Shown: in pieces, positions 1-64,000 of the stretch
How the letters are laid out: the number at the start of each line of letters is the position of its first letter
How positions within the stretch are numbered: position 1 is the stretch's first letter
DNA from: Fusicatenibacter sp.
GTDB lineage: Bacteria; Bacillota; Clostridia; Lachnospirales; Lachnospiraceae
Length of the DNA stretch: 64,000 bases
Direction of reading: 5' to 3'
Assembly (NCBI GenBank): GCA_017887445.1
Contig: JAGHIA010000125.1
Span: 1-64,000 of the forward strand
Translations under genes and position numbers: made by a program
The notes under the pieces: model-generated
Told to the model about the DNA's origin: nothing
The model's input: only the letters and a program-made list of their open reading frames with translations
The model's database searches: none

Positions 1-1890
1 CAGTTTTGGCTTTCTGGCTTCCGCCTGGGCCTGATGGAAGATTTCCATAAACTCTTTTCCGGTGATGGTTTCCTTCTCGATCAGATGGGCGGCGATGCGG
101 TCCATGGTCTCGCGGTTCGCGGCCAACAGCTCCTTCGCCGTCTCATAGGCCTCTTTCAGCACACGCATGACCTCGTGGTCAATCTCGGTGGCCGTGGAAT
201 CGCCGCAGTTCAGGACAATTCTTCCGTCCAGGTACTGGTTTTCCTGGGTGGCCAGACCCATCAGTCCGAATTTCTCCGACATACCGTACTGGGTGATCAT
301 GGCGCGGACGATCTTGGTGGCTTTCTCAATATCGTTGGAAGCGCCGGTGGTCACGTTGCCGAACACGATCTCCTCCGCGGCACGTCCGCCCAGGCACTCC
401 ACGATCATTGCTTCCAGCTCACTCTTGGTATTGAGATATTTTTCCTCCTCCGGAACCTGCATCACATATCCCAGCGCGCCCATGGTACGGGGGACGATGG
501 TGATCTTCTGCACCGGCTCGGAATCCTTCTGAAGAGCGCTAATCAGCGCGTGGCCCACCTCATGGTAGGAGACAATACGGCGCTCCTCCTGGCTGAGGAT
601 GCGGTCCTTCTTCTCTTTTCCCACAAGAACCACCTCTACCGCCTCCAGAAGGTCTTTCTGTGAAACCGCCCTTCTGCCACTCTTGACGGCAAGGATCGCT
701 GCCTCGTTGATCATATTTGCCAGATCGGAACCCACAGCTCCCGAGGTGGCCAGCGCGATCCCCTCCAGGTCTACGCTTTCATCCAGCATGACATTTTTCG
801 CGTGTACCTTCAGGATCTCCACACGGCCCTTCAGGTCCGGGCGCTCCACGATGATCCGTCGGTCAAAACGGCCCGGGCGCAGCAGCGCCGGGTCCAACAC
901 CTCCGGACGGTTAGTGGCGGCAAGGATCAGAAGGCCCTTGGACGTGTCGAAACCGTCCATCTCCGCCAGCAGCTGGTTCAGTGTCTGCTCCCGCTCGTCG
1001 TTTCCGCCGTAATGGGAATCACGGGTTTTTCCGATGGCGTCGATTTCGTCAATGAAAATAATGCAGGGAGCGTTTTTCTTTGCCTCCTCGAACAGGTCCC
1101 GGACACGGGACGCGCCGACACCCACGAACATTTCCACAAACTCAGAACCGGACAGAGAGAAGAACGGCACATGGGCCTCCCCCGCCACAGCCTTAGCCAG
1201 AAGCGTTTTTCCGGTACCCGGAGGGCCAACAAGCAGGGCGCCTTTGGGCAGCTTGGCTCCGATCTGGGTGTATTTTCCCGGGTTGTGCAGGAAATCAACT
1301 ACCTCCTGCAGGGATTCCTTGGCCTCATCCTGGCCCGCCACATCCTTGAACAGGACGCCCGTCTCTTTCTGGACGTAGGTTTTGGCCTTGCTCTTTCCCA
1401 CGCCGCCCATCATTCCGCCGCCTTTGTTCATGCTGCGCATCAGCCATACCATGCCGCCCACCAGCAGTACCACCGGCAGGAAGACTGTAATCAGGCTGTA
1501 GATCAGCGTTCCGGTGGAATCCGGCGCTTTCTTTCCGTAGTCGATATCGTGTTCATCCAGCAGTTCCTTCAGAGATTCCTCGTCTCCCACCAGCACTGCC
1601 TGGTATTCCATCACCGGGATCCCCTCTGTCTTGGATTTCGGGATGATCGTCAGGACGTTGGACTGAAGAATAACCTCCTGTACCTGGCCGTCCTCTACCA
1701 TCTGCAGAAATTTGCTGTAACTGATCTCTTCCTGGGAGCTGTTTCCCAGGACATTATTCATCAGACCCAAAAACATCAGCGCAACCAGCACGCATACAAG
1801 AACCATCAGCAGGGTCTGCTTATTTCTCGGCCCTTCCCCGCTTCCAGGGGTATGCGGCTCCTGGTCCTGATTGCTTGGCTTGTTATCCAT
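1..1890 (-). CDS. ftsH: ATP-dependent zinc metalloprotease FtsH (3' end outside window)
   Basis: Membrane-anchored AAA+ protease that degrades misfolded and short-lived proteins at the inner face of the membrane. The ORF track shows only shadows here because the gene runs off the left edge; I translated the minus strand. Two membrane helices lie near residues 27-45 and 129-151. Walker A GPPGTGKT is at about 222-229, followed by the Walker B stretch [11 protein letters not shown], and the zinc site HEVGH is near residue 443. 630 codons are present, so only the variable C-terminal tail is missing. The start ATG has GGAGGAAA just upstream. A good promoter lies about 80 bases upstream. No neighbour is co-transcribed within the window. 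Confidence 0.97.
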
Positions 1891-1968
1891 CGCTTTCCTC
1901 CTTATGCAGAAATCTATTGTCTGACATTGCTGTCTTCTCAGTGAAGTCAGAATTTCCCTGATTATTAC

Positions 1969-1997
1969 ATTATAATGGATTCATTTTCAATGCGCAA
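1969..1997 (-). promoter_or_regulatory. Probable ftsH promoter
   Basis: On the minus strand TTGCGC, 17 bases, then TATAAT. It sits about 80 bases upstream of the ftsH start and no other minus-strand gene intervenes. Confidence 0.6.
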
Positions 1998-2077
1998 GCA
2001 ACACTTTATGAAAATACTGTGAAGCGGCAATAAGCCTTTTCAGAAACAGAAGATACGACACGGTTCACAAATAATTT

Positions 2078-2174
2078 GTAACAGTTCCGCCTTGCTGAAC
2101 TATTACACGCTTCGCAATGGCCGGACGCCGCGCAAAGACTGCTTCCCTCAGTCTCTGCGCGGCGTCCGGCCGGT
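2078..2174. repeat. Module A repeat with large GC-rich hairpin
   Basis: Begins with a 29-base palindrome (GTAACAGTTC...GAACTATTAC), continues with the recurring ACGCTTCGC motif, and ends in a long near-perfect hairpin, GGCCGGACGCCGCGCA pairing with its complement around a short loop. It lies between ftsH and galE, together with module C just beyond. No target duplication is visible for this copy. The hairpin could slow transcription leaving galE but has no T-run. Confidence 0.7.
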
Positions 2175-2198
2175 TTCGTTCTTATTTACCCTTCCTAA

Positions 2199-2242
2199 AG
2201 TGTGTCTGAAAATTCATTCCTGCAATTTTCAAACAAGTTCTA
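2199..2242. repeat. Module C palindromic repeat (short copy)
   Basis: GTGTGTCTGAAAATT is followed nine bases later by AATTTTCAAACAAG, an inverted repeat. The same arms recur at about 7.3, 8.8, 12.7 and 55.3 kb. It ends five bases from the galE stop codon. Confidence 0.7.
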
Positions 2243-2246
2243 AGGT

Positions 2247-3263
2247 TTACTCCTCATATCCATTAGGATTTTTACTCTGCCAGTTCCAGGAATCCGCGCA
2301 CATCTCCTCGATGCCGTACTCGGCTTCCCAACCCAGTTCCTTTTTGGCCTTGTCACATTTTGAATAGCAGGTGGCGATGTCGCCTGCGCGGCGCGGCTTG
2401 ATCTCATATTTCAGCGGATGGCCGCATGCTTTCTCAAACGCGTGGATAACGTCCAGCACGCTGTAGCCTTTTCCGGTTCCCAGATTGTAGACGGATACGC
2501 CTTCCTTGTCCGCCAGCTTCTGGATCGCTTTTACATGGCCGCGGGCCAGGTCCACCACATGGATGTAATCGCGGACGCCGGTTCCGTCGGGGGTATCGTA
2601 GTCATTTCCGAAAACGCCGATGCACTCCAGCTTTCCGATCGCTACCTGCGCCACATACGGAAGCAGGTTGTTGGGAATTCCCTTGGGATCCTCGCCGATC
2701 ATTCCGCTCTTATGGGCGCCGATGGGGTTAAAATAACGCAGAAGGATCACGTTCCACTCCGGATCCGCGGTGTGGATGTCGGTCAGCACCTGCTCCAGCA
2801 TGCTCTTGGTCCAGCCATAGGGATTGGTCGGACTTCCCTTGGGGCACTCCTCGGTGATCGGAATCTGTGCCGGATCACCGTATACAGTGGCTGAGGAACT
2901 GAAAATGATGTTCTTTACGCCGTGGTTTCTCATCTCATCGCAGAGGATCAGGGTTCCGGCAATGTTGTTGGTGTAATATTCGATGGGTTTGCGGACAGAT
3001 TCACCTACCGCTTTCAGTCCCGCAAAGTGAATGACCGCGTCGATGCTTTCCTTGTCAAAAATTTCCTTCACGCCTTCCCGGTCCAGCATGTCGGTCTTGT
3101 AAAAGGTTACTTTCTTTCCTGTGATCTGCTCCACGCGGTCCAGCGCTTTTTCGCTGGAGTTGTAAAGATTGTCCATCACAACAACCTCATAGCCTTCGTT
3201 GAGCAGTTCCACACAGGTATGGCTTCCGATATATCCGGCGCCTCCGGTCACTAAGATTCTCAT
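2247..3263 (-). CDS. galE: UDP-glucose 4-epimerase
   Basis: Interconverts UDP-galactose and UDP-glucose, the last step of the Leloir pathway, with bound NAD. The N-terminus has the Rossmann motif [10 protein letters not shown]; the SDR Ser and Tyr-x3-Lys residues appear in FSSSATVYG and YGWTK. At 338 residues it is of normal family length. The ORF track starts five codons earlier, but GGAGG lies inside that extension eight bases before this ATG, so the shorter start is preferred. It is the last gene of the galK-galT-galE operon, 25 bases after galT. Confidence 0.97.
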
Positions 3264-3288
3264 GTACTTGTCCTCCATTTACTATTTT

Positions 3289-4782
3289 TTACAGCGTATT
3301 CAGGAATCTGGCGAAAGCCTCTCTGCCTTCCTCCGTACATTTATACACGCCTGCATCCTCCAGAACCTTGACGAACACCTGGCCGATCTCCTCTTTCAGG
3401 ATATCCATCGCATTGTCCCGGTTCAGCTCCGGATGACGCGGCAGAAGCTTCTCTGCCCAGTCCGCATGCTTCTCCAGCGCTTCGCAGGAGCGAACATCTT
3501 TTTTCTCCACCAGATAATCCGCCAGAAGTTCCATCTCCTCCTTCAGTCTCGCCGGCAGGATCGCCAGTCCCATGACCTCGATAAGGCCGATGTTCTCCTT
3601 CTTGATATGGTGGTACTCCGCATGGGGATGGTACACGCCCAGAGGATATTCCTCTGTGGTGATGTTGTTTCTAAGAGCCAGATCCAGCTCAAAGGTATCG
3701 TCCACCTTGCGGGCAATAGGCGTGATGGTGTTGTGGGGCTCGCCGCCGGTCTCGGCGAACACGAAAGCCGCCTCGTCCGTATAGCCGCGCCAGCACTCCA
3801 GGATATGCTCCGCCAGGTCGATCAGCCGTTTCTCATCTTTGCTGCGGATACGGATGACAGACAGCGGCCATTTTACAATTCCAGCCTCCACATCCTCATA
3901 GCCGGGGATGGCGAAGTGCTTCTCGATGGGCGCTTTGGCCATGGCGAAGGTATAATGCCCGCCCTGGTAATGGTCGTGGCTCAGGATCGAACCGCCGACG
4001 ATGGGCAGATCCGCGTTGGAGCCGATGAAGTAGTGAGGAAACAGTTTGATAAAATCAAACAGCTTCACAAAGGTGGCCCGCTCGATCTTCATGGGGATAT
4101 GTTCATAGTTGAACACGATGCAGTGCTCATTGTAATAAACGTACGGCGAATACTGGAATCCCCAGTCGGTTCCGTTGATCTTCAGCCGGATGATCCGGTG
4201 GTTCTGGCGGGCAGGATGGTTGACCCGTCCCGCATACCCTACGTTCTCCTTGCACAGCAGACACTTGGGATACCCGCTCTGCTTGGCCAGCTTCGCAGCG
4301 GCGATAGCCTTTGGATCCTTCTCCGGCTTGGACAGGTTGATGGAGATATCAATGTCTCCGTAAGGACTCGGCACACTCCAGCGCATGTCCTTTTTGATCC
4401 GGTAGCGGCGGATATAGTTGGAATCCTGGCTCAGTTTGTAGAAATAGTCGGTGGCCTCCACCGGACTTTTCTCGTAAAGCTTCCGGAATTCTGCCGTCAC
4501 CTGAGATGGTCTCGGCATCAGACAGTCCATAAGCTTTGTGTCAAACAGGTCGCGGTAAACGACGCTGTTGTTTTCCAGAAGGCCCTGCGCGGCCGCGTAG
4601 TCCAGCAGTTCCTCCAGCGTTTTCTCCAGGTCCGGATGCTCCTCTGTCTGTTCCGGCTCCTGGTAATCATCCAGCTTCAGAACCTCCAGGATCCGGTTTA
4701 CCGCATAGATCCGGTCTTCCTCTTCCAGAAGTCCCTGCTCCAGTCCATACTGTACCAGTTTGGCAATGCTTTCCTCAATCAT
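3289..4782 (-). CDS. galT: Galactose-1-phosphate uridylyltransferase, Firmicutes type 2
   Basis: Transfers UMP from UDP-glucose to galactose-1-phosphate in the Leloir pathway. At 497 residues and with the SHDHYQGGHY stretch near the middle, it belongs to the long GalT class of Bacillota rather than the roughly 350-residue E. coli type. HPARQNHRI and EHIPMK are further recognisable family segments. AAGGAGG precedes the ATG at normal spacing. It sits 15 bases after galK and 25 before galE, so the three are one transcription unit. Confidence 0.95.
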   Translation of the reverse strand: MIEESIAKLVQYGLEQGLLEEEDRIYAVNRILEVLKLDDYQEPEQTEEHPDLEKTLEELLDYAAAQGLLENNSVVYRDLFDTKLMDCLMPRPSQVTAEFRKLYEKSPVEATDYFYKLSQDSNYIRRYRIKKDMRWSVPSPYGDIDISINLSKPEKDPKAIAAAKLAKQSGYPKCLLCKENVGYAGRVNHPARQNHRIIRLKINGTDWGFQYSPYVYYNEHCIVFNYEHIPMKIERATFVKLFDFIKLFPHYFIGSNADLPIVGGSILSHDHYQGGHYTFAMAKAPIEKHFAIPGYEDVEAGIVKWPLSVIRIRSKDEKRLIDLAEHILECWRGYTDEAAFVFAETGGEPHNTITPIARKVDDTFELDLALRNNITTEEYPLGVYHPHAEYHHIKKENIGLIEVMGLAILPARLKEEMELLADYLVEKKDVRSCEALEKHADWAEKLLPRHPELNRDNAMDILKEEIGQVFVKVLEDAGVYKCTEEGREAFARFLNTL

Positions 4783-4797
4783 GTCTTACGCGCCTCC

Positions 4798-5967
4798 TTA
4801 CGCCAGAACACCCGCACCCGGTCCGATATCCACCACATAGAAATCCGCCGCGTAGCCGATTTTCTCTTTATATGCGGTTCCCACTTTCTCAATAAATCCG
4901 TCGATGGCATCGTTTTCCACAATGCTGACCGTACATCCGCCGAAGCCGGCGCCGGTCATGCGGGAGCCGATGACGCCCGGGCACTTCCAGGCTTCTTCCA
5001 CCAGCGTATCCAGCTCGATACCGGTCACCTCATAATCATCCCGCAGGGAAACGTGGGACTCGTTCATCAGCTGTCCGAATTTTTTGATGTCGTTGGCTTT
5101 CAGCGCCTTCACCGCCTCCACGGTTCTCTGATTTTCCGCCACCGCGTGACGGGCCCGTTTCACCCGCACCGGATCCTTGATGGCCGACTGGATCTGCTCA
5201 AACGCCTCCGTGGTCAGTTCCCCAAGGCTGTGGATGCTGCTCACGGTCTGAAGCTCCGCCAGGGCAGTCTCGCACTCGCTACGGCGCTCGTTGTACTTGG
5301 AATCTCCCAGTCCGCGCTTTTTGTTGCTGCTGGCGATGACGATACGGGCGTTTTCCAGCTTCACCGGCGCGTACTCAAAGGAAAGATTGCTGGTATCCAG
5401 GAAGATGGCGCAGTCCTTCTTACCCATGGCCACGGCAAACTGATCCATGATTCCGCAGTTGACGCCGTTATAATTGTTCTCCGAATACTGTCCAAACAGC
5501 GCAAGGTCTGTGTTGGTCAGCTGATCGTAGCCGAACATATCCCGCAGCATAACGCCTGTGACAACCTCCACCGACGCGGAAGAAGAAAGTCCGGAGCCGT
5601 TGGGGATGTTTCCGAACAGCACAATGTCCATACCCTGCTCCACCGGATAGCCTTTCTTGCCGAAGGTCCACATCATTCCTTTGGGATAGGCGGTCCAGTT
5701 GTTTTCTTTTCCCATCTGGAAGTCGTCCAGCGAGGACTCCACAACGCCCAGCTTCTCAAAATTCATGGAATAGAAGCGAAGCTTTCTGTCCTCACGTTTT
5801 CTCGCCGCCATATAGGTTCCAATGGTCAGCGCGCAGGGGAACACATGGCCTCCGTTGTAGTCGGTATGCTCACCGATCAGGTTCACACGTCCCGGAGCGA
5901 AATAGGTGCGGATTTCGCCCTCCCCTCCGAATTGCTGCGCAAAACATTCCAGCAGTTTCTGTTTCAT
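4798..5967 (-). CDS. galK: Galactokinase
   Basis: Phosphorylates galactose to galactose-1-phosphate with ATP; cytoplasmic GHMP-family kinase of 389 residues. The galactokinase signature GRVNLIGEHTDYNGG lies at about 29-43, the ATP loop GSGLSSSASVEV follows, and the third GHMP motif GAGFGGCTVS is near the C-terminus. The ORF track begins 24 codons earlier; I chose MKQKLLECF because AAAGGAG lies directly upstream. First gene of the gal operon, facing away from an AraC regulator. Confidence 0.97.
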   Translation of the reverse strand: MKQKLLECFAQQFGGEGEIRTYFAPGRVNLIGEHTDYNGGHVFPCALTIGTYMAARKREDRKLRFYSMNFEKLGVVESSLDDFQMGKENNWTAYPKGMMWTFGKKGYPVEQGMDIVLFGNIPNGSGLSSSASVEVVTGVMLRDMFGYDQLTNTDLALFGQYSENNYNGVNCGIMDQFAVAMGKKDCAIFLDTSNLSFEYAPVKLENARIVIASSNKKRGLGDSKYNERRSECETALAELQTVSSIHSLGELTTEAFEQIQSAIKDPVRVKRARHAVAENQRTVEAVKALKANDIKKFGQLMNESHVSLRDDYEVTGIELDTLVEEAWKCPGVIGSRMTGAGFGGCTVSIVENDAIDGFIEKVGTAYKEKIGYAADFYVVDIGPGAGVLA

Positions 5968-6050
5968 GTCTGTCTCCTTTCTGAATTCCGGCCGCAGCCT
6001 GTTTTCTCTGACTCTGACAACGGTCCGGCTGAAGATCACAGGAATAGAAT

Positions 6051-6184
6051 GTTACTATTCACAGCAGCCGCAAACACTTGCTGTTTGCGGCGTGAGAACG
6101 TGATTCAGGTGTGAGCGGCTCCCATTCGCGAAGCGAATTTTCATTGGAACCGCGAAGTTCCTGTGAACGACTGTGAACAGTAAC
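6051..6184. repeat. Repeat between galK and araC, ends GTTAC...GTAAC
   Basis: An imperfect palindromic element ending GTTACTATTCACAG and CTGTGAACAGTAAC, with internal hairpins GCCGCAAACACTTGCTGTTTGCGGC and a CGCGAAGCGAATTTTCA motif shared with module A. The outward-facing ends are reversed relative to module A. It fills most of the roughly 400-base galK-araC gap and may displace or carry regulatory sites for the gal operon. I could not identify a convincing galK promoter. Confidence 0.65.
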
Positions 6185-6301
6185 AATGGGATTTCAAACA
6201 CGCTCCAGTCCGGACGGCTGTCTTTCTTTGTACTTCCAGTATATAAAACCTTGCGCCGCACGGCAATAAGAATGTTGTCCAATATGATAACTATATTGCG
6301 C

Positions 6302-6330
6302 TTGCAGGGAAATTCGAAAGGGATTATAAT
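6302..6330 (+). promoter_or_regulatory. Promoter of the AraC-type regulator
   Basis: TTGCAG, 17 bases, TATAAT, about 40 bases upstream of the regulator start. Strong sigma-70 match with no other plus-strand gene downstream. Confidence 0.75.
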
Positions 6331-6371
6331 GACAATATACGTTTTCTGTTGCGTTTTCAGGAGGATCCCCT

Positions 6372-7262
6372 ATGCAGCTTTCCCTCAGCAATACCCGAAA
6401 AGAAATCAAACCCCACGGCTCCTATGAATTCCCGTTTCTCGCCAGCAACGAAGTGCTGTCTTCCTATGAGAGAGGTTCTTTTTCCTGGCACTGGCATCCG
6501 GAGATCGAGCTGACGCTGTTTCTGTCCGGAGATATGGAGTACCAGGTCAACGACCGGGTCTATCATATGCAGGCAGGGGACGGCCTTTTCTGCAACACCA
6601 ACGCGCTGCACACCGGCCGTATGCTGGATGGCGGGGACTGCAGCTACTTTTCCATCACCTTCCTGCCGCGGCTGATCTCCGGCTTCGAGGGCAGCCTGAT
6701 CCACACCCGTTTTCTGGAGCCGGTGCTGACCAGCGCCCGCCTTTCCTCCCTCAGCCTCTCCCCCGCCGTGGCCTGGGAGCGTGAGGCCATTGAACGGCTC
6801 CGGAACATCCGCCGGCTTTTCCTGCACCCTTCCGTGACCTACGAGCTGGACATACAGCGGGAATTGTCCGCTTTCTGGCAGACGCTGTACCAGAATGTGA
6901 CCATGGAACTGCAGCCGGCCGGGGAACATGCGGTCCGGGAGGCGGAACGGCTCCGGGCCATCCTGGACTATCTCCACTCCAACTATCAGGAAAAGATCAC
7001 TCTGGAAGATGTGGCCCGCCATGTGAACATCAGCCGCAGCGAGTGCTGCCGTTTCTTCCGGAAGCATATGAAGCTTTCCCTGTTCGACTATCTTCTCAGC
7101 TACCGGGTGGAGCAGAGCCTGCCGCTGCTGAGAGACAGAGAACTTTCCGTCACTCAGATCGCCGAACAGACGGGATTCGGCGGCTCCGCTTACTTCGCGA
7201 AGATATTCAAAAAGGAAATGGGACTTTCCCCCAGCCAGTACCGGAAGAACGAAGTTCCATAA
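6372..7262 (+). CDS. AraC-family transcriptional regulator with cupin sensor domain
   Basis: 296 residues. The N-terminal half resembles the AraC-type cupin domain (HWHPEIELTLFLSG, then a glycine-turned beta stretch QAGDGLFCNTNALH). The C-terminal 100 residues carry two helix-turn-helix units, ITLEDVARHVNISRSECCR and LSVTQIAEQTGFGGSAYFAK, ending in the family-typical GLSPSQYRK. AGGAGG sits before the ATG. It is divergent from galK and therefore a candidate galactose-responsive regulator; that link is inferred from position only. Confidence 0.9.
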   Translation: MQLSLSNTRKEIKPHGSYEFPFLASNEVLSSYERGSFSWHWHPEIELTLFLSGDMEYQVNDRVYHMQAGDGLFCNTNALHTGRMLDGGDCSYFSITFLPRLISGFEGSLIHTRFLEPVLTSARLSSLSLSPAVAWEREAIERLRNIRRLFLHPSVTYELDIQRELSAFWQTLYQNVTMELQPAGEHAVREAERLRAILDYLHSNYQEKITLEDVARHVNISRSECCRFFRKHMKLSLFDYLLSYRVEQSLPLLRDRELSVTQIAEQTGFGGSAYFAKIFKKEMGLSPSQYRKNEVP

Positions 7263-7268
7263 ATATTT

Positions 7269-7320
7269 TCATACGGTCTGTGCAGTGAATGCACCGATCT
7301 GGCTGAACTGTTGTCATAAA
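7269..7320. repeat. Partial module A repeat downstream of araC
   Basis: Contains the recurring stretch TTTTCATACGGTCTGTGCAG followed by TGCACCGATCTGGCTGAACT, an inverted pair also seen at 9.76, 13.0, 34.4 and 35.6 kb. No intact GTAAC ends. Confidence 0.55.
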
Positions 7321-7333
7321 TGCGCAACCCTGA

Positions 7334-7404
7334 AGTGTGTTTGAAAATTCATTCCACGCAAAACGGACGCACATCTTGCAGAAAGCAATTTTCAAACACA
7401 CTCT
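7334..7404. repeat. Module C palindromic repeat
   Basis: Terminal inverted repeats AGTGTGTTTGAAAATT and AATTTTCAAACACACT enclose about 40 bases containing CGCACATCTTGCAGAAAG. It lies between the convergent araC and pyrimidine phosphorylase genes and could act as a transcription barrier. Confidence 0.75.
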
Positions 7405-7425
7405 GGCCAAACTATATCGTAATCC

Positions 7426-8730
7426 TTATTGTATCACCGCTTTGATCAGCTTCTGCTTTTCCACCGGCTGCTGGCCGATGCGGCAGGCGGCGGTATATCT
7501 GGCCGCGGCCTCTTTTGCCTTTTCCGGATCGTTGGCGTAGATTGTCGCCATAGCCTCGCCTTGTTTCACAGGGTCGCCGACCTTCTTATGAAGAATCAGT
7601 CCTACCGACAGATCGAGGACACTGTCCTTTGTCACTCTGCCGCCTCCCAGGATCATGGAGCAGTTGCCCACCTCCTCACACTGAATGGCCTGAATATACC
7701 CGTCCTCCGGCGCCGGAACCGGCATATGGATGGCGGCTGCCGGCAGTGTTTCCGGATGCCATACCTGGCCGGCGTCGCCACCCTGAGCCTGGACAAATTC
7801 CGCAAGCTTGTTCAGAGCGCTGCCGTCTTCAATCACCTTCTGCAGCATTTCTCTCGCTTCCTGGGTTGTCCCGGCCTTCTTTCCTGCCACCAGCATACAG
7901 GATCCCAGGGTCAGGCAAAGTTCCGTGAAATCCTCCGGCCCTTCTCCGCGCAGGGTGGCGATGGCCTCCTGCACTTCCAGCGCGTTGCCCACCGCGTTGC
8001 CCAGCGGCTGTCCCATCTCCGACACAATGGCGATCGTATGCTTTCCCGCTCCGTTTCCAATGCGTACCATCTCCCTGGCCAGGGCCTTGGCGTCCTCCTC
8101 CGTCTTCATAAACGCTCCGCTGCCCGTCTTCACATCCAGCACAATGGCGTCCGCGCCGGCCGCCAGCTTTTTGCTCATAATGGAACTGGCGATCAGCGCC
8201 ATCTGGTCCACGGTGGCCGTCACGTCCCGGAGTGCGTAAAGCTTTTTGTCCGCAGGCGCAAGGTCCGCGGTCTGTCCCATGATCGAGATACCGATACGGT
8301 TGACCTGCTCCTCAAACTGCTCCGTGGAGATCTCCGTGGAAAATCCCCGGAAGCTTTCCAGCTTGTCGATGGTCCCTCCGGTATGGCCCAGGCCGCGGCC
8401 GCTCATTTTCGCCACCCGGATGCCGCAGGCCGCCACCATCGGCGTCAGCGCCAGGGACGTTTTGTCGCCGACTCCGCCGGTGGAATGTTTATCCACCTTA
8501 ATCCCCTGAATGCCGGAAAGATCCAGCATCTCACCGCTGCGGGCCATAGCCATGGTCAGCTCCAGCGTCTCGTCCTCACCCATGCCGCGAAAATAGACCG
8601 CCATCAGAAACGCGGACATCTGGTAGTCGGGAATTCTCCCTGCGGTATATTCGCCAATCATCCACCGAATCTCCTCCCCGCTCAGGGAACCGCCGTTTCG
8701 TTTTTTCATGATGATATCGTACATTCTCAT
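7426..8730 (-). CDS. pdp: Pyrimidine-nucleoside phosphorylase
   Basis: Phosphorolysis of uridine, deoxyuridine and thymidine to base plus (deoxy)ribose-1-phosphate, feeding nucleoside salvage. 434 residues, typical for family 3 glycosyltransferases/NP-II. The phosphate-binding loop KHSTGGVGDKTSL and the family signature MSGRGLGHTGGTIDKLE are present in the N-terminal half. The C-terminal barrel-sandwich domain is complete. Stands alone between repeats. It could be annotated deoA, but the Firmicutes enzyme usually accepts both uridine and thymidine. Confidence 0.95.
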   Translation of the reverse strand: MRMYDIIMKKRNGGSLSGEEIRWMIGEYTAGRIPDYQMSAFLMAVYFRGMGEDETLELTMAMARSGEMLDLSGIQGIKVDKHSTGGVGDKTSLALTPMVAACGIRVAKMSGRGLGHTGGTIDKLESFRGFSTEISTEQFEEQVNRIGISIMGQTADLAPADKKLYALRDVTATVDQMALIASSIMSKKLAAGADAIVLDVKTGSGAFMKTEEDAKALAREMVRIGNGAGKHTIAIVSEMGQPLGNAVGNALEVQEAIATLRGEGPEDFTELCLTLGSCMLVAGKKAGTTQEAREMLQKVIEDGSALNKLAEFVQAQGGDAGQVWHPETLPAAAIHMPVPAPEDGYIQAIQCEEVGNCSMILGGGRVTKDSVLDLSVGLILHKKVGDPVKQGEAMATIYANDPEKAKEAAARYTAACRIGQQPVEKQKLIKAVIQ

Positions 8731-8810
8731 GGTTTTCTTTTTCCCCTTCCTTTCGTCATTCTGTACTTATCTCGCAACGCAAACCTTAGATGCTTACACC
8801 TGACTCCGAA

Positions 8811-8968
8811 CGTATTTGAAAATTGCTTTCTGCAAGATGTGCGTCACAGTTTGTGGGGAATCTGTTCCGGAACCGGGAAACGCAGCGGACTGCGCAGACT
8901 GATTTCGGGACAAATTTCCCGCAAAGTGAGGCGTGCAGAGTGCAGGAATAAATTTTCAAACATTCTCT
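8811..8968. repeat. Module C repeat, long copy
   Basis: Left arm TATTTGAAAATTGCTTTCTG, right arm AATAAATTTTCAAACATTCT, with about 120 bases between them including CAAGATGTGCGTCACA, which recurs at 12.7 and 55.3 kb. The right end touches the stop codon of the YhhN-type gene. Fills the pdp upstream region; no other gene seen there. Confidence 0.7.
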
Positions 8969-9626
8969 ACTTCCACGTCACCAGCGCAATGGCCAGCACC
9001 GCGGCGTAATACAGGCCCAGCGCAAAATCGTTTTTCTTTCTGGAGAGTCCCACAAGGATATTTTTCCCCACCATCATATCTGAGGCCGCAAACGCCAGCG
9101 CCCCTGCGCCGGGCAGCAGGCCCTTCCCTCCCATGGAAACCGGCAGAAGCACCGCCATGGAAACCATCAGCATCAGAAAGTCCAGATAAAACAGCAGACC
9201 GCCCATGATCAGGTAATTTTTTTCCTTCCACAGCTTTCCGCACTCTCCCCGGAACAGCAAAAGCGCCACCAGACAGAGAACCAGAAAGACCGCCGCCGTC
9301 ATCGGGTGAAGTCCGCCCTGGCGGAAAAACCAGACGATCAGCAGCACATGCCCCAGGGCAAACACCGCCGCTCCGGCCGGAAAGCATACCTCCAGAAGAC
9401 CGTCCGCCGCCAGAAACAACACCATCGCCCAGAAAATCAGACTGGCGAAGGGCGTTTTCCCCTGTAGGATCACTCCGGCGGCCGCTGTGCAGACCGCCAT
9501 CCACGTCACCATGCACTTGGCCAGGATTTTCCATTTGCTGTCCAGGCGGTATTTTAAAAGAAAATAGACTCCGGTTCCCGCCGCCATTTCCGGCAGGGCC
9601 AGAAGCAGCCATTGCCATCGTTCCAT
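8967..9626 (-). CDS. YhhN-type integral membrane protein (lysoplasmalogenase-like)
   Basis: 219 residues, almost entirely hydrophobic, with roughly seven to eight predicted membrane helices. Overall pattern and the C-terminal segment (PGAGALAFAASDMMVG, then LYYAAVLAIAL) resemble the YhhN/TMEM86 family, some members of which hydrolyse lysoplasmalogens. The start at MERWQW has AGAGGAGA upstream; the 25-codon ORF-track extension has no ribosome site. A second minus-strand ORF in another frame (8956-9795) is a shadow. Substrate unknown. Confidence 0.75.
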   Translation of the reverse strand: MERWQWLLLALPEMAAGTGVYFLLKYRLDSKWKILAKCMVTWMAVCTAAAGVILQGKTPFASLIFWAMVLFLAADGLLEVCFPAGAAVFALGHVLLIVWFFRQGGLHPMTAAVFLVLCLVALLLFRGECGKLWKEKNYLIMGGLLFYLDFLMLMVSMAVLLPVSMGGKGLLPGAGALAFAASDMMVGKNILVGLSRKKNDFALGLYYAAVLAIALVTWK

Positions 9627-9758
9627 AGGTTCTCCTCTCTTCCATGGGATTTGCCGCGCGTATTCCGGCGCAGTAACCTTTTCTATTATTGTATTTGTCA
9701 AGCGTGATCATGTCAACGTGATTTTTGCAGTGGACTTTCGCAATTACGATGCCCGCAG

Positions 9759-9825
9759 ACATTACGTTTTCATAGGGTCTGCGCAATAAATGCACAGACC
9801 TGGCTGAATAGCACGTTTCCTACGA
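9759..9825. repeat. Partial module A repeat
   Basis: TACGTTTTCATAGGGTCTGC and TGCACAGACCTGGCTGAATA repeat the inverted pair described at 35.6 kb. Upstream of the YhhN-type gene. One end is degenerate. A short module D fragment (AAGATGTCAAGGTCA) follows at 9838. Confidence 0.5.
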
Positions 9826-9865
9826 TTATCCTATACAAGATGTCAAGGTCACATGCTGCACCTAT

Positions 9866-9906
9866 GCAAAAAGAAGCTGTCCGAAACCATAATGTTCCGA
9901 ACAGCC
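9866..9906 (-). terminator. Rho-independent terminator of the lipoprotein gene
   Basis: On the minus strand GGCTGTTCGGAA pairs with TTTCGGACAGCT around a short loop and is followed by TCTTTTTGC. It lies about 50 bases beyond the lipoprotein stop codon. Confidence 0.8.
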
Positions 9907-9956
9907 TCACATACTTCGTTTACAAAACATGACCTGCCATTTTCAGCCGCAGGTCT

Positions 9957-10655
9957 TTATTCTCCAAAGTATTCCTGCAATTCATTGTAGACCATAAAAT
10001 GATACGCGTTCAAAGACACTCCTTTTGCGCCCACGTCATCAGAATAAGTACCTGTGACCAATCTGCCCTTTTCATAAAACAGCTCCCAGTTTTCATCATC
10101 AATACCCGGATAGTATGTTTTCCACATATCCCGGTATTGGTGAGACGAATCTTCCTCAATAACTTCAGACAACACGGGACCTCCCCACAATTTTAAAGTG
10201 TCTGATTCTTTGGTGGGTTCCTCCCGAAGTCCCTGACGATTAATCCCCGGTTCAAACTCGTAAATTTCAGGGAGCGGATTTCCATACACTTTTTTCATCT
10301 GAGTCATCACGCCGTCCATATCGGCATCCTCTGGATAATACGCAAGTATCTCCACAAGTCCGCGCTTTGCGCCTTCTTCACCGCCGTACGGAAAATCCTC
10401 GGAATACGTCATATCCATAAAATTCATGACCAACGTCGATGGCTCTTCGCCGAACAACTCCACGTCTGTCAGGCGATAGGACTCTGTCCGATCCGCGATA
10501 TCATGGTTTTCGATATTTTCTTCCCTGATCTCCATAGACTCAAAAACTTCTTCCGGCGTCATGCCCCATTCCAGATCTGGATAGTTCAGATAAGCATCTG
10601 GTTTGGCAGACTGGCAGGAGGTCAGCGACGCCAGGACACAAGCTGCCATAAACAT
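9957..10655 (-). CDS. Putative lipoprotein, function unknown
   Basis: 232 residues as an open frame. The N-terminus MFMAACVLASLTSC carries a lipobox (LTSC) for lipid attachment at Cys14, followed by an acidic soluble domain with no family I recognise. The in-frame ATG gives an abnormally short signal peptide without positive charges. Another ATG at 10675 is preceded by a purine-rich stretch and followed by eight As; with nine As it would read MKKKFLFMFMAACVLASLTSC, a textbook lipoprotein signal. So the real start is probably 10675 with a one-base frameshift (slippage, phase variation or sequence error). Lies 50 bases after the secreted protein gene and ends at a clear terminator. Confidence 0.8.
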   Translation of the reverse strand: MFMAACVLASLTSCQSAKPDAYLNYPDLEWGMTPEEVFESMEIREENIENHDIADRTESYRLTDVELFGEEPSTLVMNFMDMTYSEDFPYGGEEGAKRGLVEILAYYPEDADMDGVMTQMKKVYGNPLPEIYEFEPGINRQGLREEPTKESDTLKLWGGPVLSEVIEEDSSHQYRDMWKTYYPGIDDENWELFYEKGRLVTGTYSDDVGAKGVSLNAYHFMVYNELQEYFGE

Positions 10656-10724
10656 AAATAGGAATTTTTTTTCATTCTCTTCACCACTTCACTTATAGAC
10701 GGTCATCCTTGACAACTGAACTTT

Positions 10725-11510
10725 TTAATAATATTCCGTAATCCACTCACCATCAGGCGCAGCTGGTTTTCCTTGAACAGTAAATGATAATCCAATACCT
10801 TTGGAACCCACCATAACTTTAGAATAAGCTTGCGCTCCTGTTCCAACATTTTCATATGTAACCATTTGTTTATATGAAGGAACAAATTGATAATCTTTAT
10901 TGGCATCTGGATTTGCATATGTTTTTTCTGTTTCAGAATAAAATTCTGTAAGGGTTTCTGCATGCCAACCGCCTTGAATTAATTTTCCCGCTTTCATCGC
11001 TGTCCCGTAGGTCAACCTTGTTTTGAAAGAATTAAAGTGAACTTGCAATTTTTGTTTATCTATTGTCATATTTACGGTCATCGTTGCATAAATATTATAT
11101 TCACTAAAAGTCGCATTACCTGATGGATTTGATACTTCACTTATTCTTACCAGATTATTATCTTCATCTAATACTATCAATCCTGTTGATAGTATGTTCT
11201 CATTAACATTTCCATCTTCATCGATGTAACTTCCAAGCGACTGAGTGATTGAAAAACTTCCATCATCATATTCTGTTTCAGCATCTAAAGTATCTATCGT
11301 TATACTTTTCCGTTGCCAATATTGTTCTACAGCCACTTTTAAAACATCTTCTTCATTCGTAATATTTCCACTAACCATCTCGCCGTATACTCTTTCACGA
11401 GTAAATGAATCTACAATAGATTCCTCATTTACTTTTGTGCTTGCATACAAAGGATTTGTCGATATGCAAATCATGCAAACAATTGTACATAATATAACAA
11501 ATTTTTTCAT
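10725..11510 (-). CDS. Putative secreted protein, function unknown
   Basis: 261 residues starting MKKFVILCTIVCMICIS, a Sec signal peptide with likely cleavage after LYA. The mature part is polar, rich in Thr, Asn and Glu, with beta-like segments; I recognise no domain. AAGGGGGAT precedes the ATG. The gene is clearly more AT-rich and uses more A/T-ending codons than its neighbours, suggesting acquisition. It is followed in the same direction by the lipoprotein gene, so the two may form an envelope-directed pair. Confidence 0.75.
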   Translation of the reverse strand: MKKFVILCTIVCMICISTNPLYASTKVNEESIVDSFTRERVYGEMVSGNITNEEDVLKVAVEQYWQRKSITIDTLDAETEYDDGSFSITQSLGSYIDEDGNVNENILSTGLIVLDEDNNLVRISEVSNPSGNATFSEYNIYATMTVNMTIDKQKLQVHFNSFKTRLTYGTAMKAGKLIQGGWHAETLTEFYSETEKTYANPDANKDYQFVPSYKQMVTYENVGTGAQAYSKVMVGSKGIGLSFTVQGKPAAPDGEWITEYY

Positions 11511-11621
11511 AGATTAAATCCCCCTTCATAACATTTTTTCTACTTAAAATATTTAATTTAATATGACTAAATCATTCGAATCACCATCTTTCTTCAAGAC
11601 CCCAAAGGATTCCCTTTTTCT

Positions 11622-12959
11622 CTACCAGCTGCACCTGCCGCAGTTGGTACATGGAATACAGCTTTTCTTCTCCACCTTCGCCTCCCAGTCGAGGATTTCC
11701 ACCGAGTCCGCCTGATCCGCAGCAATTTTCCACTGCTGATCTCTCACCTGGAACAGAATCTCCTCCTCCGAAAATTCCAGCTCCACCGGATAAATACGGA
11801 TCTGCTCCGGGTGCATACAGCTTTGATAAACCACCGGCGTGATCTCCTGAATCTCTGTGCCTTCTGTTGTCCCGTTTGACAGCGGCAGATGCAGACGAAA
11901 ACAATGAGCAGCTGTAATAATCCTGCGTACCGTTCCGCTTTCCTCGATGATCTCCTGTTCGGGGGTGCATGGGTACGGAAGCCTGCGGCTCATTCTGACT
12001 ATCCCGATTGGCGTAGTTCTCTGACCGCAAAGATATTCCAGAAGATTCCTCGTCGTCCACTTTAAAAACGCCGGAAGATCTTCCCGCGCTGTCAGCACCG
12101 CCATAGTCTGCGATGTCTCCGTGCACACAAACTTTGGACGGTTCCATCCGGTCCCTTCCATCATCTGCCCGATGAACCACAAATACTCCGTCACCTCAGA
12201 CGTTCCCACATGAAAAATCCCGCCTTTTTCATTTCCGATCACCCACCGCACATAGTCTGCTATCTGCAGATCCGCGGCGTGATTGCTTCTCAGTCCTTGA
12301 AACACTTCCAGCCGCCCCGCGCGGCAGCCTTCCCTCACCTGCCGGATCCTCGGGGAATCCTGTCCCCACACAAAAGGAAGGCGCAGGATGGAAAGCCGGG
12401 CGCCCAGCCATTCCGTCAGCAGCCTTTCACAGGCGATCTTATAATTTCCATACTCGCTGACCGAACCAGGCGTATCGTCTTCATAATGGACCGTATCTGT
12501 CTTTCCATCAAACACATTGGCGCTGGAAAGAAAAATCATCCGTCCTCGCCGGCAGTTCAGATATGCGGCCGCCTTTCTGTGAGTCTCCAGCAGAAGCTCA
12601 TAATCACCGCGAAGGGCGGACACGATCACATCCGGCTGCGTCTGCTCCAGGATTTCCTCCAACCGTCCTTTCTGCTCCAGCGAAAACTGCATCATCTCAC
12701 ACCTGTCCGCCCCGCCGCCAGAGTGTGTTTGAAAATTGTTTTCCGCAAGATGTGCGTCACCACACGCTCTCGTGTTTTCGCCAACACGTTCACCCGGCCT
12801 TGTATGATTCGCTCTCTGTCTGGAAGGGTTCGCAGACTGCGCCGCCAGGTGGAAAGTTCCCGTCACCTTCCATGTTTTCTCACTGCTCAATACCTGTGCG
12901 ATTTTTCTACCGACGGTTCCGCTGGCTCCGAGGATCAGGATTCTTTTTTCATATTCCAT
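11622..12959 (-). CDS. RmlD/SDR-like NAD(P)-binding protein, interrupted by a repeat
   Basis: 445 residues. N-terminal Rossmann motif LILGASGTVGRKIA and the SDR Tyr-x3-Lys in YGNYK, with FLSSANVFDG upstream of it, mark an extended SDR of the RmlD/epimerase group. Around residues 38-80 the protein has a basic, low-similarity insert (SANPSRQRANHTRPG...) that is encoded by a copy of repeat module C plus flanking repeat sequence, see 12722-12839. The C-terminal 130 residues are unlike the SDR core and end CIPCTNCGRCSW, a Cys-rich tail. The frame is open throughout, but function may be impaired. Substrate unknown. GGGGAG lies upstream of the ATG. Confidence 0.7.
   Translation of the reverse strand: MEYEKRILILGASGTVGRKIAQVLSSEKTWKVTGTFHLAAQSANPSRQRANHTRPGERVGENTRACGDAHLAENNFQTHSGGGADRCEMMQFSLEQKGRLEEILEQTQPDVIVSALRGDYELLLETHRKAAAYLNCRRGRMIFLSSANVFDGKTDTVHYEDDTPGSVSEYGNYKIACERLLTEWLGARLSILRLPFVWGQDSPRIRQVREGCRAGRLEVFQGLRSNHAADLQIADYVRWVIGNEKGGIFHVGTSEVTEYLWFIGQMMEGTGWNRPKFVCTETSQTMAVLTAREDLPAFLKWTTRNLLEYLCGQRTTPIGIVRMSRRLPYPCTPEQEIIEESGTVRRIITAAHCFRLHLPLSNGTTEGTEIQEITPVVYQSCMHPEQIRIYPVELEFSEEEILFQVRDQQWKIAADQADSVEILDWEAKVEKKSCIPCTNCGRCSW
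12722..12839. repeat. Module C repeat inserted in the SDR gene
   Basis: AGTGTGTTTGAAAATTGTTT and CAAGATGTGCGTCAC are the module C arm and inner motif. The insert is flanked by a 9-base direct repeat CGCCGCCAG at 12713 and 12840. The opposite arm is absent; its place is taken by CGCAGACTG, which matches the interior of the 8.8-kb copy. The offset between the direct repeats is 127 bases, so simple removal would shift the frame. Confidence 0.7.
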
Positions 12960-12979
12960 AACTTTCCGTACTCCCCAAG

Positions 12980-13085
12980 TAATGATTCAACCAGATCTGC
13001 GCATTTACTGCGCAGATCGTATGAAAACGTAGTGCCTGCAGGCATCCGGCTCATCGCGAAGCAATTTTCCATGGCCGGATGCTGC
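12980..13085. repeat. Module A-type repeat, ends degenerate
   Basis: Contains GATCTGCGCATTTACTGCGCAGATC (hairpin), GAAAACGTAGTGCCTG and GCATCCGGCTCATCGCGAAG...GGCCGGATGC, the same order of parts as the intact copy at 35.6 kb. It abuts the end of the CcdA-thioredoxin gene. Confidence 0.65.
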
Positions 13086-13090
13086 CCAAT

Positions 13091-14578
13091 CTACCCCTCA
13101 GCCCGCACCCCGGTCATTGTCTGATCCACAATACTGTGGATCATATCATCCGTGAGTGTGCCGCTGGCATAGCCGAAAACCTTACCCTCGTCCGTGATCA
13201 TAAATGTGGTTGGAAACGCGGAAATCCCGTACATGGCAAAGCTTTCGCCGGTGGTATCCATCAGCACCGGATAGGTGTAGCCGTTTTCCTCCAGAAACGC
13301 CTCGATCTCCTCCTGGCTCACGTCGGCATTATTGGGATATCCGTCGGTTTTTGGATTGGCAATCCCGAGAACGATCAAATCCTCCGAGTTCTCCCCGTAC
13401 TCTTCGTACAATGCCTGGATATCCGGCATCTCCTGCTTGCAGGGGCCACACCAGGTGGCCCAGAAATTGAGAAATACCGTCTTTCCCCGGTAATCGGACA
13501 GCGTGTGCTCCGTCCCATACTGATCCTTCAGGACAATATCCGGCGCATCCGGCAGATCCATCTCCTGATCTTTGCTTTCTGAACTTCCTGAACTTTCCGA
13601 ATTTCCCGACGTCGTCTCACTTTCCGAACTTCCTGTCACTTCCCCGCTCTGCGGACTTTCCGACGCCTGGCCTCCTCCCGAATTCTCTGATGGCTCTTGG
13701 TTTCCGGAATCTGCTGCCGCTCCGTTTTCGGAATCGCTTTCGTTTCTCCCATCCTCCTCCTGGCCGTCAATACCGTCTCCATCAGAAGCTCCCGGCCCTT
13801 TACCGCCGCTCTCCGAGACAGCTTCGCGCTCCACACCACTGGCTCCGCCAAAGGAAGAAAGATAACCGGTCAGACCATTCATCCAACCGCTGAAGGTCAT
13901 TACGCCCAGCAGGATCATCAGCACAGCGCCGGCCTTCACCGTATAGCGCAGGATCCTCTGATTCCTGCGAAAGAACTCCAGCACGGTTCCCGTAAACAGG
14001 CCCACCGCCAGGAACGGAATCACAAAACCAGCCGTATAAACACCGATCAGCAGATACCCTGCCGCCGGCGACGCGGCGGTAGACACCATCAGCAGTACAC
14101 TGGCCAGCGCCGGACCCACACACGGCGTCCACGCAAAACTGAACGTAAAGCCAAACACCAGCGCCACCAACGGATTCATGGCAAACCGCTCCAGCCGGAA
14201 ATGAAACCTGTGCTCCCGGTCCGCCAGTTTCAGATGCCCCAGCACACCTGTCTGGTAAACCCCAAACAAGATCATCAGGACGCCGCTGATCCGCGCAAAC
14301 ACCGTCCGGTTCCCGGAGAAAAAACGCCCCAGCGCCGAAAACCCAAAACCCAGCGCGAAAAACGCAAAACTGATCCCCACCACAAAACAAACCGTATGCA
14401 GCAGCACCTTCCCCCGGGGATAAGAAACCGAGCCATCCTCCCTCACAACCCTCGCCCCACCGGACAAATACCCAACATAAAGCGGCACCAGCGGCAGCAC
14501 ACAAGGCGAAAAGAAACTAAGCAGCCCCTGTAAAAACACCGTAAGAACCGGCATGCCGGTTTCCATTGAAAAAGTCAT
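13091..14578 (-). CDS. CcdA-type membrane reductase fused to a TlpA/ResA-like thioredoxin
   Basis: 495 residues. Residues 1 to about 240 form a six-helix CcdA/DsbD-beta domain that carries electrons across the membrane; the reactive cysteines appear in FFSPCVLPLVPLY and AWTPCVGPALA. Residues about 240-345 are a Ser/Glu/Gly/Asp-rich linker of low complexity. The last 150 residues are a thioredoxin fold with active site ATWCGPCKQEMP, so electrons can pass within one chain to extracytoplasmic disulfides. AGGAGG sits six bases before this ATG; the ORF-track start five codons earlier has no such site. Apparently monocistronic. Confidence 0.92.
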   Translation of the reverse strand: MTFSMETGMPVLTVFLQGLLSFFSPCVLPLVPLYVGYLSGGARVVREDGSVSYPRGKVLLHTVCFVVGISFAFFALGFGFSALGRFFSGNRTVFARISGVLMILFGVYQTGVLGHLKLADREHRFHFRLERFAMNPLVALVFGFTFSFAWTPCVGPALASVLLMVSTAASPAAGYLLIGVYTAGFVIPFLAVGLFTGTVLEFFRRNQRILRYTVKAGAVLMILLGVMTFSGWMNGLTGYLSSFGGASGVEREAVSESGGKGPGASDGDGIDGQEEDGRNESDSENGAAADSGNQEPSENSGGGQASESPQSGEVTGSSESETTSGNSESSGSSESKDQEMDLPDAPDIVLKDQYGTEHTLSDYRGKTVFLNFWATWCGPCKQEMPDIQALYEEYGENSEDLIVLGIANPKTDGYPNNADVSQEEIEAFLEENGYTYPVLMDTTGESFAMYGISAFPTTFMITDEGKVFGYASGTLTDDMIHSIVDQTMTGVRAEG

Positions 14579-14666
14579 AGAACCTCCTGTCAAATCACAT
14601 CGTTCCCCGTCCGGAACGTCTCCGGCGCGTTAAGATTTCCCCGCGCCCCAGCCGCCGGCGCGGGAC

Positions 14667-14709
14667 GCTTTTTGTCAAAAGCCGCGGCCCTCCATGAGAG
14701 CCGCGGCCA
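14667..14709 (-). terminator. Terminator-like hairpin after the P-type ATPase
   Basis: Read on the minus strand, GCCGCGGCTCTCATGGAGGG closes with CCGCGGC and is followed by TTTTGACAAAAAG. It is 46 bases beyond the ATPase stop. Confidence 0.65.
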
Positions 14710-14712
14710 CCT

Positions 14713-14756
14713 TGCAGATTGTAACAGTTCAGACAGCTGAATCGTTCCTGCAGATT
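14713..14756. repeat. Minimal 28-bp module A element with exact 8-bp target duplication
   Basis: GTAACAGTTCAGACAGCTGA followed by ATCGTTCC (14721-14748) is bracketed by TGCAGATT at 14713-14720 and 14749-14756. The second copy of the duplication overlaps the TAA stop codon of the ATPase gene. The element is essentially two inverted ends with four bases between them. Confidence 0.85.
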
Positions 14757-17406
14757 ACTTATTCAGTTTTCTCTGAACAGCCTTTGTGATCTCCATTACA
14801 GGAATAATGATAAATCCAAGCAGCATCGCCACCCCATACTCCATCAGGCTGATATGCTCAAAGGAGAACGCCTCCGACAGGAACGGTACATAGATAACCG
14901 CCGTAGTCAGAATCAGCGCCAGCAGCATCGCGCCCCAGATATAGACGTTCTTGCTGTTGAGGCGGAAGATCGAGCCACGTCTGGAACGCATATTGAAGGA
15001 GTGGAAGATTTCCACCATGGACAACGTCAGGAACGCCATGGTCATACCGTCGGCGCTGTTAACGATTTCCCATTTTCCTGCCTCAATATAATGTCCGATA
15101 AAGTAGGATCCCAGCGTCAGGATCGTGATCCAGACACCCTGATAGAACACATCAAATCCCATACCGCCAGCAAAAATGCCTTCTTTGGAATCTCTCGGCG
15201 GTTTCTGCATGCTGTCCTTTTCACTCTCTTCCATACCAAGCGCCAGCGCCGGGAAGCAGTCGGTGATCAGGTTGATCCACAGCAGGTGTACCGGCTGCAG
15301 AATGGTAAAGCTCATCAGTGTAGCAAAGAAGATCGAGAGCACCTCAGCCAGGTTCGCGGAGAGCAGGAACTGAATGGCTTTACGGATGTTGTCGTAAATT
15401 CTTCTTCCTTCTTCTACCGCGGAAACAATCGTGGCAAAGTTGTCGTCTGCCAGAACCATATCCGCCACGTTCTTTGTAACGTCGGTTCCCGTGATACCCA
15501 TGCCGACACCGATATCCGCACGTTTGATGGAAGGAGCGTCGTTGACGCCGTCTCCGGTCATCGCCGTGATCTTGCCTTTCTTCTTCCATGCGTCTACAAT
15601 CCGCACTTTATGCTCCGGCTGTACGCGGGCATATACGGAATATTTTTCAATCTCTCTGTCAAGGTCGCTGTCGCTGATGTCATTGAGCTGAGAGCCTGTG
15701 ATCGCCTCGCTGGCGTCTTTGATGATACCCAGCTGTTTGGCAATGGCAACCGCCGTATCCTTGTGGTCTCCAGTGATCATGATCGGACGGATTCCCGCGC
15801 TGCGGCACTCTTCGATGGCGTCCTTTACCTCCGGACGGATCGGGTCAATCATGCCGGACAGACCTACGAAGCAAAGCTCCTGCTCCAGATAGGACGGATC
15901 GCTGCTTTCCGGCGCCTGGGTCCACATTCTCTTTGCCGCTGCCAGGACACGAAGGGCCTGGTCCGCCATTCCTTTGTTGGCAGCAAGGATTTCTTCATGC
16001 ATCTTCTGCGTCATGGGAACAGCCTTACCGTCCACCCACGCGCTGGTACACCGTTTCAGAACCTCGTCCGGCGCGCCCTTGGTAAACTGAACGATGGTGC
16101 CGTCGGCAAGCTTGTGTACCGTGGACATCATCTTCCGTCCGGAATCGAACGGCGCTTCCATAATACGCGGATACTGATTCTTCAACTGGTTCTTCGGGCA
16201 GTTCATCTTTGTGGCGTCGTTGACCAGCGCGCACTCGGTAGGCTCGCCCACAGCCTCTCCGGTCTCATCCTGCTCTGCGTCAGAGCAAAGAGCCATAGCT
16301 TTCGCCAGCTCCATCTCGTCGGACGCGGAATGCTCCACAACCGTCATCTTGTTCTGGGTCAGGGTACCGGTCTTATCGGAACAGATAATCTGGGTACAGC
16401 CCAGTGTCTCCACCGCCGTCAGTTTTCGGATCACCGCGTTTCTCTGGGACATCTTCGTGACGCCGATGGACAAAACGATGGTCACAACCGCCGCCAGACC
16501 TTCCGGGATCGCCGCAACCGCCAGACTGACCGCTACCATAAAGGTATCCAGCATTCCCTCTCCGGTGATATCCGGATATGCCCGGATCAGGTCAACCGCA
16601 AAAATCACCGCGCAAATACCGATTACCAGCACCGTCAGGATCTTGCTCAGCTGATTCAGCTTGATCTGCAGCGGAGTCTCGTCGTCCTTGGCGTTGGCAA
16701 GGGCGTCCGCGATCTTACCCATTTCCGTGTTCATTCCCGTACCGGTGACAACGGCGCGGCCGCGTCCGTATACCACGGTACTTCCCATATACATCATGTT
16801 CTTCCGGTCGCCCAGAGGAATGTCCTTCTCTCCATTCAGAGAAAGGGCGTCCGCTTTCTTGTTTACCGGAACAGATTCTCCGGTCAGAGCCGCCTCCTCG
16901 ATTTTCATGCTGGCGCTTTCCAGCACACGGGCGTCCGCCGGTACCGCGTCGCCGGCCTCAAGGACGATCACATCGCCGGGAACCAGTTCCTCGCTCTTTA
17001 CTGTGATCTGATGTCCGTCGCGGATCACCTTTGACGTGGCCGCCGTAATTTCCTGCAGCGCGGCAATGGCTTTCTCCGCCTTGCTCTCCTGCACAACGCC
17101 AAGCACCGCGTTGATGATAACAACGATCAGAATAATGATAACGTCCGCGAAAGACTCTCCTGAGTAAAACGACGTAACGCCGGAAATCGCTGCCGCGACG
17201 ATCAGGATAATGATCATCGGGTCCTTCAATTCCTCCAGGAACCGAACGATCAGCGGCGTTTTCTTACCCTCTTTCAGCTTGTTCTTTCCGTATTGTTCCA
17301 GACGTTTCGAAGCTTCGCTGCTGCTCAGACCATTGTCCTGTGACTGTAGGGCAGCAAGCACCTCGCTGCTTTCCTGCAAATACTCTTTCAAACTGTGCAC
17401 CTCCAT
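14755..17406 (-). CDS. P-type Ca2+-translocating ATPase (PMCA/SERCA group)
   Basis: 883 residues, normal for the P2-type pump. Actuator-domain loop AALTGESVPVNK, the helix-4 metal site PEGLAAVVTIVL, the phosphorylation site ICSDKTGTLTQNK and the hinge MTGDGVNDAPSIKRADIG are all present, with four predicted membrane helices before and six after the catalytic core region. The PEGL motif suits Ca2+ export; Mn2+ transport cannot be excluded. The start at MEVHSLKEYL is chosen because the 32-codon track extension overlaps ispF and has a non-family sequence; its ribosome site is weak, so it may depend on translation from ispF 29 bases upstream. Confidence 0.93.
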   Translation of the reverse strand: MEVHSLKEYLQESSEVLAALQSQDNGLSSSEASKRLEQYGKNKLKEGKKTPLIVRFLEELKDPMIIILIVAAAISGVTSFYSGESFADVIIILIVVIINAVLGVVQESKAEKAIAALQEITAATSKVIRDGHQITVKSEELVPGDVIVLEAGDAVPADARVLESASMKIEEAALTGESVPVNKKADALSLNGEKDIPLGDRKNMMYMGSTVVYGRGRAVVTGTGMNTEMGKIADALANAKDDETPLQIKLNQLSKILTVLVIGICAVIFAVDLIRAYPDITGEGMLDTFMVAVSLAVAAIPEGLAAVVTIVLSIGVTKMSQRNAVIRKLTAVETLGCTQIICSDKTGTLTQNKMTVVEHSASDEMELAKAMALCSDAEQDETGEAVGEPTECALVNDATKMNCPKNQLKNQYPRIMEAPFDSGRKMMSTVHKLADGTIVQFTKGAPDEVLKRCTSAWVDGKAVPMTQKMHEEILAANKGMADQALRVLAAAKRMWTQAPESSDPSYLEQELCFVGLSGMIDPIRPEVKDAIEECRSAGIRPIMITGDHKDTAVAIAKQLGIIKDASEAITGSQLNDISDSDLDREIEKYSVYARVQPEHKVRIVDAWKKKGKITAMTGDGVNDAPSIKRADIGVGMGITGTDVTKNVADMVLADDNFATIVSAVEEGRRIYDNIRKAIQFLLSANLAEVLSIFFATLMSFTILQPVHLLWINLITDCFPALALGMEESEKDSMQKPPRDSKEGIFAGGMGFDVFYQGVWITILTLGSYFIGHYIEAGKWEIVNSADGMTMAFLTLSMVEIFHSFNMRSRRGSIFRLNSKNVYIWGAMLLALILTTAVIYVPFLSEAFSFEHISLMEYGVAMLLGFIIIPVMEITKAVQRKLNK

Positions 17407-17434
17407 CGTGTCATTTTTTCTTTTTCCCTGCCGT

Positions 17435-17977
17435 TTACTGTCCCCCGGCGCAGCCTGCACATCCCGGGCATCCGGACGCCATCCGGTCGTCCGGCAGCAC
17501 ATCCAGCGCTTTTACAATACTGCAAACGGCATGAGCGGAAATACCATCTCCGTTTCCGGTAAATCCCAGTCCCTCCTCTGTGGTGGCCTTTACATTCACC
17601 TGATCCGTCTCCAGCTTCAAGGCATTCGCGATATTTTCCACCATCGTGTCAATGTATGGCAGAAGCTTTGGCTGCTGCGCAATCACCGTCGCGTCAATAT
17701 TTTCGATCAGATACATCCGCTCTTCCAGCATTCTGCCCACATGGCGGAGCAGTTCAATACTGGACGCTCCCTCATAGGCCGGATCGGTATCCGGAAAATG
17801 ACGCCCGATATCACGAAGCGCCGCCGCTCCCAGCAGAGCGTCCATCACCGCGTGTACCAGCACGTCCGCGTCCGAATGTCCCAGCAGACCTAAGGTATGA
17901 GGGATCTCCACACCGCCAAGGATCAGCTTTCTGCCCTCCACCAGGCGGTGTACGTCATATCCCATGCCAACTCTCAT
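17435..17977 (-). CDS. ispF: 2-C-methyl-D-erythritol 2,4-cyclodiphosphate synthase
   Basis: Catalyses formation of the cyclic diphosphate in the MEP isoprenoid pathway. 180 residues. Metal ligands lie in GYDVHRL near residues 7-12 and the family core [18 protein letters not shown] is followed by [11 protein letters not shown]. The substrate loop [11 protein letters not shown] is intact. GGAGG precedes the chosen ATG by nine bases; the track start 11 codons earlier lacks a site. Odd feature: the C-terminus runs on for about 20 residues past the usual end and finishes with a Cys/Gly tail, [12 protein letters not shown]. Lies between the G1P dehydrogenase gene and the ATPase in the same direction. 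Confidence 0.95.
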
Positions 17978-18016
17978 CCAAGCACCTCCCTTCCGGCTGT
18001 TTTTGCGCAAAGTCTA

Positions 18017-19291
18017 TCATTGATCATATCCCTGAAGCATCTTACTCATGCGGAGAAAACTCAGCCGGTTTCTCGCATACGGACAAAGCGTAAGCGTCAT
18101 CGGAACCAGTTCCCTGGAAATCCCCACCTGCTCTGGCTCATAACAGCAGCCTGCCTTTTTAAGGATATCCGTCAGCTTCTTTGCCGGCGGGATCTGGTCA
18201 ATGATGTCCGCGATCTCCGGGAGCAGCTCCATCAGCCGCTCCGGGTCCACCAGTTCCAGCGGGTCCGGCGTATTCTCCCTGACGGTGCTCTCCATCAGTC
18301 CCTTTTTGCCAAAGGTTTCCAAAAGAAGCTCCGTCTCCAGACCGTGGTACGGCTTCAGACGGCAGGTTCCCTGACGAATGGCTCTTGCGATTTCCTCGTA
18401 TTTTTTTCTCACCAGGATCAGTCCTACCGAGACTTTTTCTCCGTGAAGCGCGTCCACCTGACCGTTGATCACCTGCATCTCCCATAAATGAGAGACGTGA
18501 TGCTCCGCGCAGGAGGCCGGACGGGAATTTCCCACCATCTGCATGGCGATCCCGGAAAGGAGCAGCGCGTACATCAGCTGCTCGCAGGCTTCCGGCTCGC
18601 CTTCCTTCAGCTCGTCGATGAGGGACACTGTCTTCTCCAGCGCCTCCTCCTCCAGAGCCACCGTCCGCTCACAGATGTATTCATCCGTCACCAGAGAAGC
18701 GATCTTCCAATCTGCCAACGCGATATATTTGCCCATCAGATCCGACATACCCGACGCGGTCAGACGGTACGGAGCCTTTGAAAAGATATCCGTATCCGCG
18801 AACACATACAGCGGCGCCTGCGCCGGTATGGTCTTTTTCATTCCGTCCCAGGTCATTGCCGCCACCGTGGACACAAAGCCGTCCACACTGGCCGCCGTGG
18901 GCACGGAGATAAAGGGGATCCCCCATTTGTGGGACACATAGCGGCTCAGATCATGAATGGTACCGCTGCCCACCGCCAGAATCAGGTCCGTCTCCTCCGG
19001 AAGGGTCTCCTCCAGGATTTCCACTCCGTGGTTGTCCGCGTGAAGATTCTCACAGTCGAGACACACCGACTCGCAGAGCTCCTCCACATCCTCCAGCGCT
19101 TCCTGGGCCGCCTGCCTTGTGTTTTCGTCCCAGACAATAGCCGGTGCGGAAAAGTCCCGAAGTTCTCCCTCCGTCAGCATCTCATACAGCTTTTTCGCGG
19201 CGCCGGATTGGATCCAGATCCCTTTTACAGTGATCTCATGCTGCCGCTTACAGGAACAGGGGCCCTGAAACTGCTCCACGTCTATTTCCAT
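18017..19291 (-). CDS. egsA: sn-glycerol-1-phosphate dehydrogenase (AraM/EgsA type)
   Basis: NAD(P)-dependent reduction of dihydroxyacetone phosphate to sn-glycerol-1-phosphate, an archaeal-type backbone also made by some Bacillota. 424 residues. NAD-binding motif VGSGTIHDLSRY and the following SVPTAASVDGFVS match the iron-containing dehydrogenase-like G1P family, and AEHHVSHLWEM contains likely metal-binding histidines. AAAGGAG lies eight bases before this ATG and inside the ORF-track extension, deciding the start. Preceded by three tandem module B copies. Followed by ispF 39 bases on. Confidence 0.88.
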   Translation of the reverse strand: MEIDVEQFQGPCSCKRQHEITVKGIWIQSGAAKKLYEMLTEGELRDFSAPAIVWDENTRQAAQEALEDVEELCESVCLDCENLHADNHGVEILEETLPEETDLILAVGSGTIHDLSRYVSHKWGIPFISVPTAASVDGFVSTVAAMTWDGMKKTIPAQAPLYVFADTDIFSKAPYRLTASGMSDLMGKYIALADWKIASLVTDEYICERTVALEEEALEKTVSLIDELKEGEPEACEQLMYALLLSGIAMQMVGNSRPASCAEHHVSHLWEMQVINGQVDALHGEKVSVGLILVRKKYEEIARAIRQGTCRLKPYHGLETELLLETFGKKGLMESTVRENTPDPLELVDPERLMELLPEIADIIDQIPPAKKLTDILKKAGCCYEPEQVGISRELVPMTLTLCPYARNRLSFLRMSKMLQGYDQ

Positions 19292-19297
19292 TTTTAC

Positions 19298-19509
19298 TCC
19301 TTTCATGGCGCACTAGCTGCGCCAATAATAGTAGATTTGGAAGTTACCTTCCAAACTTTTTATCCTTTCCTCTTTCATGGCGCACTGGCTGCGCCAATAA
19401 TGGCAGGTCTGAAAGTTACTTCCAGACTTTCCTGCCCTCTCCTTTCAAGGCGCGCTGGCTGCGCCAATAACGGCAGATCCGGAAGTTACCTTCCAGACTT
19501 TCCTGCCCT
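19298..19509 (-). repeat. Three tandem module B repeats upstream of egsA
   Basis: Three consecutive units of about 66-70 bases. Each, read on the minus strand, has a GGAAGTAA(C)TTCC-type hairpin, an ATTATTGGCGCAGCCAG segment, a closing GTGCGCC, and ends in ATGAAAGGAG or a variant. The unit nearest egsA supplies the Shine-Dalgarno sequence. Other copies lie at 20.54, 43.50 and 46.82 kb, always between co-oriented genes. Confidence 0.85.
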
Positions 19510-19514
19510 TGCTC

Positions 19515-20531
19515 TTAATTGAAACCGTAAATCTTCTGCGCCAGCTTGTAGCCGTAAACCGCGATCTTCTGGCTCGGACGGCTCTTGGCGCTCATAATGG
19601 AACCGAGCACCCCGTGGCGGATCCTGAAATAATCCACCGGGTCCTGGCTTTTCAGATATTTCCAGAGTTCGTCCTTCTTTTTCAGATTTTCCTCCAGCTC
19701 GGAGCGCATCATCATCACCGACGACACGGTCATGATCATGCTCAGATAATTTACCATATATTTTCTCAGCTGCTTGTTGAGATTTTTCTGCTGTCCCATG
19801 TAGTCGATCATCAGCTTGTTGACACGAATCTGCTGGTCGATACGGCCGATCATCACCTGCTCGTTGACCGACTGGTCGCTGCGGCCGATGTAGTAACGGT
19901 AAAAATTCACGTCCACATAATACATGGTCTTCACATACGGGAACGGGATGAACGCCACCAGGTTATCCACATAAAAGGTATGCTCCGGCAGCTCCAGTCC
20001 ACAGTCCCGCAAAAGGTCTGTGCGGAAGATCAGGGAGTGCATCAGGATATATCTGGTGCTTCCCAGGGATTTGGTGTCATTCCAGCCGAAAAACGTGTCC
20101 TCCGGCAGCGAATGGGCGTAGCGCATCACGCGTTTTCTTTTCGCTCCCACCTTCTCGTAAACGTAATTGCTGATCAGCATATCCAGGGTCCTGTCTCCCC
20201 GGACCGCGTCCTCCAGCACCTGCAGGATTTTTCTGTAGGCCTCCTCGTTTACCCAGTCGTCGCTGTCCACAACCTTGAAGTAAAGTCCTGTGGCATTTGC
20301 CAGTCCCGTATTCACCGCGCCCCCGTGGCCTTTGTTCTCCTGATGGATGGCCCGCACGATGGTCGGATATTTCTTCGCGTATTCTTCTGCGATTTCGGCC
20401 GTGCGGTCCTTGGAGCCGTCGTTGACGATCAGGATCTCCACATCCTCTCCTCCCTTCAGGAGAGAATCGATGCACTTTTCCATATAGGCTTCTGAATTGT
20501 AACAGGGTACGGCAAAAGTCAATATTTTCAT
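19515..20531 (-). CDS. Family 2 glycosyltransferase
   Basis: 338 residues. GT-A fold start TFAVPCYNSEAYMEKCIDSL, nucleotide-binding IVNDGSKDRT, and the metal-binding DxD-type motif VVDSDDWVNEEAY place it in GT2, transferring a sugar from a nucleotide sugar to an unknown acceptor. The C-terminal 120 residues are helical without clear membrane segments, so it is probably cytoplasmic or peripheral. AAAGGGGA from the end of a module B repeat serves as ribosome site; the ORF-track start lies within that repeat. Lies downstream of mutY in the same direction. Confidence 0.9.
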   Translation of the reverse strand: MKILTFAVPCYNSEAYMEKCIDSLLKGGEDVEILIVNDGSKDRTAEIAEEYAKKYPTIVRAIHQENKGHGGAVNTGLANATGLYFKVVDSDDWVNEEAYRKILQVLEDAVRGDRTLDMLISNYVYEKVGAKRKRVMRYAHSLPEDTFFGWNDTKSLGSTRYILMHSLIFRTDLLRDCGLELPEHTFYVDNLVAFIPFPYVKTMYYVDVNFYRYYIGRSDQSVNEQVMIGRIDQQIRVNKLMIDYMGQQKNLNKQLRKYMVNYLSMIMTVSSVMMMRSELEENLKKKDELWKYLKSQDPVDYFRIRHGVLGSIMSAKSRPSQKIAVYGYKLAQKIYGFN

Positions 20532-20535
20532 GATT

Positions 20536-20664
20536 TCCCCTTTCATGGCGCACTGGCTGCGCGTAACGATTCAGTCTCTGGTAACAGTTCAGCCAGCTGA
20601 ACAGTTACGGCTGCGCCAATACTGGCAGATTTGGAAGTTTCCTTCCAAACTTCCTTTTTCTTTC
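20536..20664 (-). repeat. Module B repeat interrupted by a module A element
   Basis: The module B hairpin is split: GGCGCACTGGCTGCGC at 20547-20562 is followed by a 46-bp insert, 20563-20608, beginning GTAACGATTCAG and ending CTGAACAGTTAC. The module B sequence resumes with GGCTGCGCCAAT. GGCTGCGC is thus duplicated at 20555-20562 and 20609-20616, an exact 8-bp target duplication relative to intact module B copies. Confidence 0.88.
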
Positions 20665-20665
20665 T

Positions 20666-21745
20666 TTATTTTCTGTCCTGGTATTTGTCCTGACCAAGAC
20701 GCAGGTTCATATATCCGGCATAAAACGCGAATGCCGCCGGCACAGGATAGCGCTCCTGCGCTTCCTCTGTCCCTACAAACAAAAGGCCGTCCTTTTGCGT
20801 TTTGTCCGGCTCGGCGATCTTCACCACATAGCCGGTCATATGCCATTCCACATGAGAAAAAATATGCTTTGTACCCGGCAGCGGAAGAATCTGCAGCGGC
20901 GTCAGTCCCTGGTTTTCCACGAAGGAAAGCGCCTCGTCCTGCGAAAGCCACCCTTTCTCATTGGGAAATTCGTAAAGTCCGGCCAGAAGTCCGCGCTCAG
21001 GGCGTTTTCTCACCGCCACATGGCTGCCGTCCAGAATCAGCAGCACCGTGCGTTTTTCCAGCTTCCGTCCGGCCTTCTTTTCTTTTACCGGGTAGGATTC
21101 TATTGTACCCGATTTTCTCGCTTTGCACAATTCCTTTATGGGACATTTTTCACATAATGGAGCGCCGTTTGGCACGCACACCAAAGCTCCCAACTCCATC
21201 AGCGCCTGATTGTACTCTCCCGGCCGGTCCGCGGGCATCACTGCCAGCAGTTCCCGCTCCACCCGGCTGCGCACGGACTGCTTCATAATGTCGCCGTCAT
21301 CCATACGGAGCCTTGCCAGCACCCGCAGAACGTTCCCGTCCACCGCTGGCACAGGAATACCATAGGCAATGGAAGCGATAGCCCCCGCCGTGTAGCTTCC
21401 GATACCCGGCAGCGCAAGAAGCGCCTGATGATCCGCCGGAAGCTTTCCGCCGTACTGGCTGCACAGAATCTTTGCCGCTTTCTGCATATTTTTTACCCGG
21501 TTGTAATATCCCAGACCTTCCCACAGCTTCAGCAGTTTTTCCTCCGGACATTGGGCCAGCGCCTGCACGGTGGGAAGGGCCTGAAGGAACCGCTCAAAAT
21601 ACGGCCGCACCGCCTCCACCCGTGTCTGCTGAAGCATGATCTCCGACACCCAGATCCTGTAGGCGTCTCTTTGCTCCCGCCAGGGGAGCTCTCTGTGATT
21701 TTTTTCATACCATCTGAGCAATGGTTCTGTCATGTTTTCAAGCAT
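20666..21745 (-). CDS. mutY: A/G-specific adenine DNA glycosylase
   Basis: Removes adenine mispaired with 8-oxoguanine. 359 residues. The helix-hairpin-helix ALPGIGSYTAGAIASIAYG is followed by the catalytic aspartate in VDGNVLRVLARL. The catalytic glutamate region is VSEIMLQQTRVEAV. The iron-sulfur cysteines form CVPNGAPLCEKCPIKELC, and the C-terminal NUDIX-like domain for 8-oxoG reading follows (LAGLYEFPNEKGW). AAAGGAG precedes the chosen ATG; the 50-codon track extension is spurious. The gene starts beside the large fold-back repeat. Confidence 0.95.
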   Translation of the reverse strand: MLENMTEPLLRWYEKNHRELPWREQRDAYRIWVSEIMLQQTRVEAVRPYFERFLQALPTVQALAQCPEEKLLKLWEGLGYYNRVKNMQKAAKILCSQYGGKLPADHQALLALPGIGSYTAGAIASIAYGIPVPAVDGNVLRVLARLRMDDGDIMKQSVRSRVERELLAVMPADRPGEYNQALMELGALVCVPNGAPLCEKCPIKELCKARKSGTIESYPVKEKKAGRKLEKRTVLLILDGSHVAVRKRPERGLLAGLYEFPNEKGWLSQDEALSFVENQGLTPLQILPLPGTKHIFSHVEWHMTGYVVKIAEPDKTQKDGLLFVGTEEAQERYPVPAAFAFYAGYMNLRLGQDKYQDRK

Positions 21746-21842
21746 ATAAATTCTCCTTTGTATATTTTGCCACATTTTTACCAAAAATGCAAAATAAACA
21801 TTGATTTTCCGCCCTGTTTTCCCTAAAATGAAAACACAAGAA

Positions 21843-22087
21843 GATGTCAAGGTCAAAAGCTGGCGCCCGCGGACGGGTTCTGAAAATTTACACATTTGCA
21901 GGAACCCTAAACCTCTTAGGTTTCAAAAATTTGCGTTGTGTCCCCAAAGAAAGCTGTTTGAGCTTGCGAGTTCTTTCTTTGGGGACACGGTTTTAGCAAA
22001 TTTTTGAAACCTTAGAGGTTCTTGGGTTCCGAAACCGTGTGAATTTTCAGAACCCGTCCGCGGGCGCCAGCTTTTGACCTTGACATC
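21843..22087. repeat. Module D: 245-bp fold-back element
   Basis: The outer 46 bases, beginning GATGTCAAGGTCAAAAGCTG and ending GGGTTCTGAAAATT, are repeated perfectly in inverted orientation at the other end. Inside, CCTNNGGTTTCAAAAATTTGC and TGTCCCCAAAGAAA are also inverted, so nearly the whole element can fold into one long hairpin. It separates divergent mutY and the HAD gene. Fragments of the same end occur at about 9.84 and 55.13 kb. No ORF inside. Confidence 0.88.
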
Positions 22088-22114
22088 ATAAAAAAGAAAG
22101 CTGAGGAACAAATC

Positions 22115-22735
22115 GTGATTGACAGTATCATCTTCGATGTTGACGGCACTTTGTGGGATTCCACCGACACGGTGGCCCGTGCCTGGAACCGTATTCTCCA
22201 ACAGGAAACCGACCTGGAACCAACCATCACCGGCAACACCTTAAAGGGGCTGTTCGGCCGGCTTCTCCCGGATATCGCCGCCGTGCTTTTTGAGAAATAT
22301 CCACGGGAACGCCAGCTGACCCTCATAGACCTTTGCTGCGCGGAGGAACACCGGGAGCTTCTCGCCCATCCCGCGGCGGTTTACGACACGCTGGAGGAGG
22401 CGCTTGAGATCCTCTCGAAGCGTTATCCTCTTTTTATCGTCAGCAACTGTCAGGCCGGCTATATCGAGGTATTTCTGGAAGCCACCGGCCTTGGACGCTA
22501 TTTTCAGGATCATCTCTGCCCCGGCGACACCGGACAGGCGAAAGCGGAAAACATCGCCGCCATCACCGCGAAACACGGACTGAAAGCCCCTGTCTATGTG
22601 GGCGACACCGCCGGCGACCAGAAGGCCTGCAAAAAAGCCGGCGTTCCCTTCGTCTTTGCCTCTTACGGCTTCGGCAGCGCCGAACAGCCGGAATATACCA
22701 TTGAAAGACCGTTAGATCTTACCCGGCTGTTTTAG
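22115..22735 (+). CDS. HAD-superfamily hydrolase (phosphoglycolate phosphatase-like)
   Basis: 206 residues. Motif I FDVDGTLWDS supplies the nucleophilic and acid-base aspartates, motif II is VSNCQAGYIE, and motif IV is YVGDTAGDQKACKKAG. Motif III lysine is probably in GQAKAENI. A helical cap of about 65 residues follows motif I, so it is subclass I. GTG is the likely start, preceded by CTGAGGA; there is no ATG at the right place. Its 5' region comes directly out of the module D fold-back. Physiological substrate unknown. Confidence 0.85.
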   Translation: MIDSIIFDVDGTLWDSTDTVARAWNRILQQETDLEPTITGNTLKGLFGRLLPDIAAVLFEKYPRERQLTLIDLCCAEEHRELLAHPAAVYDTLEEALEILSKRYPLFIVSNCQAGYIEVFLEATGLGRYFQDHLCPGDTGQAKAENIAAITAKHGLKAPVYVGDTAGDQKACKKAGVPFVFASYGFGSAEQPEYTIERPLDLTRLF

Positions 22736-22752
22736 CGCGAGTTTGTAAATTC

Positions 22753-22846
22753 AAAAATCCACTGCGAAGAATCCTGGCTTTTGCGGTGTCTCTGTCTTCT
22801 TCAGGCAGAGGAACCGTAGCGGAATCCTCCTGCAGTGGATTTTTTT
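22753..22846. terminator. Bidirectional terminator between HAD and L,D-transpeptidase genes
   Basis: AAAAATCCACTGC and GCAGTGGATTTTTTT form the stem ends, with further pairing inside. T-runs on both strands fit the convergent genes on either side. Confidence 0.75.
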
Positions 22847-22859
22847 GTACAAAATTATA

Positions 22860-25016
22860 TTACGATGCCGTTTCCGGCGCAGCCGTCGGATCCGCGGCGG
22901 ACGCCGGTGCCTCGGTAGGCTGCGGCGTTTCGTCTGGCGCCTCCGTGGGGGCAGGCGTTCCGTCCGGTGTGTCGGATGGTTCCGGCGACGGGGTCGCTGG
23001 CGGTTCTGTCGGTTCCTGCGGCTGCGTAGGTTCCGGGGTCGGCGTATCTGTTGGCTCCGGCGTTGTGGCCGGCGTATCCGTCGGTTCCGGTGTCGTGGTC
23101 GGTGTCTCCGTCGGTGTTGTGGTCGGCGTCTGGGTCGGCCGTGCGGTTGTGGTCGGCGCCTGGGTCGGCCGCGCGGTTGCGGTGGGCGCCTGAGTCGCTG
23201 ACGGCGACGGCGTTGACGTCGGATCCGTCACGGTTGCGCTGGTGGGCAGGTTTTCTGCTTCCCGCTCCGCCGAATCGTCTCTCACGGTATAACTATTGGA
23301 ATAGTAGACAATGATTGGCGTACCTACCTCGATATTGTTGTAAATGGTCTTCGCCACGTTGTAGGGCAGGTTGATGCACCCGTGGGAACCGCTGTTTTTA
23401 TAAATATTGCCGCCGAAGCTGCTGCGCCAGGTGGCGTCGTGCAGTCCGATCCCGCCGTTGAACGGCATCCAGAAGGTCACGTCCGACTCCCACTCATAGC
23501 TGCCGTCCGCTTTCTTGGGGCCGCGCAGGGTTTTCGGACTGGTTTTGGATACCAATGTGAAGATACCGGAAGGTGTATAACGGCTCTTGACCATCTTTCC
23601 GCTCACACACTCGCTGTCCACGATTCTCGAACCGTCCTTGTAAAACCATACATGCTGACGGCTGATATCGATCTCCACATATGTATTTCCGAAACCATTG
23701 TTGTCCTGGGCAAATTCTTTGCTGGCGTACACCGGCTCTCTTGTGGTGGTCAGATGCTCGGAAATATCCTTGGAAAGCTGCGCGATCTCCTGCTCCTGGT
23801 CAATCTTCCATCCGTAATTGGACTGGGTGACTTTCACGCCGCCGTCGATCCCTGTGGCAGGGAAGGTCTGCTCCTTGCCGTAGGTGTCAACCTCCGCCGC
23901 AAGTCCGGCCACAAATTCGCCAAGCTTCTGATTCCAGACTTCCTCGTTCTTGGAATAGCTTCCGTTTTCATCCACCGACAGCCAGTCCTTCATCATAGTT
24001 CCGTCCAGAACCTTCGTCTGTCCGCCGGGAAGCTGATAGATGATGCTGGCGCTGACCAGCTCGTTGAGCGTGGCTGCCTGTTCCTCCAGTCCGCTGTCCT
24101 CCAGGGATACCGCAGGCTCCTGATAAACGCCCGCTTCTTCCATATCCAGCTCCAAAGCCCCCGTGGTCACCGCCAGGGTGATGGCTTCTTTTGCTTTCGC
24201 CACGTCAAGCTTGGTTCCCTGACTGGACTCTGTGGCCACAAACTTGCCGTCCGTAAAGTCGATCCTTGCGTCGGCCGGCGCTTCCATCTGGTCTTCCTGA
24301 AGCTGCGGGAACTGGCTCACCTGCTCCTCCAGCTTGGCCGCGTCATACTGCATCTGCACGGAAACCTCGTGCTTCTTGCTCTTGGAATTTTCCAGCAGCC
24401 ATGCGAAAGCGCTCTGCTGATTCAGCAGCGCCTGCACGCCGCCGTCCGGCTGGTAGCGGTAATCGATGCTGCTTCCAAGGATCTGCTGCTCTCCGTTGCG
24501 GAACTGAATATCAAGGGCATAGGTTTTGGCCGTCTCCTCGATCTGCCGTTCCACCTGCTCCACCGTCTTATCTGAGCAGTCCATTCCGTTGATCACCGTA
24601 CCGTCAAAGAAATGGCTGGTATAGTAAAAGGCCCGGTAGCCGTAAAATCCGGCCAGCAGGACAACAACCAGAGCCGCGGCGATCCCAAACGCAAGAAGTC
24701 CTTTCTTTCCGCCTTTTCTGCGGGGATTCTCCTCGTCGTCCTCATCGTCGTCTTCGTACTCGTATTCCTCATCGTCGTCCTCAGCTTCGTACTCTTCTTC
24801 GTCGTCCGCTTCGCTGCCGCCCGGCGCTTCCTCTTTCCGCTCCTCCTCACTGGTGTCATAAGCATTTCCGGGGATGACGCCGATGGTCTCCCTTACCAGT
24901 TTCTGAACTGCTTCATCTACCTGATCCTCGACGCTTGTATCTTTCTCGATCTTTGCGCCTGGCTCGTCGAATTCCAGTTCCTCCCACTCCTGCTTGTGAT
25001 CATCATCAAATTTCAT
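22860..25016 (-). CDS. L,D-transpeptidase (YkuD) with peptidoglycan-binding domains and Pro/Thr tail
   Basis: 718 residues. Residues 1 to about 105 are cytoplasmic and extremely acidic (long Glu/Asp runs), then a single membrane helix (LLAFGIAAALVVVLLAGFYG) anchors the protein. The extracellular part has a tandem YkuD-associated peptidoglycan-binding region, then the YkuD catalytic domain with the cysteine motif SGSHGCINLP, which makes 3-3 peptidoglycan cross-links. About 110 residues of Thr/Pro-rich repeats (TPEPTDTP-like) finish the protein, unusual at the C-terminus. AGGAG lies seven bases before this ATG. A minus-strand extended -10 (TGGTATACT) at 25125-25133 is a possible promoter. Confidence 0.92.
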   Translation of the reverse strand: MKFDDDHKQEWEELEFDEPGAKIEKDTSVEDQVDEAVQKLVRETIGVIPGNAYDTSEEERKEEAPGGSEADDEEEYEAEDDDEEYEYEDDDEDDEENPRRKGGKKGLLAFGIAAALVVVLLAGFYGYRAFYYTSHFFDGTVINGMDCSDKTVEQVERQIEETAKTYALDIQFRNGEQQILGSSIDYRYQPDGGVQALLNQQSAFAWLLENSKSKKHEVSVQMQYDAAKLEEQVSQFPQLQEDQMEAPADARIDFTDGKFVATESSQGTKLDVAKAKEAITLAVTTGALELDMEEAGVYQEPAVSLEDSGLEEQAATLNELVSASIIYQLPGGQTKVLDGTMMKDWLSVDENGSYSKNEEVWNQKLGEFVAGLAAEVDTYGKEQTFPATGIDGGVKVTQSNYGWKIDQEQEIAQLSKDISEHLTTTREPVYASKEFAQDNNGFGNTYVEIDISRQHVWFYKDGSRIVDSECVSGKMVKSRYTPSGIFTLVSKTSPKTLRGPKKADGSYEWESDVTFWMPFNGGIGLHDATWRSSFGGNIYKNSGSHGCINLPYNVAKTIYNNIEVGTPIIVYYSNSYTVRDDSAEREAENLPTSATVTDPTSTPSPSATQAPTATARPTQAPTTTARPTQTPTTTPTETPTTTPEPTDTPATTPEPTDTPTPEPTQPQEPTEPPATPSPEPSDTPDGTPAPTEAPDETPQPTEAPASAADPTAAPETAS

Positions 25017-25189
25017 TTTCATACTCCTCTGCATATCGTCGGCCTTCGCCTGGAGGTGTCTGGGAACCGTGTCCGCAAACGGCGGTGGCCTTCTGAAAAC
25101 TTCATTTTCTTAGCTGCACGCATTAGTATACCATAAAATCCATAAATAGGATGCTAAAATTAAAGATTCGTGGAAACTTCAGATTTTCG

Positions 25190-25633
25190 TCAGCTTTTTG
25201 TAATACTTTTGGGCATTATGACACGCTGGACAATGTCCGCGAGAAAAATTCCCACAGCGATGGCCCCCGCAATCTGCAGAGTCTGCATAATATAGTGATT
25301 TACCAGCTCCTGATCCCCCTGCACCGCGTTGTAGGCAATCTCATACATACCCGCGCCCGGCACCATGGGAAAGATTCCCGGAATCAGAAACAAAGTCACC
25401 GGCGCCCGGAAAAACCTTGCCAGGATCTGAGCGAGGATTGCCGCAGTCAAAGCGGCGAGAAAATTCAAAGTTACCACCGCGTCCGTATACGTCTCCGCCG
25501 CCAGATATACGCCCCAGGCCGCCGTCCCCACCAAAGACGAATACGCCCAAAGCTTCCGGGGAATGTTCAAAAGAACGCAGAAGCCCAGCGTTCCCAGAAA
25601 CGCGCCGGTCAGCTGTACAATAATTCCTATCAT
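25190..25633 (-). CDS. Threonine/serine exporter family, small C-terminal-type subunit (YjjB/ThrE_2)
   Basis: 147 residues with four to five membrane helices and the FLIPGIFPMVPGAGMYEIAY segment characteristic of the ThrE_2/YjjB family. Lies 15 bases after the larger subunit and would form an amino-acid exporter with it; in corynebacterial ThrE the two parts are one chain. Substrate inferred from family only. Confidence 0.88.
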   Translation of the reverse strand: MIGIIVQLTGAFLGTLGFCVLLNIPRKLWAYSSLVGTAAWGVYLAAETYTDAVVTLNFLAALTAAILAQILARFFRAPVTLFLIPGIFPMVPGAGMYEIAYNAVQGDQELVNHYIMQTLQIAGAIAVGIFLADIVQRVIMPKSITKS

Positions 25634-25648
25634 TCTTCCTTCCCCCTC

Positions 25649-26404
25649 TCAGATTACCTGGAACAGCGCCATGGAAAGACCTACGCCGATCCCGATGGCC
25701 GCCGCCGTCACAAACGCCTCCAGCATCCGCGCAGCTCCCGATATATAGTCCCCGTGCAGCGTATCGTACACCGCGTTGGTGATGGCCACTCCCGGCACCA
25801 GCGGCATGATGGAGCCGATGATGATCGAATGGAGATCGTACGCCCCCGGCAGCAGCCTGGTACACAGGATCGCCGTCACGCCAATGAGAAACGCGCCGAT
25901 GGCGTTGACCAGAAACACATGCAGGCCGATCCTCCGGCACAGCCAGACGCCGAAGCCGCTGAGTATGCCGGCCACCGCCGCCACCGCCGCGTCCTGCGCC
26001 GCCGCGCCGAGCATCAGGGTAAATCCCGCGGTAAGAATCATGTAGCCGGGCAGATGGGCCCTGGTGTCCCCCGGCTCCCGGTAGATTTTTTTCACTTCCC
26101 GGAACATCTCCTCCACCGTCAGCTCGCCCCGGCAGAAATTCCTGGAAATCTGATTGATCTGGTCCACCCGCTCCAGATTCATGGAGCGGCTCTCGATCCT
26201 GCGCACCACCGTCAGCGAATCCATGGAAGGATCGTCCAGGGTGACGGTGAAGCCGGTGGTCATGGCGAAAACCTGCGCCGTTTTCAGCTGGGACATGCGC
26301 AGCATCCGCAGCATGGTGTCCTCCACCCGCCAGGTCTCCGCCCCGCTGCGCAGCATAACCTCTCCCGCCATAACGACGGAATCCAACAGCAATTTATAAT
26401 CCAT
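25649..26404 (-). CDS. Threonine/serine exporter family, large N-terminal-type subunit (YjjP/ThrE)
   Basis: 251 residues. A cytoplasmic N-terminal half of about 120 residues precedes five or so membrane helices containing SIMPLVPGVAITNAVYD, the YjjP/ThrE hallmark. Likely exports threonine/serine or a related compound with the adjacent small subunit. GAGGTAACT precedes the chosen ATG; the ORF-track extension reads through a module A repeat. Confidence 0.88.
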   Translation of the reverse strand: MDYKLLLDSVVMAGEVMLRSGAETWRVEDTMLRMLRMSQLKTAQVFAMTTGFTVTLDDPSMDSLTVVRRIESRSMNLERVDQINQISRNFCRGELTVEEMFREVKKIYREPGDTRAHLPGYMILTAGFTLMLGAAAQDAAVAAVAGILSGFGVWLCRRIGLHVFLVNAIGAFLIGVTAILCTRLLPGAYDLHSIIIGSIMPLVPGVAITNAVYDTLHGDYISGAARMLEAFVTAAAIGIGVGLSMALFQVI

Positions 26405-26419
26405 AGTTACCTCTTTCAT

Positions 26420-26496
26420 TACCTGCGGACATCCGGCCCGCCGCGAAGCGGTTTTCAATGCCGGATGCCTGATGATTCCGCTTGTTAAACAGTTAC
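26420..26496. repeat. Partial module A repeat over the 3' end of the asparaginase gene
   Basis: CATCCGGCCCGCCGCGAAGC and GGTTTTCAATGCCGGATG form the module core hairpin; one end is AACAGTTAC. That end overlaps the last codons and stop of the asparaginase gene (GTAACTGTTTAA on the minus strand). Confidence 0.6.
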
Positions 26497-27498
26497 GAAA
26501 AGATCGTAATTCACTCTCCGGTAAAACGCGTCTCTGATCTGGCAGAAGTTTTCCGGCTCCTGGCCCAGGATCCACATAAGCTTCGTGAGGACCGCCTCCA
26601 GGTTCATCTCCCGCGCTTCCAGGATCTGGAACTCGTCCAGAATTCTCCGTCCCACCTCGTAGATACCAAGATTGCTTCCCTCGTAAGTCACCTGTGTGGT
26701 CATGACCACGGCTTTTCTGCTGTTCTCATACCGTTTCATCAGTCTGCTGAATTCGTCCAGCAGACTGTCCGGGATTCCTCCGGTTCCAAAGCTCTCCACA
26801 ATGATCCCGTCATACCTGCGGAAAATCTCCTCCAGCACCTCCGGCTCGATGCCCGGCGTCAGCTTCAGCAGAAACACCCTGGGATTCCATCCATGATAAA
26901 ACCGCACCGGCTCCTCAAACTGTTCCGGCTCGATATACCGCACCAGATGCTCGCCGCGCATCACGGCAAGCTGGGGATAATTGATGCTGGAAAACGCGTC
27001 GTAGCTCATGCTCCGCGTTTTCTTTGCCCTGGTCCCGGCAATGATCTTTCCTCCGAACACCAGACAGATTCCGTTGGAACGGTCGTCCATGGCGTAGATA
27101 ATGCTGTCCCTCAGATTCATGCTGGCGTCGGTGATCTCCATCTCCAGCGGCCGCTGGGAACCGGTCAGAACGATGGGTTTTTGGGAATTCTGGATCAGAT
27201 AGGACAGAGCCGCCGCCGTGTAGGCCATGGTATCCGTCCCGTGCAGGATCACAAACCCGTCGTACCGCTGATAATTTTCCTCAATGGCCGCCGCAATCTT
27301 CAGCCACTCTCTATAAGTCATATTTGTGCTGTCCAGGCTGAACAGGTTCAGCGCCTCCAGATCACATTTTGGCCGTACCGACGGAAGATACTTCATAAGA
27401 TCCTCCGCCGTCAGAAGCGGCACAAGGCCCTTTTCCGTATTGTGGGAAGCGATGGTACCTCCTGTCGTCAGCAAAAGTATTTTCTTCTTTTTTTCCAT
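26485..27498 (-). CDS. ansA: L-asparaginase, type I (cytoplasmic)
   Basis: Hydrolyses asparagine to aspartate and ammonia. 337 residues, no signal peptide. The first catalytic Thr motif LLTTGGTIAS is at about 9-18 and the second, VILHGTDTMAYTA, near 88-100. The C-terminal allosteric domain is of full length, but the last residues FVTV and the stop are provided by a module A end. The start was set at MEKKKK by GGAAGA upstream; the track extension lacks a site. Confidence 0.92.
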   Translation of the reverse strand: MEKKKKILLLTTGGTIASHNTEKGLVPLLTAEDLMKYLPSVRPKCDLEALNLFSLDSTNMTYREWLKIAAAIEENYQRYDGFVILHGTDTMAYTAAALSYLIQNSQKPIVLTGSQRPLEMEITDASMNLRDSIIYAMDDRSNGICLVFGGKIIAGTRAKKTRSMSYDAFSSINYPQLAVMRGEHLVRYIEPEQFEEPVRFYHGWNPRVFLLKLTPGIEPEVLEEIFRRYDGIIVESFGTGGIPDSLLDEFSRLMKRYENSRKAVVMTTQVTYEGSNLGIYEVGRRILDEFQILEAREMNLEAVLTKLMWILGQEPENFCQIRDAFYRRVNYDLFVTV

Positions 27499-27567
27499 GT
27501 TCTCTTCCTTCGATTTCTTGTTCATGCACACCACCGTTCATTACTATACCCGACAACTGCCCCGCTG

Positions 27568-28272
27568 TCAATTTAAACACACCCCGTCCCTCAGATTTCG
27601 GATCCTCTCCTTTTCCTCCGCTGTGGGACGGCGGGACTCCAGGATCTTCTGCAGGGATTTCTTCCATGTATCCTCATCCAGGCGGCGCTGCTCCAGCCAC
27701 GGAAACACCTCCCGGGGATATTTCACATAACAGATGGAAACCGCCCACGCCACGGCCATCCGCACATAGTATTCCTCCATCTCCACCTGTTCCATCCATG
27801 CCAGAACTTTTTTCCAGCTGCTATCGTTCACATAATACTGCAACATCATCACCACGGCGAAGCGCACCGTGTACGTCTGCCGGGAGGTGATGCAGTCCTC
27901 CAGGAACTCCCACATCTGACGCGGATACTTTTCCGCGATCTTCAGTCCGGCACAAAAGCTGTCGCACACAGACCAGTTGTCAATTTCCGGCAGAAATCCC
28001 CGGATTCTCGGCAGCGCCTCCTCAAAGGTTCCTCCGGCTTTGCCGATGACCATGCCGCGCAGCATGATCTCCTCAAAGGTCCCGCCAGGTACGGTTTCCA
28101 GGTACGCGGCAAAGCCGTCTTTCACGATTTTGGCCGCCAAACGGCGAAGCGCCGGAAGTCTTACGCCCAGAATGCGCTCCTTTTCCACACCCGGCAGCAA
28201 CGAGGACGAAAACTCCCGGTAGCTTTCCTCCGACAGTTCCTCCAGTTTTTTTCTGATTTCTTCCTGTGTCAT
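27568..28272 (-). CDS. AlkD-like DNA alkylation repair protein
   Basis: 234 residues of HEAT-like helical repeats. RMAVAWAVSICYVKYP and FEEIMLRGMVIGKA match the AlkD/DNA alkylation repair family, which excises bulky or positively charged alkylated bases. GGGAG precedes the chosen ATG. Separate transcription from asparaginase is possible, as 70 bases lie between them. Exact activity is uncertain because the family includes non-glycosylase members. Confidence 0.85.
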   Translation of the reverse strand: MTQEEIRKKLEELSEESYREFSSSLLPGVEKERILGVRLPALRRLAAKIVKDGFAAYLETVPGGTFEEIMLRGMVIGKAGGTFEEALPRIRGFLPEIDNWSVCDSFCAGLKIAEKYPRQMWEFLEDCITSRQTYTVRFAVVMMLQYYVNDSSWKKVLAWMEQVEMEEYYVRMAVAWAVSICYVKYPREVFPWLEQRRLDEDTWKKSLQKILESRRPTAEEKERIRNLRDGVCLN

Positions 28273-28302
28273 ACAATCTCCCATATACAGAATCTTTCAA
28301 AA

Positions 28303-28444
28303 TAACAGTTCCGCCTGCCGCCATCCCGCGAGGTGTTTTCGCAAAGAATGCGCGAAAATCCCCAGGCCGGCAGCGCGAGACTGCATGAACTGCGGTTTCT
28401 GTGTATCGCGAAGTGCGTAATAGTTCAGCGGACTGAACTGTTAC
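28303..28444. repeat. Module A-type repeat between alkD-like and MATE genes
   Basis: Starts ATAACAGTTCCG and ends with the 28-base unit GTAATAGTTCAGCGGACTGA/ACTGTTAC at 28417-28444. The core has CCATCCCGCGAGGTGTTTTC and an AATGCGCGAAAAT hairpin, shared with the 31.8- and 34.5-kb copies. No target duplication visible. A further degenerate stretch of the same kind lies in the MATE leader (28540-28630). Confidence 0.65.
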
Positions 28445-28486
28445 ACCGCCTTTTTTCATTGTATCAGACCACTTCCGATAATACCA

Positions 28487-28514
28487 TTGAAAAATACTTA
28501 AAATCTTATATAAT
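28487..28514 (+). promoter_or_regulatory. Promoter of the MATE transporter
   Basis: TTGAAA, 16 bases, TATAAT, giving a leader of roughly 160 bases before the start codon. Confidence 0.65.
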
Positions 28515-28679
28515 AAAGGATAGAGCGCATGGAACATTCCTTTCTGCGTGTATGCGTACTTTCGCGCAACCGTCCGGCCGGCTGCTATCCCACGAGGTAA
28601 CTGGCACAGAACGTGCGGAAGTCCCGGGGCCAGCAGATCACCAAAAAGAATGTTGAAACACGCGCAAAGGAGGATTCTT

Positions 28680-30041
28680 ATGAAAAAGTCATATGAGATT
28701 GACATGTGCAACGGCCCCCTTCTGAGGAAACTGCTGCTTTTCGCGCTGCCGCTGATGCTTTCCGGCATTCTTCAGCTGCTTTTTAACGCCGCGGACATTA
28801 TCGTTGTGGGACGTTTCAGCGGCAGTCACGCGCTGGCAGCCGTAGGCTCTACCTCTTCACTGATCAACCTGCTGGTCAATCTGTTCATCGGATTTTCCAT
28901 CGGGGCCAACGTGCTGACCGCCCAGTATTACGGGGCAAAAGACCGGAAAAACGTTCACGAGACCATACATACCTCCATCCTGCTCAGCCTGGCCGGAGGG
29001 ATCATCCTGATCGCCGTGGGCGTGCTTCTCGCCCGTCCGCTGCTGGAGCTGATGGCTACTCCGGAGGACGTGCTGGACCACGCCACACTGTACATGACCA
29101 TCTACTTCTGCGGAATGCCGGCGACCATGCTCTACAACTTCGGCGCCGCTATCCTGCGCGCCATCGGCGATACCCGCCGGCCGCTGTACTACCTGTTTAC
29201 CGCCGGAGTGGTGAACATTGTCCTGAACATGATCTTTGTCATCCTGTTCCAGATGGGCGTGGCAGGCGTGGCGCTGGCCACCATCATCTCCCAGACCCTG
29301 TCCGCGATCCTTGTGGTGCGGTGCCTCACGAAACTGGGCGGCATCTGCCGCCTGGAGCTGAAGCAGCTGAAGATCTATCCCCAGAAGCTGCTGCGCATCG
29401 TCCAGATCGGACTGCCCGCCGGACTGCAGGGCGCTGTGTTCTCCATCTCCAACGTGCTGATCCAGTCCTCGGTAAACTCCTTCGGCTCCATCGCCATGGC
29501 GGGAAATACAGCGGCAGCCAACCTGGAAGGCTTTGTCTACACGTCCATGAACGCCGTGTATCAGACAGCCCTCAGCTTTACCAGTCAGAACATCGGCGCG
29601 GGAAAATACGAGAGAATCGGTATGATCCTCCGGCGCTGTCTTGCCCTTGTGACGGTCATCGGGCTGGCCCTTGGCGGACTGGTGGTGCTGCTTCATCAGC
29701 CGCTCCTTGGCATCTATTCCACGGATCCGGAGGTTATCTCCTACGGCACCATCCGGCTGTTTATCATCTGCCTTCCCTATTTTCTCTGCGGGATCATGGA
29801 TACGCTGGTGGGAATGCTCCGCGGCATGAATTACTCCATTCTTCCCATGCTGGCCTCCATCGCCGGTGTCTGCGGACTGCGTATCGTATGGATCTTCACG
29901 GTGTTCCGCTGGAATCACACGTTGTTTACGCTGTATATCTCCTACCCCCTCACCTGGGGACTCACCGCCTGTGTGCATTTTGGCTGCTACCTCTGGGCGC
30001 GGAAACAGATGGACAGCCGCAGACGGCAGGCAGGCCTGTGA
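28680..30041 (+). CDS. MATE-family multidrug/cation exporter
   Basis: 453 residues and twelve predicted membrane helices in two bundles. The first begins LLLFALPLMLSGILQLLFN with the MATE-typical ADIIVVGRFSG, and the second with VQIGLPAGLQGAVFSISN. Such proteins export drugs or metabolites in exchange for Na+ or H+. AAAGGAGG is correctly spaced before the ATG; the 44-codon extension in the ORF track reads through repeat sequence. Monocistronic with its own terminator. Confidence 0.93.
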   Translation: MKKSYEIDMCNGPLLRKLLLFALPLMLSGILQLLFNAADIIVVGRFSGSHALAAVGSTSSLINLLVNLFIGFSIGANVLTAQYYGAKDRKNVHETIHTSILLSLAGGIILIAVGVLLARPLLELMATPEDVLDHATLYMTIYFCGMPATMLYNFGAAILRAIGDTRRPLYYLFTAGVVNIVLNMIFVILFQMGVAGVALATIISQTLSAILVVRCLTKLGGICRLELKQLKIYPQKLLRIVQIGLPAGLQGAVFSISNVLIQSSVNSFGSIAMAGNTAAANLEGFVYTSMNAVYQTALSFTSQNIGAGKYERIGMILRRCLALVTVIGLALGGLVVLLHQPLLGIYSTDPEVISYGTIRLFIICLPYFLCGIMDTLVGMLRGMNYSILPMLASIAGVCGLRIVWIFTVFRWNHTLFTLYISYPLTWGLTACVHFGCYLWARKQMDSRRRQAGL

Positions 30042-30122
30042 CACTTCATAATCGCGGAACTATTGCTAAAATGCCGGAGGCAAAAAACGGTGTCCCATGG
30101 AGTTTCGTGGGTATTTGAAAAT

Positions 30123-30172
30123 TAAAACCAGTGCGGCTGTGAACACAGACTTCACAGCCGCACTGGTTTTAT
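30123..30172. terminator. Bidirectional terminator between MATE and fucosidase genes
   Basis: AAAACCAGTGCGGCTGTGAA and TTCACAGCCGCACTGGTTTT form a perfect 20-base stem around a short loop, with A/T runs on both sides, between convergent genes. Confidence 0.9.
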
Positions 30173-30173
30173 A

Positions 30174-30201
30174 GTAACTGATCAGCCAGCGGAATAGTTA
30201 C
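30174..30201. repeat. 28-bp module A unit
   Basis: GTAACTGATCAGCCAGCGGA then ATAGTTAC, ending eight bases from the fucosidase stop. No target duplication visible. Confidence 0.65.
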
Positions 30202-30209
30202 GCATCCGT

Positions 30210-31691
30210 TTATTCCAGACAGATCTTAAATACCACCGGCGCGCCGCTCTCAATACCGGAAGTACGGATCTCCAGCGCGTTTTCGTTCCGCTCCCATTCC
30301 AGGGTACTCTGGGGAAAACCAAGAACCTGCACCTGGTCGATGATCCCGTGAAACTCCGGAGCGTGGGACGCGTCCCTGTCTCCCAGGGCCGGGAAGCGGT
30401 AAACTCCGTCTTCTGCGCTTCGCATGGCCATGGCGTAAATATTTCCTCCGTTGACTGTGTAGCGCACATCCTCAGAGGTAAAGTTCTTTTTGATGCTGTC
30501 GGCAAACTGCCCTTCCACGATCTTCGTCGGTCCCTCGCCGTATTTTCTCCAGGTCTTGCTTCCATAAATAGCTTCCCCGTTGATCTCCAGCCAGGCTCCC
30601 ATCTTCCGGAGGATCTCTTTTTCCTCCTCCGCAATGGTTCCGTCCGCTTTCGGCCCCACGTTCAGCAGAAGATTTCCGTTCTTGCTGACAATATCCACGA
30701 AATCCTGAAGGATTTCCTCCGCCGGGCGGTACAGGTTGGTGTCTGTGTAGCACCAGGAGTTTGTGGCCATAGCCTCGTCGGTCTGCCAGTGGAAGGGTTT
30801 CACGTCGGCAAACTGCCCGCGCTCAATATCCACAACCGCCGTTCCGAACATAAACGCGTCGTGCTTATAACAAAGAGCCACTTCCTCGCCCCATTCTTCC
30901 GCCCGGTTATAATAGTAAGCGGCCAACTTTTTCAGATACGGCTTCACTGCCCGGTGCTGGATCCACCAGTCAAAGTACAGCAGCCTGGGCCGGTACTCGT
31001 CGATGATCTCACAGGTGCGCAGCAGCCAGTCTTCCATAAATTCCTGATCCGGCTCCGGCTTGCTGAACAGATCCTGATGGTCCGGCTCCGGCATGGACGG
31101 CCAGTAGAAATCTCCCCGCTTCAGCGGCTCTTTGATATCGCTGTCAAATTCCTTGCCGTGACTCATGAAAAACCAGTGCTCCACCCGGTGGGAGGACGCG
31201 CAGTTTTTCATTCCCAGCTCCTGCGCGGCCGCAGACAGCTCTCCCAGCACATCCCGCTTTGGCCCCATCTCGCAGGCGTTCCAGTGGGAAATCTCACTGC
31301 GGTACATCTGGAAGCCGTCGTGGTGCTCCGCCACCGGGACCACATACCGGGCGCCGGCCTTCTGAAACAGCTGCATCCATTCCTGCGGGTCAAACTTCTC
31401 CGCCCGGAACATGGGGATAAAGTCCTTATAGCCAAAGGTACTGTGCGGCCCATAGGTTTTTACGTGATGCTCAAACTCCGGCGTCCCCTGGATATACATA
31501 TTTCTCGAATACCATTCGTTGGCAAAGGCCGGAACACTGTAAACGCCCCAGTGGATAAAAATTCCAAACTTCGCGTCGGAAAACCAGCGGGGCTGCTCAT
31601 GCCTCTGCAGCGACTCCCAGGTGTCCTGATAGGTGCCGTTTGCGATCACCTGGTCAATTTCTTTCAGCTTCTGAATTTCTCTCTCTGTCAT
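30210..31691 (-). CDS. Alpha-L-fucosidase, glycoside hydrolase family 29
   Basis: 493 residues. Releases L-fucose from fucosylated oligosaccharides. Family features include AKFGIFIHWGVYSVPAF at about 40-56, AEHHDGFQMY, and the likely catalytic nucleophile in RLLYFDWW. NGNLLLNVGPKADGTI is also a classic GH29 segment. No signal peptide, so the substrate would be imported; no transporter is seen nearby. GGAGGAG precedes the chosen ATG. Downstream of the ADH and AKR genes in the same direction, but a module A element lies between. Confidence 0.93.
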   Translation of the reverse strand: MTEREIQKLKEIDQVIANGTYQDTWESLQRHEQPRWFSDAKFGIFIHWGVYSVPAFANEWYSRNMYIQGTPEFEHHVKTYGPHSTFGYKDFIPMFRAEKFDPQEWMQLFQKAGARYVVPVAEHHDGFQMYRSEISHWNACEMGPKRDVLGELSAAAQELGMKNCASSHRVEHWFFMSHGKEFDSDIKEPLKRGDFYWPSMPEPDHQDLFSKPEPDQEFMEDWLLRTCEIIDEYRPRLLYFDWWIQHRAVKPYLKKLAAYYYNRAEEWGEEVALCYKHDAFMFGTAVVDIERGQFADVKPFHWQTDEAMATNSWCYTDTNLYRPAEEILQDFVDIVSKNGNLLLNVGPKADGTIAEEEKEILRKMGAWLEINGEAIYGSKTWRKYGEGPTKIVEGQFADSIKKNFTSEDVRYTVNGGNIYAMAMRSAEDGVYRFPALGDRDASHAPEFHGIIDQVQVLGFPQSTLEWERNENALEIRTSGIESGAPVVFKICLE

Positions 31692-31783
31692 AGTCTCCTC
31701 CTGCCTGTTCTGTTTTTCTCTGGACAAGCCTTTTTATAAAGATATACAATCTTCCAGGTATTTGCAAGTGTTTTGCATTTTCG

Positions 31784-31952
31784 TTTACAAAGTAACCGTT
31801 CAGCCAGCGGAACGATTACACGCTTCGCGATGCACAGAAACTTCATTTCATGGAGTTTCGCGCTGCAGGTCTCGGGATTTTCGCACATTCTCGCACATTC
31901 TGTGCGAAAACACCTTGCGGGATAGTGGCTGGCTGAATAGTTACCTTACAAA
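31784..31952. repeat. Module A element between AKR and fucosidase genes
   Basis: The element 31792-31944 begins GTAACCGTTCAGCCAGCGGA and ends GGCTGGCTGAATAGTTAC. Flanks TTTACAAA and CTTACAAA match at 7 of 8 positions and probably are the target duplication. The right one contains the stop codon of the AKR gene. Core motifs CACGCTTCGCGATGCACAGA and CGGGATAGTGGCTGG are shared with the 34.5- and 36.9-kb copies. Confidence 0.8.
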
Positions 31953-33097
31953 TCCCATAGTTCCTCCCAGCTTTCCGCGCCCGGCCAGAGAAATACCTGC
32001 CCCTTCACCAGGCGGCAGTTTTTATCTGCCCTGCGGATAAGCTCCATCTCTTCCTCCGTCAGCGGGTCCTCCACAGCGCACCGCAGGTTCTCCAGATACT
32101 GCCGCGGCTTCACGGAAAACGGAATGGGAATCTGTCCGTTCTGTACCGCCCATTTGATGCAGACCACCGCGGGATGTACCTGATGGTTCTTTGCGATCTC
32201 CTGTATTTCCGGCATATGGATATCCGCCACATCGCCGGCCGTCCGGTCCCGCTCCGGCCGCGACGGCGAGCCGATGGGACAGTAGCCGATGGGAACGATC
32301 CCCCACTCCGTCACATAGCGGAACAGCTCTGGCTGCTGAAAGCCCGGATGAAGTTCCATCTCAATGGCCGCCGGCCGGATCCGGCAGTGGTCCAGAACCG
32401 CCTCCAGCTTTTGGACCGTCATATTGGACATTCCAATGTGGCGGACCAGTCCCTGCTCCACCAGACGCTCACACTGTCTCCAGACGCTCAGATATTCCTC
32501 GGCGGAAAACGGACGGGAATCGGGATTTCTCGCGTCGCCGTCGCAGCCGGGCGCATGGGCGTTGGGAAACGGCCAGTGTATCAGGTACAGATCCAGATAC
32601 TCCAGGCCCAGATCTTCCAGGCTCTGCCGGCAGGATACCTCCACCTGTCCTTCGCCGTGCATATCGTTCCAGACTTTTCCGGTGACAAAAAGCTCCTCCC
32701 GTTTCACAATCTTCTCCTGAAACAAACGTCTCAGCGCGCCGCCGATCTCCTTCTCGTTCTGGTACACGCTGGCACAGTCGATCAGCCGGTATCCGCAGGA
32801 AACCGCTCCGTATACCGCCTGAGCAATCTCTTCGGCAGTGTATTTATCGGATCCGAAAGTGCCAAGTCCCACCGCCGGGATCTTCGCTCCCGTATATAGC
32901 CTGCGCTTTGGCACCAGCGCAGGATCCACGTTTTCCGGCTGTCCGGTTTCTCCTGACGCGTACTTCTGTTCCTCTGGCTGCCCGGTCTCTCCTGACACGC
33001 ATTTCGTTTCCCCTGGCTGCCCGGTCTCTCCTGACACGCACTTCTTTTCCTCCGGCTGTCCGTTTTCCCCTGGCGTGTACTTCTCTGCTGCTTCCAT
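31946..33097 (-). CDS. Aldo/keto reductase with repetitive N-terminal extension
   Basis: 383 residues. The AKR barrel starts near residue 65 with IPAVGLGTFG; catalytic Asp and Tyr are in RLIDCASVYQNEKEIG, the lysine in FVTGKVWND, and the histidine in YLIHWPFP. Residues 8-57 are an unusual hydrophilic extension of four near-identical 13-residue units of the SGETGQPEE type, encoded by a 39-bp tandem repeat. AGGAGG precedes this ATG by five bases. The ADH gene ends 16 bases upstream, so both are co-transcribed. Substrate is probably a sugar aldehyde or lactone, by context only. Confidence 0.88.
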   Translation of the reverse strand: MEAAEKYTPGENGQPEEKKCVSGETGQPGETKCVSGETGQPEEQKYASGETGQPENVDPALVPKRRLYTGAKIPAVGLGTFGSDKYTAEEIAQAVYGAVSCGYRLIDCASVYQNEKEIGGALRRLFQEKIVKREELFVTGKVWNDMHGEGQVEVSCRQSLEDLGLEYLDLYLIHWPFPNAHAPGCDGDARNPDSRPFSAEEYLSVWRQCERLVEQGLVRHIGMSNMTVQKLEAVLDHCRIRPAAIEMELHPGFQQPELFRYVTEWGIVPIGYCPIGSPSRPERDRTAGDVADIHMPEIQEIAKNHQVHPAVVCIKWAVQNGQIPIPFSVKPRQYLENLRCAVEDPLTEEEMELIRRADKNCRLVKGQVFLWPGAESWEELWDL

Positions 33098-33113
33098 CAT
33101 GTCCTCCTTCCTG

Positions 33114-34187
33114 TCACGGTTCTCCAAACACCACGGCGACTTTTCCGCAGCCGCCTTCCGCCATCAGCTGATAAGCCTCCCCGGCTCGCTCTATGGGGAA
33201 TTCATGGGTGATCAGATCCTCCGGATGGATCTGCCATCTCACCAGCCGTTCCACCAGTTCCTCCATACGCCACAGGCTGGTCACCCAGGAGCCATAGATT
33301 GTCTTCTGGCCGTGGATCATATCCGGACTTGGCAAAAACGTGCAGGTTCCCCCTTCTCCCACGAAAGCGATCCTGCCCCACTCCCGGGTGGCGCGGATCG
33401 CCAGCTGACGGCCTGCGTCGCTGGCGCTGGCGTCGATGGCCCGCTCCACACCCTTGCCGCCGGTGGCTTTCAGGATCTGCTCCAGTGCGTCCTCACCCGG
33501 ACGGAACACCTCATCCACCAGATTCAGCTTCTTTGCCAGCTGGATCCTGTATTCGTTCATCTCCACACCCAGCAGCCGGTTGGCGCCCATGGCTTTCGCC
33601 AGCATCAGCGCCGCCAGGCCCACCGGACCAAGACCGGTGACAAGCACTGCGTCGTTTCCGGAGATCCCGATCTTCTCAATGGCCTCATACACCGTACCGA
33701 AGCCGCAGGCCACCTGCGCCCCGTCCTTGTAGGTCAGCTCGTCCGGCAGGGCGATCAGATCTTTCTCCTCCGCCAGAATATACGGAGCCATTCCACCGTT
33801 TCTCTGCCAGCCATAGGCCCGCCGGAACGGACTTTTACAGGAAATGTAATAACCTCTGCGGCAGTCGTTGCACACGCCGCAGCCGGAAATATGGTAGACG
33901 ATTACCCGGTCGCCCTTCTTAAACCTGCGCAGGCCCTCGCCTTCCTCCACGATCACGCCGCAGGGTTCATGGCCCGCAACCATGCCCGGAATGTATCCCT
34001 CCGCGCCTTTTCCCGTATGCTCCCGGTAGATACAGCGGATATCGCTGCCGCAGATCGTGGTCGCCTTCGTCTGGATCAGCACCTCACCGTGTCCCGGTTT
34101 CGGGATTTCAAACTCCTTCATCTCCACCGTGCTGTTGCCAGGGAGCGTCGCTCCCACCATTGTTTTTGGCATCATCATCACTGCCAT
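33114..34187 (-). CDS. Zinc-dependent medium-chain alcohol/polyol dehydrogenase
   Basis: 357 residues. Catalytic zinc ligands Cys and His-Glu appear in TTICGSDIR and AGHEPCGVI; the structural-zinc loop has the four cysteines of CGVCNDCRRGYYISC. The NAD site is VLVTGLGPVGLAAL. It resembles sorbitol/threonine dehydrogenase relatives. Upstream of the AKR and fucosidase genes and facing an AraC regulator, it may oxidise fucose or a product of it; this is inference. AGGAGGG precedes the chosen ATG. A TATAAT-like -10 lies at 34287-34292. Confidence 0.88.
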   Translation of the reverse strand: MAVMMMPKTMVGATLPGNSTVEMKEFEIPKPGHGEVLIQTKATTICGSDIRCIYREHTGKGAEGYIPGMVAGHEPCGVIVEEGEGLRRFKKGDRVIVYHISGCGVCNDCRRGYYISCKSPFRRAYGWQRNGGMAPYILAEEKDLIALPDELTYKDGAQVACGFGTVYEAIEKIGISGNDAVLVTGLGPVGLAALMLAKAMGANRLLGVEMNEYRIQLAKKLNLVDEVFRPGEDALEQILKATGGKGVERAIDASASDAGRQLAIRATREWGRIAFVGEGGTCTFLPSPDMIHGQKTIYGSWVTSLWRMEELVERLVRWQIHPEDLITHEFPIERAGEAYQLMAEGGCGKVAVVFGEP

Positions 34188-34364
34188 AGATATGTCCCTC
34201 CTGCCTTCTCTCTGTTTTAATGCTGCTTTCCCGGTTCCCCTGTACATGGTTCTCACCGGAGAAAGTCATAGATTTTTCTATTTTTCATTATAACAATCCC
34301 ACCGGAAAGTTTAAGAGAAACCAGCGACAAAAACACTGTCCATATGTCGTATCAGCGAAGGTTT

Positions 34365-34626
34365 GCAAAACGGTAACTATCTACCAGCCAGCAACTACTC
34401 AGCCAGGTGTGTGCGTTTCCTGCACACACTGTATGAAAACGTAGTGCTTGCGGGCATCCGGTAACCGTTCAGCGTTGCCGAACGGTTACACGCTTCGCGA
34501 TGCACAAAAACTGCATTCCATGCAGTTTCGCGCTGCAGTCCTCGGGATTTGCACATTCTGCGGGAAAACACCTCCGGGATAGTGGCAGGCTGAGCTGTTA
34601 CGGCATCCGGACAGTTACGCAAAATC
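34365..34626. repeat. Nested module A elements
   Basis: An outer element (34373-34618) is interrupted by an inner one (34461-34601). The inner copy starts GTAACCGTTCAGCG and ends GCTGAGCTGTTAC and is bracketed by GGCATCCG on both sides, an exact 8-bp duplication of outer-element sequence. The outer copy is flanked by GCAAAACG and GCAAAATC, 6 of 8 matching. Together they occupy most of the gap between the divergent ADH and AraC genes. Confidence 0.88.
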
Positions 34627-34710
34627 TGCATTTCTTTTTTTCTTCTTTTGTGCTAACATCAAGAAATGATAAAGGTCAAACGCAGAATTTTCCACAGAAA
34701 GGCATAAGAT

Positions 34711-35589
34711 ATGAATGAACCGCAACAGATCATCGGGAAATTTTATGATAACACCGGACTTTCCTTTTCCATTGGAAACGTCCGCTGCCACGCGCTGAAA
34801 TTTTCTTTTGAACAGCTGCACCGCACGTTTCCCAGCCACAGCCACAGCAGCAACAGCTGGGAGCTCCACTACATTGCTTACGGAAAAGGCCTCATCACCC
34901 TGGACCACACGCCGTACCATGTAGGGCCGGACTGTCTGTTTATCACCGGTCCCCATATGGAACATTCCCAGACGCCGGACCCTTTGGATCCCATGGCGGA
35001 ATACTGCATCTACCTGAAATTTGAGAGCCGGAACCGCCCTCTGATCCAGGAGAAAAATCCGGAATTTCTCAACCGTTTTCTCTCCACCGGACAGTTTATC
35101 GGCCAGGACCGTCAAAACCTTCATCCGCTGATGCAGACTCTGTTCCATGAGCTGGAACACCGCAGCCTTGGCTACCATACGGTGCTTGAATCACTGCTGA
35201 AACAGCTTCTGGTACTCACCGTGCGGAATCTGGAACTTCGTGAAAATCTGGAGCCGCCGGCGGAATACACCCTCTCGGAGCGCAACGACCTGATCATCGA
35301 GGAATCCTTTCTGTACGAATACCGGGATCTGACGCTGGAAAAGCTTTCCTCCCGTCTGGCCCTGAGCCAGCGCCAGACAGAACGGCTGCTGCAGAAGCAT
35401 TACGGAAAAACGTTTCTCCAGAAAAAATTTGAAGCGAAAATGTCGGCGGCCCTGGTCCTGCTCCGCGATCCCTCCAACACCATCACCGATCTTTCCGTGA
35501 TGCTGGGGTATTCCTCCGTGGAACATTTTTCCGCTGCCTTCCGGCAGTATTACGGAATGTCGCCGCGGGAGTGGCGGAAGCGGCTCTGA
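34711..35589 (+). CDS. AraC-family transcriptional regulator
   Basis: 292 residues. An N-terminal cupin-type sensor domain (FPSHSHSSNSWELHYIAYGKG) is followed by two helix-turn-helix units, LTLEKLSSRLALSQRQTERLL and ITDLSVMLGYSSVEHFSAAF, ending YYGMSPREWRK. AAAGG lies upstream of the ATG. Divergent from the ADH-AKR-fucosidase cluster and so the obvious candidate for its regulator, although the shared intergenic region has been rebuilt by nested repeats. Confidence 0.9.
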   Translation: MNEPQQIIGKFYDNTGLSFSIGNVRCHALKFSFEQLHRTFPSHSHSSNSWELHYIAYGKGLITLDHTPYHVGPDCLFITGPHMEHSQTPDPLDPMAEYCIYLKFESRNRPLIQEKNPEFLNRFLSTGQFIGQDRQNLHPLMQTLFHELEHRSLGYHTVLESLLKQLLVLTVRNLELRENLEPPAEYTLSERNDLIIEESFLYEYRDLTLEKLSSRLALSQRQTERLLQKHYGKTFLQKKFEAKMSAALVLLRDPSNTITDLSVMLGYSSVEHFSAAFRQYYGMSPREWRKRL

Positions 35590-35617
35590 AGCAAAGCGTC
35601 CGCTCAATGAGACAGCA

Positions 35618-35767
35618 ATCTTATGGTAACGATTCGGCCAGGTCTGTGCATTTACTGCACAGACCTGGCCGAAAACATAGTGCATGCGGGCATCCGGCCC
35701 ATCGCGAAGCGATTTTCAATGGCCGGATGCCGCAACAATTCAGCTGGCTGAATCGTTACATCTTATG
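35618..35767. repeat. Intact module A element with exact 8-bp target duplication
   Basis: The element 35626-35759 (134 bp) begins GTAACGATTCGGCCAG and ends CAGCTGGCTGAATCGTTAC. ATCTTATG is duplicated on both flanks. It contains two hairpins, GGCCAGGTCTGTGCA with its complement, and GCATCCGGCCCATCGCGAAG...GGCCGGATGC. It carries no ORF and is the best reference copy of the family in the window. Confidence 0.92.
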
Positions 35768-35789
35768 ATGCCGATACTGCCGACATCTG

Positions 35790-36815
35790 TCATGCCGCCG
35801 AATTGCGGGCGCCGCCCTGTTTTTTGCACGCGGCTTCGTATTCCCGCAGCTTTTGCTGCGCCTCTCTGGTCAGCTGCGTGGGAACCTGGATCTGGATGGT
35901 CACATACTGGTCGCCGTACACCGATGGCTGGCTCATGGAGACGATCCCCTTTCCCTTCAAACGAATTTTAGAGCCGGACTGCGTGCCGGGCCGGATGGTG
36001 CAGACCACATGGCCGGTCAGCGTCTCCACCGTGACCTCTCCGCCGAACACAGCCGTGGTAAACGGAATCTGCACAGTGGAAAACACATCGCAGCCTTTCC
36101 GCTCAAATCCAAGTCTGGTTCCAACACAGACTTTCAGGAGCATATCGCCTGGCTGACCGTCTCCAACGCCGGGACCTCCCTTGCCGCGGAGGCGGATGCT
36201 CTTTCCATCCTCGATTCCTGCCGGAATCCGGATCTGGAGTGTCTGTACGCTTCCGTCCTGCCGCTGACAGCGAATGGTTTTTTCGCATCCAAAGGCGGCC
36301 TCGTCAAAGCTTACAGATACCTCCGCCCGCACATCCTGTCCACGGCTGCGGTAAGTGCGTCCGGAAAAGCCATCCGTCCCGGATTCCTGTCCGTAAAAGC
36401 CGCCGAAGCCGCCGGCTCCGGATCCCTGTCCATGAAAGCCGCCACGGAACATATTTTCGAAAATATCTCCAAAAATATCATCCATATTGCCGCCTTCAAA
36501 ATGATACTCTCTGAAACCGCCGGTTCCATTTTGTCCTCCGGTTTCACCATAGGCGCCGTAGTTCTGTCCGGCGCCAGAGCCGCTCTGATCAAACGCCGCG
36601 TGGCCGAACTGATCGTAGAGCTTCTTTTTCTCCGGATCACTTAAGACCTCGTAGGCTTCCGTCGCTTCCTTAAACATCTGCTCCGCATGGGCATCTCCTT
36701 CGTTTGTGTCCGGATGATACTTTTTCGCAAGTTTCCGGTACGCCTTTTTTATCGCTGCCCCGTCGGCATCCCTGCCGACGCCCAGCACCTGGTAATAATC
36801 TCGTTTCGCTGCCAT
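35790..36815 (-). CDS. DnaJ-like co-chaperone without zinc finger (CbpA type)
   Basis: 341 residues. J-domain at 4-70 with the HPD motif in [11 protein letters not shown], which stimulates DnaK. A Gly/Phe/Ser-rich region follows ([12 protein letters not shown]). The two C-terminal beta domains start near residue 165. The CxxCxGxG zinc-finger repeats of classical DnaJ are absent, so this is a class II/CbpA-like protein. GAGGGTGAG precedes the chosen ATG. No CIRCE operator was found upstream. Its leader region contains module A elements. Confidence 0.9.
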
Positions 36816-36873
36816 TATGCTCACCCTCTCTTTTATAAATTTACAGCAAATTTGTTGCGATTGATATTTTCAA

Positions 36874-37013
36874 AACAGTTTCAGGCTGAACGATTACACG
36901 GTTGGCATTGCACAGAAACTGCATTTCTTTGCAGCTTCACGCCGCGGACCTCAGGATTTTCGCACGTTCTGTGCGGAAACACCTTGCGGGATAGTGGTAA
37001 GCCAAACTGTTAC
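36874..37013. repeat. Module A repeat in the dnaJ-like upstream region
   Basis: Left end worn (TTTCAGGCTGAACGATTAC), right end CCAAACTGTTAC. The interior repeats the order seen at 31.8 kb: GCACAGAAACTGCATTTC, TTCGCACGTTCTGTGCGGAA, CCTTGCGGGATAGTGG. No target duplication found. Confidence 0.7.
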
Positions 37014-37066
37014 TTGAAAATACCCCGGACGTCTCCGGGGTATTGAATCTTGTTGTTGAGTTTCAT
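37010..37066 (-). CDS. Possible 18-residue leader peptide
   Basis: Too short for the ORF track. An ATG with GAGAAG upstream opens the frame MKLNNKIQYPGDVRGIFK, whose TAA stop comes from the end of the adjacent module A element. The same bases form a GC-rich hairpin (ATACCCCGGAGACGTCCGGG pairing within itself, followed by TATTTTC). The hairpin could terminate a roughly 70-nt RNA from the promoter at 37097-37125. Whether peptide, small RNA or leader of the dnaJ-like gene is undecided. Confidence 0.35.
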   Translation of the reverse strand: MKLNNKIQYPGDVRGIFK

Positions 37067-37096
37067 TTGTCTTCTCGTTTTACTTGTTCTATATCT

Positions 37097-37125
37097 ACTA
37101 TAACAATGTGGGTATAATATGTCAA
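37097..37125 (-). promoter_or_regulatory. Strong sigma-70 promoter upstream of the dnaJ-like gene
   Basis: Minus strand TTGACA, 17 bases, TATAGT. The first coding gene downstream in this direction is the dnaJ-like gene about 280 bases away, with a hairpin and a module A element between. Confidence 0.7.
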
Positions 37126-37163
37126 GAGGGGTTTCAAAATTTGGGGAAAAATTTTGTAAGTAT

Positions 37164-37191
37164 GTAACTATTCATCCAGCTGAATAGTTAC
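37164..37191. repeat. 28-bp module A unit in an extended palindrome
   Basis: GTAACTATTCATCCAGCTGA then ATAGTTAC; the flanks AAGTAT and ATACTT extend the palindrome. The rest of the gap up to the DUF1848 gene shows nothing further. Confidence 0.65.
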
Positions 37192-37300
37192 ATACTTATT
37201 CAACCAACGGTATTCAGTTATTGAAATAGTTGCAAATTCAGCTTTCTTAAATGCCAAACACTTCCGGATATACAGGAATTTGCAGCAGTTCCCCACTGGT

Positions 37301-38227
37301 TCAGAATAAACTCAGCTGCCCATCGATCCAGCTTTTCTGCTCCGCCTCATGTATCTGATCCTCCGCTCGCAGTTCACCGATCAACAGCGGAGAATCCGGA
37401 TCATGCTGCCGCAAATTCCGGCGCACCGCCGCCGCGTCAGAGTTTGCGTAACAATACCGGCAAAAATGCCCGCAGGTATCGTACTGCCCGATATCATTGG
37501 CCAGATAGCAGGCACATTCTTCCCGCGCGCCCTTCCTTTTCGGCACGTCCAGCTTTGCTCCGATCGCCCGCTCATAGGTCTGGACCGTCATACATCCGCC
37601 GCAGTCGGCCCCATAGGGTTCCAGTTCTCTGCCCTCCGCGCAGGTTTTCACCGTCATTCCATAGTTTCCGGCAATACGGATCAACTCACTTCCAAGGAAA
37701 AGCCGCTCCGCCCTCCCCACGCTTCGCACCTCAGGAAAATTTCGCCGTACCTTCGCATACAGATCGATAAAGCTGATCACGCAAACCTTCGTACTTCCCT
37801 CCAGCGCCGCTGCCATCGACTCAAACTCTGCCAGGTGGCGTTCCACGGTATACTCTCCAAAGAGAAAGATGGGGTCGTACCGCCATCCAACGCAGTCGCA
37901 TCCCACCAGCTTTGACAGCCGCCGGACATCTCCGATCACCTGCTCCTTGGGCGGGACCTGCGGCTCTATTTCTTTTCCGTACGGCGTGATCGTCACAAAC
38001 CAATACTGGCCGTATGGCTTCAAAAGCTCCATATACCGCAGCATTGGCCGCGGATTCTTCGTGCAGAATCCGATCAGGTCCACAACCTCCGGAGACAGGC
38101 GGTACCTTGTCACCTGCTGCGGATTGTAAGGATTTCTCACACAGACCTCGCCGGCTTTCAGACGGTTGGCAAACCACTGAGCATAAAAAGCCGGGATGTC
38201 TGTGCGCAAACCTGTCTGTATAATCAT
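37301..38227 (-). CDS. DUF1848 family protein
   Basis: 308 residues, cytoplasmic, no signal peptide. Matches the DUF1848 pattern by its start (IIQTGLRTDIPAFYAQWF), VGWRYDPIFL, and a Cys-rich C-terminal part with CGGCMTVQTYE and DTCGHFCRYCYAN, where cysteines could bind an iron-sulfur cluster. Function is not known to me. AGAGGAT precedes the chosen ATG. It follows the ABC genes by 24 bases in the same direction and may share their transcript. Confidence 0.8.
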   Translation of the reverse strand: MIIQTGLRTDIPAFYAQWFANRLKAGEVCVRNPYNPQQVTRYRLSPEVVDLIGFCTKNPRPMLRYMELLKPYGQYWFVTITPYGKEIEPQVPPKEQVIGDVRRLSKLVGCDCVGWRYDPIFLFGEYTVERHLAEFESMAAALEGSTKVCVISFIDLYAKVRRNFPEVRSVGRAERLFLGSELIRIAGNYGMTVKTCAEGRELEPYGADCGGCMTVQTYERAIGAKLDVPKRKGAREECACYLANDIGQYDTCGHFCRYCYANSDAAAVRRNLRQHDPDSPLLIGELRAEDQIHEAEQKSWIDGQLSLF

Positions 38228-38251
38228 AGTAATCCTCTCTTTTCTCATTCA

Positions 38252-40090
38252 TTACTTTTTATAATACTGCGCCTGCGCATGCCACAATTCAAAATATTTC
38301 CCCTTCTCATCGGCAACCAGCTGCTCATGACTGCCCTTCTGCACGATCTGCCCCTGGTCAAACACCGCGATCACATCGCAGAAACGGCAGGAAGAAAGCC
38401 GGTGACTGATATAGACGGCTGTCTTGTCTCCCACAATCTCATCAAATCTTGAGTAAACCTCACCTTCCGCCACAGGATCCAGCGCGGCAGTGGGTTCGTC
38501 CAAAATCATAAACGGAGCGCTTTTGTACAAGGCCCTGGCAAGCGCGATCTTCTGCGCCTCGCCGCCGGAAATCTCCACGCCGTCCTTCTCAAAATCTTTA
38601 TAGAGACAGGTGTCCAGTCCCTGCGGCATACTGCCAAGGCGGTCGCCAAACCCGGCTTTTTCCAGACAGGAAGCCGCCCGCTCCGGGTCATAGGCAAACC
38701 CGGCGGCAACGTTCTGTCCAAGACCAAACGAAAACAGCCGGAAATCCTGAAACACCACCGAAAATATGGACATATACTCCTCATAATCATATTTCCGGAT
38801 ATCCACACCGTTCAGAAGAATCTCTCCTTCTGTAGGGTCATACAGACGGCACAACAGCTTGATAAAAGTCGTTTTTCCGGAACCATTCATCCCCACGATC
38901 GCCAGACGCCCGCCGACTTTGAACCGGAAATTTACATGCCGCAGCGCATACTGTTCAGCGCCCGGATAACGAAAGCTCACGTTCCGAAACTCCACAAAAT
39001 ACTCATTGTCGTCCCGCTTTTCCACCGTCAGCGTCCCCTGGTACATGTGACCAGGAAGGTCCAGATAATCAAACAATTTCTGCAGATGCGTGCAGTATAC
39101 CTGATTATCCGACAGAAGAAACATCAGCTCCTGCAATCCGTCGCCAAGCCTTTGCAGAACGGCAACATACTGCACGATACTGCCCACGCCGAACGCGCCG
39201 AAATATGCCTTGACCGCGACCAAAAGATAACCTGCCATATTCGCCAGGCCCACAGCCACAGTGGCTGCCGCCGGGAAAAACGCCATCTGAAAATAATCCC
39301 CCTGGTTTTCCCGGTCCCTCCGGATCAATTTATCCAGTTCTTTTTCCGCGATAAGATCCTGCTGATAGATCCGCACATCCTTGGCTCTTTCCGGATTTAC
39401 ATATAATTCCCTGCCGAAAAACATAAAGGTACGGTTAAACCAGACGGTCCCCTGACACCATTTCATAAAAATCCGGTTTTCCTTTATGGTTGCCTTCGAC
39501 TTGCTGAGTCCTCCCAGCAAAATGCAAAACAACACAGCAAACATCCAGGCTGGATGATCCGCCGCCGGATTTCCGGATTTCGAGAAAAACAGAGGCCCGA
39601 TCATCACCATCGAAGCAGCGATATCGACGCTGGCCTTCACCAGGCCCGAAGTGCCCCAGACCAGCTGCGCCAGACCATTCCCAAACATAAAAAGATTCTC
39701 TTCCGCCTCCTGCCTCTGGCGCTGGATCTTCGCGTTTTCCAGGTCCTCAAAATCCAGGGACATCTGTTTGTCGGAAAAAACCTTTCCGAACCATCCCCAC
39801 ATTTGGGTCTCCTTTTCGCTGCAGACCCTCTGAATACTGTTTTTTACAACAGCACAGATAAAATTAATTACAATCACCCAGACAACCAGAACCGCTATCC
39901 TCCTGATCCTCTGCTCTCCGGATAATTCATTGATGATCTTTGCCGAAAGCCAGACGGTAACAAAAGGCTGCAGGGAATGGATCAGTTCGTAAAACACTTT
40001 TCCCTGCACAAGGCCCGGACAATAGTTTCCAAGAATACGAAATCCCCGCGCAGTGACCGCAACACGTCTTCCAATGGTCATTCTGTCCAT
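38252..40090 (-). CDS. ABC exporter half-transporter (permease-ATPase), second gene
   Basis: 612 residues. Six predicted membrane helices occupy the first 330 residues, then an ATPase domain with Walker A IVGMNGSGKTTF, signature ISGGEAQK and Walker B MILDEPTAALD. The start ATG has GGAGGTGG upstream and overlaps the end of the preceding ABC gene by 13 bases, typical of heterodimeric exporters. Exported substrate unknown; peptide or lipid export is plausible. Confidence 0.9.
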   Translation of the reverse strand: MDRMTIGRRVAVTARGFRILGNYCPGLVQGKVFYELIHSLQPFVTVWLSAKIINELSGEQRIRRIAVLVVWVIVINFICAVVKNSIQRVCSEKETQMWGWFGKVFSDKQMSLDFEDLENAKIQRQRQEAEENLFMFGNGLAQLVWGTSGLVKASVDIAASMVMIGPLFFSKSGNPAADHPAWMFAVLFCILLGGLSKSKATIKENRIFMKWCQGTVWFNRTFMFFGRELYVNPERAKDVRIYQQDLIAEKELDKLIRRDRENQGDYFQMAFFPAAATVAVGLANMAGYLLVAVKAYFGAFGVGSIVQYVAVLQRLGDGLQELMFLLSDNQVYCTHLQKLFDYLDLPGHMYQGTLTVEKRDDNEYFVEFRNVSFRYPGAEQYALRHVNFRFKVGGRLAIVGMNGSGKTTFIKLLCRLYDPTEGEILLNGVDIRKYDYEEYMSIFSVVFQDFRLFSFGLGQNVAAGFAYDPERAASCLEKAGFGDRLGSMPQGLDTCLYKDFEKDGVEISGGEAQKIALARALYKSAPFMILDEPTAALDPVAEGEVYSRFDEIVGDKTAVYISHRLSSCRFCDVIAVFDQGQIVQKGSHEQLVADEKGKYFELWHAQAQYYKK

Positions 40091-41937
40091 GGTTCCACCT
40101 CCGTCTGTCCGCCCGTCTCCCGGTAATATTTTGCCTGCGTCTCAAACAAACGCTCGTATTTTCCCTTCTGTTCCAGCAGACGGTCATGCGTCCCTTCTTC
40201 ACAGATCTGCCCGTTTTCCATAAGGATAATACGGCTGCAGAAGCTGGTGCTGGCCAGCCGGTGAGAAATGAATACCGTGGTTCTGCCCTCGCTGATCCGA
40301 TGATAGTTTTCGTATAAATGGCTCTCGGCGATCGAGTCCAGCGCCGCCGTCGGCTCGTCCAGCAGCATGATGGGCGCGGATTTATACAGAGCCCGCGCCA
40401 GGAGCAGCTTCTGCACCTCACCGCCGGAAAATTCCACCCCGTCATCATAAATGGTTTTTCCGAACGGACTTTTCACTCCCTGGGGAAGCCGGGCAACCTT
40501 ATCCCAAAGTCCCGCCGTCTCCAGACACTGCCGCACCTTCCCGCAATCCAGCGCCTCCGCCGGCGCCCCGGCGACAATTTCCTCGATCGACACCGGCAGA
40601 ATGCTGAACTGCTGGAAAACAGCAGAAAAAAGCTTATAATATTCCGTCCGGTGGTACTCCCGCACATCGATACCGTCATAAAGCACCTGCCCCTCTGTGG
40701 GATCGATCAATCCACAGAGCAATTTGACCAACGTCGTCTTTCCCGCGCCGTTTAACCCAACCACCGCCAGATGCTCGCCAGGCATGATCTTCAGGCTGAA
40801 ATCGCGCAGCGCATACTGTCCGCTGCCCTCATAACGATAACTGACATTTTTCAGCTCGATAGTTCCGGGAAACGCAGCTTGGGGAGGCTGTATACCCTGC
40901 TCCCTGCGGTAATGTTCCGGATACTCAAGATAAGAGCGCAGATAATTGATCCTCACATTCAGCTGGTTGAGCAGCGATACCTGAGAGATCATATTGGCCA
41001 GCCAGGAGGAAAACTCCGCCACCGCACCAAAGTAGAGGACAAAATCCGCCACCGTTATCTGCCGCTGCCATACAAGCCAGATAAAATAAGCATAAGCGGC
41101 GCCTTCACGCAGCATGGCAAACCCGCTGTCCCACACGGCAACACCGAATATCTTCCTGGACAGCCGCCGGTACCAGCCAGCAGTACCGTTCATATTTTCC
41201 TGATAAATGTCCGAAAACCACGATGCCATACGATACAGACGGATATCCTTTGCAGAACGAAGGTCCCCGGACGCCTCGTTGATATAATCCAGACGCTGCT
41301 CATACAGGATCCGTTCCTGGCTGTTCTGGTCCATCCACCGGATCACTCTCTGATTCAGAAAAAAGCTTATCAACGTCGTCGCCGCCAGAAACAACAGCAG
41401 AAAACCATTCACCTGAACCAGGATCGTCCCGAATGCCAGCAACCCCAGAGCGCTGGTACAAATACTGATCAGGATATCGTAAATATTCGTAAGCGGCGAA
41501 AAATTTCCGTTGCAGCAGCCAAAGCTCTCCGCCTGCAGCCTGCGGAACCTTTCCTCTTCCTGGTTGGCGTAATCGGTGGTCAGTCCCTTCAGCGCCACCT
41601 GCTTCAGATAATATGTATTCATCCGGAATTTCTGATGATACAGATATTTTTTGAAGAACTGAGAACCTGCGGACAGCAGGGCAATACTGCCCATAAATCC
41701 CAGAACCACCGCGCTTAGCTGCCACAGGCTGTGCCCTTCTGTAATCTGCTCAATGACCAGCTTGGGCAGATAAGCCGAAACAACCGGCAGCACCGCATTG
41801 ATCAGCACAGACATTCCACACCAGCACAGCAGCAGACCATAACAATGGACCGTGTTCCGGATACAGTAGCACACATTCTGAACAACCGAATAGCGACAGG
41901 TACTCCATTCCTCTGAATCTGTATTCTTCTTTCCCAT
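40078..41937 (-). CDS. ABC exporter half-transporter (permease-ATPase), first gene
   Basis: 619 residues with the same layout as its partner: membrane domain to about residue 365, Walker A VVGLNGAGKTT, signature FSGGEVQK, Walker B MLLDEPTAALD. AAAGGAGG precedes the chosen ATG; the track extension of 31 codons has no site. No peptidase C39 domain at the N-terminus, so not a leader-processing bacteriocin exporter. Downstream of the LytTR/GHKL pair, which may control it. Confidence 0.9.
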   Translation of the reverse strand: MGKKNTDSEEWSTCRYSVVQNVCYCIRNTVHCYGLLLCWCGMSVLINAVLPVVSAYLPKLVIEQITEGHSLWQLSAVVLGFMGSIALLSAGSQFFKKYLYHQKFRMNTYYLKQVALKGLTTDYANQEEERFRRLQAESFGCCNGNFSPLTNIYDILISICTSALGLLAFGTILVQVNGFLLLFLAATTLISFFLNQRVIRWMDQNSQERILYEQRLDYINEASGDLRSAKDIRLYRMASWFSDIYQENMNGTAGWYRRLSRKIFGVAVWDSGFAMLREGAAYAYFIWLVWQRQITVADFVLYFGAVAEFSSWLANMISQVSLLNQLNVRINYLRSYLEYPEHYRREQGIQPPQAAFPGTIELKNVSYRYEGSGQYALRDFSLKIMPGEHLAVVGLNGAGKTTLVKLLCGLIDPTEGQVLYDGIDVREYHRTEYYKLFSAVFQQFSILPVSIEEIVAGAPAEALDCGKVRQCLETAGLWDKVARLPQGVKSPFGKTIYDDGVEFSGGEVQKLLLARALYKSAPIMLLDEPTAALDSIAESHLYENYHRISEGRTTVFISHRLASTSFCSRIILMENGQICEEGTHDRLLEQKGKYERLFETQAKYYRETGGQTEVEPWTE

Positions 41938-42067
41938 CGGATCCTGCCTCCTTTCGCACTCATTGTAGCACGAATCCCATAAAAAAGAAAATTCGTGCAC
42001 CAACTGCATCGGCCGGTACACGAATTGCATTTATTCCCGCCAATAGCGAGACAACGAGATGGTTGAC

Positions 42068-42724
42068 TCAGACACGCTCTATGGCAGGAACTAAAAATTC
42101 AGAGGTAAACGCTCCATTTTCACTGTTATATTTGCACCACCCGCCGTGCTCTTCCAGAATCGCTTCCGCACGCCGCAATCCAAACCCGTGCATGCCCTCC
42201 TTGTGGGAAGAAAAAAGTCCGCCCATCTTCGTCTTCTTCTCCCCTGCGGAATTCAACATGGAAAAATACAGCATTGTGCCCTTCATGGTCATATAAATCC
42301 GGATAAACCGCTCTCCTTTGGCAGTCCGGCAGGCTTCAATGGCATTATCCAACAGATTGCCCACCAGGATACTCAGCTCCAGATCCGTGATCGTCAGCTG
42401 ATCCGGCACACACGCTTTCACAGCTACCGCAATATTCTCCGCTTTCGCCTGAGCAATTTTCGCCGAAAGAATAGCGTCCAGGGAGATGTTCCCGGTTTTC
42501 AGAAGCGTATCCACATTCATCAACTCCTGGTCCAGCTGCTCGATGTAAGCCAGCGCACGCCCCGTCTCGCCGGCTTCCAACTGCCCCTTCAACGTCTGCA
42601 GGTGATGATGAAAATCATGCTTATATCCCCGCATCTCGGCATGGATACTGCGGACCTCGTCCAGATGCCTCCTGGACTGCTCCGTCTGATACTCCGCCAG
42701 TTTTAAATACGTTTTCTTTCTCAT
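42068..42724 (-). CDS. GHKL-type sensor histidine kinase lacking a membrane domain
   Basis: 218 residues. The phosphoacceptor helix has the GHKL-kinase histidine in GYKHDFHHHLQTLKGQLE near residue 36; the ATP-binding part has the N-box in SILVGNLLDNAIEAC and a G-box-like HGFGLRRAEAILEEHGG. The N-terminal membrane sensor found in AgrC-like kinases is absent. GAGGAG five bases before this ATG supports a genuine start; the upstream reading uses a TTG with no site. It may sense a cytoplasmic signal or be a truncated gene. Lies 68 bases after the LytTR regulator. Confidence 0.85.
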   Translation of the reverse strand: MRKKTYLKLAEYQTEQSRRHLDEVRSIHAEMRGYKHDFHHHLQTLKGQLEAGETGRALAYIEQLDQELMNVDTLLKTGNISLDAILSAKIAQAKAENIAVAVKACVPDQLTITDLELSILVGNLLDNAIEACRTAKGERFIRIYMTMKGTMLYFSMLNSAGEKKTKMGGLFSSHKEGMHGFGLRRAEAILEEHGGWCKYNSENGAFTSEFLVPAIERV

Positions 42725-42792
42725 AAAACTCCTCAATTCCCCATGATGAACAAGAAAACCAGCTGAGCGCCGGCTGGAAGTGATGACCCCCT

Positions 42793-43494
42793 TCAATTCC
42801 GCTCAATGAACGCCCGGTTGATATCATCGTACTTTCCTCTTGCCAGAGGAAGCTCACAGCCGCTGTCCAGCCAGACCGCCGTGCGCGAAATCCTCCGGAT
42901 ATGCTTCAGCGACACCAGATAAGACCGATGTGTCCGGTAAAAGTCACCGCTGAGTTTTGCCTCCAGCGTAGAAAGATTCTCTTTCAGCTTATATTCTGCA
43001 TTTTTCGTATGGACAACAATATAATGCAGCAAGGATTCAATATACAGGATATCCGTTTCCAACAGCTTCACCGTTTCCCCGCTGCAGTTGATAATCAGTG
43101 TGGGCGGCTCCACAGACAACTTCTGCACAGCCTTGGAAAGCACCTCCATAAGCTTTGCTTCCGCAACCGGTTTTATAAGGTAATGCAGCGCATCGACCTC
43201 GTAGCCTTCTCCAGATAACTCAAAATGGGAGGTTGTAAAGATGATCTCCATGCGGCAATCCGTAAGCCGCAGCCGCTTCGCCAGCTCGATGCCGGAAATC
43301 TTTTTCATCTCTACATCCAGCAGCAGAATGTCGTAGTCCTTGTTTTCTTCGTAGTGAAAGAGAAAGCTTTCGGCGGAGGGGAAGGTATCGATTTTTAGGG
43401 ATATCTCTTCTCGCTTCGCCCATTTGGCGGCGATGGACGCGAAATACTGCGCGTCGGGAGCGATGTCGTCGCAGATTGCGATTTTGTATTTCAT
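42793..43494 (-). CDS. LytTR-family response regulator
   Basis: 233 residues. Receiver domain with the acidic pocket in AICDDIAPD, the phosphorylated Asp in ILLLDVEMKKISG and the lysine in ALHYLIKPV. The C-terminal LytTR DNA-binding domain includes YIESLLHYIVVHT and FYRTHRSYLVSLKHI. Partner of the downstream GHKL kinase and likely regulator of the adjacent ABC exporter. The ribosome site AAAGAGG is the end of a module B repeat. Confidence 0.93.
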   Translation of the reverse strand: MKYKIAICDDIAPDAQYFASIAAKWAKREEISLKIDTFPSAESFLFHYEENKDYDILLLDVEMKKISGIELAKRLRLTDCRMEIIFTTSHFELSGEGYEVDALHYLIKPVAEAKLMEVLSKAVQKLSVEPPTLIINCSGETVKLLETDILYIESLLHYIVVHTKNAEYKLKENLSTLEAKLSGDFYRTHRSYLVSLKHIRRISRTAVWLDSGCELPLARGKYDDINRAFIERN

Positions 43495-43497
43495 TTT

Positions 43498-43566
43498 CGC
43501 CTCTTTCATGGCGCACTGGCTGCACCAATAATGGTAGATTTGGAAGTTTACTTCCAAACTTGTCCT
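43498..43566 (-). repeat. Module B repeat upstream of the LytTR gene
   Basis: Minus strand: GTTTGGAAGTAAACTTCCAA hairpin, ATTATTGGTGCAGCCAGTGC, then GCC and ATGAAAGAGG leading into the regulator start. Lies between the GNAT gene and the regulator. Confidence 0.8.
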
Positions 43567-43571
43567 TTATT

Positions 43572-44111
43572 TTAATCAACTTTCGTTTTTACAGGGATAT
43601 GGAAAGTATAAACATATGTGATATCCTCATCTGTCAAAATTCCATTTTCCTTGCCAAAATCAATGACTCTTTGCGGGATAGAAGCTTTCTTTTTGACAAT
43701 GGTGCCGCCATGTTTTCTGGCAATGGCGCAACTTGCTGCATTATTCGTTAACGCCTTCCATTGGAAATATTCCACTCCATGTGTTTCTGAAAAATATTCC
43801 ATCAGAAGTTTTGTAGATTCATAACCATAACCCTTTCCCATACATTCATCTATGATATCAATCCCTACTTCTGGCGTTTTAGAATCCATTTCCAATATTT
43901 GAGCAAATCCACACACACGCCCTGTTTGATTTTCAATAACAGGACAAACAAAATCGTACTCTTTGAGACTTTCCCAAGTCCGTGGAAACTGCTCGGAAGA
44001 ATACATTGACTTTATCACAGACCGGGACTGGCTCATTTGGCGATATATTTCTTTTGTTTCCTCATCTATCTCTGCTATACTTACTTTATCAGAACTTTTC
44101 AATATTATCAT
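43572..44111 (-). CDS. GNAT-family N-acetyltransferase (RimJ/RimL-like)
   Basis: 179 residues. Acetyl-CoA-binding region around ECMGKGYGYESTKLLMEYF and LTNNAASCAIARKHGG matches the GNAT acetyltransferase_3 group that acetylates protein N-termini, aminoglycosides or other amines. AAGGAG precedes this ATG; the 50-codon track extension is unsupported. More AT-rich than the genes below 43 kb, marking the edge of the AT-rich island. Substrate unknown. Confidence 0.85.
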   Translation of the reverse strand: MIILKSSDKVSIAEIDEETKEIYRQMSQSRSVIKSMYSSEQFPRTWESLKEYDFVCPVIENQTGRVCGFAQILEMDSKTPEVGIDIIDECMGKGYGYESTKLLMEYFSETHGVEYFQWKALTNNAASCAIARKHGGTIVKKKASIPQRVIDFGKENGILTDEDITYVYTFHIPVKTKVD

Positions 44112-44250
44112 CGTGGTCTCCTTGAAAACAGTGTTATCAAACAACATACTCGCTTCAATAAGGGGGAATCCGTTGCAAACAGTATACGCTATTACAACCA
44201 TATTTACATTACTGTAGAATATTGACTTCCGGATAGTCAAAAAAGACAAA

Positions 44251-44302
44251 AAAAAACGCAAATGACCACTTTCATGCTTTTCAATCTTCTATGCGTTGCT
44301 TT
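44251..44302 (-). terminator. Possible terminator of the CRISPR precursor RNA
   Basis: On the minus strand AACGCATAG and CATTTGCGTT pair across a long loop and lead into ten Ts. It lies about 90 bases beyond the leader-distal repeat. Confidence 0.4.
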
Positions 44303-44390
44303 TTAAACTTAATTGACGAGTTTATACTACAACTGCAGGCGTCTCCCAGCCAAGTGCTTTTAACGCTTTTCAGGTACGCATTGATCTTGT

Positions 44391-45592
44391 ATCTATACTC
44401 CACTCTGCTTCTACTCAAATGCGCACGGGCCGTGGATAGTCTGGGGCGGATGGAAATCTACATTCCATTATGCTTCTACTTCAATGCTTTTGAGTTTGGA
44501 AACTCAATGCAACAGCAAGAATCTACATTCCACTATGCTCTACTTCAATGCGGTATTTATCCTGACTCATGGGCGTGCTGATAATGATCTACATTCCACT
44601 ATGCTTCTACTTCAATGCAGTGTGGTGTCCCTCATACAGCAGGACGTCTCCATCTACATTCCACTATGCTTCTACTTCAATAGAGCAGTATCTGACGCAG
44701 AGCAGATATAAAGATGATCTACATTCCACTATGCTTCTACTTCAATTTACCTGCAAGATAGTCCAAAAACGCGCAGAGCTTATCTACATTCCACTATGCT
44801 TCTACTTCAATTGCTGCCGGATCTGACAGTAGAATGCTTGCGCTGCATCTACATTCCACTATGCTTCTACTTCAATGCAATACGGTGATTGATGGCTATC
44901 TGGCCATTACCAATCTACATTCCACTATGCTTCTACTTCAATCCAGTACGCTGGGGCAGTTTGACGTATGCAGCTAAATCTACATTCCACTATACTTCTA
45001 CTTCAATAAAAGAAAAGTCTCCATGCTACGAGTGGTGAACCAATCTACATTCCACTATGCTTCTACTTCAATAACAAAACGGAGCCTGATCCGCAATTCG
45101 ATCTATATCTACATTCCACTATGCTTCTACTTCAATTTGTAGCAATCATCAAATATTCCGTTGCGCAGATCAATCTACATTCCACTATGCTTCTACTTCA
45201 ATTCACACACACATAACACGGCGGTTTGCAGGAGCCGCATCTACATTCCACTATGCTTCTACTTCAATTTTGCCCTCGGCAGCAGCAGCATGATACATTT
45301 CAGATCTACATTCCACTATGCTTCTACTTCAATTCATTGAGCGCCGCCTGTGCGCTCCGTGCCTGCAATCTACATTCCACTATGCTTCTACTTCAATTAA
45401 TACGCTCATTGATTATTCTCCTTCCGTTTCTTCATCTACATTCCACTATGCTTCTACTTCAATTCAATCTGGCCGTTATCGTTTGTAACGTTGTCGAATC
45501 TACATTCCACTATGCTTCTACTTCAATCTACAATCTCGCTCTCTCGCCACTGCTCCCGCACCATCTACATTCCACTATGCTTCTACTTCAAT
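44391..45592 (-). CRISPR. Type I-B CRISPR array, 19 repeats and 18 spacers
   Basis: 30-bp repeats, on the transcribed minus strand starting ATTGAAGTAGAAGCATAG and ending TGGAATGTAGAT, at 44391, 44456, 44521, 44587, 44652, 44717, 44782, 44847, 44913, 44978, 45043, 45107, 45173, 45239, 45304, 45368, 45434, 45498 and 45563. Spacers are 34-37 bp, all different. The ATGTAGAT end would be the crRNA 5' handle, as in Clostridioides type I-B repeats. Repeat 44391 is degenerate, 44456 and 44978 carry one change, and 44521 lacks one base; these lie mostly at the old end. The leader is on the cas2 side. ORF-track proteins full of HSTMLLLQ are array translations, not genes. Confidence 0.98.
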
Positions 45593-45770
45593 CCGTTTCA
45601 TTTTCTTCCTTGATTTTCCGCGGAATTCTTCTTACAAATTGTCGACCTAACTTTCAACTTTCTTTCCCTCTTTCATTTTATACAATTTTATTTCAAATAC
45701 AAGCCTTTTCACATGATATTCTCAGCTTTTGTCTACCCCATATGGTATAAACATTATTTCAGGTCGACAA
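45593..45770 (-). promoter_or_regulatory. CRISPR leader
   Basis: AT-rich, non-coding, between cas2 and the first repeat. It is bracketed by an 11-bp inverted repeat, ATTGTCGACCT near 45640 and AGGTCGACAAT near 45762. A TATAAA on the minus strand may be the -10 for pre-crRNA; no good -35 is evident. Confidence 0.7.
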
Positions 45771-46049
45771 TCATAAGAAATTTGTTGTTTTATCGTCTTC
45801 AATCCCCCAAAATTCTTTTGGAATCCACTTTTCGTTTCTACATTTGAACACAATCAGCGAATCCCTGTCATCTCTGATAAGCTTTCTCAGTTCCATTTTT
45901 AATTTGAGTAACTGTGATTCTGATATTTCGCCCTCAAAAACCGAATTTTGTATATGAGTCAAATATTTTTTACATGTTTTAAAAGTTTTGGTTAAAACTT
46001 TGGATCCACCCGTATCGCTTTTAATATCATACACTAATATAACATACAT
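45771..46049 (-). CDS. cas2: CRISPR adaptation protein Cas2
   Basis: 92 residues. The ferredoxin-like fold begins MYVILVYDI with the conserved aspartate, and HIQNSVFEGEIS is the usual Cas2 dimer strand. It bridges two Cas1 dimers during spacer capture. Complete, 12 bases after cas1. With cas1 truncated and cas4 absent, it may no longer support spacer acquisition. Confidence 0.93.
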   Translation of the reverse strand: MYVILVYDIKSDTGGSKVLTKTFKTCKKYLTHIQNSVFEGEISESQLLKLKMELRKLIRDDRDSLIVFKCRNEKWIPKEFWGIEDDKTTNFL

Positions 46050-46061
46050 TTCAATTCCTTC

Positions 46062-46796
46062 CTACCACCATATTTTGAATGGTTCATATTCCTTTTCGCC
46101 AAGCAAATGTTTCACCAGCTTGTAACACTCCAATCGGATCAAGTATTGATAAGACACTGTTTTATTCAAATCTTTATGCTTGATTGTCGTGCGCATTTTC
46201 TCATCTAATTCAGCTACAATCGTCTTTGAAGCATTTTTTGATAAATGCAGATAATTCAGTCCTTTTGTGAAACTTTTTTCCGTGATCTGCTTTCTGTTTA
46301 AAAGTGAAAAAATCAGCCTATCTCCTAATATTAGTTTGAAAATTTCTGCAATGTCCAAACTGAGCGAAAATCGCCTATCTCCGGGTTCATGGAGATAACT
46401 GATTGTTGGATTTAACTGTGTCTGATAAATTTCTCCCAATACCTTCGTATAGATCAATGTGTTAATAAAAGAAATCAAAGTATTCACCATATTGTCGAGC
46501 GGATTTTTCACTCGTTTTTCAAATTCGATATCCTGATCAATAATAATTGGCCACGCAGCGTAATATGTTTTTCTGATGTTTCCTTCGTATCCCATTAATT
46601 CCTGGATATTTTGTGCTTTGGGAATCTGTCTTCGAAGATCTTCAATCGTATCCATATATGACTGGACATCTTTTCCCCTACCGTTATAATAGCGAAGATT
46701 CCTGTATATACTGTATGAAGCGCCATCTATGATCGCCTTTGCAAGCTTCATCCTCTTTTCAAAATCGGTGTAATGTTCCACCTGGTTAACCAGCAA
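46062..46796 (-). pseudogene. cas1: cas1, N-terminal domain missing
   Basis: 245 codons; normal Cas1 is about 330. The frame opens inside the segment that normally reads SGNLLVNQVEHY, and a stop codon lies just upstream in frame (TAA before EHLVSGN). The helical catalytic domain remains, with the expected Glu, His and Asp in GYEGNIRKTYY, SYLHEPGDRR and LDIAEIFK. The beta-sheet domain used for dimerisation is lost. The only possible start is TTG with AAAGGAG 26 bases away, in a module B repeat whose own ATG is out of frame. Probably non-functional. Confidence 0.88.
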
Positions 46797-46811
46797 GTTA
46801 CCCGATACTAA

Positions 46812-46892
46812 ATGTTCTTACTCCTTTCATGGCACACTGGCTGCGCCAATAATGATAAATTTGAAAGTTTACTTCTAAATTTCCTCTTTACT
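46812..46892 (-). repeat. Module B repeat at the cas3-cas1 junction
   Basis: Minus strand: AATTTAGAAGTAAACTTTCAAA, ATTATTGGCGCAGCCAGTGT, then GCCATGAAAGGAG. It sits exactly where cas4 and the first 85-90 codons of cas1 would be expected. The rest of the gap, to 46977, shows no recognisable coding remnant. Confidence 0.8.
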
Positions 46893-46977
46893 TCATCTAC
46901 GGGTACAGATAATACAATAATCTCCCATTACAGACCCCGGAGTATTAAACTTGGCTCATTGTTCGCGAGAATAAAAC

Positions 46978-49242
46978 TTATATAAGGGTTTTGAAGCATT
47001 TCTTAGAGAAATTCCCCTTTTCTGTGGGTTTTGCAAACTTTATACGATGATAGCCTGCCTCATCATATTCACATTGGATCACAGATATTCTTTCTCTTCT
47101 CCCCAGTTCTAAAGTTGGGTATTTTTCAGCCGTTTTATTGCTGCATGCTGCCTGATAATCCTTCAAATACCCAACAGGAACACTCACCGTATACTGTAAT
47201 AAATTTTCTCTTGCTTTTACTCTCTCAATATGCTCTGTCGTTGCATCTGATATTTTCTGTATAGCCGCTTCTATCTCCTCCCGATTTTCCGTATACACCG
47301 GACTTGGGATGACTGTTTCAGATAAAATGTTCCTTAATTTGGAATTCTTCTTATCAAATTCGTACGGTTGTATTCCGGAGATTACCTTTCTAACTGCATC
47401 AAATCTCCTAGAATAGTCACCCTTGTGTACTTTTTCTGTTGTAAAATATTTATCCAACAACTCCATCTTTTTAGCTTCACTGAGCAAGCCTTCCCCTTCC
47501 TTCAATGCTTCTTTGGAAAGTTCGAACAACGTACTGTCAATAAAACCTCCTGCATTCGAAAGATTGCCTGCCTCTATGGTTGTATATACAATACAATTAG
47601 GACATTCTACTGGCTTCTTCCCTTTCCGATTACATCTTCCAAATCTTTGAAACAGCGAATTTAACTCTTGCAGCTCTGTAATAAGATAGTCAAAATCAAT
47701 ATCCAGACTTGCCTCCACAATAGCTGTTGAAATCCAGATTCCGGACTGACAATCAAGATTTCCTTCGTCATCGTATGTTTTTCCAAATTCTAATATTTCT
47801 TTTTCCAGTTTTCCTCTGTCAGCTTTTGTAAAACGACTGTGAAGAATATGTATATTTTCTCTACCCAGATCATCTTTCAGCTTTTCATACAATTCCTGAG
47901 CCTTCCCAATGGTATTGCACACAACCAGAATTTTATTACTGCTTCCGCTTTCCTTCTTATTCAGATAAAACTCCTGTATATCCTCGGCATTGACCTTTCT
48001 GTCTCGTATCTCCACATGATGCCGAAGCGAATCATCCACAAATGTACGGATATTTTCCTCCTTAAAAGGAATATTCTCTCTGAGAATATCTCTCATAAAT
48101 GGTGACAATGTCGCTGTCATCACCGCGATTTTTCCGCCCATCTCTACAATCATCTTCAATCCAGCGATAAGGAAACATAACAACTCAGGATCATACATCT
48201 GGATTTCATCTATTACTATTTTGGAATAGGACAATGTGGTCAATTTCAGCTCATACGTCTGATATTGAAAAACAAAATCAAACAGTTGATCCAGGGTTGA
48301 GATATTCAGAGGAATGGACAAATGTTTTCCTCTGTTCTCATATTCGACCAGATCCATTTCATCAAACTGCTTCGCGTAATATTCCAATGATTCTGAATGA
48401 AGAATCGACAAACGCGTATCTATATCTCTATCCCGAAGAATATCTTTGCGCACTCTGTCATATATGGCATTGATCGCAGTTCTCAAAGGCAATACGAAAA
48501 ATCCTTTATGATTACCAATCCAACGAAATCCTGCCTCTGTTTTCCCCATGCCTGTTTGCGCAACAACTATGATATTTTCATCTTCTTTTTGCTTACAAAA
48601 TTTTTGCAGTTCATTCCAATCCGCCTCAGGATTATTCTTTCTCCATTTTCCTTTCACATTGTCCATCGATTGATCCAGGAAATCATTCGGATATTCGGAA
48701 ATATAGTGTCCGCTTGCGCTATAATCACATTTATGCAAATAACCTTTTATCTTAATAGCTATCGGATCTGTCATGACTTTTTTGACATGATTTTGTATCA
48801 ATATCTTTTTTATATCGATTGTATCAAAATCCTGAAGAAGCTCTTCGATCAGTTCCTGCTTATCCTCCATAATCTTCCACGGGTTTCCATAATCATGATG
48901 AAACAGAATAGCAAACAACACTCTATAATAATCATTTTTATCATTATGGAGTGCTGCTATCTCATCCCGGTTTAGCAAAAAACCAGACAAAACATTATGA
49001 ACTACTTCTCTTTCGGGATTAAATCTTCCAGACTTTCCTGTGCGAACTGCTTCCAGCCTCTTTTGCATTTCACGATTTATCTTCCCATCATCGTGATGAA
49101 TGCAGGCAATCTTCACTAATTCCAGTACCTTTGCATCCGGAATATATCCGTACGCCCTCAGTCTTTCTGCTTCATCTAATAATCTCCTTACATGCTCCCC
49201 AAGCGTTTCATCTGGTTTTGCCAAATATTGATTAATATCCAT
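46978..49242 (-). CDS. cas3: CRISPR-associated helicase-nuclease Cas3
   Basis: 754 residues. The N-terminal HD nuclease has LGEHVRRLL and the metal motif CIHHDDGK. The SF2 helicase has Walker A VVAQTGMGKTEA near residue 235, the DEIQ box in IVIDEIQMYDPE, motif III MTATLSPF and motif VI-like LFQRFGRCNRKGKKP. It is recruited by Cascade to shred target DNA. GAGGAAG precedes the ATG. All catalytic motifs look intact, so interference should work if the operon is expressed. Confidence 0.95.
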   Translation of the reverse strand: MDINQYLAKPDETLGEHVRRLLDEAERLRAYGYIPDAKVLELVKIACIHHDDGKINREMQKRLEAVRTGKSGRFNPEREVVHNVLSGFLLNRDEIAALHNDKNDYYRVLFAILFHHDYGNPWKIMEDKQELIEELLQDFDTIDIKKILIQNHVKKVMTDPIAIKIKGYLHKCDYSASGHYISEYPNDFLDQSMDNVKGKWRKNNPEADWNELQKFCKQKEDENIIVVAQTGMGKTEAGFRWIGNHKGFFVLPLRTAINAIYDRVRKDILRDRDIDTRLSILHSESLEYYAKQFDEMDLVEYENRGKHLSIPLNISTLDQLFDFVFQYQTYELKLTTLSYSKIVIDEIQMYDPELLCFLIAGLKMIVEMGGKIAVMTATLSPFMRDILRENIPFKEENIRTFVDDSLRHHVEIRDRKVNAEDIQEFYLNKKESGSSNKILVVCNTIGKAQELYEKLKDDLGRENIHILHSRFTKADRGKLEKEILEFGKTYDDEGNLDCQSGIWISTAIVEASLDIDFDYLITELQELNSLFQRFGRCNRKGKKPVECPNCIVYTTIEAGNLSNAGGFIDSTLFELSKEALKEGEGLLSEAKKMELLDKYFTTEKVHKGDYSRRFDAVRKVISGIQPYEFDKKNSKLRNILSETVIPSPVYTENREEIEAAIQKISDATTEHIERVKARENLLQYTVSVPVGYLKDYQAACSNKTAEKYPTLELGRRERISVIQCEYDEAGYHRIKFAKPTEKGNFSKKCFKTLI

Positions 49243-49310
49243 AGATTCTTCCTCTTATCCTACTTTTACACAAAAGGCAGCATTGATCTCTCCATGCTGC
49301 CTTTTCTTCA

Positions 49311-50387
49311 TCAAAGAAAATTTACAATATAGTTCTTTTCGCCTTCTGTATCTAAATATAAGCCATCACCAAACTCTTCCACTGCATATCCTGATACATA
49401 AAGGACTTTCTTTTTCTCAAAGTGTCTTTTTCCGTCCACAATCTCATAGTTTTTATTGAGACAATATTTTGTGCCAGTCGGAGTAGCTCCTTTTTGCTGA
49501 GGAAGGACTCTTTCCTGTCTTATCATATCGCAATCAATATAAGCTGAATAATCACTTTCCATTCCTTCCTCATTTTCTTCCGCCAGTTCTACAATCCGCG
49601 CCTCTTCAACGGTAACAAAGTCTTCACTTCTTCCGATACTTTTAATATCAAAACGGTGCTCATAAATGTCATTCAGCACTTCATCAGAAGCTCTCACATG
49701 AATGATCAGTTCGATATCATCCAATATTTCATAAAATTTCATAGATTTTGTCAACGTACGAAATTTCGAGATTGGGATTGTATATTGTTCTCTCTGGAAG
49801 GTCTCAACCCGCTCTTTTATCTCCTTTTCAATCCTTTTTATCTCTTTCTCTCTTTTTTCTACTCTGATATAATCATAACTTCCTTTTTCCAATTTTTTCT
49901 TTTTATCCGAAAGAGTCTTTTTTCTTTTCTTTATCAATTCCAGAAGTGGCCCTAGTCTATCTTTCTTGAACTTGAGTATCTCATCGTTCAAGTCTTTCAG
50001 TCTCCTGTACTCCTCCAACAACTCTTCATTGTGGACTTGTATCGTAACCCCATTTCGGAAACTGTTCCCCTGTGGCTTTTTCGCACTTGCCACCTCTTCA
50101 AATGCACTGGATAACAGTTCAGCATTTCGCATTTTGACAAGTGTGCCTCTGTCATCCTGTGTTGAATTCAGAAAGCAAAAGTCTGTATAGGGTTTTCGGC
50201 GCATGGAGCGATATCTTCCCTGTATACTGATATCCATAAGCTTGTACTCATGGTATCCACACGCATTATGCAGCGCGCCGATCACTGTGGAAAATGGTGG
50301 AAGAGGATATGTCATTTTATTTTCTACTGTTTCTTCCCGTTTGTAATTTGCGCTTGACTGATGTATGACTAAACGCAGTGCTTTCAT
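49311..50387 (-). CDS. cas5: Cascade subunit Cas5 (type I-B) with coiled-coil insertion
   Basis: 358 residues, about 110 more than a usual Cas5b. The N-terminus (ALRLVIHQSSANYK, YPLPPFSTVIGALH) is the RAMP domain that holds the crRNA 5' handle. Residues about 130-205 are a highly charged Lys/Glu-rich helical stretch (KKRKKTLSDKKKKLEKGSYD...) predicted to form a coiled coil. The family resumes afterwards. Start set at the ATG six bases after AGGTG rather than the in-frame GTG. Lies between cas7 and cas3. Confidence 0.92.
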   Translation of the reverse strand: MKALRLVIHQSSANYKREETVENKMTYPLPPFSTVIGALHNACGYHEYKLMDISIQGRYRSMRRKPYTDFCFLNSTQDDRGTLVKMRNAELLSSAFEEVASAKKPQGNSFRNGVTIQVHNEELLEEYRRLKDLNDEILKFKKDRLGPLLELIKKRKKTLSDKKKKLEKGSYDYIRVEKREKEIKRIEKEIKERVETFQREQYTIPISKFRTLTKSMKFYEILDDIELIIHVRASDEVLNDIYEHRFDIKSIGRSEDFVTVEEARIVELAEENEEGMESDYSAYIDCDMIRQERVLPQQKGATPTGTKYCLNKNYEIVDGKRHFEKKKVLYVSGYAVEEFGDGLYLDTEGEKNYIVNFL

Positions 50388-50409
50388 CTGGTTCACCTGC
50401 TTTCACTCT

Positions 50410-51297
50410 TTATGACTCAACACCATAGTAAGCCTTTACATCTTCCACCAGTAAATCAAAAAATTCTATGATCGATAGCGGACATAATTCCTCTTCGATT
50501 TCCTTCTCATTCAGGAACATCTTGCTCTTTAGAAGTCCGGCACGATACCCCTGCGCAAGTTTCGTCTTTAAATCTTCTGACAGCAGCAGCCTGTCTTCCT
50601 CGACATGTACCACATTTTCAAAATAATGAGTCTTTCTATCCGATAATCCCCCAACTACAAATACCGGCTCCGCATTGTCAAGATTCCCTTTTACGACAAG
50701 GCTTAATGTTTCCACAGCACGCAGGATTGCTTCAATTCTCTCTGTCTTCTCCTGTGCAGAAGCCTCTGCATCAAAATTCTCATCCTTTCCGACCATCTCT
50801 AGGTCTATCGTCATGCTATATACTTTCAGAGACTTGTCGTATTCATACTGATATGGCATCAGGCCAACTGCACCTGCGTCATTCTGAATATTTTTCCCCT
50901 GCGCTTTCGCATAATTACCGGCAAGATACAAGTTATTATGAAAACGAGTTTCATTCACAAAACTCTCGCAGGAGATTGCATCGGTGAGATATATGGAGCT
51001 TTTTCGCACATATGTAGTCCCCTTTGTACTCATATATCCGCCTTCTAAAGCCCGGCAGGTAGCAGCATTCAGTTCTTCGGTCACCAGTTTCTGAGTAGCT
51101 ACGTTCACTTCTGTCTGAAGATCCTCATACATTCCAGCCTGAACCATAAGCGCATTTTTAAGACTTTCCCTGCTTCGGATTGTGTATACTTTCCTGTTCT
51201 TAAATACTTTCTGAACACTGGCAATATTCCCCAATCCCTCGGAATAGTTCGAAGTCATATTTGCCACAACTGTTAAGGTCAACGCATTCTTTTTCAT
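50410..51297 (-). CDS. cas7: Cascade backbone subunit Cas7 (type I-B)
   Basis: 295 residues. LTVVANMTSNYSEGLGNIASVQK and the tail LCPLSIIEFFDLLVEDVK match the DevR/Cas7i family, several copies of which coat the crRNA spacer. The start codon overlaps the end of cas8 by four bases, indicating translational coupling. Confidence 0.94.
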   Translation of the reverse strand: MKKNALTLTVVANMTSNYSEGLGNIASVQKVFKNRKVYTIRSRESLKNALMVQAGMYEDLQTEVNVATQKLVTEELNAATCRALEGGYMSTKGTTYVRKSSIYLTDAISCESFVNETRFHNNLYLAGNYAKAQGKNIQNDAGAVGLMPYQYEYDKSLKVYSMTIDLEMVGKDENFDAEASAQEKTERIEAILRAVETLSLVVKGNLDNAEPVFVVGGLSDRKTHYFENVVHVEEDRLLLSEDLKTKLAQGYRAGLLKSKMFLNEKEIEEELCPLSIIEFFDLLVEDVKAYYGVES

Positions 51298-52673
51298 TCC
51301 TCGTTTCCTCCCTGTTCATTACTTTCCTTTTTTGTTGTCAAAGCATTAATAAATGTATATACAATGTCCTTATTCTTCTCAAAATCCTCAAAGAGATCAT
51401 ATACAAATTCAAAATCCATACCTGTATAATTTGATAACTGCAGCAATATCTGGCAGCATCGATCATAGTCTTTAAATATAACTGCGCTGGTTAATTTTTG
51501 CCGATAACTCCCTCTCTTGTTCTCGGGCAAATCTTTTGCAACCTTCTTTGCGCAAGCATATGCCGCTCTCATTGATTTTTTCATCTCTTCCTCACCTCCA
51601 CAGATCAAGATATTTATCTGTATAAACATAGAAATCAGATATTCATTATCACTTTTTGCATCACGTCTCACAGCTTGTTTCAGAAAAAATTCGATCAGTT
51701 CATCCACCCTTACCATATTCAGGATACATTCTGTGACCTTTCTCTGCACATCTAGATAATAATTATCCGTCACTTTAACAGGGAAGCAAAACGGTTCATA
51801 TACTTTTAATTTTTGAAGAACTTTTATGCTTTCCCGCCGAATATACATTGTCTCAAAAAATTCATTGTCCTGTTGTTTTACAATAACTTCCGCACCGTAA
51901 TTTAAAAAATCAGAGGTTACCTGTATTGTCTTAAACAGCGTTTTTCTCGCAATATTTGTTTTTGAGGTTTCGAGTTCTCTTCCGATACGGTCTTCCAACC
52001 TTTGATTTATGCTTATCAATTCTTTTAATGAGTAATTGGCATTTACGAAAAAGACCTCCCTGTCTCCCCAAAACGCGAACGGAATAAAATCAAACAGCTT
52101 ATCATCCTTGGAGACAAATGTATTCACGTCGAAATTGTAAGCCAGAGATTTTGTTTTCCTTCCTCCGTCTACATAATATCCCCAGAGGCGGCAGCACGTT
52201 CCCGGTTCTTTAAAGAGTTGCCCTGGGTTTGCAAAATTCCTATACAGATTCGATTTATTACGAAATGTTTCTTGGATCAGTTCTTTTCTGTTTGCATCGA
52301 TCAGTTCTCGTATTTCTTCCTGATTTGTACCGTCAAATTTAATCTTTCCGAACACTTTTTTCATGATCGAGTTTCCGCGCAATAGTTCATTGATCTCTTT
52401 CATCTGGTCTTCTGTCCACTCATCCAGACACATGTACCGTTCGAGATCTTTATGCTTAAACTGTTCTTTAAAACGGTCCTCTGCAAATTCTAAATAACGC
52501 TCTTCCGTTATATCAGACTCATTGAATTTCAGATAGTCATCTGACAGTTCATACTCGATCTCATATTTGAAAAAGTCAAGAAACGCACTTAATCCTGCTA
52601 TTGCCGCAGAATAACGCCAGTCCGAGGCTTCAAGCCATGTATCAAACTGATCATTTTCTTTTTTAAGCTTCAC
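51294..52673 (-). CDS. cas8: Cascade large subunit Cas8 (Cst1/Cas8a1-b1-like)
   Basis: 459 residues, placed between cas6 and cas7 as the large subunit is in type I-B operons. DWRYSAAIAGLSAFLDFF at the N-terminus and the helical C-terminus resemble Cst1/Cas8a1-like proteins. It would recognise the PAM and bind the crRNA handle. GTG start with GGAGGAGG five bases upstream. The exact Cas8 subgroup cannot be decided by eye. Confidence 0.85.
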   Translation of the reverse strand: MKLKKENDQFDTWLEASDWRYSAAIAGLSAFLDFFKYEIEYELSDDYLKFNESDITEERYLEFAEDRFKEQFKHKDLERYMCLDEWTEDQMKEINELLRGNSIMKKVFGKIKFDGTNQEEIRELIDANRKELIQETFRNKSNLYRNFANPGQLFKEPGTCCRLWGYYVDGGRKTKSLAYNFDVNTFVSKDDKLFDFIPFAFWGDREVFFVNANYSLKELISINQRLEDRIGRELETSKTNIARKTLFKTIQVTSDFLNYGAEVIVKQQDNEFFETMYIRRESIKVLQKLKVYEPFCFPVKVTDNYYLDVQRKVTECILNMVRVDELIEFFLKQAVRRDAKSDNEYLISMFIQINILICGGEEEMKKSMRAAYACAKKVAKDLPENKRGSYRQKLTSAVIFKDYDRCCQILLQLSNYTGMDFEFVYDLFEDFEKNKDIVYTFINALTTKKESNEQGGNEE

Positions 52674-52694
52674 TTTTTCCTCCTCCCTTCCGTT

Positions 52695-53429
52695 TTATTC
52701 TGATATAAGATCAAGCATCCCGTATCCCATCGAGTGTTTACTTCCCAAGCCTGCCTGGTAAAAATACTGCAAAAGTTCCGGTTTTCCCTCTAATTCAAAT
52801 ATCCCGCAAGTAACATCAACACAAATATGATATTGCTTCACCAAGACCTTTTTACACTTGATTGGAGTAAACTTTACATCCCTTCCATCCTGTTCATAAA
52901 AACCCGCTTCTTTCGCCTGATATCCGAGCACCTCTCGCATTTGCTCATAAAATTCTTCGTCTTCAAAACTGAAAAATCTATCTTTGTTTTTTTCCTGATC
53001 ATGCCGTCTGATCACCAAGCCGCCTCCCACTACAGTTTTAAATACGGCTTTATTTTGGGTAATAAGTCTTTCCGGTAATTGCACGATTTTTTTCAAGGTC
53101 ATCGCATTCCCGTCCGGCAATGGAAACTCACGGTTCTTCTGTAAAATAAATGCCTGAAAAAAGATCAGTCCAGTCCTCTTTCTGTCATCTGCCGAGAACA
53201 ACATCTTCAGACTATTCTTTTCCAAAAAAACCGTTTCCCCTTGAAACCGCGGAGTTGGCAGGACGATACTGAATGTATAATCTTTGCTCGGTGTTCCCGA
53301 AAAAAAATTATCATAAAATCTACCGTCTCCTGCTTGTGATAATGCGTGTTTTAAGAATGAGAGCCAAATTTTTTTGTTATCGGTTGGGATTTGAGATTTT
53401 CTCAGGTCAAAGCTCAATTCCAATCTCAT
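52695..53429 (-). CDS. cas6: CRISPR RNA endonuclease Cas6
   Basis: 244 residues. Double ferredoxin-like RAMP that cuts pre-crRNA within the repeats; the C-terminal glycine-rich loop AGLGSKHSMGYGMLDL is diagnostic. HALSQ near residue 30 may hold the catalytic His. AAAGGAG precedes the chosen ATG; the upstream GTG overlaps the ribosome site. First gene of the cas operon, directly behind the promoter at 53457-53485. Confidence 0.93.
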   Translation of the reverse strand: MRLELSFDLRKSQIPTDNKKIWLSFLKHALSQAGDGRFYDNFFSGTPSKDYTFSIVLPTPRFQGETVFLEKNSLKMLFSADDRKRTGLIFFQAFILQKNREFPLPDGNAMTLKKIVQLPERLITQNKAVFKTVVGGGLVIRRHDQEKNKDRFFSFEDEEFYEQMREVLGYQAKEAGFYEQDGRDVKFTPIKCKKVLVKQYHICVDVTCGIFELEGKPELLQYFYQAGLGSKHSMGYGMLDLISE

Positions 53430-53456
53430 TTGTATCACGCTCCTTTCCTTGAAACA

Positions 53457-53485
53457 ATAATAGCACTCAGGAATAGCTATGTCAA
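53457..53485 (-). promoter_or_regulatory. cas operon promoter
   Basis: Minus strand TTGACA, 17 bases, TATTAT, placing transcription start about 20 bases before the cas6 ATG. Best promoter match in this region. Its -35 box overlaps the far end of the predicted crRNA-like RNA target site. Confidence 0.85.
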
Positions 53486-53513
53486 TTTTATAAACCTTAA
53501 AATAGATTATTGG
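53481..53513 (-). promoter_or_regulatory. Predicted Cascade operator: PAM plus partial protospacer
   Basis: Minus strand: CCA (53513-53511), then ATAATCTATTTTA, which matches the spacer-like sequence at 53586 (ATAATTTATTTTA) at 12 of 13 positions. The lone mismatch is at position 6, a base that Cascade flips out of the duplex. Over 20 positions 16 match, with mismatches at 6, 14, 15 and 18. A 30-base footprint would cover most of the -35 hexamer of the cas promoter. Confidence 0.75.
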
Positions 53514-53526
53514 TTATATTGTTCTA

Positions 53527-53555
53527 TTGTTTTTCTATAGATAATGGTGTATAAT
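53527..53555 (+). promoter_or_regulatory. Promoter of the crRNA-like RNA
   Basis: TTGTTT, 17 bases, TATAAT. A start about seven bases downstream would fall at the beginning of the first degenerate CRISPR repeat. Confidence 0.65.
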
Positions 53556-53634
53556 TTCAATGTAGCGGCATAGTGGAATGTAAAAATAATTTATTTTACT
53601 GTCTAATGAAGTAGACTCATATTGGAAAAGAAAG
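53556..53634 (+). ncRNA. Candidate cas-regulating crRNA-like RNA (two degenerate repeats)
   Basis: Degenerate repeat 1 (53556-53585) matches the array repeat at 22 of 30 positions, including 15 in a row (GCATAGTGGAATGTA). Then come 19 spacer-like bases (53586-53604). Degenerate repeat 2 (53605-53634) matches at 21 of 30 (GAAGTAGA, CATA, TGGAA). Orientation is the crRNA one, on the strand opposite to cas. The spacer part targets the cas promoter with a CCA PAM. This layout matches known CreR/CreA-type RNAs beside type I cas operons. The 3' end is unknown. Confidence 0.72.
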
Positions 53635-53763
53635 AATATTGCTTTCGTGTATTCTGCGATTTTCGCATCCCCCTGTATGGTTATTAATACATTTTAAATT
53701 CTTTTTGCTTGCAATCGCTTGTATTTGCCAAAAAGAACGGATGCAATATAAAAAAGGAGTGTG

Positions 53764-53877
53764 ATGAACATAGCAAATACATCGGCAATTTCTGCTGATG
53801 CTGAAAAACCAGAAAAACAAAGAGTCAAAAATAGAAAATATAGAAAGAAAAATAATAACGATGAAAATATAGAATAA
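53764..53877 (+). CDS. Small 37-residue ORF upstream of the EVE-like gene
   Basis: Too short for the ORF track. AAAAGGAG stands four to five bases before the ATG. The product is MNIANTSAISADAEKPEKQR followed by a Lys/Arg/Asn-rich tail using AGA and AAA codons; no family recognised. It ends 17 bases before the next gene, so it may be translated in the same operon, be a leader peptide, or, given its place beside a crRNA-like RNA, be a toxin-like partner. The last idea is speculative. Confidence 0.5.
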   Translation: MNIANTSAISADAEKPEKQRVKNRKYRKKNNNDENIE

Positions 53878-53894
53878 AATACGGAGGAATCGTT

Positions 53895-54725
53895 ATGGAT
53901 CTAGTAAATCACAAAGTAAAAAGTAAAGCTTTAGGAATAGGAACCGTTATAGAACAGGATGACAGTCATGTTATCGTGCAGTTCACAGCAAAGAAAAGCA
54001 CCTTTCAATATCCGGAGGCCTTCAGAAAATTTCTGACAGCAGAAGACGATGAAATCCAGCAGGCATTATTAGTGGAAATCGCAGCAGCAGACGCGCTTAT
54101 TCAAGAAACCAAAATCAAAATGGAAGAAACACGCAAGGCAGCAGAGCAAGTTAAGTTAAAAGAATTGGCTGCAAAAGCTAAACATAAAACAACAAGTAAA
54201 CCCGTAAAAAGAATTGCTCGCGTGGAAGGACAGCATCTTACATTCCTTGTATTCCAAGGCGGAACTTTTGCTAAAGAATATAAGGGCAGCTACATTTGGG
54301 CACCAAAATTCAGCCAGAGTGGTGGCACATGTCACCATTGGGAAAAAATGTTAGATGTTCGTGAAGGCGATATTATTCTTCATTGCTCAGAAGGTTTTGT
54401 TAAAGCCATTAGTGTTGCAAAGGGACCTTGTTTTGATTGTGATAGCCCGGATGAACTTACAGAAGAAAAGCTTTGGGCCCAAAACGGTAGAATGATTAAA
54501 TGCGATTATACCAAAATCGAAAATCCTATCAAACACTCTGATTACAAGGATACAATCCTAAAGTATTGTGGCGTGAAATACTCTCCGTTTGACAAAGACG
54601 GTAACGGCAATATGGGATACTTGTTTGATTTGAATCGTGAACTTGCAAAGTTCTTTGTCGAGAAGACTGTTATTAATAATAGCTATCTACTTGACTTAGA
54701 ATGTGTACAGGAAGTTTTGAAATAA
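53895..54725 (+). CDS. Protein with EVE/PUA-like C-terminal domain
   Basis: 276 residues. Residues 1 to about 65 form a small domain seen at the start of many clostridial proteins (KVKSKALGIGTVIEQ, FQYPEAFRKFL). A Lys/Ala/Glu-rich helical linker follows. The C-terminal 160 residues have IWAPKFSQSGGTCHHWEKML and REGDIILHCSEGFVKAISVA, resembling EVE/PUA-like folds that read modified bases in restriction and RNA-modification proteins. GGAGG precedes the ATG. The stop overlaps the NUDIX start as TAATG. A defence role is suggested by context only. Confidence 0.7.
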   Translation: MDLVNHKVKSKALGIGTVIEQDDSHVIVQFTAKKSTFQYPEAFRKFLTAEDDEIQQALLVEIAAADALIQETKIKMEETRKAAEQVKLKELAAKAKHKTTSKPVKRIARVEGQHLTFLVFQGGTFAKEYKGSYIWAPKFSQSGGTCHHWEKMLDVREGDIILHCSEGFVKAISVAKGPCFDCDSPDELTEEKLWAQNGRMIKCDYTKIENPIKHSDYKDTILKYCGVKYSPFDKDGNGNMGYLFDLNRELAKFFVEKTVINNSYLLDLECVQEVLK

Positions 54726-55129
54726 TGGCGAAGGTAGTAAAGGTTGTGGCAGCAGTCATTTGTGACACTATGAATGAGAAAAAAGAAATATTTGCTACAG
54801 CCAGAGGTTATGGTGAGTTTAAGGGTCAGTGGGAGTTTCCAGGCGGAAAAGTAGAAGCCGGCGAAACACCGCAGCAAGCTCTCATCAGAGAAATAAAAGA
54901 AGAACTGGACACAGTCATTACGGTTGGAGATTTGATAAGTACCATTGAATATGATTACCCTACTTTCCACCTATCTATGGATTGTTTCTGGTGTGAAGTA
55001 ATTGAAGGGGAACTGAAACTGTTGGAAGCGGAATCAGCATGTTGGCTTACAAAGAACACGCTTTATGATGTTCAGTGGCTACCGGCAGATTTCACTTTGA
55101 TTGAAAAGATTTATTCGATGCTACACTAA
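54725..55129 (+). CDS. NUDIX hydrolase, MutT-like
   Basis: 134 residues. The NUDIX box is complete: GGKVEAGETPQQALIREIKEEL near residues 39-60. FKGQWEFPGG before it is typical of MutT-type 8-oxo-dGTP pyrophosphatases. The start codon overlaps the stop of the EVE-like gene, so the two are translationally coupled; together they suggest handling of modified nucleotides. The longer ORF-track start would overlap the upstream gene. Confidence 0.88.
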   Translation: MAKVVKVVAAVICDTMNEKKEIFATARGYGEFKGQWEFPGGKVEAGETPQQALIREIKEELDTVITVGDLISTIEYDYPTFHLSMDCFWCEVIEGELKLLEAESACWLTKNTLYDVQWLPADFTLIEKIYSMLH

Positions 55130-55132
55130 ACG

Positions 55133-55185
55133 AAAGATGTCGGGGGCAAAAGCTGGTGCCCGCTTTGGATTTTGACACCAACTAA
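55133..55185. repeat. Module D fragment
   Basis: AGATGTCGGGGGCAAAAGCT and GGTGCCCGCTTTGGATTTTG resemble one arm of the 245-bp fold-back at 21.8 kb with scattered changes. The opposite arm is absent. A partial module A end (GGCTGAACTGTTGCTAC) follows at 55289-55305. Confidence 0.5.
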
Positions 55186-55323
55186 GCATATTGAAATTGA
55201 ACTGTAAGTGCTGATTATTAGTGCAGCAGAATATAAATAAACCAGGAGCAAATCGATTTCTATCATACAGGTTTGCTCCCACGAATAATGATAGGCTGAA
55301 CTGTTGCTACATGCTTTTTCCGC

Positions 55324-55399
55324 TAGAGTATGTTTGAAAATTCATTCCTGCAAGATTTGCGTCACAATTTGCAGAAAGCAATTTTCAAACACACTCTAG
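55324..55399. repeat. Module C palindromic repeat
   Basis: CTAGAGTATGTTTGAAAATT and AATTTTCAAACACACTCTAG form the ends of a 76-bp element with CAAGATTTGCGTCACAATTT inside. It lies between the convergent NUDIX and GIY-YIG genes; nothing else is visible in this gap. Confidence 0.75.
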
Positions 55400-55455
55400 T
55401 TTTACTTCTTCGACAATATATCCAAAATCACATATTTCGTTTTACTTAACACCCA

Positions 55456-56673
55456 TTATTTTCTATGTGCCTGATCCTTCTGGCGCGACCACATGATCTT
55501 TCCATTTTCTGAAGCTCCTGCTACACAACCCGCTGCAGCAGACAAGCTTTTAAAATACACATCTTCTGCAAATACGCAATCCTTAACTTTTCCATCTGCA
55601 ATTAACCGTGACCGGAGTTTTCTGATCCAGGAGGGACAAGATTTCGTTTCTGCTGCGCTAAATCCAGAACCTTTGCACACTATAAATCCATCGCCGCTGA
55701 TATAGCCTGTCGCGGACACATTTTTAACAGACATATGCAGAATATCCACATCATTAGCAGCCGGCTCTTTTGGGGCTGTACGTCGTTTCTTTTCAGTTTT
55801 CGGTAACGTTTCTTCCCCCGTGTCAAGAGCCTTTAATGGCACATTATCTTTGTTTTTCCATTCAAGTGTTCCATTGGAACTTTTACCACATACGAACATT
55901 GCTGCATAGGATGGGCTGCCAAAAGAAATATCCTCCTGCAATATGCCGCTTTTATCTATGATCCCGGCATACTTTTCACGCATTTTTCTTAAGCCATTAC
56001 CAATATATTCTGCAAGTTCTGGACATATGTAACTTCCTTTAAGAACCCAAAAGCCATCGGACGTGATTCTCCCAACAGCATTTCCACCTTTTCCCTTATT
56101 TCTGCTGAAATACAGAAGTTCACCTTCCGTATCCACATCATCATTGTCAGAGGATGGAAGAGGTTCAAATGTCTTATGGCCAAGCGCTGGCAAAATTAGG
56201 CGCACATTGATAATGAATTCCTCCAGAAGATCCCTGATTTGTTTCGGTATCCTGGACTGCGGAGGCGTATTTCCATTTTTTATAATATAGCGTTTTGTTT
56301 CAGCCGCGATCGTATAGAACCTATTTTCAAGGTACTTTACACGTCCTTTTTCAAGCGTACCATCTGGTGTAACAAAAATAACCGCCTCAGTCCAATAGCT
56401 GTCATCCTTTTCAAATGTATGCGGTTGGAGCAGCCGCTTTAATGTGTCGTCTGCTTCTCCGACATATATGAACTGCTTTCCTGTATCATCATCCTTTCCA
56501 AACAGGAAATAGACTCCAGGCGTATTTAGTTCTGGCAGATCACTGCAATCTTTCAATGTGGATCGGGGAATTTTATATGCCATTCCATTCCAATTAGACA
56601 GTGAAGCCTGCCATCTCCCGGAAGCCGTTCCATCCATCAAATATAAATTTATACTTTTCCCCAGCGAAGGCAT
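55456..56673 (-). CDS. GIY-YIG nuclease family protein with DUF4357-like repeats
   Basis: 405 residues. The GIY-YIG core is at about 52-130: PGVYFLFGKDD, FIYVGEADDTLKRL and a later Glu/Asn pair in YLENRFYTIA. Two DUF4357-like modules follow, around GRITSDGFWVLKGSYIC and TGYISGDGFIVCKGSGF, separated by a Lys/Pro linker. GGAGGAAG precedes the chosen ATG. It follows hsdR by about 45 bases in the same direction and thus may be part of the restriction locus. Whether it cuts DNA is untested; such proteins accompany many type I systems. Confidence 0.85.
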   Translation of the reverse strand: MPSLGKSINLYLMDGTASGRWQASLSNWNGMAYKIPRSTLKDCSDLPELNTPGVYFLFGKDDDTGKQFIYVGEADDTLKRLLQPHTFEKDDSYWTEAVIFVTPDGTLEKGRVKYLENRFYTIAAETKRYIIKNGNTPPQSRIPKQIRDLLEEFIINVRLILPALGHKTFEPLPSSDNDDVDTEGELLYFSRNKGKGGNAVGRITSDGFWVLKGSYICPELAEYIGNGLRKMREKYAGIIDKSGILQEDISFGSPSYAAMFVCGKSSNGTLEWKNKDNVPLKALDTGEETLPKTEKKRRTAPKEPAANDVDILHMSVKNVSATGYISGDGFIVCKGSGFSAAETKSCPSWIRKLRSRLIADGKVKDCVFAEDVYFKSLSAAAGCVAGASENGKIMWSRQKDQAHRK

Positions 56674-56718
56674 AGTCTCTTCCTCCAATCGTTACATAAC
56701 TCAAACAAATTTTCCTAA

Positions 56719-59628
56719 TCAATAATATTCCTCGATGTAACTGTACGCCTTGTCAAAAACCTCTTTATCTTTGATCTTATACTTGATCCAGACAACGCTG
56801 CGAAGCGCCTTCTTCACTTCCTGCTTTCCTGCCGTGGTATTCTGCCAGCCATCGAAACGGACAATTTTAACAATGTCATCAATATCGGTTACAATTCTTT
56901 CAACAATAACGGGAGTTCTCGGATTCTTCATACCATTAAAGAGCTCCGTCAGTGCCGCCTTCCCCTTATCAATTTCCTCTTCCGGCACAACCTCTTTTTC
57001 GGCTTGCGCTGCCTCTCGTGCCAGTTCCAACAAAAGTTTCAGGAATTCCACGCTGCTGACCAGCCCCTGTTCATGGCGCTCCCGAAGTTCCTCAACCTTT
57101 TCACCCAGTTTGATAAACTTAGGATCATTGCTATGTCTACGGATCTTCGCAACAAGATCGATCTGCACCTTCATGGTTGTCCTCTTCAGATCCTTCTGTT
57201 TCTCAATGAACTTGTCGATAAGCTCGGCATCCATTGTGATGATTTCCTCATCATCATGGACCTCACCGATATCAAGGTTCTCGTGAACCAATTCCATCGT
57301 CTTGGGACCAAGCGAAGCCCAAATAAGTGCTCCGCGTCCATCGGTCGGTTTTACAGACTCATATACGAGTGTCAGCCATTGATAATCAAACTTATACGGA
57401 TTCAGAAATGCGTCCGGAGACAGCGCATTCCATGCACGATTCAAGACCACATAATCCGCGGCGAATTCATCCTTCTCCTTATTTGTCGGAATACATTCCT
57501 GTGCTGCCATAAGGCCTTCCCAGCCGTCAATGCTGCGGTCAACTCCCATGAAATAGCTAAGGCACTTACGCATCAGCGCAGGCAGCTGCTTTTTCACCTC
57601 TTCAATATTTGTAATGACCTTACGCATACCAGCCTCATCAAAATCAAGTGCCTTGGCCACGTTATCAAAGATCCCTATGTAATCAACAATAAGGCCGAAC
57701 GTTTTTCCCTCATCGTAAGTACGGTTTGTTCGGCAGATTGCCTGAAGAAGCGTGTGATCTTTCATAGGTTTATCCAGATACATGACCTGTAAGATCTGCG
57801 CATCAAATCCTGTAAGCAGCTTAGAAGTCACAATAATCAACTTCAGCGGTGATTTTGGATCTCGGAAATAATCCAGTAGCTTACCTTCTTCATCACGGCT
57901 GCGATGGTACTTCTTATATCGATCTTCTTTATCGTTATTTGTGTCCATGACAATATCGGAAGCTTCGGGCGGCAGAAGCTTGTCCAGTTCCTCCTTGTAC
58001 ATCAAGCAACATTCCCGATCATAAACCACAACCTGCCCCTTATATCCATTCGGCTCAATCTTCTCTTTATAATGCTTAACAATATGTTCGCAGACCTTTT
58101 TGATACGCTTTTTGTCATACATGATGGCCTTCATATTTACTCGCTTCGAAAGTTCTGCTTTATCCTCTTCTGATAACCCTTCCGTAAGAATATCAAATTC
58201 TCTATTCAGTTTATCGCGATCAACATGCAAGTCAATCGGCACCGGCTCAAAATTCAGCGGAAGCGTTGCCTTATCACGAATAGAATCCTGAAACGAATAC
58301 TTGCTCATGTATCCGCTCTTATCTTCGATCGCTCCAAAAGTCTTGAAGGTATTTTTATCCACCCTGTTAATCGGCGTACCGGTCAGACCAAAGAAGAACG
58401 CATTCGGAAGGGCAATTCGCATTTTGGAACCCAGATCACCTTCCTGTGTTCTGTGCGCCTCATCGACCATGATTATGATATTGTCGCGGCGATTCAGCTC
58501 CTCTTCTACATCACCAAAACGATAGATGGTTGTAATGGCAATCTTTCTAATGTCTTGTTTGAAGAAATTGATCAAATCCTCTTTCGAAGCCAGGCTCACC
58601 AGGTTCGGTATATCAGATGCATTAAAAGTCGCCGTAATCTGTGTTTCAAGATCAAGTCGGTCATCAACGATCACGACTGTTGGATTTCTGAGTTCAGGTA
58701 TCATACGCAACTTCTGTGCGGCAAAAACCATCAGCAAGGACTTGCCTGATCCCTGAAAATGCCAGATGAGTCCCTGCTTGATTTCATTCTCCAGCACACG
58801 CTGGACAATCATATTTGCCCCCTCGTACTGCTGATAGCGGCAAATGATCTTGTACTTGCGGTATTTCTTATCTGTCGCAAACAAAGTGAAAAACTGGAAG
58901 ATATCCATCACCTTTTCCGGCGTAATCATATCTTCAACACTGGTCTTCACATCGGCCAGGCTACCTTCCACTTTATGCGTTGCTGTATGCCACGGTCCCC
59001 ACATGTTGAGCGGCATCCCAACAGAACCATACCTGTAGCGCTTACCTTCCGTGCCAAAATTAAATACATTAGATACAAACATGGCCGGAACACTCTTCTC
59101 ATAAGCCGCGATATCCTGCGCAGCATCAAGCCAGGTAATCGCATTGCGGACCGGGGTCTTGAGCTCGCCAATAACAAGTGGGAACCCGTTAACCAACAGA
59201 ACAATATCGAATCTCTTTCCATTATCCTTCTGAGGATAAACCCACTGATTTGTAACGATACACTCGTTTTTATCAAGTTCTTCTTTGGTCATAGTCCCGA
59301 AGAAGCGAATCGAGACGGCATGCCCATCCTTTCCAAACGGATAGGAATTCTCCTCGAAAATCATCCGCTTAAATACTTCATTCTGGGTAATCAGGTTATT
59401 CTCATTCGCAGACAGGAAGATGGTTCGGATTTTGTAAATCACCTCATCTGCTCTGGACGGTTCCTCTGCAATTTCAGGATTCAGACGGATCAGCGCGTCT
59501 TTCACCATAGGCTCTACCATAACATCTGAATACTGGCGGGGCAGCTCCTCTGCGGGCACATACCGCCAGCCATTTTGTTTCAGCGTGGTAATTACCATCT
59601 GTTCAATCGTGTTATCTTCGTTAAACAT
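56719..59628 (-). CDS. hsdR: Type I restriction enzyme, R (motor/nuclease) subunit
   Basis: 969 residues. The N-terminal PD-(D/E)xK nuclease includes FDIVLLVNGFPLVIGELKT. The translocase has Walker A WHFQGSGKSLLMVF near residue 293, the DEAH box IIMVDEAHRTQEGD, FGLTGTPI, and motif VI-like LLQAICRTNRTYDEG. It translocates DNA and cuts at a distance from the recognition site when the site is unmethylated. AAAGGAG precedes the ATG. Appears intact. Confidence 0.95.
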   Translation of the reverse strand: MFNEDNTIEQMVITTLKQNGWRYVPAEELPRQYSDVMVEPMVKDALIRLNPEIAEEPSRADEVIYKIRTIFLSANENNLITQNEVFKRMIFEENSYPFGKDGHAVSIRFFGTMTKEELDKNECIVTNQWVYPQKDNGKRFDIVLLVNGFPLVIGELKTPVRNAITWLDAAQDIAAYEKSVPAMFVSNVFNFGTEGKRYRYGSVGMPLNMWGPWHTATHKVEGSLADVKTSVEDMITPEKVMDIFQFFTLFATDKKYRKYKIICRYQQYEGANMIVQRVLENEIKQGLIWHFQGSGKSLLMVFAAQKLRMIPELRNPTVVIVDDRLDLETQITATFNASDIPNLVSLASKEDLINFFKQDIRKIAITTIYRFGDVEEELNRRDNIIIMVDEAHRTQEGDLGSKMRIALPNAFFFGLTGTPINRVDKNTFKTFGAIEDKSGYMSKYSFQDSIRDKATLPLNFEPVPIDLHVDRDKLNREFDILTEGLSEEDKAELSKRVNMKAIMYDKKRIKKVCEHIVKHYKEKIEPNGYKGQVVVYDRECCLMYKEELDKLLPPEASDIVMDTNNDKEDRYKKYHRSRDEEGKLLDYFRDPKSPLKLIIVTSKLLTGFDAQILQVMYLDKPMKDHTLLQAICRTNRTYDEGKTFGLIVDYIGIFDNVAKALDFDEAGMRKVITNIEEVKKQLPALMRKCLSYFMGVDRSIDGWEGLMAAQECIPTNKEKDEFAADYVVLNRAWNALSPDAFLNPYKFDYQWLTLVYESVKPTDGRGALIWASLGPKTMELVHENLDIGEVHDDEEIITMDAELIDKFIEKQKDLKRTTMKVQIDLVAKIRRHSNDPKFIKLGEKVEELRERHEQGLVSSVEFLKLLLELAREAAQAEKEVVPEEEIDKGKAALTELFNGMKNPRTPVIVERIVTDIDDIVKIVRFDGWQNTTAGKQEVKKALRSVVWIKYKIKDKEVFDKAYSYIEEYY

Positions 59629-59670
59629 ATAAGAGTCTCCTTTCCAAATTTTGATTTGAGATCACTCAAT

Positions 59671-60819
59671 TCAGCCAAGATTCTCCAGAAGTATCTTTTT
59701 GTAGGTGGCATTCAGCTCCGAAATCGCCTGATTTAATTCAAATTTTGATTTATCGCTCTGGCGTGCAAGAGCAACAAATCGCTTCTGCTCGTTCGCCGTT
59801 GGTATTAATACCTCGATTTCCTCAATTCGGTACAATGCCAATTTAGGCTGTGTAGTATGCATAGTCTTAGCTTCAATCTGGTCTGCGCCAACAGGTAAAG
59901 ATAAATACCAAATCAAATAATCTCTATCGACAGGCGCATCTGACTGTAATACTATTTTGGCTGCATTTTCTGTAAGATTGGCACCTTCAATACATTCAGG
60001 AATGCACCCGATTTGCCCAATCGTCCCAGCAATACTGATATAGATATCCTTTGAGCTTATCACATAACGTGAAATTTTTTTATGAGTTTCTTCGCTCAAA
60101 TACACTAATCCTGACAATTCCACTGAACGATTTATCATATCGACCACTCGAACATATGGGTGCTCAGTTGGCCCATCTGCATAACCTTCACCCTTAGGTA
60201 ATCGCTTTCCTCCCTTCACCTCTGCAAAATCTCCAATCTTCTTTATCGGCAAGGCTTTAGGATTGTGCTCGACATCTCCGAACAGCTCGAAAAATTGAGA
60301 TTTCACAAGTTCATCCGTATAATACAACAGTCGCTTGTACGCTTCTTTCGTCCTGTTCACAGACCATAAAGCCTTCGCCAACTTACACTGTTCTGATAAA
60401 CCTGGAAGTTCAAATTCTAATTCTTTCAAATCTCGCCAGTTAATTGTTGGTGACAAAGAACCAACCGAAATTTTAATAGCCGCATCCAAGAAATAATCTG
60501 AGCTGATAAACAGCGGGAAGAACTCCTTATCTACCACATTCTCCTTTGGTCGAAGCACCATGCCATGTGCAGAAAAAATCCCATCAAAGGGAGCGATGGC
60601 AACTTTCTTCTGATAAGCTCGCCTCTTTCCAAAAAGGACATCCCCCTTTTTCATAAGAAGCTTTTCACCTTTAGGCGCAATATCAGAACCGTACCTCGAC
60701 ACTTTTAAACTACCAGTATCAAGATGTTCGAGCCCTATATACTTGTACTTATCTTCTTCAACAGGCTTTTTCTTATCGGTGCTGTTAAATGCAATATCCT
60801 CAAACTTATATTTAGCCAT
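59671..60819 (-). CDS. hsdS: Type I restriction-modification, S (specificity) subunit
   Basis: 382 residues, two target-recognition domains. TRD1 covers about 1-145 and ends with SVGSLSPTINWRDLKELEFELP. A conserved helical spacer (CKLAKALWSVNRTKEAYKRL) follows, then TRD2 (KIGDFAEVKGGKRLPKG) and a second helical spacer at the C-terminus. The TRDs set the DNA sequence methylated and restricted. The chosen ATG follows GGAGG by ten bases; the GTG in the track overlaps that site. A remnant of another hsdS lies directly upstream. Confidence 0.93.
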   Translation of the reverse strand: MAKYKFEDIAFNSTDKKKPVEEDKYKYIGLEHLDTGSLKVSRYGSDIAPKGEKLLMKKGDVLFGKRRAYQKKVAIAPFDGIFSAHGMVLRPKENVVDKEFFPLFISSDYFLDAAIKISVGSLSPTINWRDLKELEFELPGLSEQCKLAKALWSVNRTKEAYKRLLYYTDELVKSQFFELFGDVEHNPKALPIKKIGDFAEVKGGKRLPKGEGYADGPTEHPYVRVVDMINRSVELSGLVYLSEETHKKISRYVISSKDIYISIAGTIGQIGCIPECIEGANLTENAAKIVLQSDAPVDRDYLIWYLSLPVGADQIEAKTMHTTQPKLALYRIEEIEVLIPTANEQKRFVALARQSDKSKFELNQAISELNATYKKILLENLG

Positions 60820-60837
60820 CTTGTGCAGCACCTCCCA

Positions 60838-60960
60838 TCATTTTTGCGTTTTCATAACAAACCGATATTCTTTCAGATGATTCCATTTCACCCTTGGAGA
60901 AAGAAGTCTGGAAAAATTCTCCACTACTACCGCTACATCGCCCAATCTTACTTTACTCAT
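60838..60960 (-). pseudogene. hsdS remnant
   Basis: A 40-codon frame not in the ORF track. It starts with ATG overlapping the hsdM stop (ATGAGTAA), as hsdS genes usually do, and reads MSKVRLGDVAV, a common HsdS N-terminus. It then jumps to LSPRVKWNHLKEYRF, which matches the end of a TRD1, before a stop. About 130 residues between these parts are missing. Best explained as a decayed specificity gene left by deletion or recombination. Confidence 0.7.
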
Positions 60961-62452
60961 CATCTTCTCCATCCTTTGTAATCATCTTTGTGAGCTCCTC
61001 ATAATAAACTCGCATTCGTTCCGATGTCCGTTTCCAGTGTTCGTAGTGTACCTCAAGTTCAACTGAATCAATTTCATTTTCTTCTTTTACCTGCTTTACA
61101 TACAGCGGAATGCTAAGAGAAAAATCATTCTTTTCTGCATCCTGAACCGTAATTACCTTAGAGAATCCCTCTTCGTCACTGTATTTTTCATAGGCTGAGC
61201 TGATTCTCTTTATATTATCATCCGTCAGGTAGCTTTGAGCATTCTTCCTCTCCACTTCGCCAACCGCATTGATCATAAGAATCTGTCCACGTCTTTTTGG
61301 AGCCTTGCGCATACGACAAATCATAATGCAGGCTTCCATCGGTGAGTTGTAAAACAGGTTGGCCGCCAATCCAATAACACATTCTACTGCATCGCCTCTT
61401 ATCAGATTTTCCCGCATTTCTCTCTCTTCGTTTCTGAACAGCACACCATGGGGAAAAAGAATTGCGCACCGGCCAGTATCGGGTTTCAGGCTTTTTACAA
61501 TATGCTGTAAAAACGCATAATCCGCACGTCCCTGCGGCGGAACACCCAAAAAGTTTCTTCCGTATTTGTCCGACTCGAATGCTCCCCGGTCCCATTGGCT
61601 AATGGAATACGGCGGATTCGCAAGACACAGATCGAACTGCTTCAGTCTTCCGTTTTCGATAAAAGCCGGTGACTTCAGCGTATCGTCGTTCACTATATGA
61701 AAATCTGCTATCCCGTGCAGGAATAAGTTCATCCTTCCAATCGCGGAAGTAAGCGCATTGATCTCCTGCCCATACACGGCCACATTACGCCACTCCTGCC
61801 CATGTTCTTTCAGATATGCTATGGAGGAGATCAGCATACCGGCGCTTCCACAAGTAGGATCATAAATAGATTCACCTGACTGCGGCTTCAGCATCTCTGT
61901 CATCAAATGGACAACCGTTCGGTTCGTATAAAATTCCTGGGCCGTATGGCCACTGTCATCTGCAAACTTTTTGATCAAATATTCATAGCCTTGTCCAAGC
62001 TCGTCTTCCGGGCAGTTCGCCAATGAGAGTGTCTTAGAACTAAAGTGCTCCAGCAAATCCTTCAGCAGTCGATCTGGCAACCGTTTCTTATTTGTCCATG
62101 CACCGTCTCCGAAAATACCATGCAGTTTTTCTGGATTCGCCGCCTCAATTTTATGGAAAGCCGTTACGATCGCCTTCCCCACATTCTCTGTCGTGTTTCT
62201 TATATCGTTCCAGTGGGCTCCTTCCGGAATTGTAAATGTATGATTTTCTTCCCAGGTCAATGCCTCCTCATCGCCATCATTTTCAGCAAGAACCTTTTCA
62301 TTTTCTTCATCGTACACATCGCAGATTCTCTTAAAAAATAGAAGCGGAAAGATATACTGTTTATAGGCTCCAGCGTCAATATGAGATCTCAGCAGGACAG
62401 CTGATCCCCATAAGTAAGATTGAAGATCCTCTATTGATATTGTCTTACTCAT
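60953..62452 (-). CDS. hsdM: Type I restriction-modification, M (methyltransferase) subunit, second copy
   Basis: 499 residues. N-terminal HsdM_N helical domain (LRSHIDAGAYKQYIFPLLFFKRI), then the N6-adenine methylase domain with the SAM motif DPTCGSAGML and catalytic NPPY in LANPPYSISQWD. GGAGG precedes the chosen ATG, which overlaps the end of the upstream hsdM by eight bases (ATGAGTAA). Probable partner of the adjacent hsdS. The motif I variant TCGSAG is acceptable for the family. Confidence 0.93.
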   Translation of the reverse strand: MSKTISIEDLQSYLWGSAVLLRSHIDAGAYKQYIFPLLFFKRICDVYDEENEKVLAENDGDEEALTWEENHTFTIPEGAHWNDIRNTTENVGKAIVTAFHKIEAANPEKLHGIFGDGAWTNKKRLPDRLLKDLLEHFSSKTLSLANCPEDELGQGYEYLIKKFADDSGHTAQEFYTNRTVVHLMTEMLKPQSGESIYDPTCGSAGMLISSIAYLKEHGQEWRNVAVYGQEINALTSAIGRMNLFLHGIADFHIVNDDTLKSPAFIENGRLKQFDLCLANPPYSISQWDRGAFESDKYGRNFLGVPPQGRADYAFLQHIVKSLKPDTGRCAILFPHGVLFRNEEREMRENLIRGDAVECVIGLAANLFYNSPMEACIMICRMRKAPKRRGQILMINAVGEVERKNAQSYLTDDNIKRISSAYEKYSDEEGFSKVITVQDAEKNDFSLSIPLYVKQVKEENEIDSVELEVHYEHWKRTSERMRVYYEELTKMITKDGEDDE

Positions 62453-63992
62453 TGACGTATCCTCCTTCAACCAGCAGTTTCTTCATTTCTTCCTCTGCAT
62501 CAAATACATCCTTCAAAGCCTGAAAATAGGCTCTTCGAACTTCGGATGGCGGCGTGATCTCCTGCGGCTTCTTTTCGATGTAATTGTTGACGGCAAGTGT
62601 GTACCCCTGGTTTTTAACAGCTTCCAGCGTCACGACCTTTGCCTTTTCAATCACATCCTTGTAGTCTGTGTACAATTTGACGACCTCAGCAATGTTTTCC
62701 TTTGTCATCACATTTTGCGCCCTGCGAGCCTCGTAAATTTTGGAGGCATCTATCAGCATGATATGTCCCTTGTGATTCTTCTCTTTTTTCTTTTTCAAAA
62801 AAAGGATGCAAGCCGATACACCAGTGCTAAAGAACACGCCGCTTGCCAGTGTAATAACACACTCCAACAAATCAGAATCCACCAACTGCTGCCGCATTTT
62901 TCCTTCCTTGGTTCCTCGAAACAGCACCCCCTGAGGAAGGACAACTGCGCAGCGACCGTCTTCCTCTGCCATAGAACAAACCATATGCTGAAGCCATGCA
63001 AAATCCGCTCTTGAATCAGACGGACAGCCCCATATGGTTCGACCGTACTTATCACTTTCGAAAACATCTGCTCCCCAGTGATCAAGTGAAAACGGCGGAT
63101 TGGCAAGGACGCAGTTGAACTTTTTCAACTTTTCCCCTTCCAGAAATGCCGGCGCCCGAAGAGTATCTCCCGTAACAATTTTAAAATCACGAGCCCCATG
63201 AAGGAACAGATTCATTCTGGCGATTGAAGATGTTGAAAGATTGCTTTCTTGACCGTACATCCTGCCATATGTCATCTTCTCATTATCAATCTGCCGAATC
63301 GCCGCAATGAGCATTCCGCCCGTGCCGCATGCGGGATCATATACAGTATCGCCGGCCTTTGGCTGCAGCAACTCGACCATAAGCTTTACAATCGTTCGCG
63401 GCGTATAGAATTCTCCAGCATTTTTTTTTGACAAATCGGCAAACTTTTTTATCAGGTATTCGTAGGCATCACCCATTACATCCGCGGAATAATTTTTATT
63501 GCCGACCTTAATTTTGGACATATGCTCAATCAGATTTTTCAGTCGCTCATCTGAGAGTTTCGTTTTATCTGTCCAATTTGCATCATCAAAGCTGGAGAAC
63601 ACTCCGCTCAGAGTATCTGGATTCGCGCGCTCGATGCCATTCATCGCCTTGATGATCGCTTTTCCAACATCCTCACTTGTCTCCCGGACATCCTGCCAAT
63701 GACAGCCTTCCGAGATAATAAAACTGTAGTTTTCCTCAAAATCTGCCAGCTCCTCATCTCCACCGGACCGCTCAAAAGCATTAATTCTCTCCTCATCGTG
63801 CACGTCTGATATTCTTTTAAAGAAGAGGATCGGAGTCACATAACTCTTATATTCATCCTGATTGATCGGACCGCGAAGAATGTTGCAAGCCTCAAAGAGG
63901 TGCGAAAACAATTTCTGGCTCGTAACCTTCTCAGCTTCTGAATGCGTGTCCAATAAATCTTCATCGGCAATCTTCGCTGCTGACTGTATCAT
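62445..63992 (-). CDS. hsdM: Type I restriction-modification, M (methyltransferase) subunit, first copy
   Basis: 515 residues. Same layout as the next gene but clearly diverged: DPACGTGGML for SAM binding and LANPPFSLDHWG for catalysis, with an N-terminal extension rich in Glu before FSHLFEACNILRG. GGAGG is visible just upstream of the ATG at the window edge. Two tandem hsdM genes in a single-hsdR locus are unusual; they could form a mixed methylase with HsdS or reflect locus fusion. Promoter lies outside the window. Confidence 0.93.
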   Translation of the reverse strand: MIQSAAKIADEDLLDTHSEAEKVTSQKLFSHLFEACNILRGPINQDEYKSYVTPILFFKRISDVHDEERINAFERSGGDEELADFEENYSFIISEGCHWQDVRETSEDVGKAIIKAMNGIERANPDTLSGVFSSFDDANWTDKTKLSDERLKNLIEHMSKIKVGNKNYSADVMGDAYEYLIKKFADLSKKNAGEFYTPRTIVKLMVELLQPKAGDTVYDPACGTGGMLIAAIRQIDNEKMTYGRMYGQESNLSTSSIARMNLFLHGARDFKIVTGDTLRAPAFLEGEKLKKFNCVLANPPFSLDHWGADVFESDKYGRTIWGCPSDSRADFAWLQHMVCSMAEEDGRCAVVLPQGVLFRGTKEGKMRQQLVDSDLLECVITLASGVFFSTGVSACILFLKKKKEKNHKGHIMLIDASKIYEARRAQNVMTKENIAEVVKLYTDYKDVIEKAKVVTLEAVKNQGYTLAVNNYIEKKPQEITPPSEVRRAYFQALKDVFDAEEEMKKLLVEGGYVNE

Positions 63993-64000
63993 TGTCCTCC

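Follow-up and report, generated by a model that had tools for sequence, protein, structure and literature searches.

Short, gene-less elements with GTAAC tips were found throughout the window (the whole 64-kb stretch of DNA analysed here), and they are very probably MITEs moved in trans by an IS66-type (ISBst12-like) DDE transposase. They are short and non-coding, carry a fixed 8-bp target duplication, have empty sites, and share their tips with IS66-type transposons of relatives. MITEs are a known kind of element; what is new here is that one end is a two-tip palindrome, that 28-bp solos exist and that the ends are linked to those of the ISBst12 type. The analysis documents the family in Fusicatenibacter and other gut Lachnospiraceae, with a density of about one copy per 5 kb. 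The elements account for recurrent short intergenic repeats in these genomes and offer ready-made strain markers.

Elements in the window and their anatomy

The element at 35626-35759 reads GTAACGATTCGG...CTGAATCGTTAC with ATCTTATG on each side as a perfect 8-bp duplication, bearing out the GTAAC...GTTAC ends described in the original prediction, and its DNA fold has a z of -9.9. The four perfect 8-bp flanks claimed there (ATCTTATG, TGCAGATT, GGCTGCGC and GGCATCCG) are all real and perfect, and the count of at least ten copies or fragments in 64 kb was right, with about 16 found by tip matches and by profiles built from duplication-bearing copies.

The elements range from 28 to 153 bp and fall into two main classes, A (~133 bp) and B (~144 bp), each bearing a complete 28-29-bp palindrome at one end. 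Class A consists, in order, of the 28-bp palindrome GTAACAGTTCAGCCAGCTGAACTGTTAC, a hairpin GGCATCCGGCC...GGCCGGATGCC, a second hairpin GGTCTGTGCA...TGCACAGACC and the other tip, while class B has a 29-bp palindrome, a body unlike that of class A and the other tip. Solos consist of nothing but a 28- or 29-bp palindrome between 8-bp duplications, and intermediate sizes of 39, 46, 51 and 111 bp are internal deletions retaining both tips and the duplications. Furthermore, the class B element at 34461-34601 is inserted into an older class A copy (~34373-34618), a nesting overlooked in the original prediction. The following features were located in the window:

35618..35767, minus strand: class A element 35626-35759 (134 bp) between its two ATCTTATG target duplications; has two internal hairpins and, on the right in window orientation, the terminal 28-bp palindrome
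34453..34609, plus strand: class B element 34461-34601 (141 bp) flanked by perfect GGCATCCG duplications and lying within the older class A copy
34373..34618, minus strand: older diverged class A copy with the class B element inserted in it; flanked by GCAAAACG/GCAAAATC as a 6/8 duplication
31784..31952, plus strand: class B element 31792-31944 (153 bp); a fifth duplication, TTTACAAA/CTTACAAA (7/8)
20555..20616, no strand: 46-bp mini-element 20563-20608, an end plus the 28-bp palindrome, flanked by perfect GGCTGCGC duplications and located within another repeat
14713..14756, no strand: solo 28-bp palindrome 14721-14748 flanked by perfect TGCAGATT duplications, its right tip changed to GTTCC by mutation
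28303..28444, minus strand: class B element, near full length
36882..37013, plus strand: class B element with degraded left tip
12979..13085, minus strand: class A element without the terminal palindrome
26420..26496, minus strand: class A fragment
9748..9811, plus strand: class A fragment
7266..7312, plus strand: class A fragment
2078..2144, plus strand: class B fragment with left palindrome
28568..28637, minus strand: class B fragment, weak (E = 5e-6)
30174..30201, no strand: 28-bp palindrome with no recognisable duplication
37164..37191, no strand: 28-bp palindrome with flanks 5/8 identical

Abundance, placement and target duplications

The end motif GTAACNGTTCAG occurs 713 times (365+348) in the 3,880,909-bp genome and its reversed control once (0+1); with one mismatch, the counts are 1,760 (881+879) and 30 (16+14), respectively, indicating that the elements are not a product of chance. 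Counts beyond these pattern searches rest on a sample of 20 stretches plus the window (415,678 bp, 10.7% of the genome), which is enriched (91 exact ends against 76 expected), so that copy numbers were scaled down. The sample holds 91 class A or class B copies or fragments, covering 8,598 bp (2.1% of the sampled DNA), and scaling by tip counts gives an estimated genome total of ~700-850.

The duplication was examined in the same 415,678 bp. Among 99 tip pairs lying 27-156 bp apart, 38 have flanks at least 6/8 identical, compared with none when the flanks are shifted 10 bp outward. Identity is 84-92% at the eight duplication positions and drops to 8-34% just outside, indicating that the duplication is exactly 8 bp. 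Moreover, the empty sites with a single 8-mer that the original prediction proposed to look for in related strains were found both within the genome and in a relative. The copy at 20563-20608 interrupts a different dispersed repeat of ~70 bp, for which the sampled genome provides at least 15 uninserted copies, each with one GGCTGCGC-like 8-mer, as exact empty sites. In G005, a genome of the same genus, the orthologous spacer is without both the class A copy at 34373-34618 and the nested class B copy and reads ...CCGCAAAACAC..., with the outer duplication present as a single copy (one GCAAAAC). No other cross-species empty site was usable, intergenic DNA being too diverged at ~80% gene identity.

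The interrupted ~70-bp repeat (CTCCTTTCATGGCGCACTGGCTGCGCCAATAATGGCAGATTTGGAAGTTTACTTCCAAACTT) lies in the window at 19286-19500, 20520-20652, 43489-43561 and 46810-46882, and also in the stretches L045, L047, L049, L051-L053 and L055. It often stands two or three in tandem at 65-72-bp spacing, has two short palindromes and has no Rfam match. In L055 it is found just upstream of a methyltransferase-like gene. A 2,351-bp tip pair in L055 with 7/8 flanks, which encloses a methyltransferase-like gene, was rejected as a chance pairing.

When placement was scored with a simple custom gene caller, 77 of 85 placeable copies were intergenic, compared with ~23% of random positions. Between tandem genes the elements lie at a median of 40 bp past the upstream stop, and relative to these neighbours their orientation shows a weak bias (34 opposite, 18 same). 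In the three hairpins, examined on 52 copies of class A drawn from several species, 96% of cells are paired and 13 pairs carry double changes, compared with 6.2 +/- 1.3 after shuffling and 3-7 with slid partners; the internal hairpins of class A thus show compensatory changes. These changes, together with the strongly intergenic placement shortly after upstream stops, would suit repeats kept by the host as regulatory or RNA-processing hairpins, whose mobile origin is old and irrelevant today. We regard this explanation as improbable, as perfect 8-bp duplications, found in many copies, imply that insertion was recent, terminator- or promoter-like signals are not enriched near the element, the window gave no Rfam match, and the strand bias to neighbouring genes (34 against 18) is weak. 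For elements that spread as MITEs, the hairpins may have been kept because they help propagation.

Relation to IS66-type transposons

The assignment to IS66, originally drawn from the GTAA termini and 8-bp duplications, was supported and refined to the single-ORF ISBst12 group as the nearest. ISDge4 of this group has the tip GTAACTGCTCAGCA and an 8-bp repeat CCTCGATG, and its transposition has been seen in the laboratory (PMC12898284). The likeness of the elements to this group lies in this tip and direct repeat, and in ISBst12-like proteins of Lachnospiraceae relatives found behind GTAAC[A/T][G/A]TTCAG ends; they differ in being 28-153 bp long and gene-less, with the 12-14-base tip as the only sequence common to MITEs and transposons.

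IS66-type elements with similar ends, which the original prediction had expected in the genome or its relatives, are present in the relatives G035, G046, G267, G005 and G032. In the first three, the left end reads GTAAC[A/T][G/A]TTCAGCC and is followed in each by an IS66-type N-terminal reading frame. G035, with 198 exact tips, has GTAACAGTTCAGCC at L184 and, 234 bp on, an IS66-type N-terminus cut off by the contig end; G046 (L025) has GTAACTATTCAGCC and then a reading frame homologous to that N-terminus; and G267 (L204) has GTAACAGTTCAGCC and then an IS66-type reading frame as in G035. At the other end, an IS66 C-terminus ending in SYIGTAHKHGYNAYEAIRSAISGHPDVIFE at the stop stands at four contig ends of G005, with the tip GTAACTGTTCAGCACCC following in the two examined, and about fifteen contig ends of G032 carry an IS66 C-terminus, with GTAACTGTTCAG-type tips, including GTAACTGTTCAGAACTCC, in those examined. 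Furthermore, G020 and G090 have single-ORF elements with GTAACTRTTCAGAACCCCC; in G020 an IS66-type gene lies between two such tips, without a duplication, and its protein scores above the NF033517 cut-off.

At L204 (G267:C32, 1001-2310), the start of the IS66-type transposon is joined to a reading frame resembling cas1, suggesting a truncated ISBst12-like element within a CRISPR-Cas locus of G267.

On this evidence, an IS66-type (ISBst12-like) transposase would bind the GTWACNGTTCAGCC ends and make 8-bp target duplications, and probably made the copies. The original prediction held that the elements contain no transposase and are mobilised in trans. The first part stands, the elements having no room for a gene at 133-153 bp; the second part we infer, and such mobilisation may be past. 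The transposase may now be absent from the genome or lost from the draft assembly. Copies would have landed mostly between genes and nested in one another, and the inserted copies would then have decayed to the ~700-850 copies or fragments of today.

In the genome's own draft assembly, no match was found to two Pfam models, DDE_Tnp_IS66 and TnpB_IS66, to a 7-sequence IS66/ISBst12-like profile or to a query of a relative's joined N- and C-terminal parts. Likewise, G001 and G003, both high-copy relatives, gave no IS66 transposase with the 7-sequence profile or the joined protein ends, and neither phages searched for the element nor plasmids searched for the transposase N-terminus gave a match. 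That IS66-type queries find no transposase in the genome or in several high-copy relatives would suit an unrecognised, different DDE family with GTAAC ends and 8-bp duplications as the mobiliser. Such a family is quite improbable, since at least five relatives have IS66-type reading frames adjoining the same ends, and G005, of the same genus, has them by such ends in at least four places. Contigs break inside multi-copy transposons in G005 and G032, which explains why drafts seem to be without a transposase gene, and little weight can be placed on its absence from a draft. None of the assembled insertion sequences among the loci examined combines an 8-bp duplication with GTAACNGTTCAGCC at each end; those nearest to complete run off their contigs, have GTTAC ends (L097) or are without a duplication (G020).

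Canonical tnpABC IS66 elements of relatives (L010, L014) are similar in their GTAA start and 8-bp duplication, but their inner tip reads GTAAGCGTCAAATA, compared with GTAACNGTTCAG here, and no TnpB (PF05717) or TnpC (PF03050) was found in the genome; this source was rejected. Divergent IS66-like elements, with two ORFs or one long ORF (520-590 aa) and GTTACTGTTCAS ends, were observed in Lachnospiraceae at L024, L025, L027, L094, L097 and L099. At L097, a two-ORF element is bounded on either side by GTTACTGTTCAS tips and a perfect 8-bp duplication. Three members tested fall below the NCBIfam IS66 cut-off, and the group is probably an undescribed IS66 subgroup.

Solo palindromes, comparison with known repeats and distribution

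Each solo 28-bp palindrome consists of two 12-base tips back to back around a 4-base centre. In the sampled DNA of Candidatus Fusicatenibacter intestinigallinarum (G001, a member of the same GTDB genus as the window's genome, Fusicatenibacter), all 14 full-length duplication-bearing elements pair a GTAAC tip with a GTTAC tip, whereas among solos with flanks at least 6/8 identical 27 have GTAAC at both tips; 8 solos have GTAAC/GTTAC. The duplications are of similar freshness, with a mean identity of 7.3/8 for the 27 solos and 7.5/8 for full elements. Plain deletion of a full element would give GTAAC/GTTAC solos, and those with two GTAAC tips look as though the terminal palindrome transposed using the pair of tips it contains. 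Since 21 of the 27 match the search pattern used to fetch the loci, a bias-free comparison omits them, giving ratios of GTAAC/GTAAC to GTAAC/GTTAC of 6:8 for solos and 0:14 for full copies (Fisher p = 0.016). Tentatively, the solo palindrome could itself be a mobile unit, among the smallest transposons known, although this is rather less likely than not.

Many solos may be products of a deletion running from the inner arm of the terminal palindrome to the far end; because the inner arm and far tip are direct repeats, such a deletion would leave the 28-mer with its duplication. Deletion is favoured by the same mix of centre bases in solos and full class A copies, and by class B, in which inner tips read ATTAC in 14 of 16 full copies and the 29-bp solos mostly have GTTAC tips. 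As the only source of solos it is disfavoured: the centre bases fit, but the tip bases of F. intestinigallinarum do not. GTAAC/GTAAC solos may derive from deletion in an older master or from correction of the palindrome. The palindromic end offers full elements a simple way of becoming minimal ones, and solos with clean duplications raise the question of the minimum length of a DDE transposon, and of whether two tips 4 bases apart are enough.

The 28-bp palindromes might also be REP sequences spread by RAYT, a tyrosine HUH transposase, with the longer elements as REP clusters. Their size of 28-29 bp, intergenic position and hairpin form are REP-like, REPs being short (20-40 bp) intergenic palindromes of high copy (PMC3733652). 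This origin is highly unlikely and was rejected, given the clean 8-bp duplications around both solos and long forms and GTAAC tips matching the ends of IS66-type transposons; in addition, the elements have no GTAG tag. IS200/IS605-type HUH transposases are not known to produce such duplications.

The preferred reading of the elements as MITEs places them beside bacterial families such as Correia/NEMIS, ERIC, QMITE and Chunjie, with 711 ERIC copies in Photorhabdus (PMC10969869). They share with these a small non-coding body, terminal inverted repeats, target duplications, intergenic placement, size variants by internal deletion and hundreds of copies. They differ in that one end is a complete two-tip palindrome, which is also found alone with duplications. 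A term search of the text of that review (PMC10969869) returned no mention of IS66, Clostridia or Lachnospiraceae, and in the literature searched, which covered few subscription papers, no description of this MITE family or of its link to IS66/ISBst12 ends was found.

In a 391-genome sample of the class, the exact palindrome pattern was found in the genome itself only. Among the matches listed, the palindrome also occurs in Ca. F. merdavium, Lacrimispora saccharolytica An817, Ca. Scybalocola faecigallinarum and a few uncultured Lachnospiraceae/Mediterraneibacter MAGs. A minority of the family's members carry the 12-mer tip in amplified form, and other genera have other bodies, including one of 165 bp in G009 and one of 142 bp in G031, both with duplications. 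In RUG12455 (L153), an element with an unrelated body is capped on one side by the same 28-bp palindrome, and its duplication is perfect. The right end of full-length class A elements is GTAAC (inward GTTAC) in F. intestinigallinarum and F. merdavium (L103-L180) and GTTAC in the window's species, suggesting that master copies are species-specific at the third tip base.

An inverted-repeat family with ends AGAGTGTGTTTGAAAATT...AATTTTCAAACACACTCT and cores CTGCAAGATGTGCGTC looks like a separate MITE family and was observed in the window at 2195-2225, 7330-7407, 8812-8968, 12717-12760 and 55322-55397; one of its copies is interrupted by a GTAAC solo (L042, 12387-12415). The window also contains a CRISPR array at 44436-45592, with about 17 repeats ATCTACATTCCACTATGCTTCTACTTCAAT at 64-66-bp spacing.
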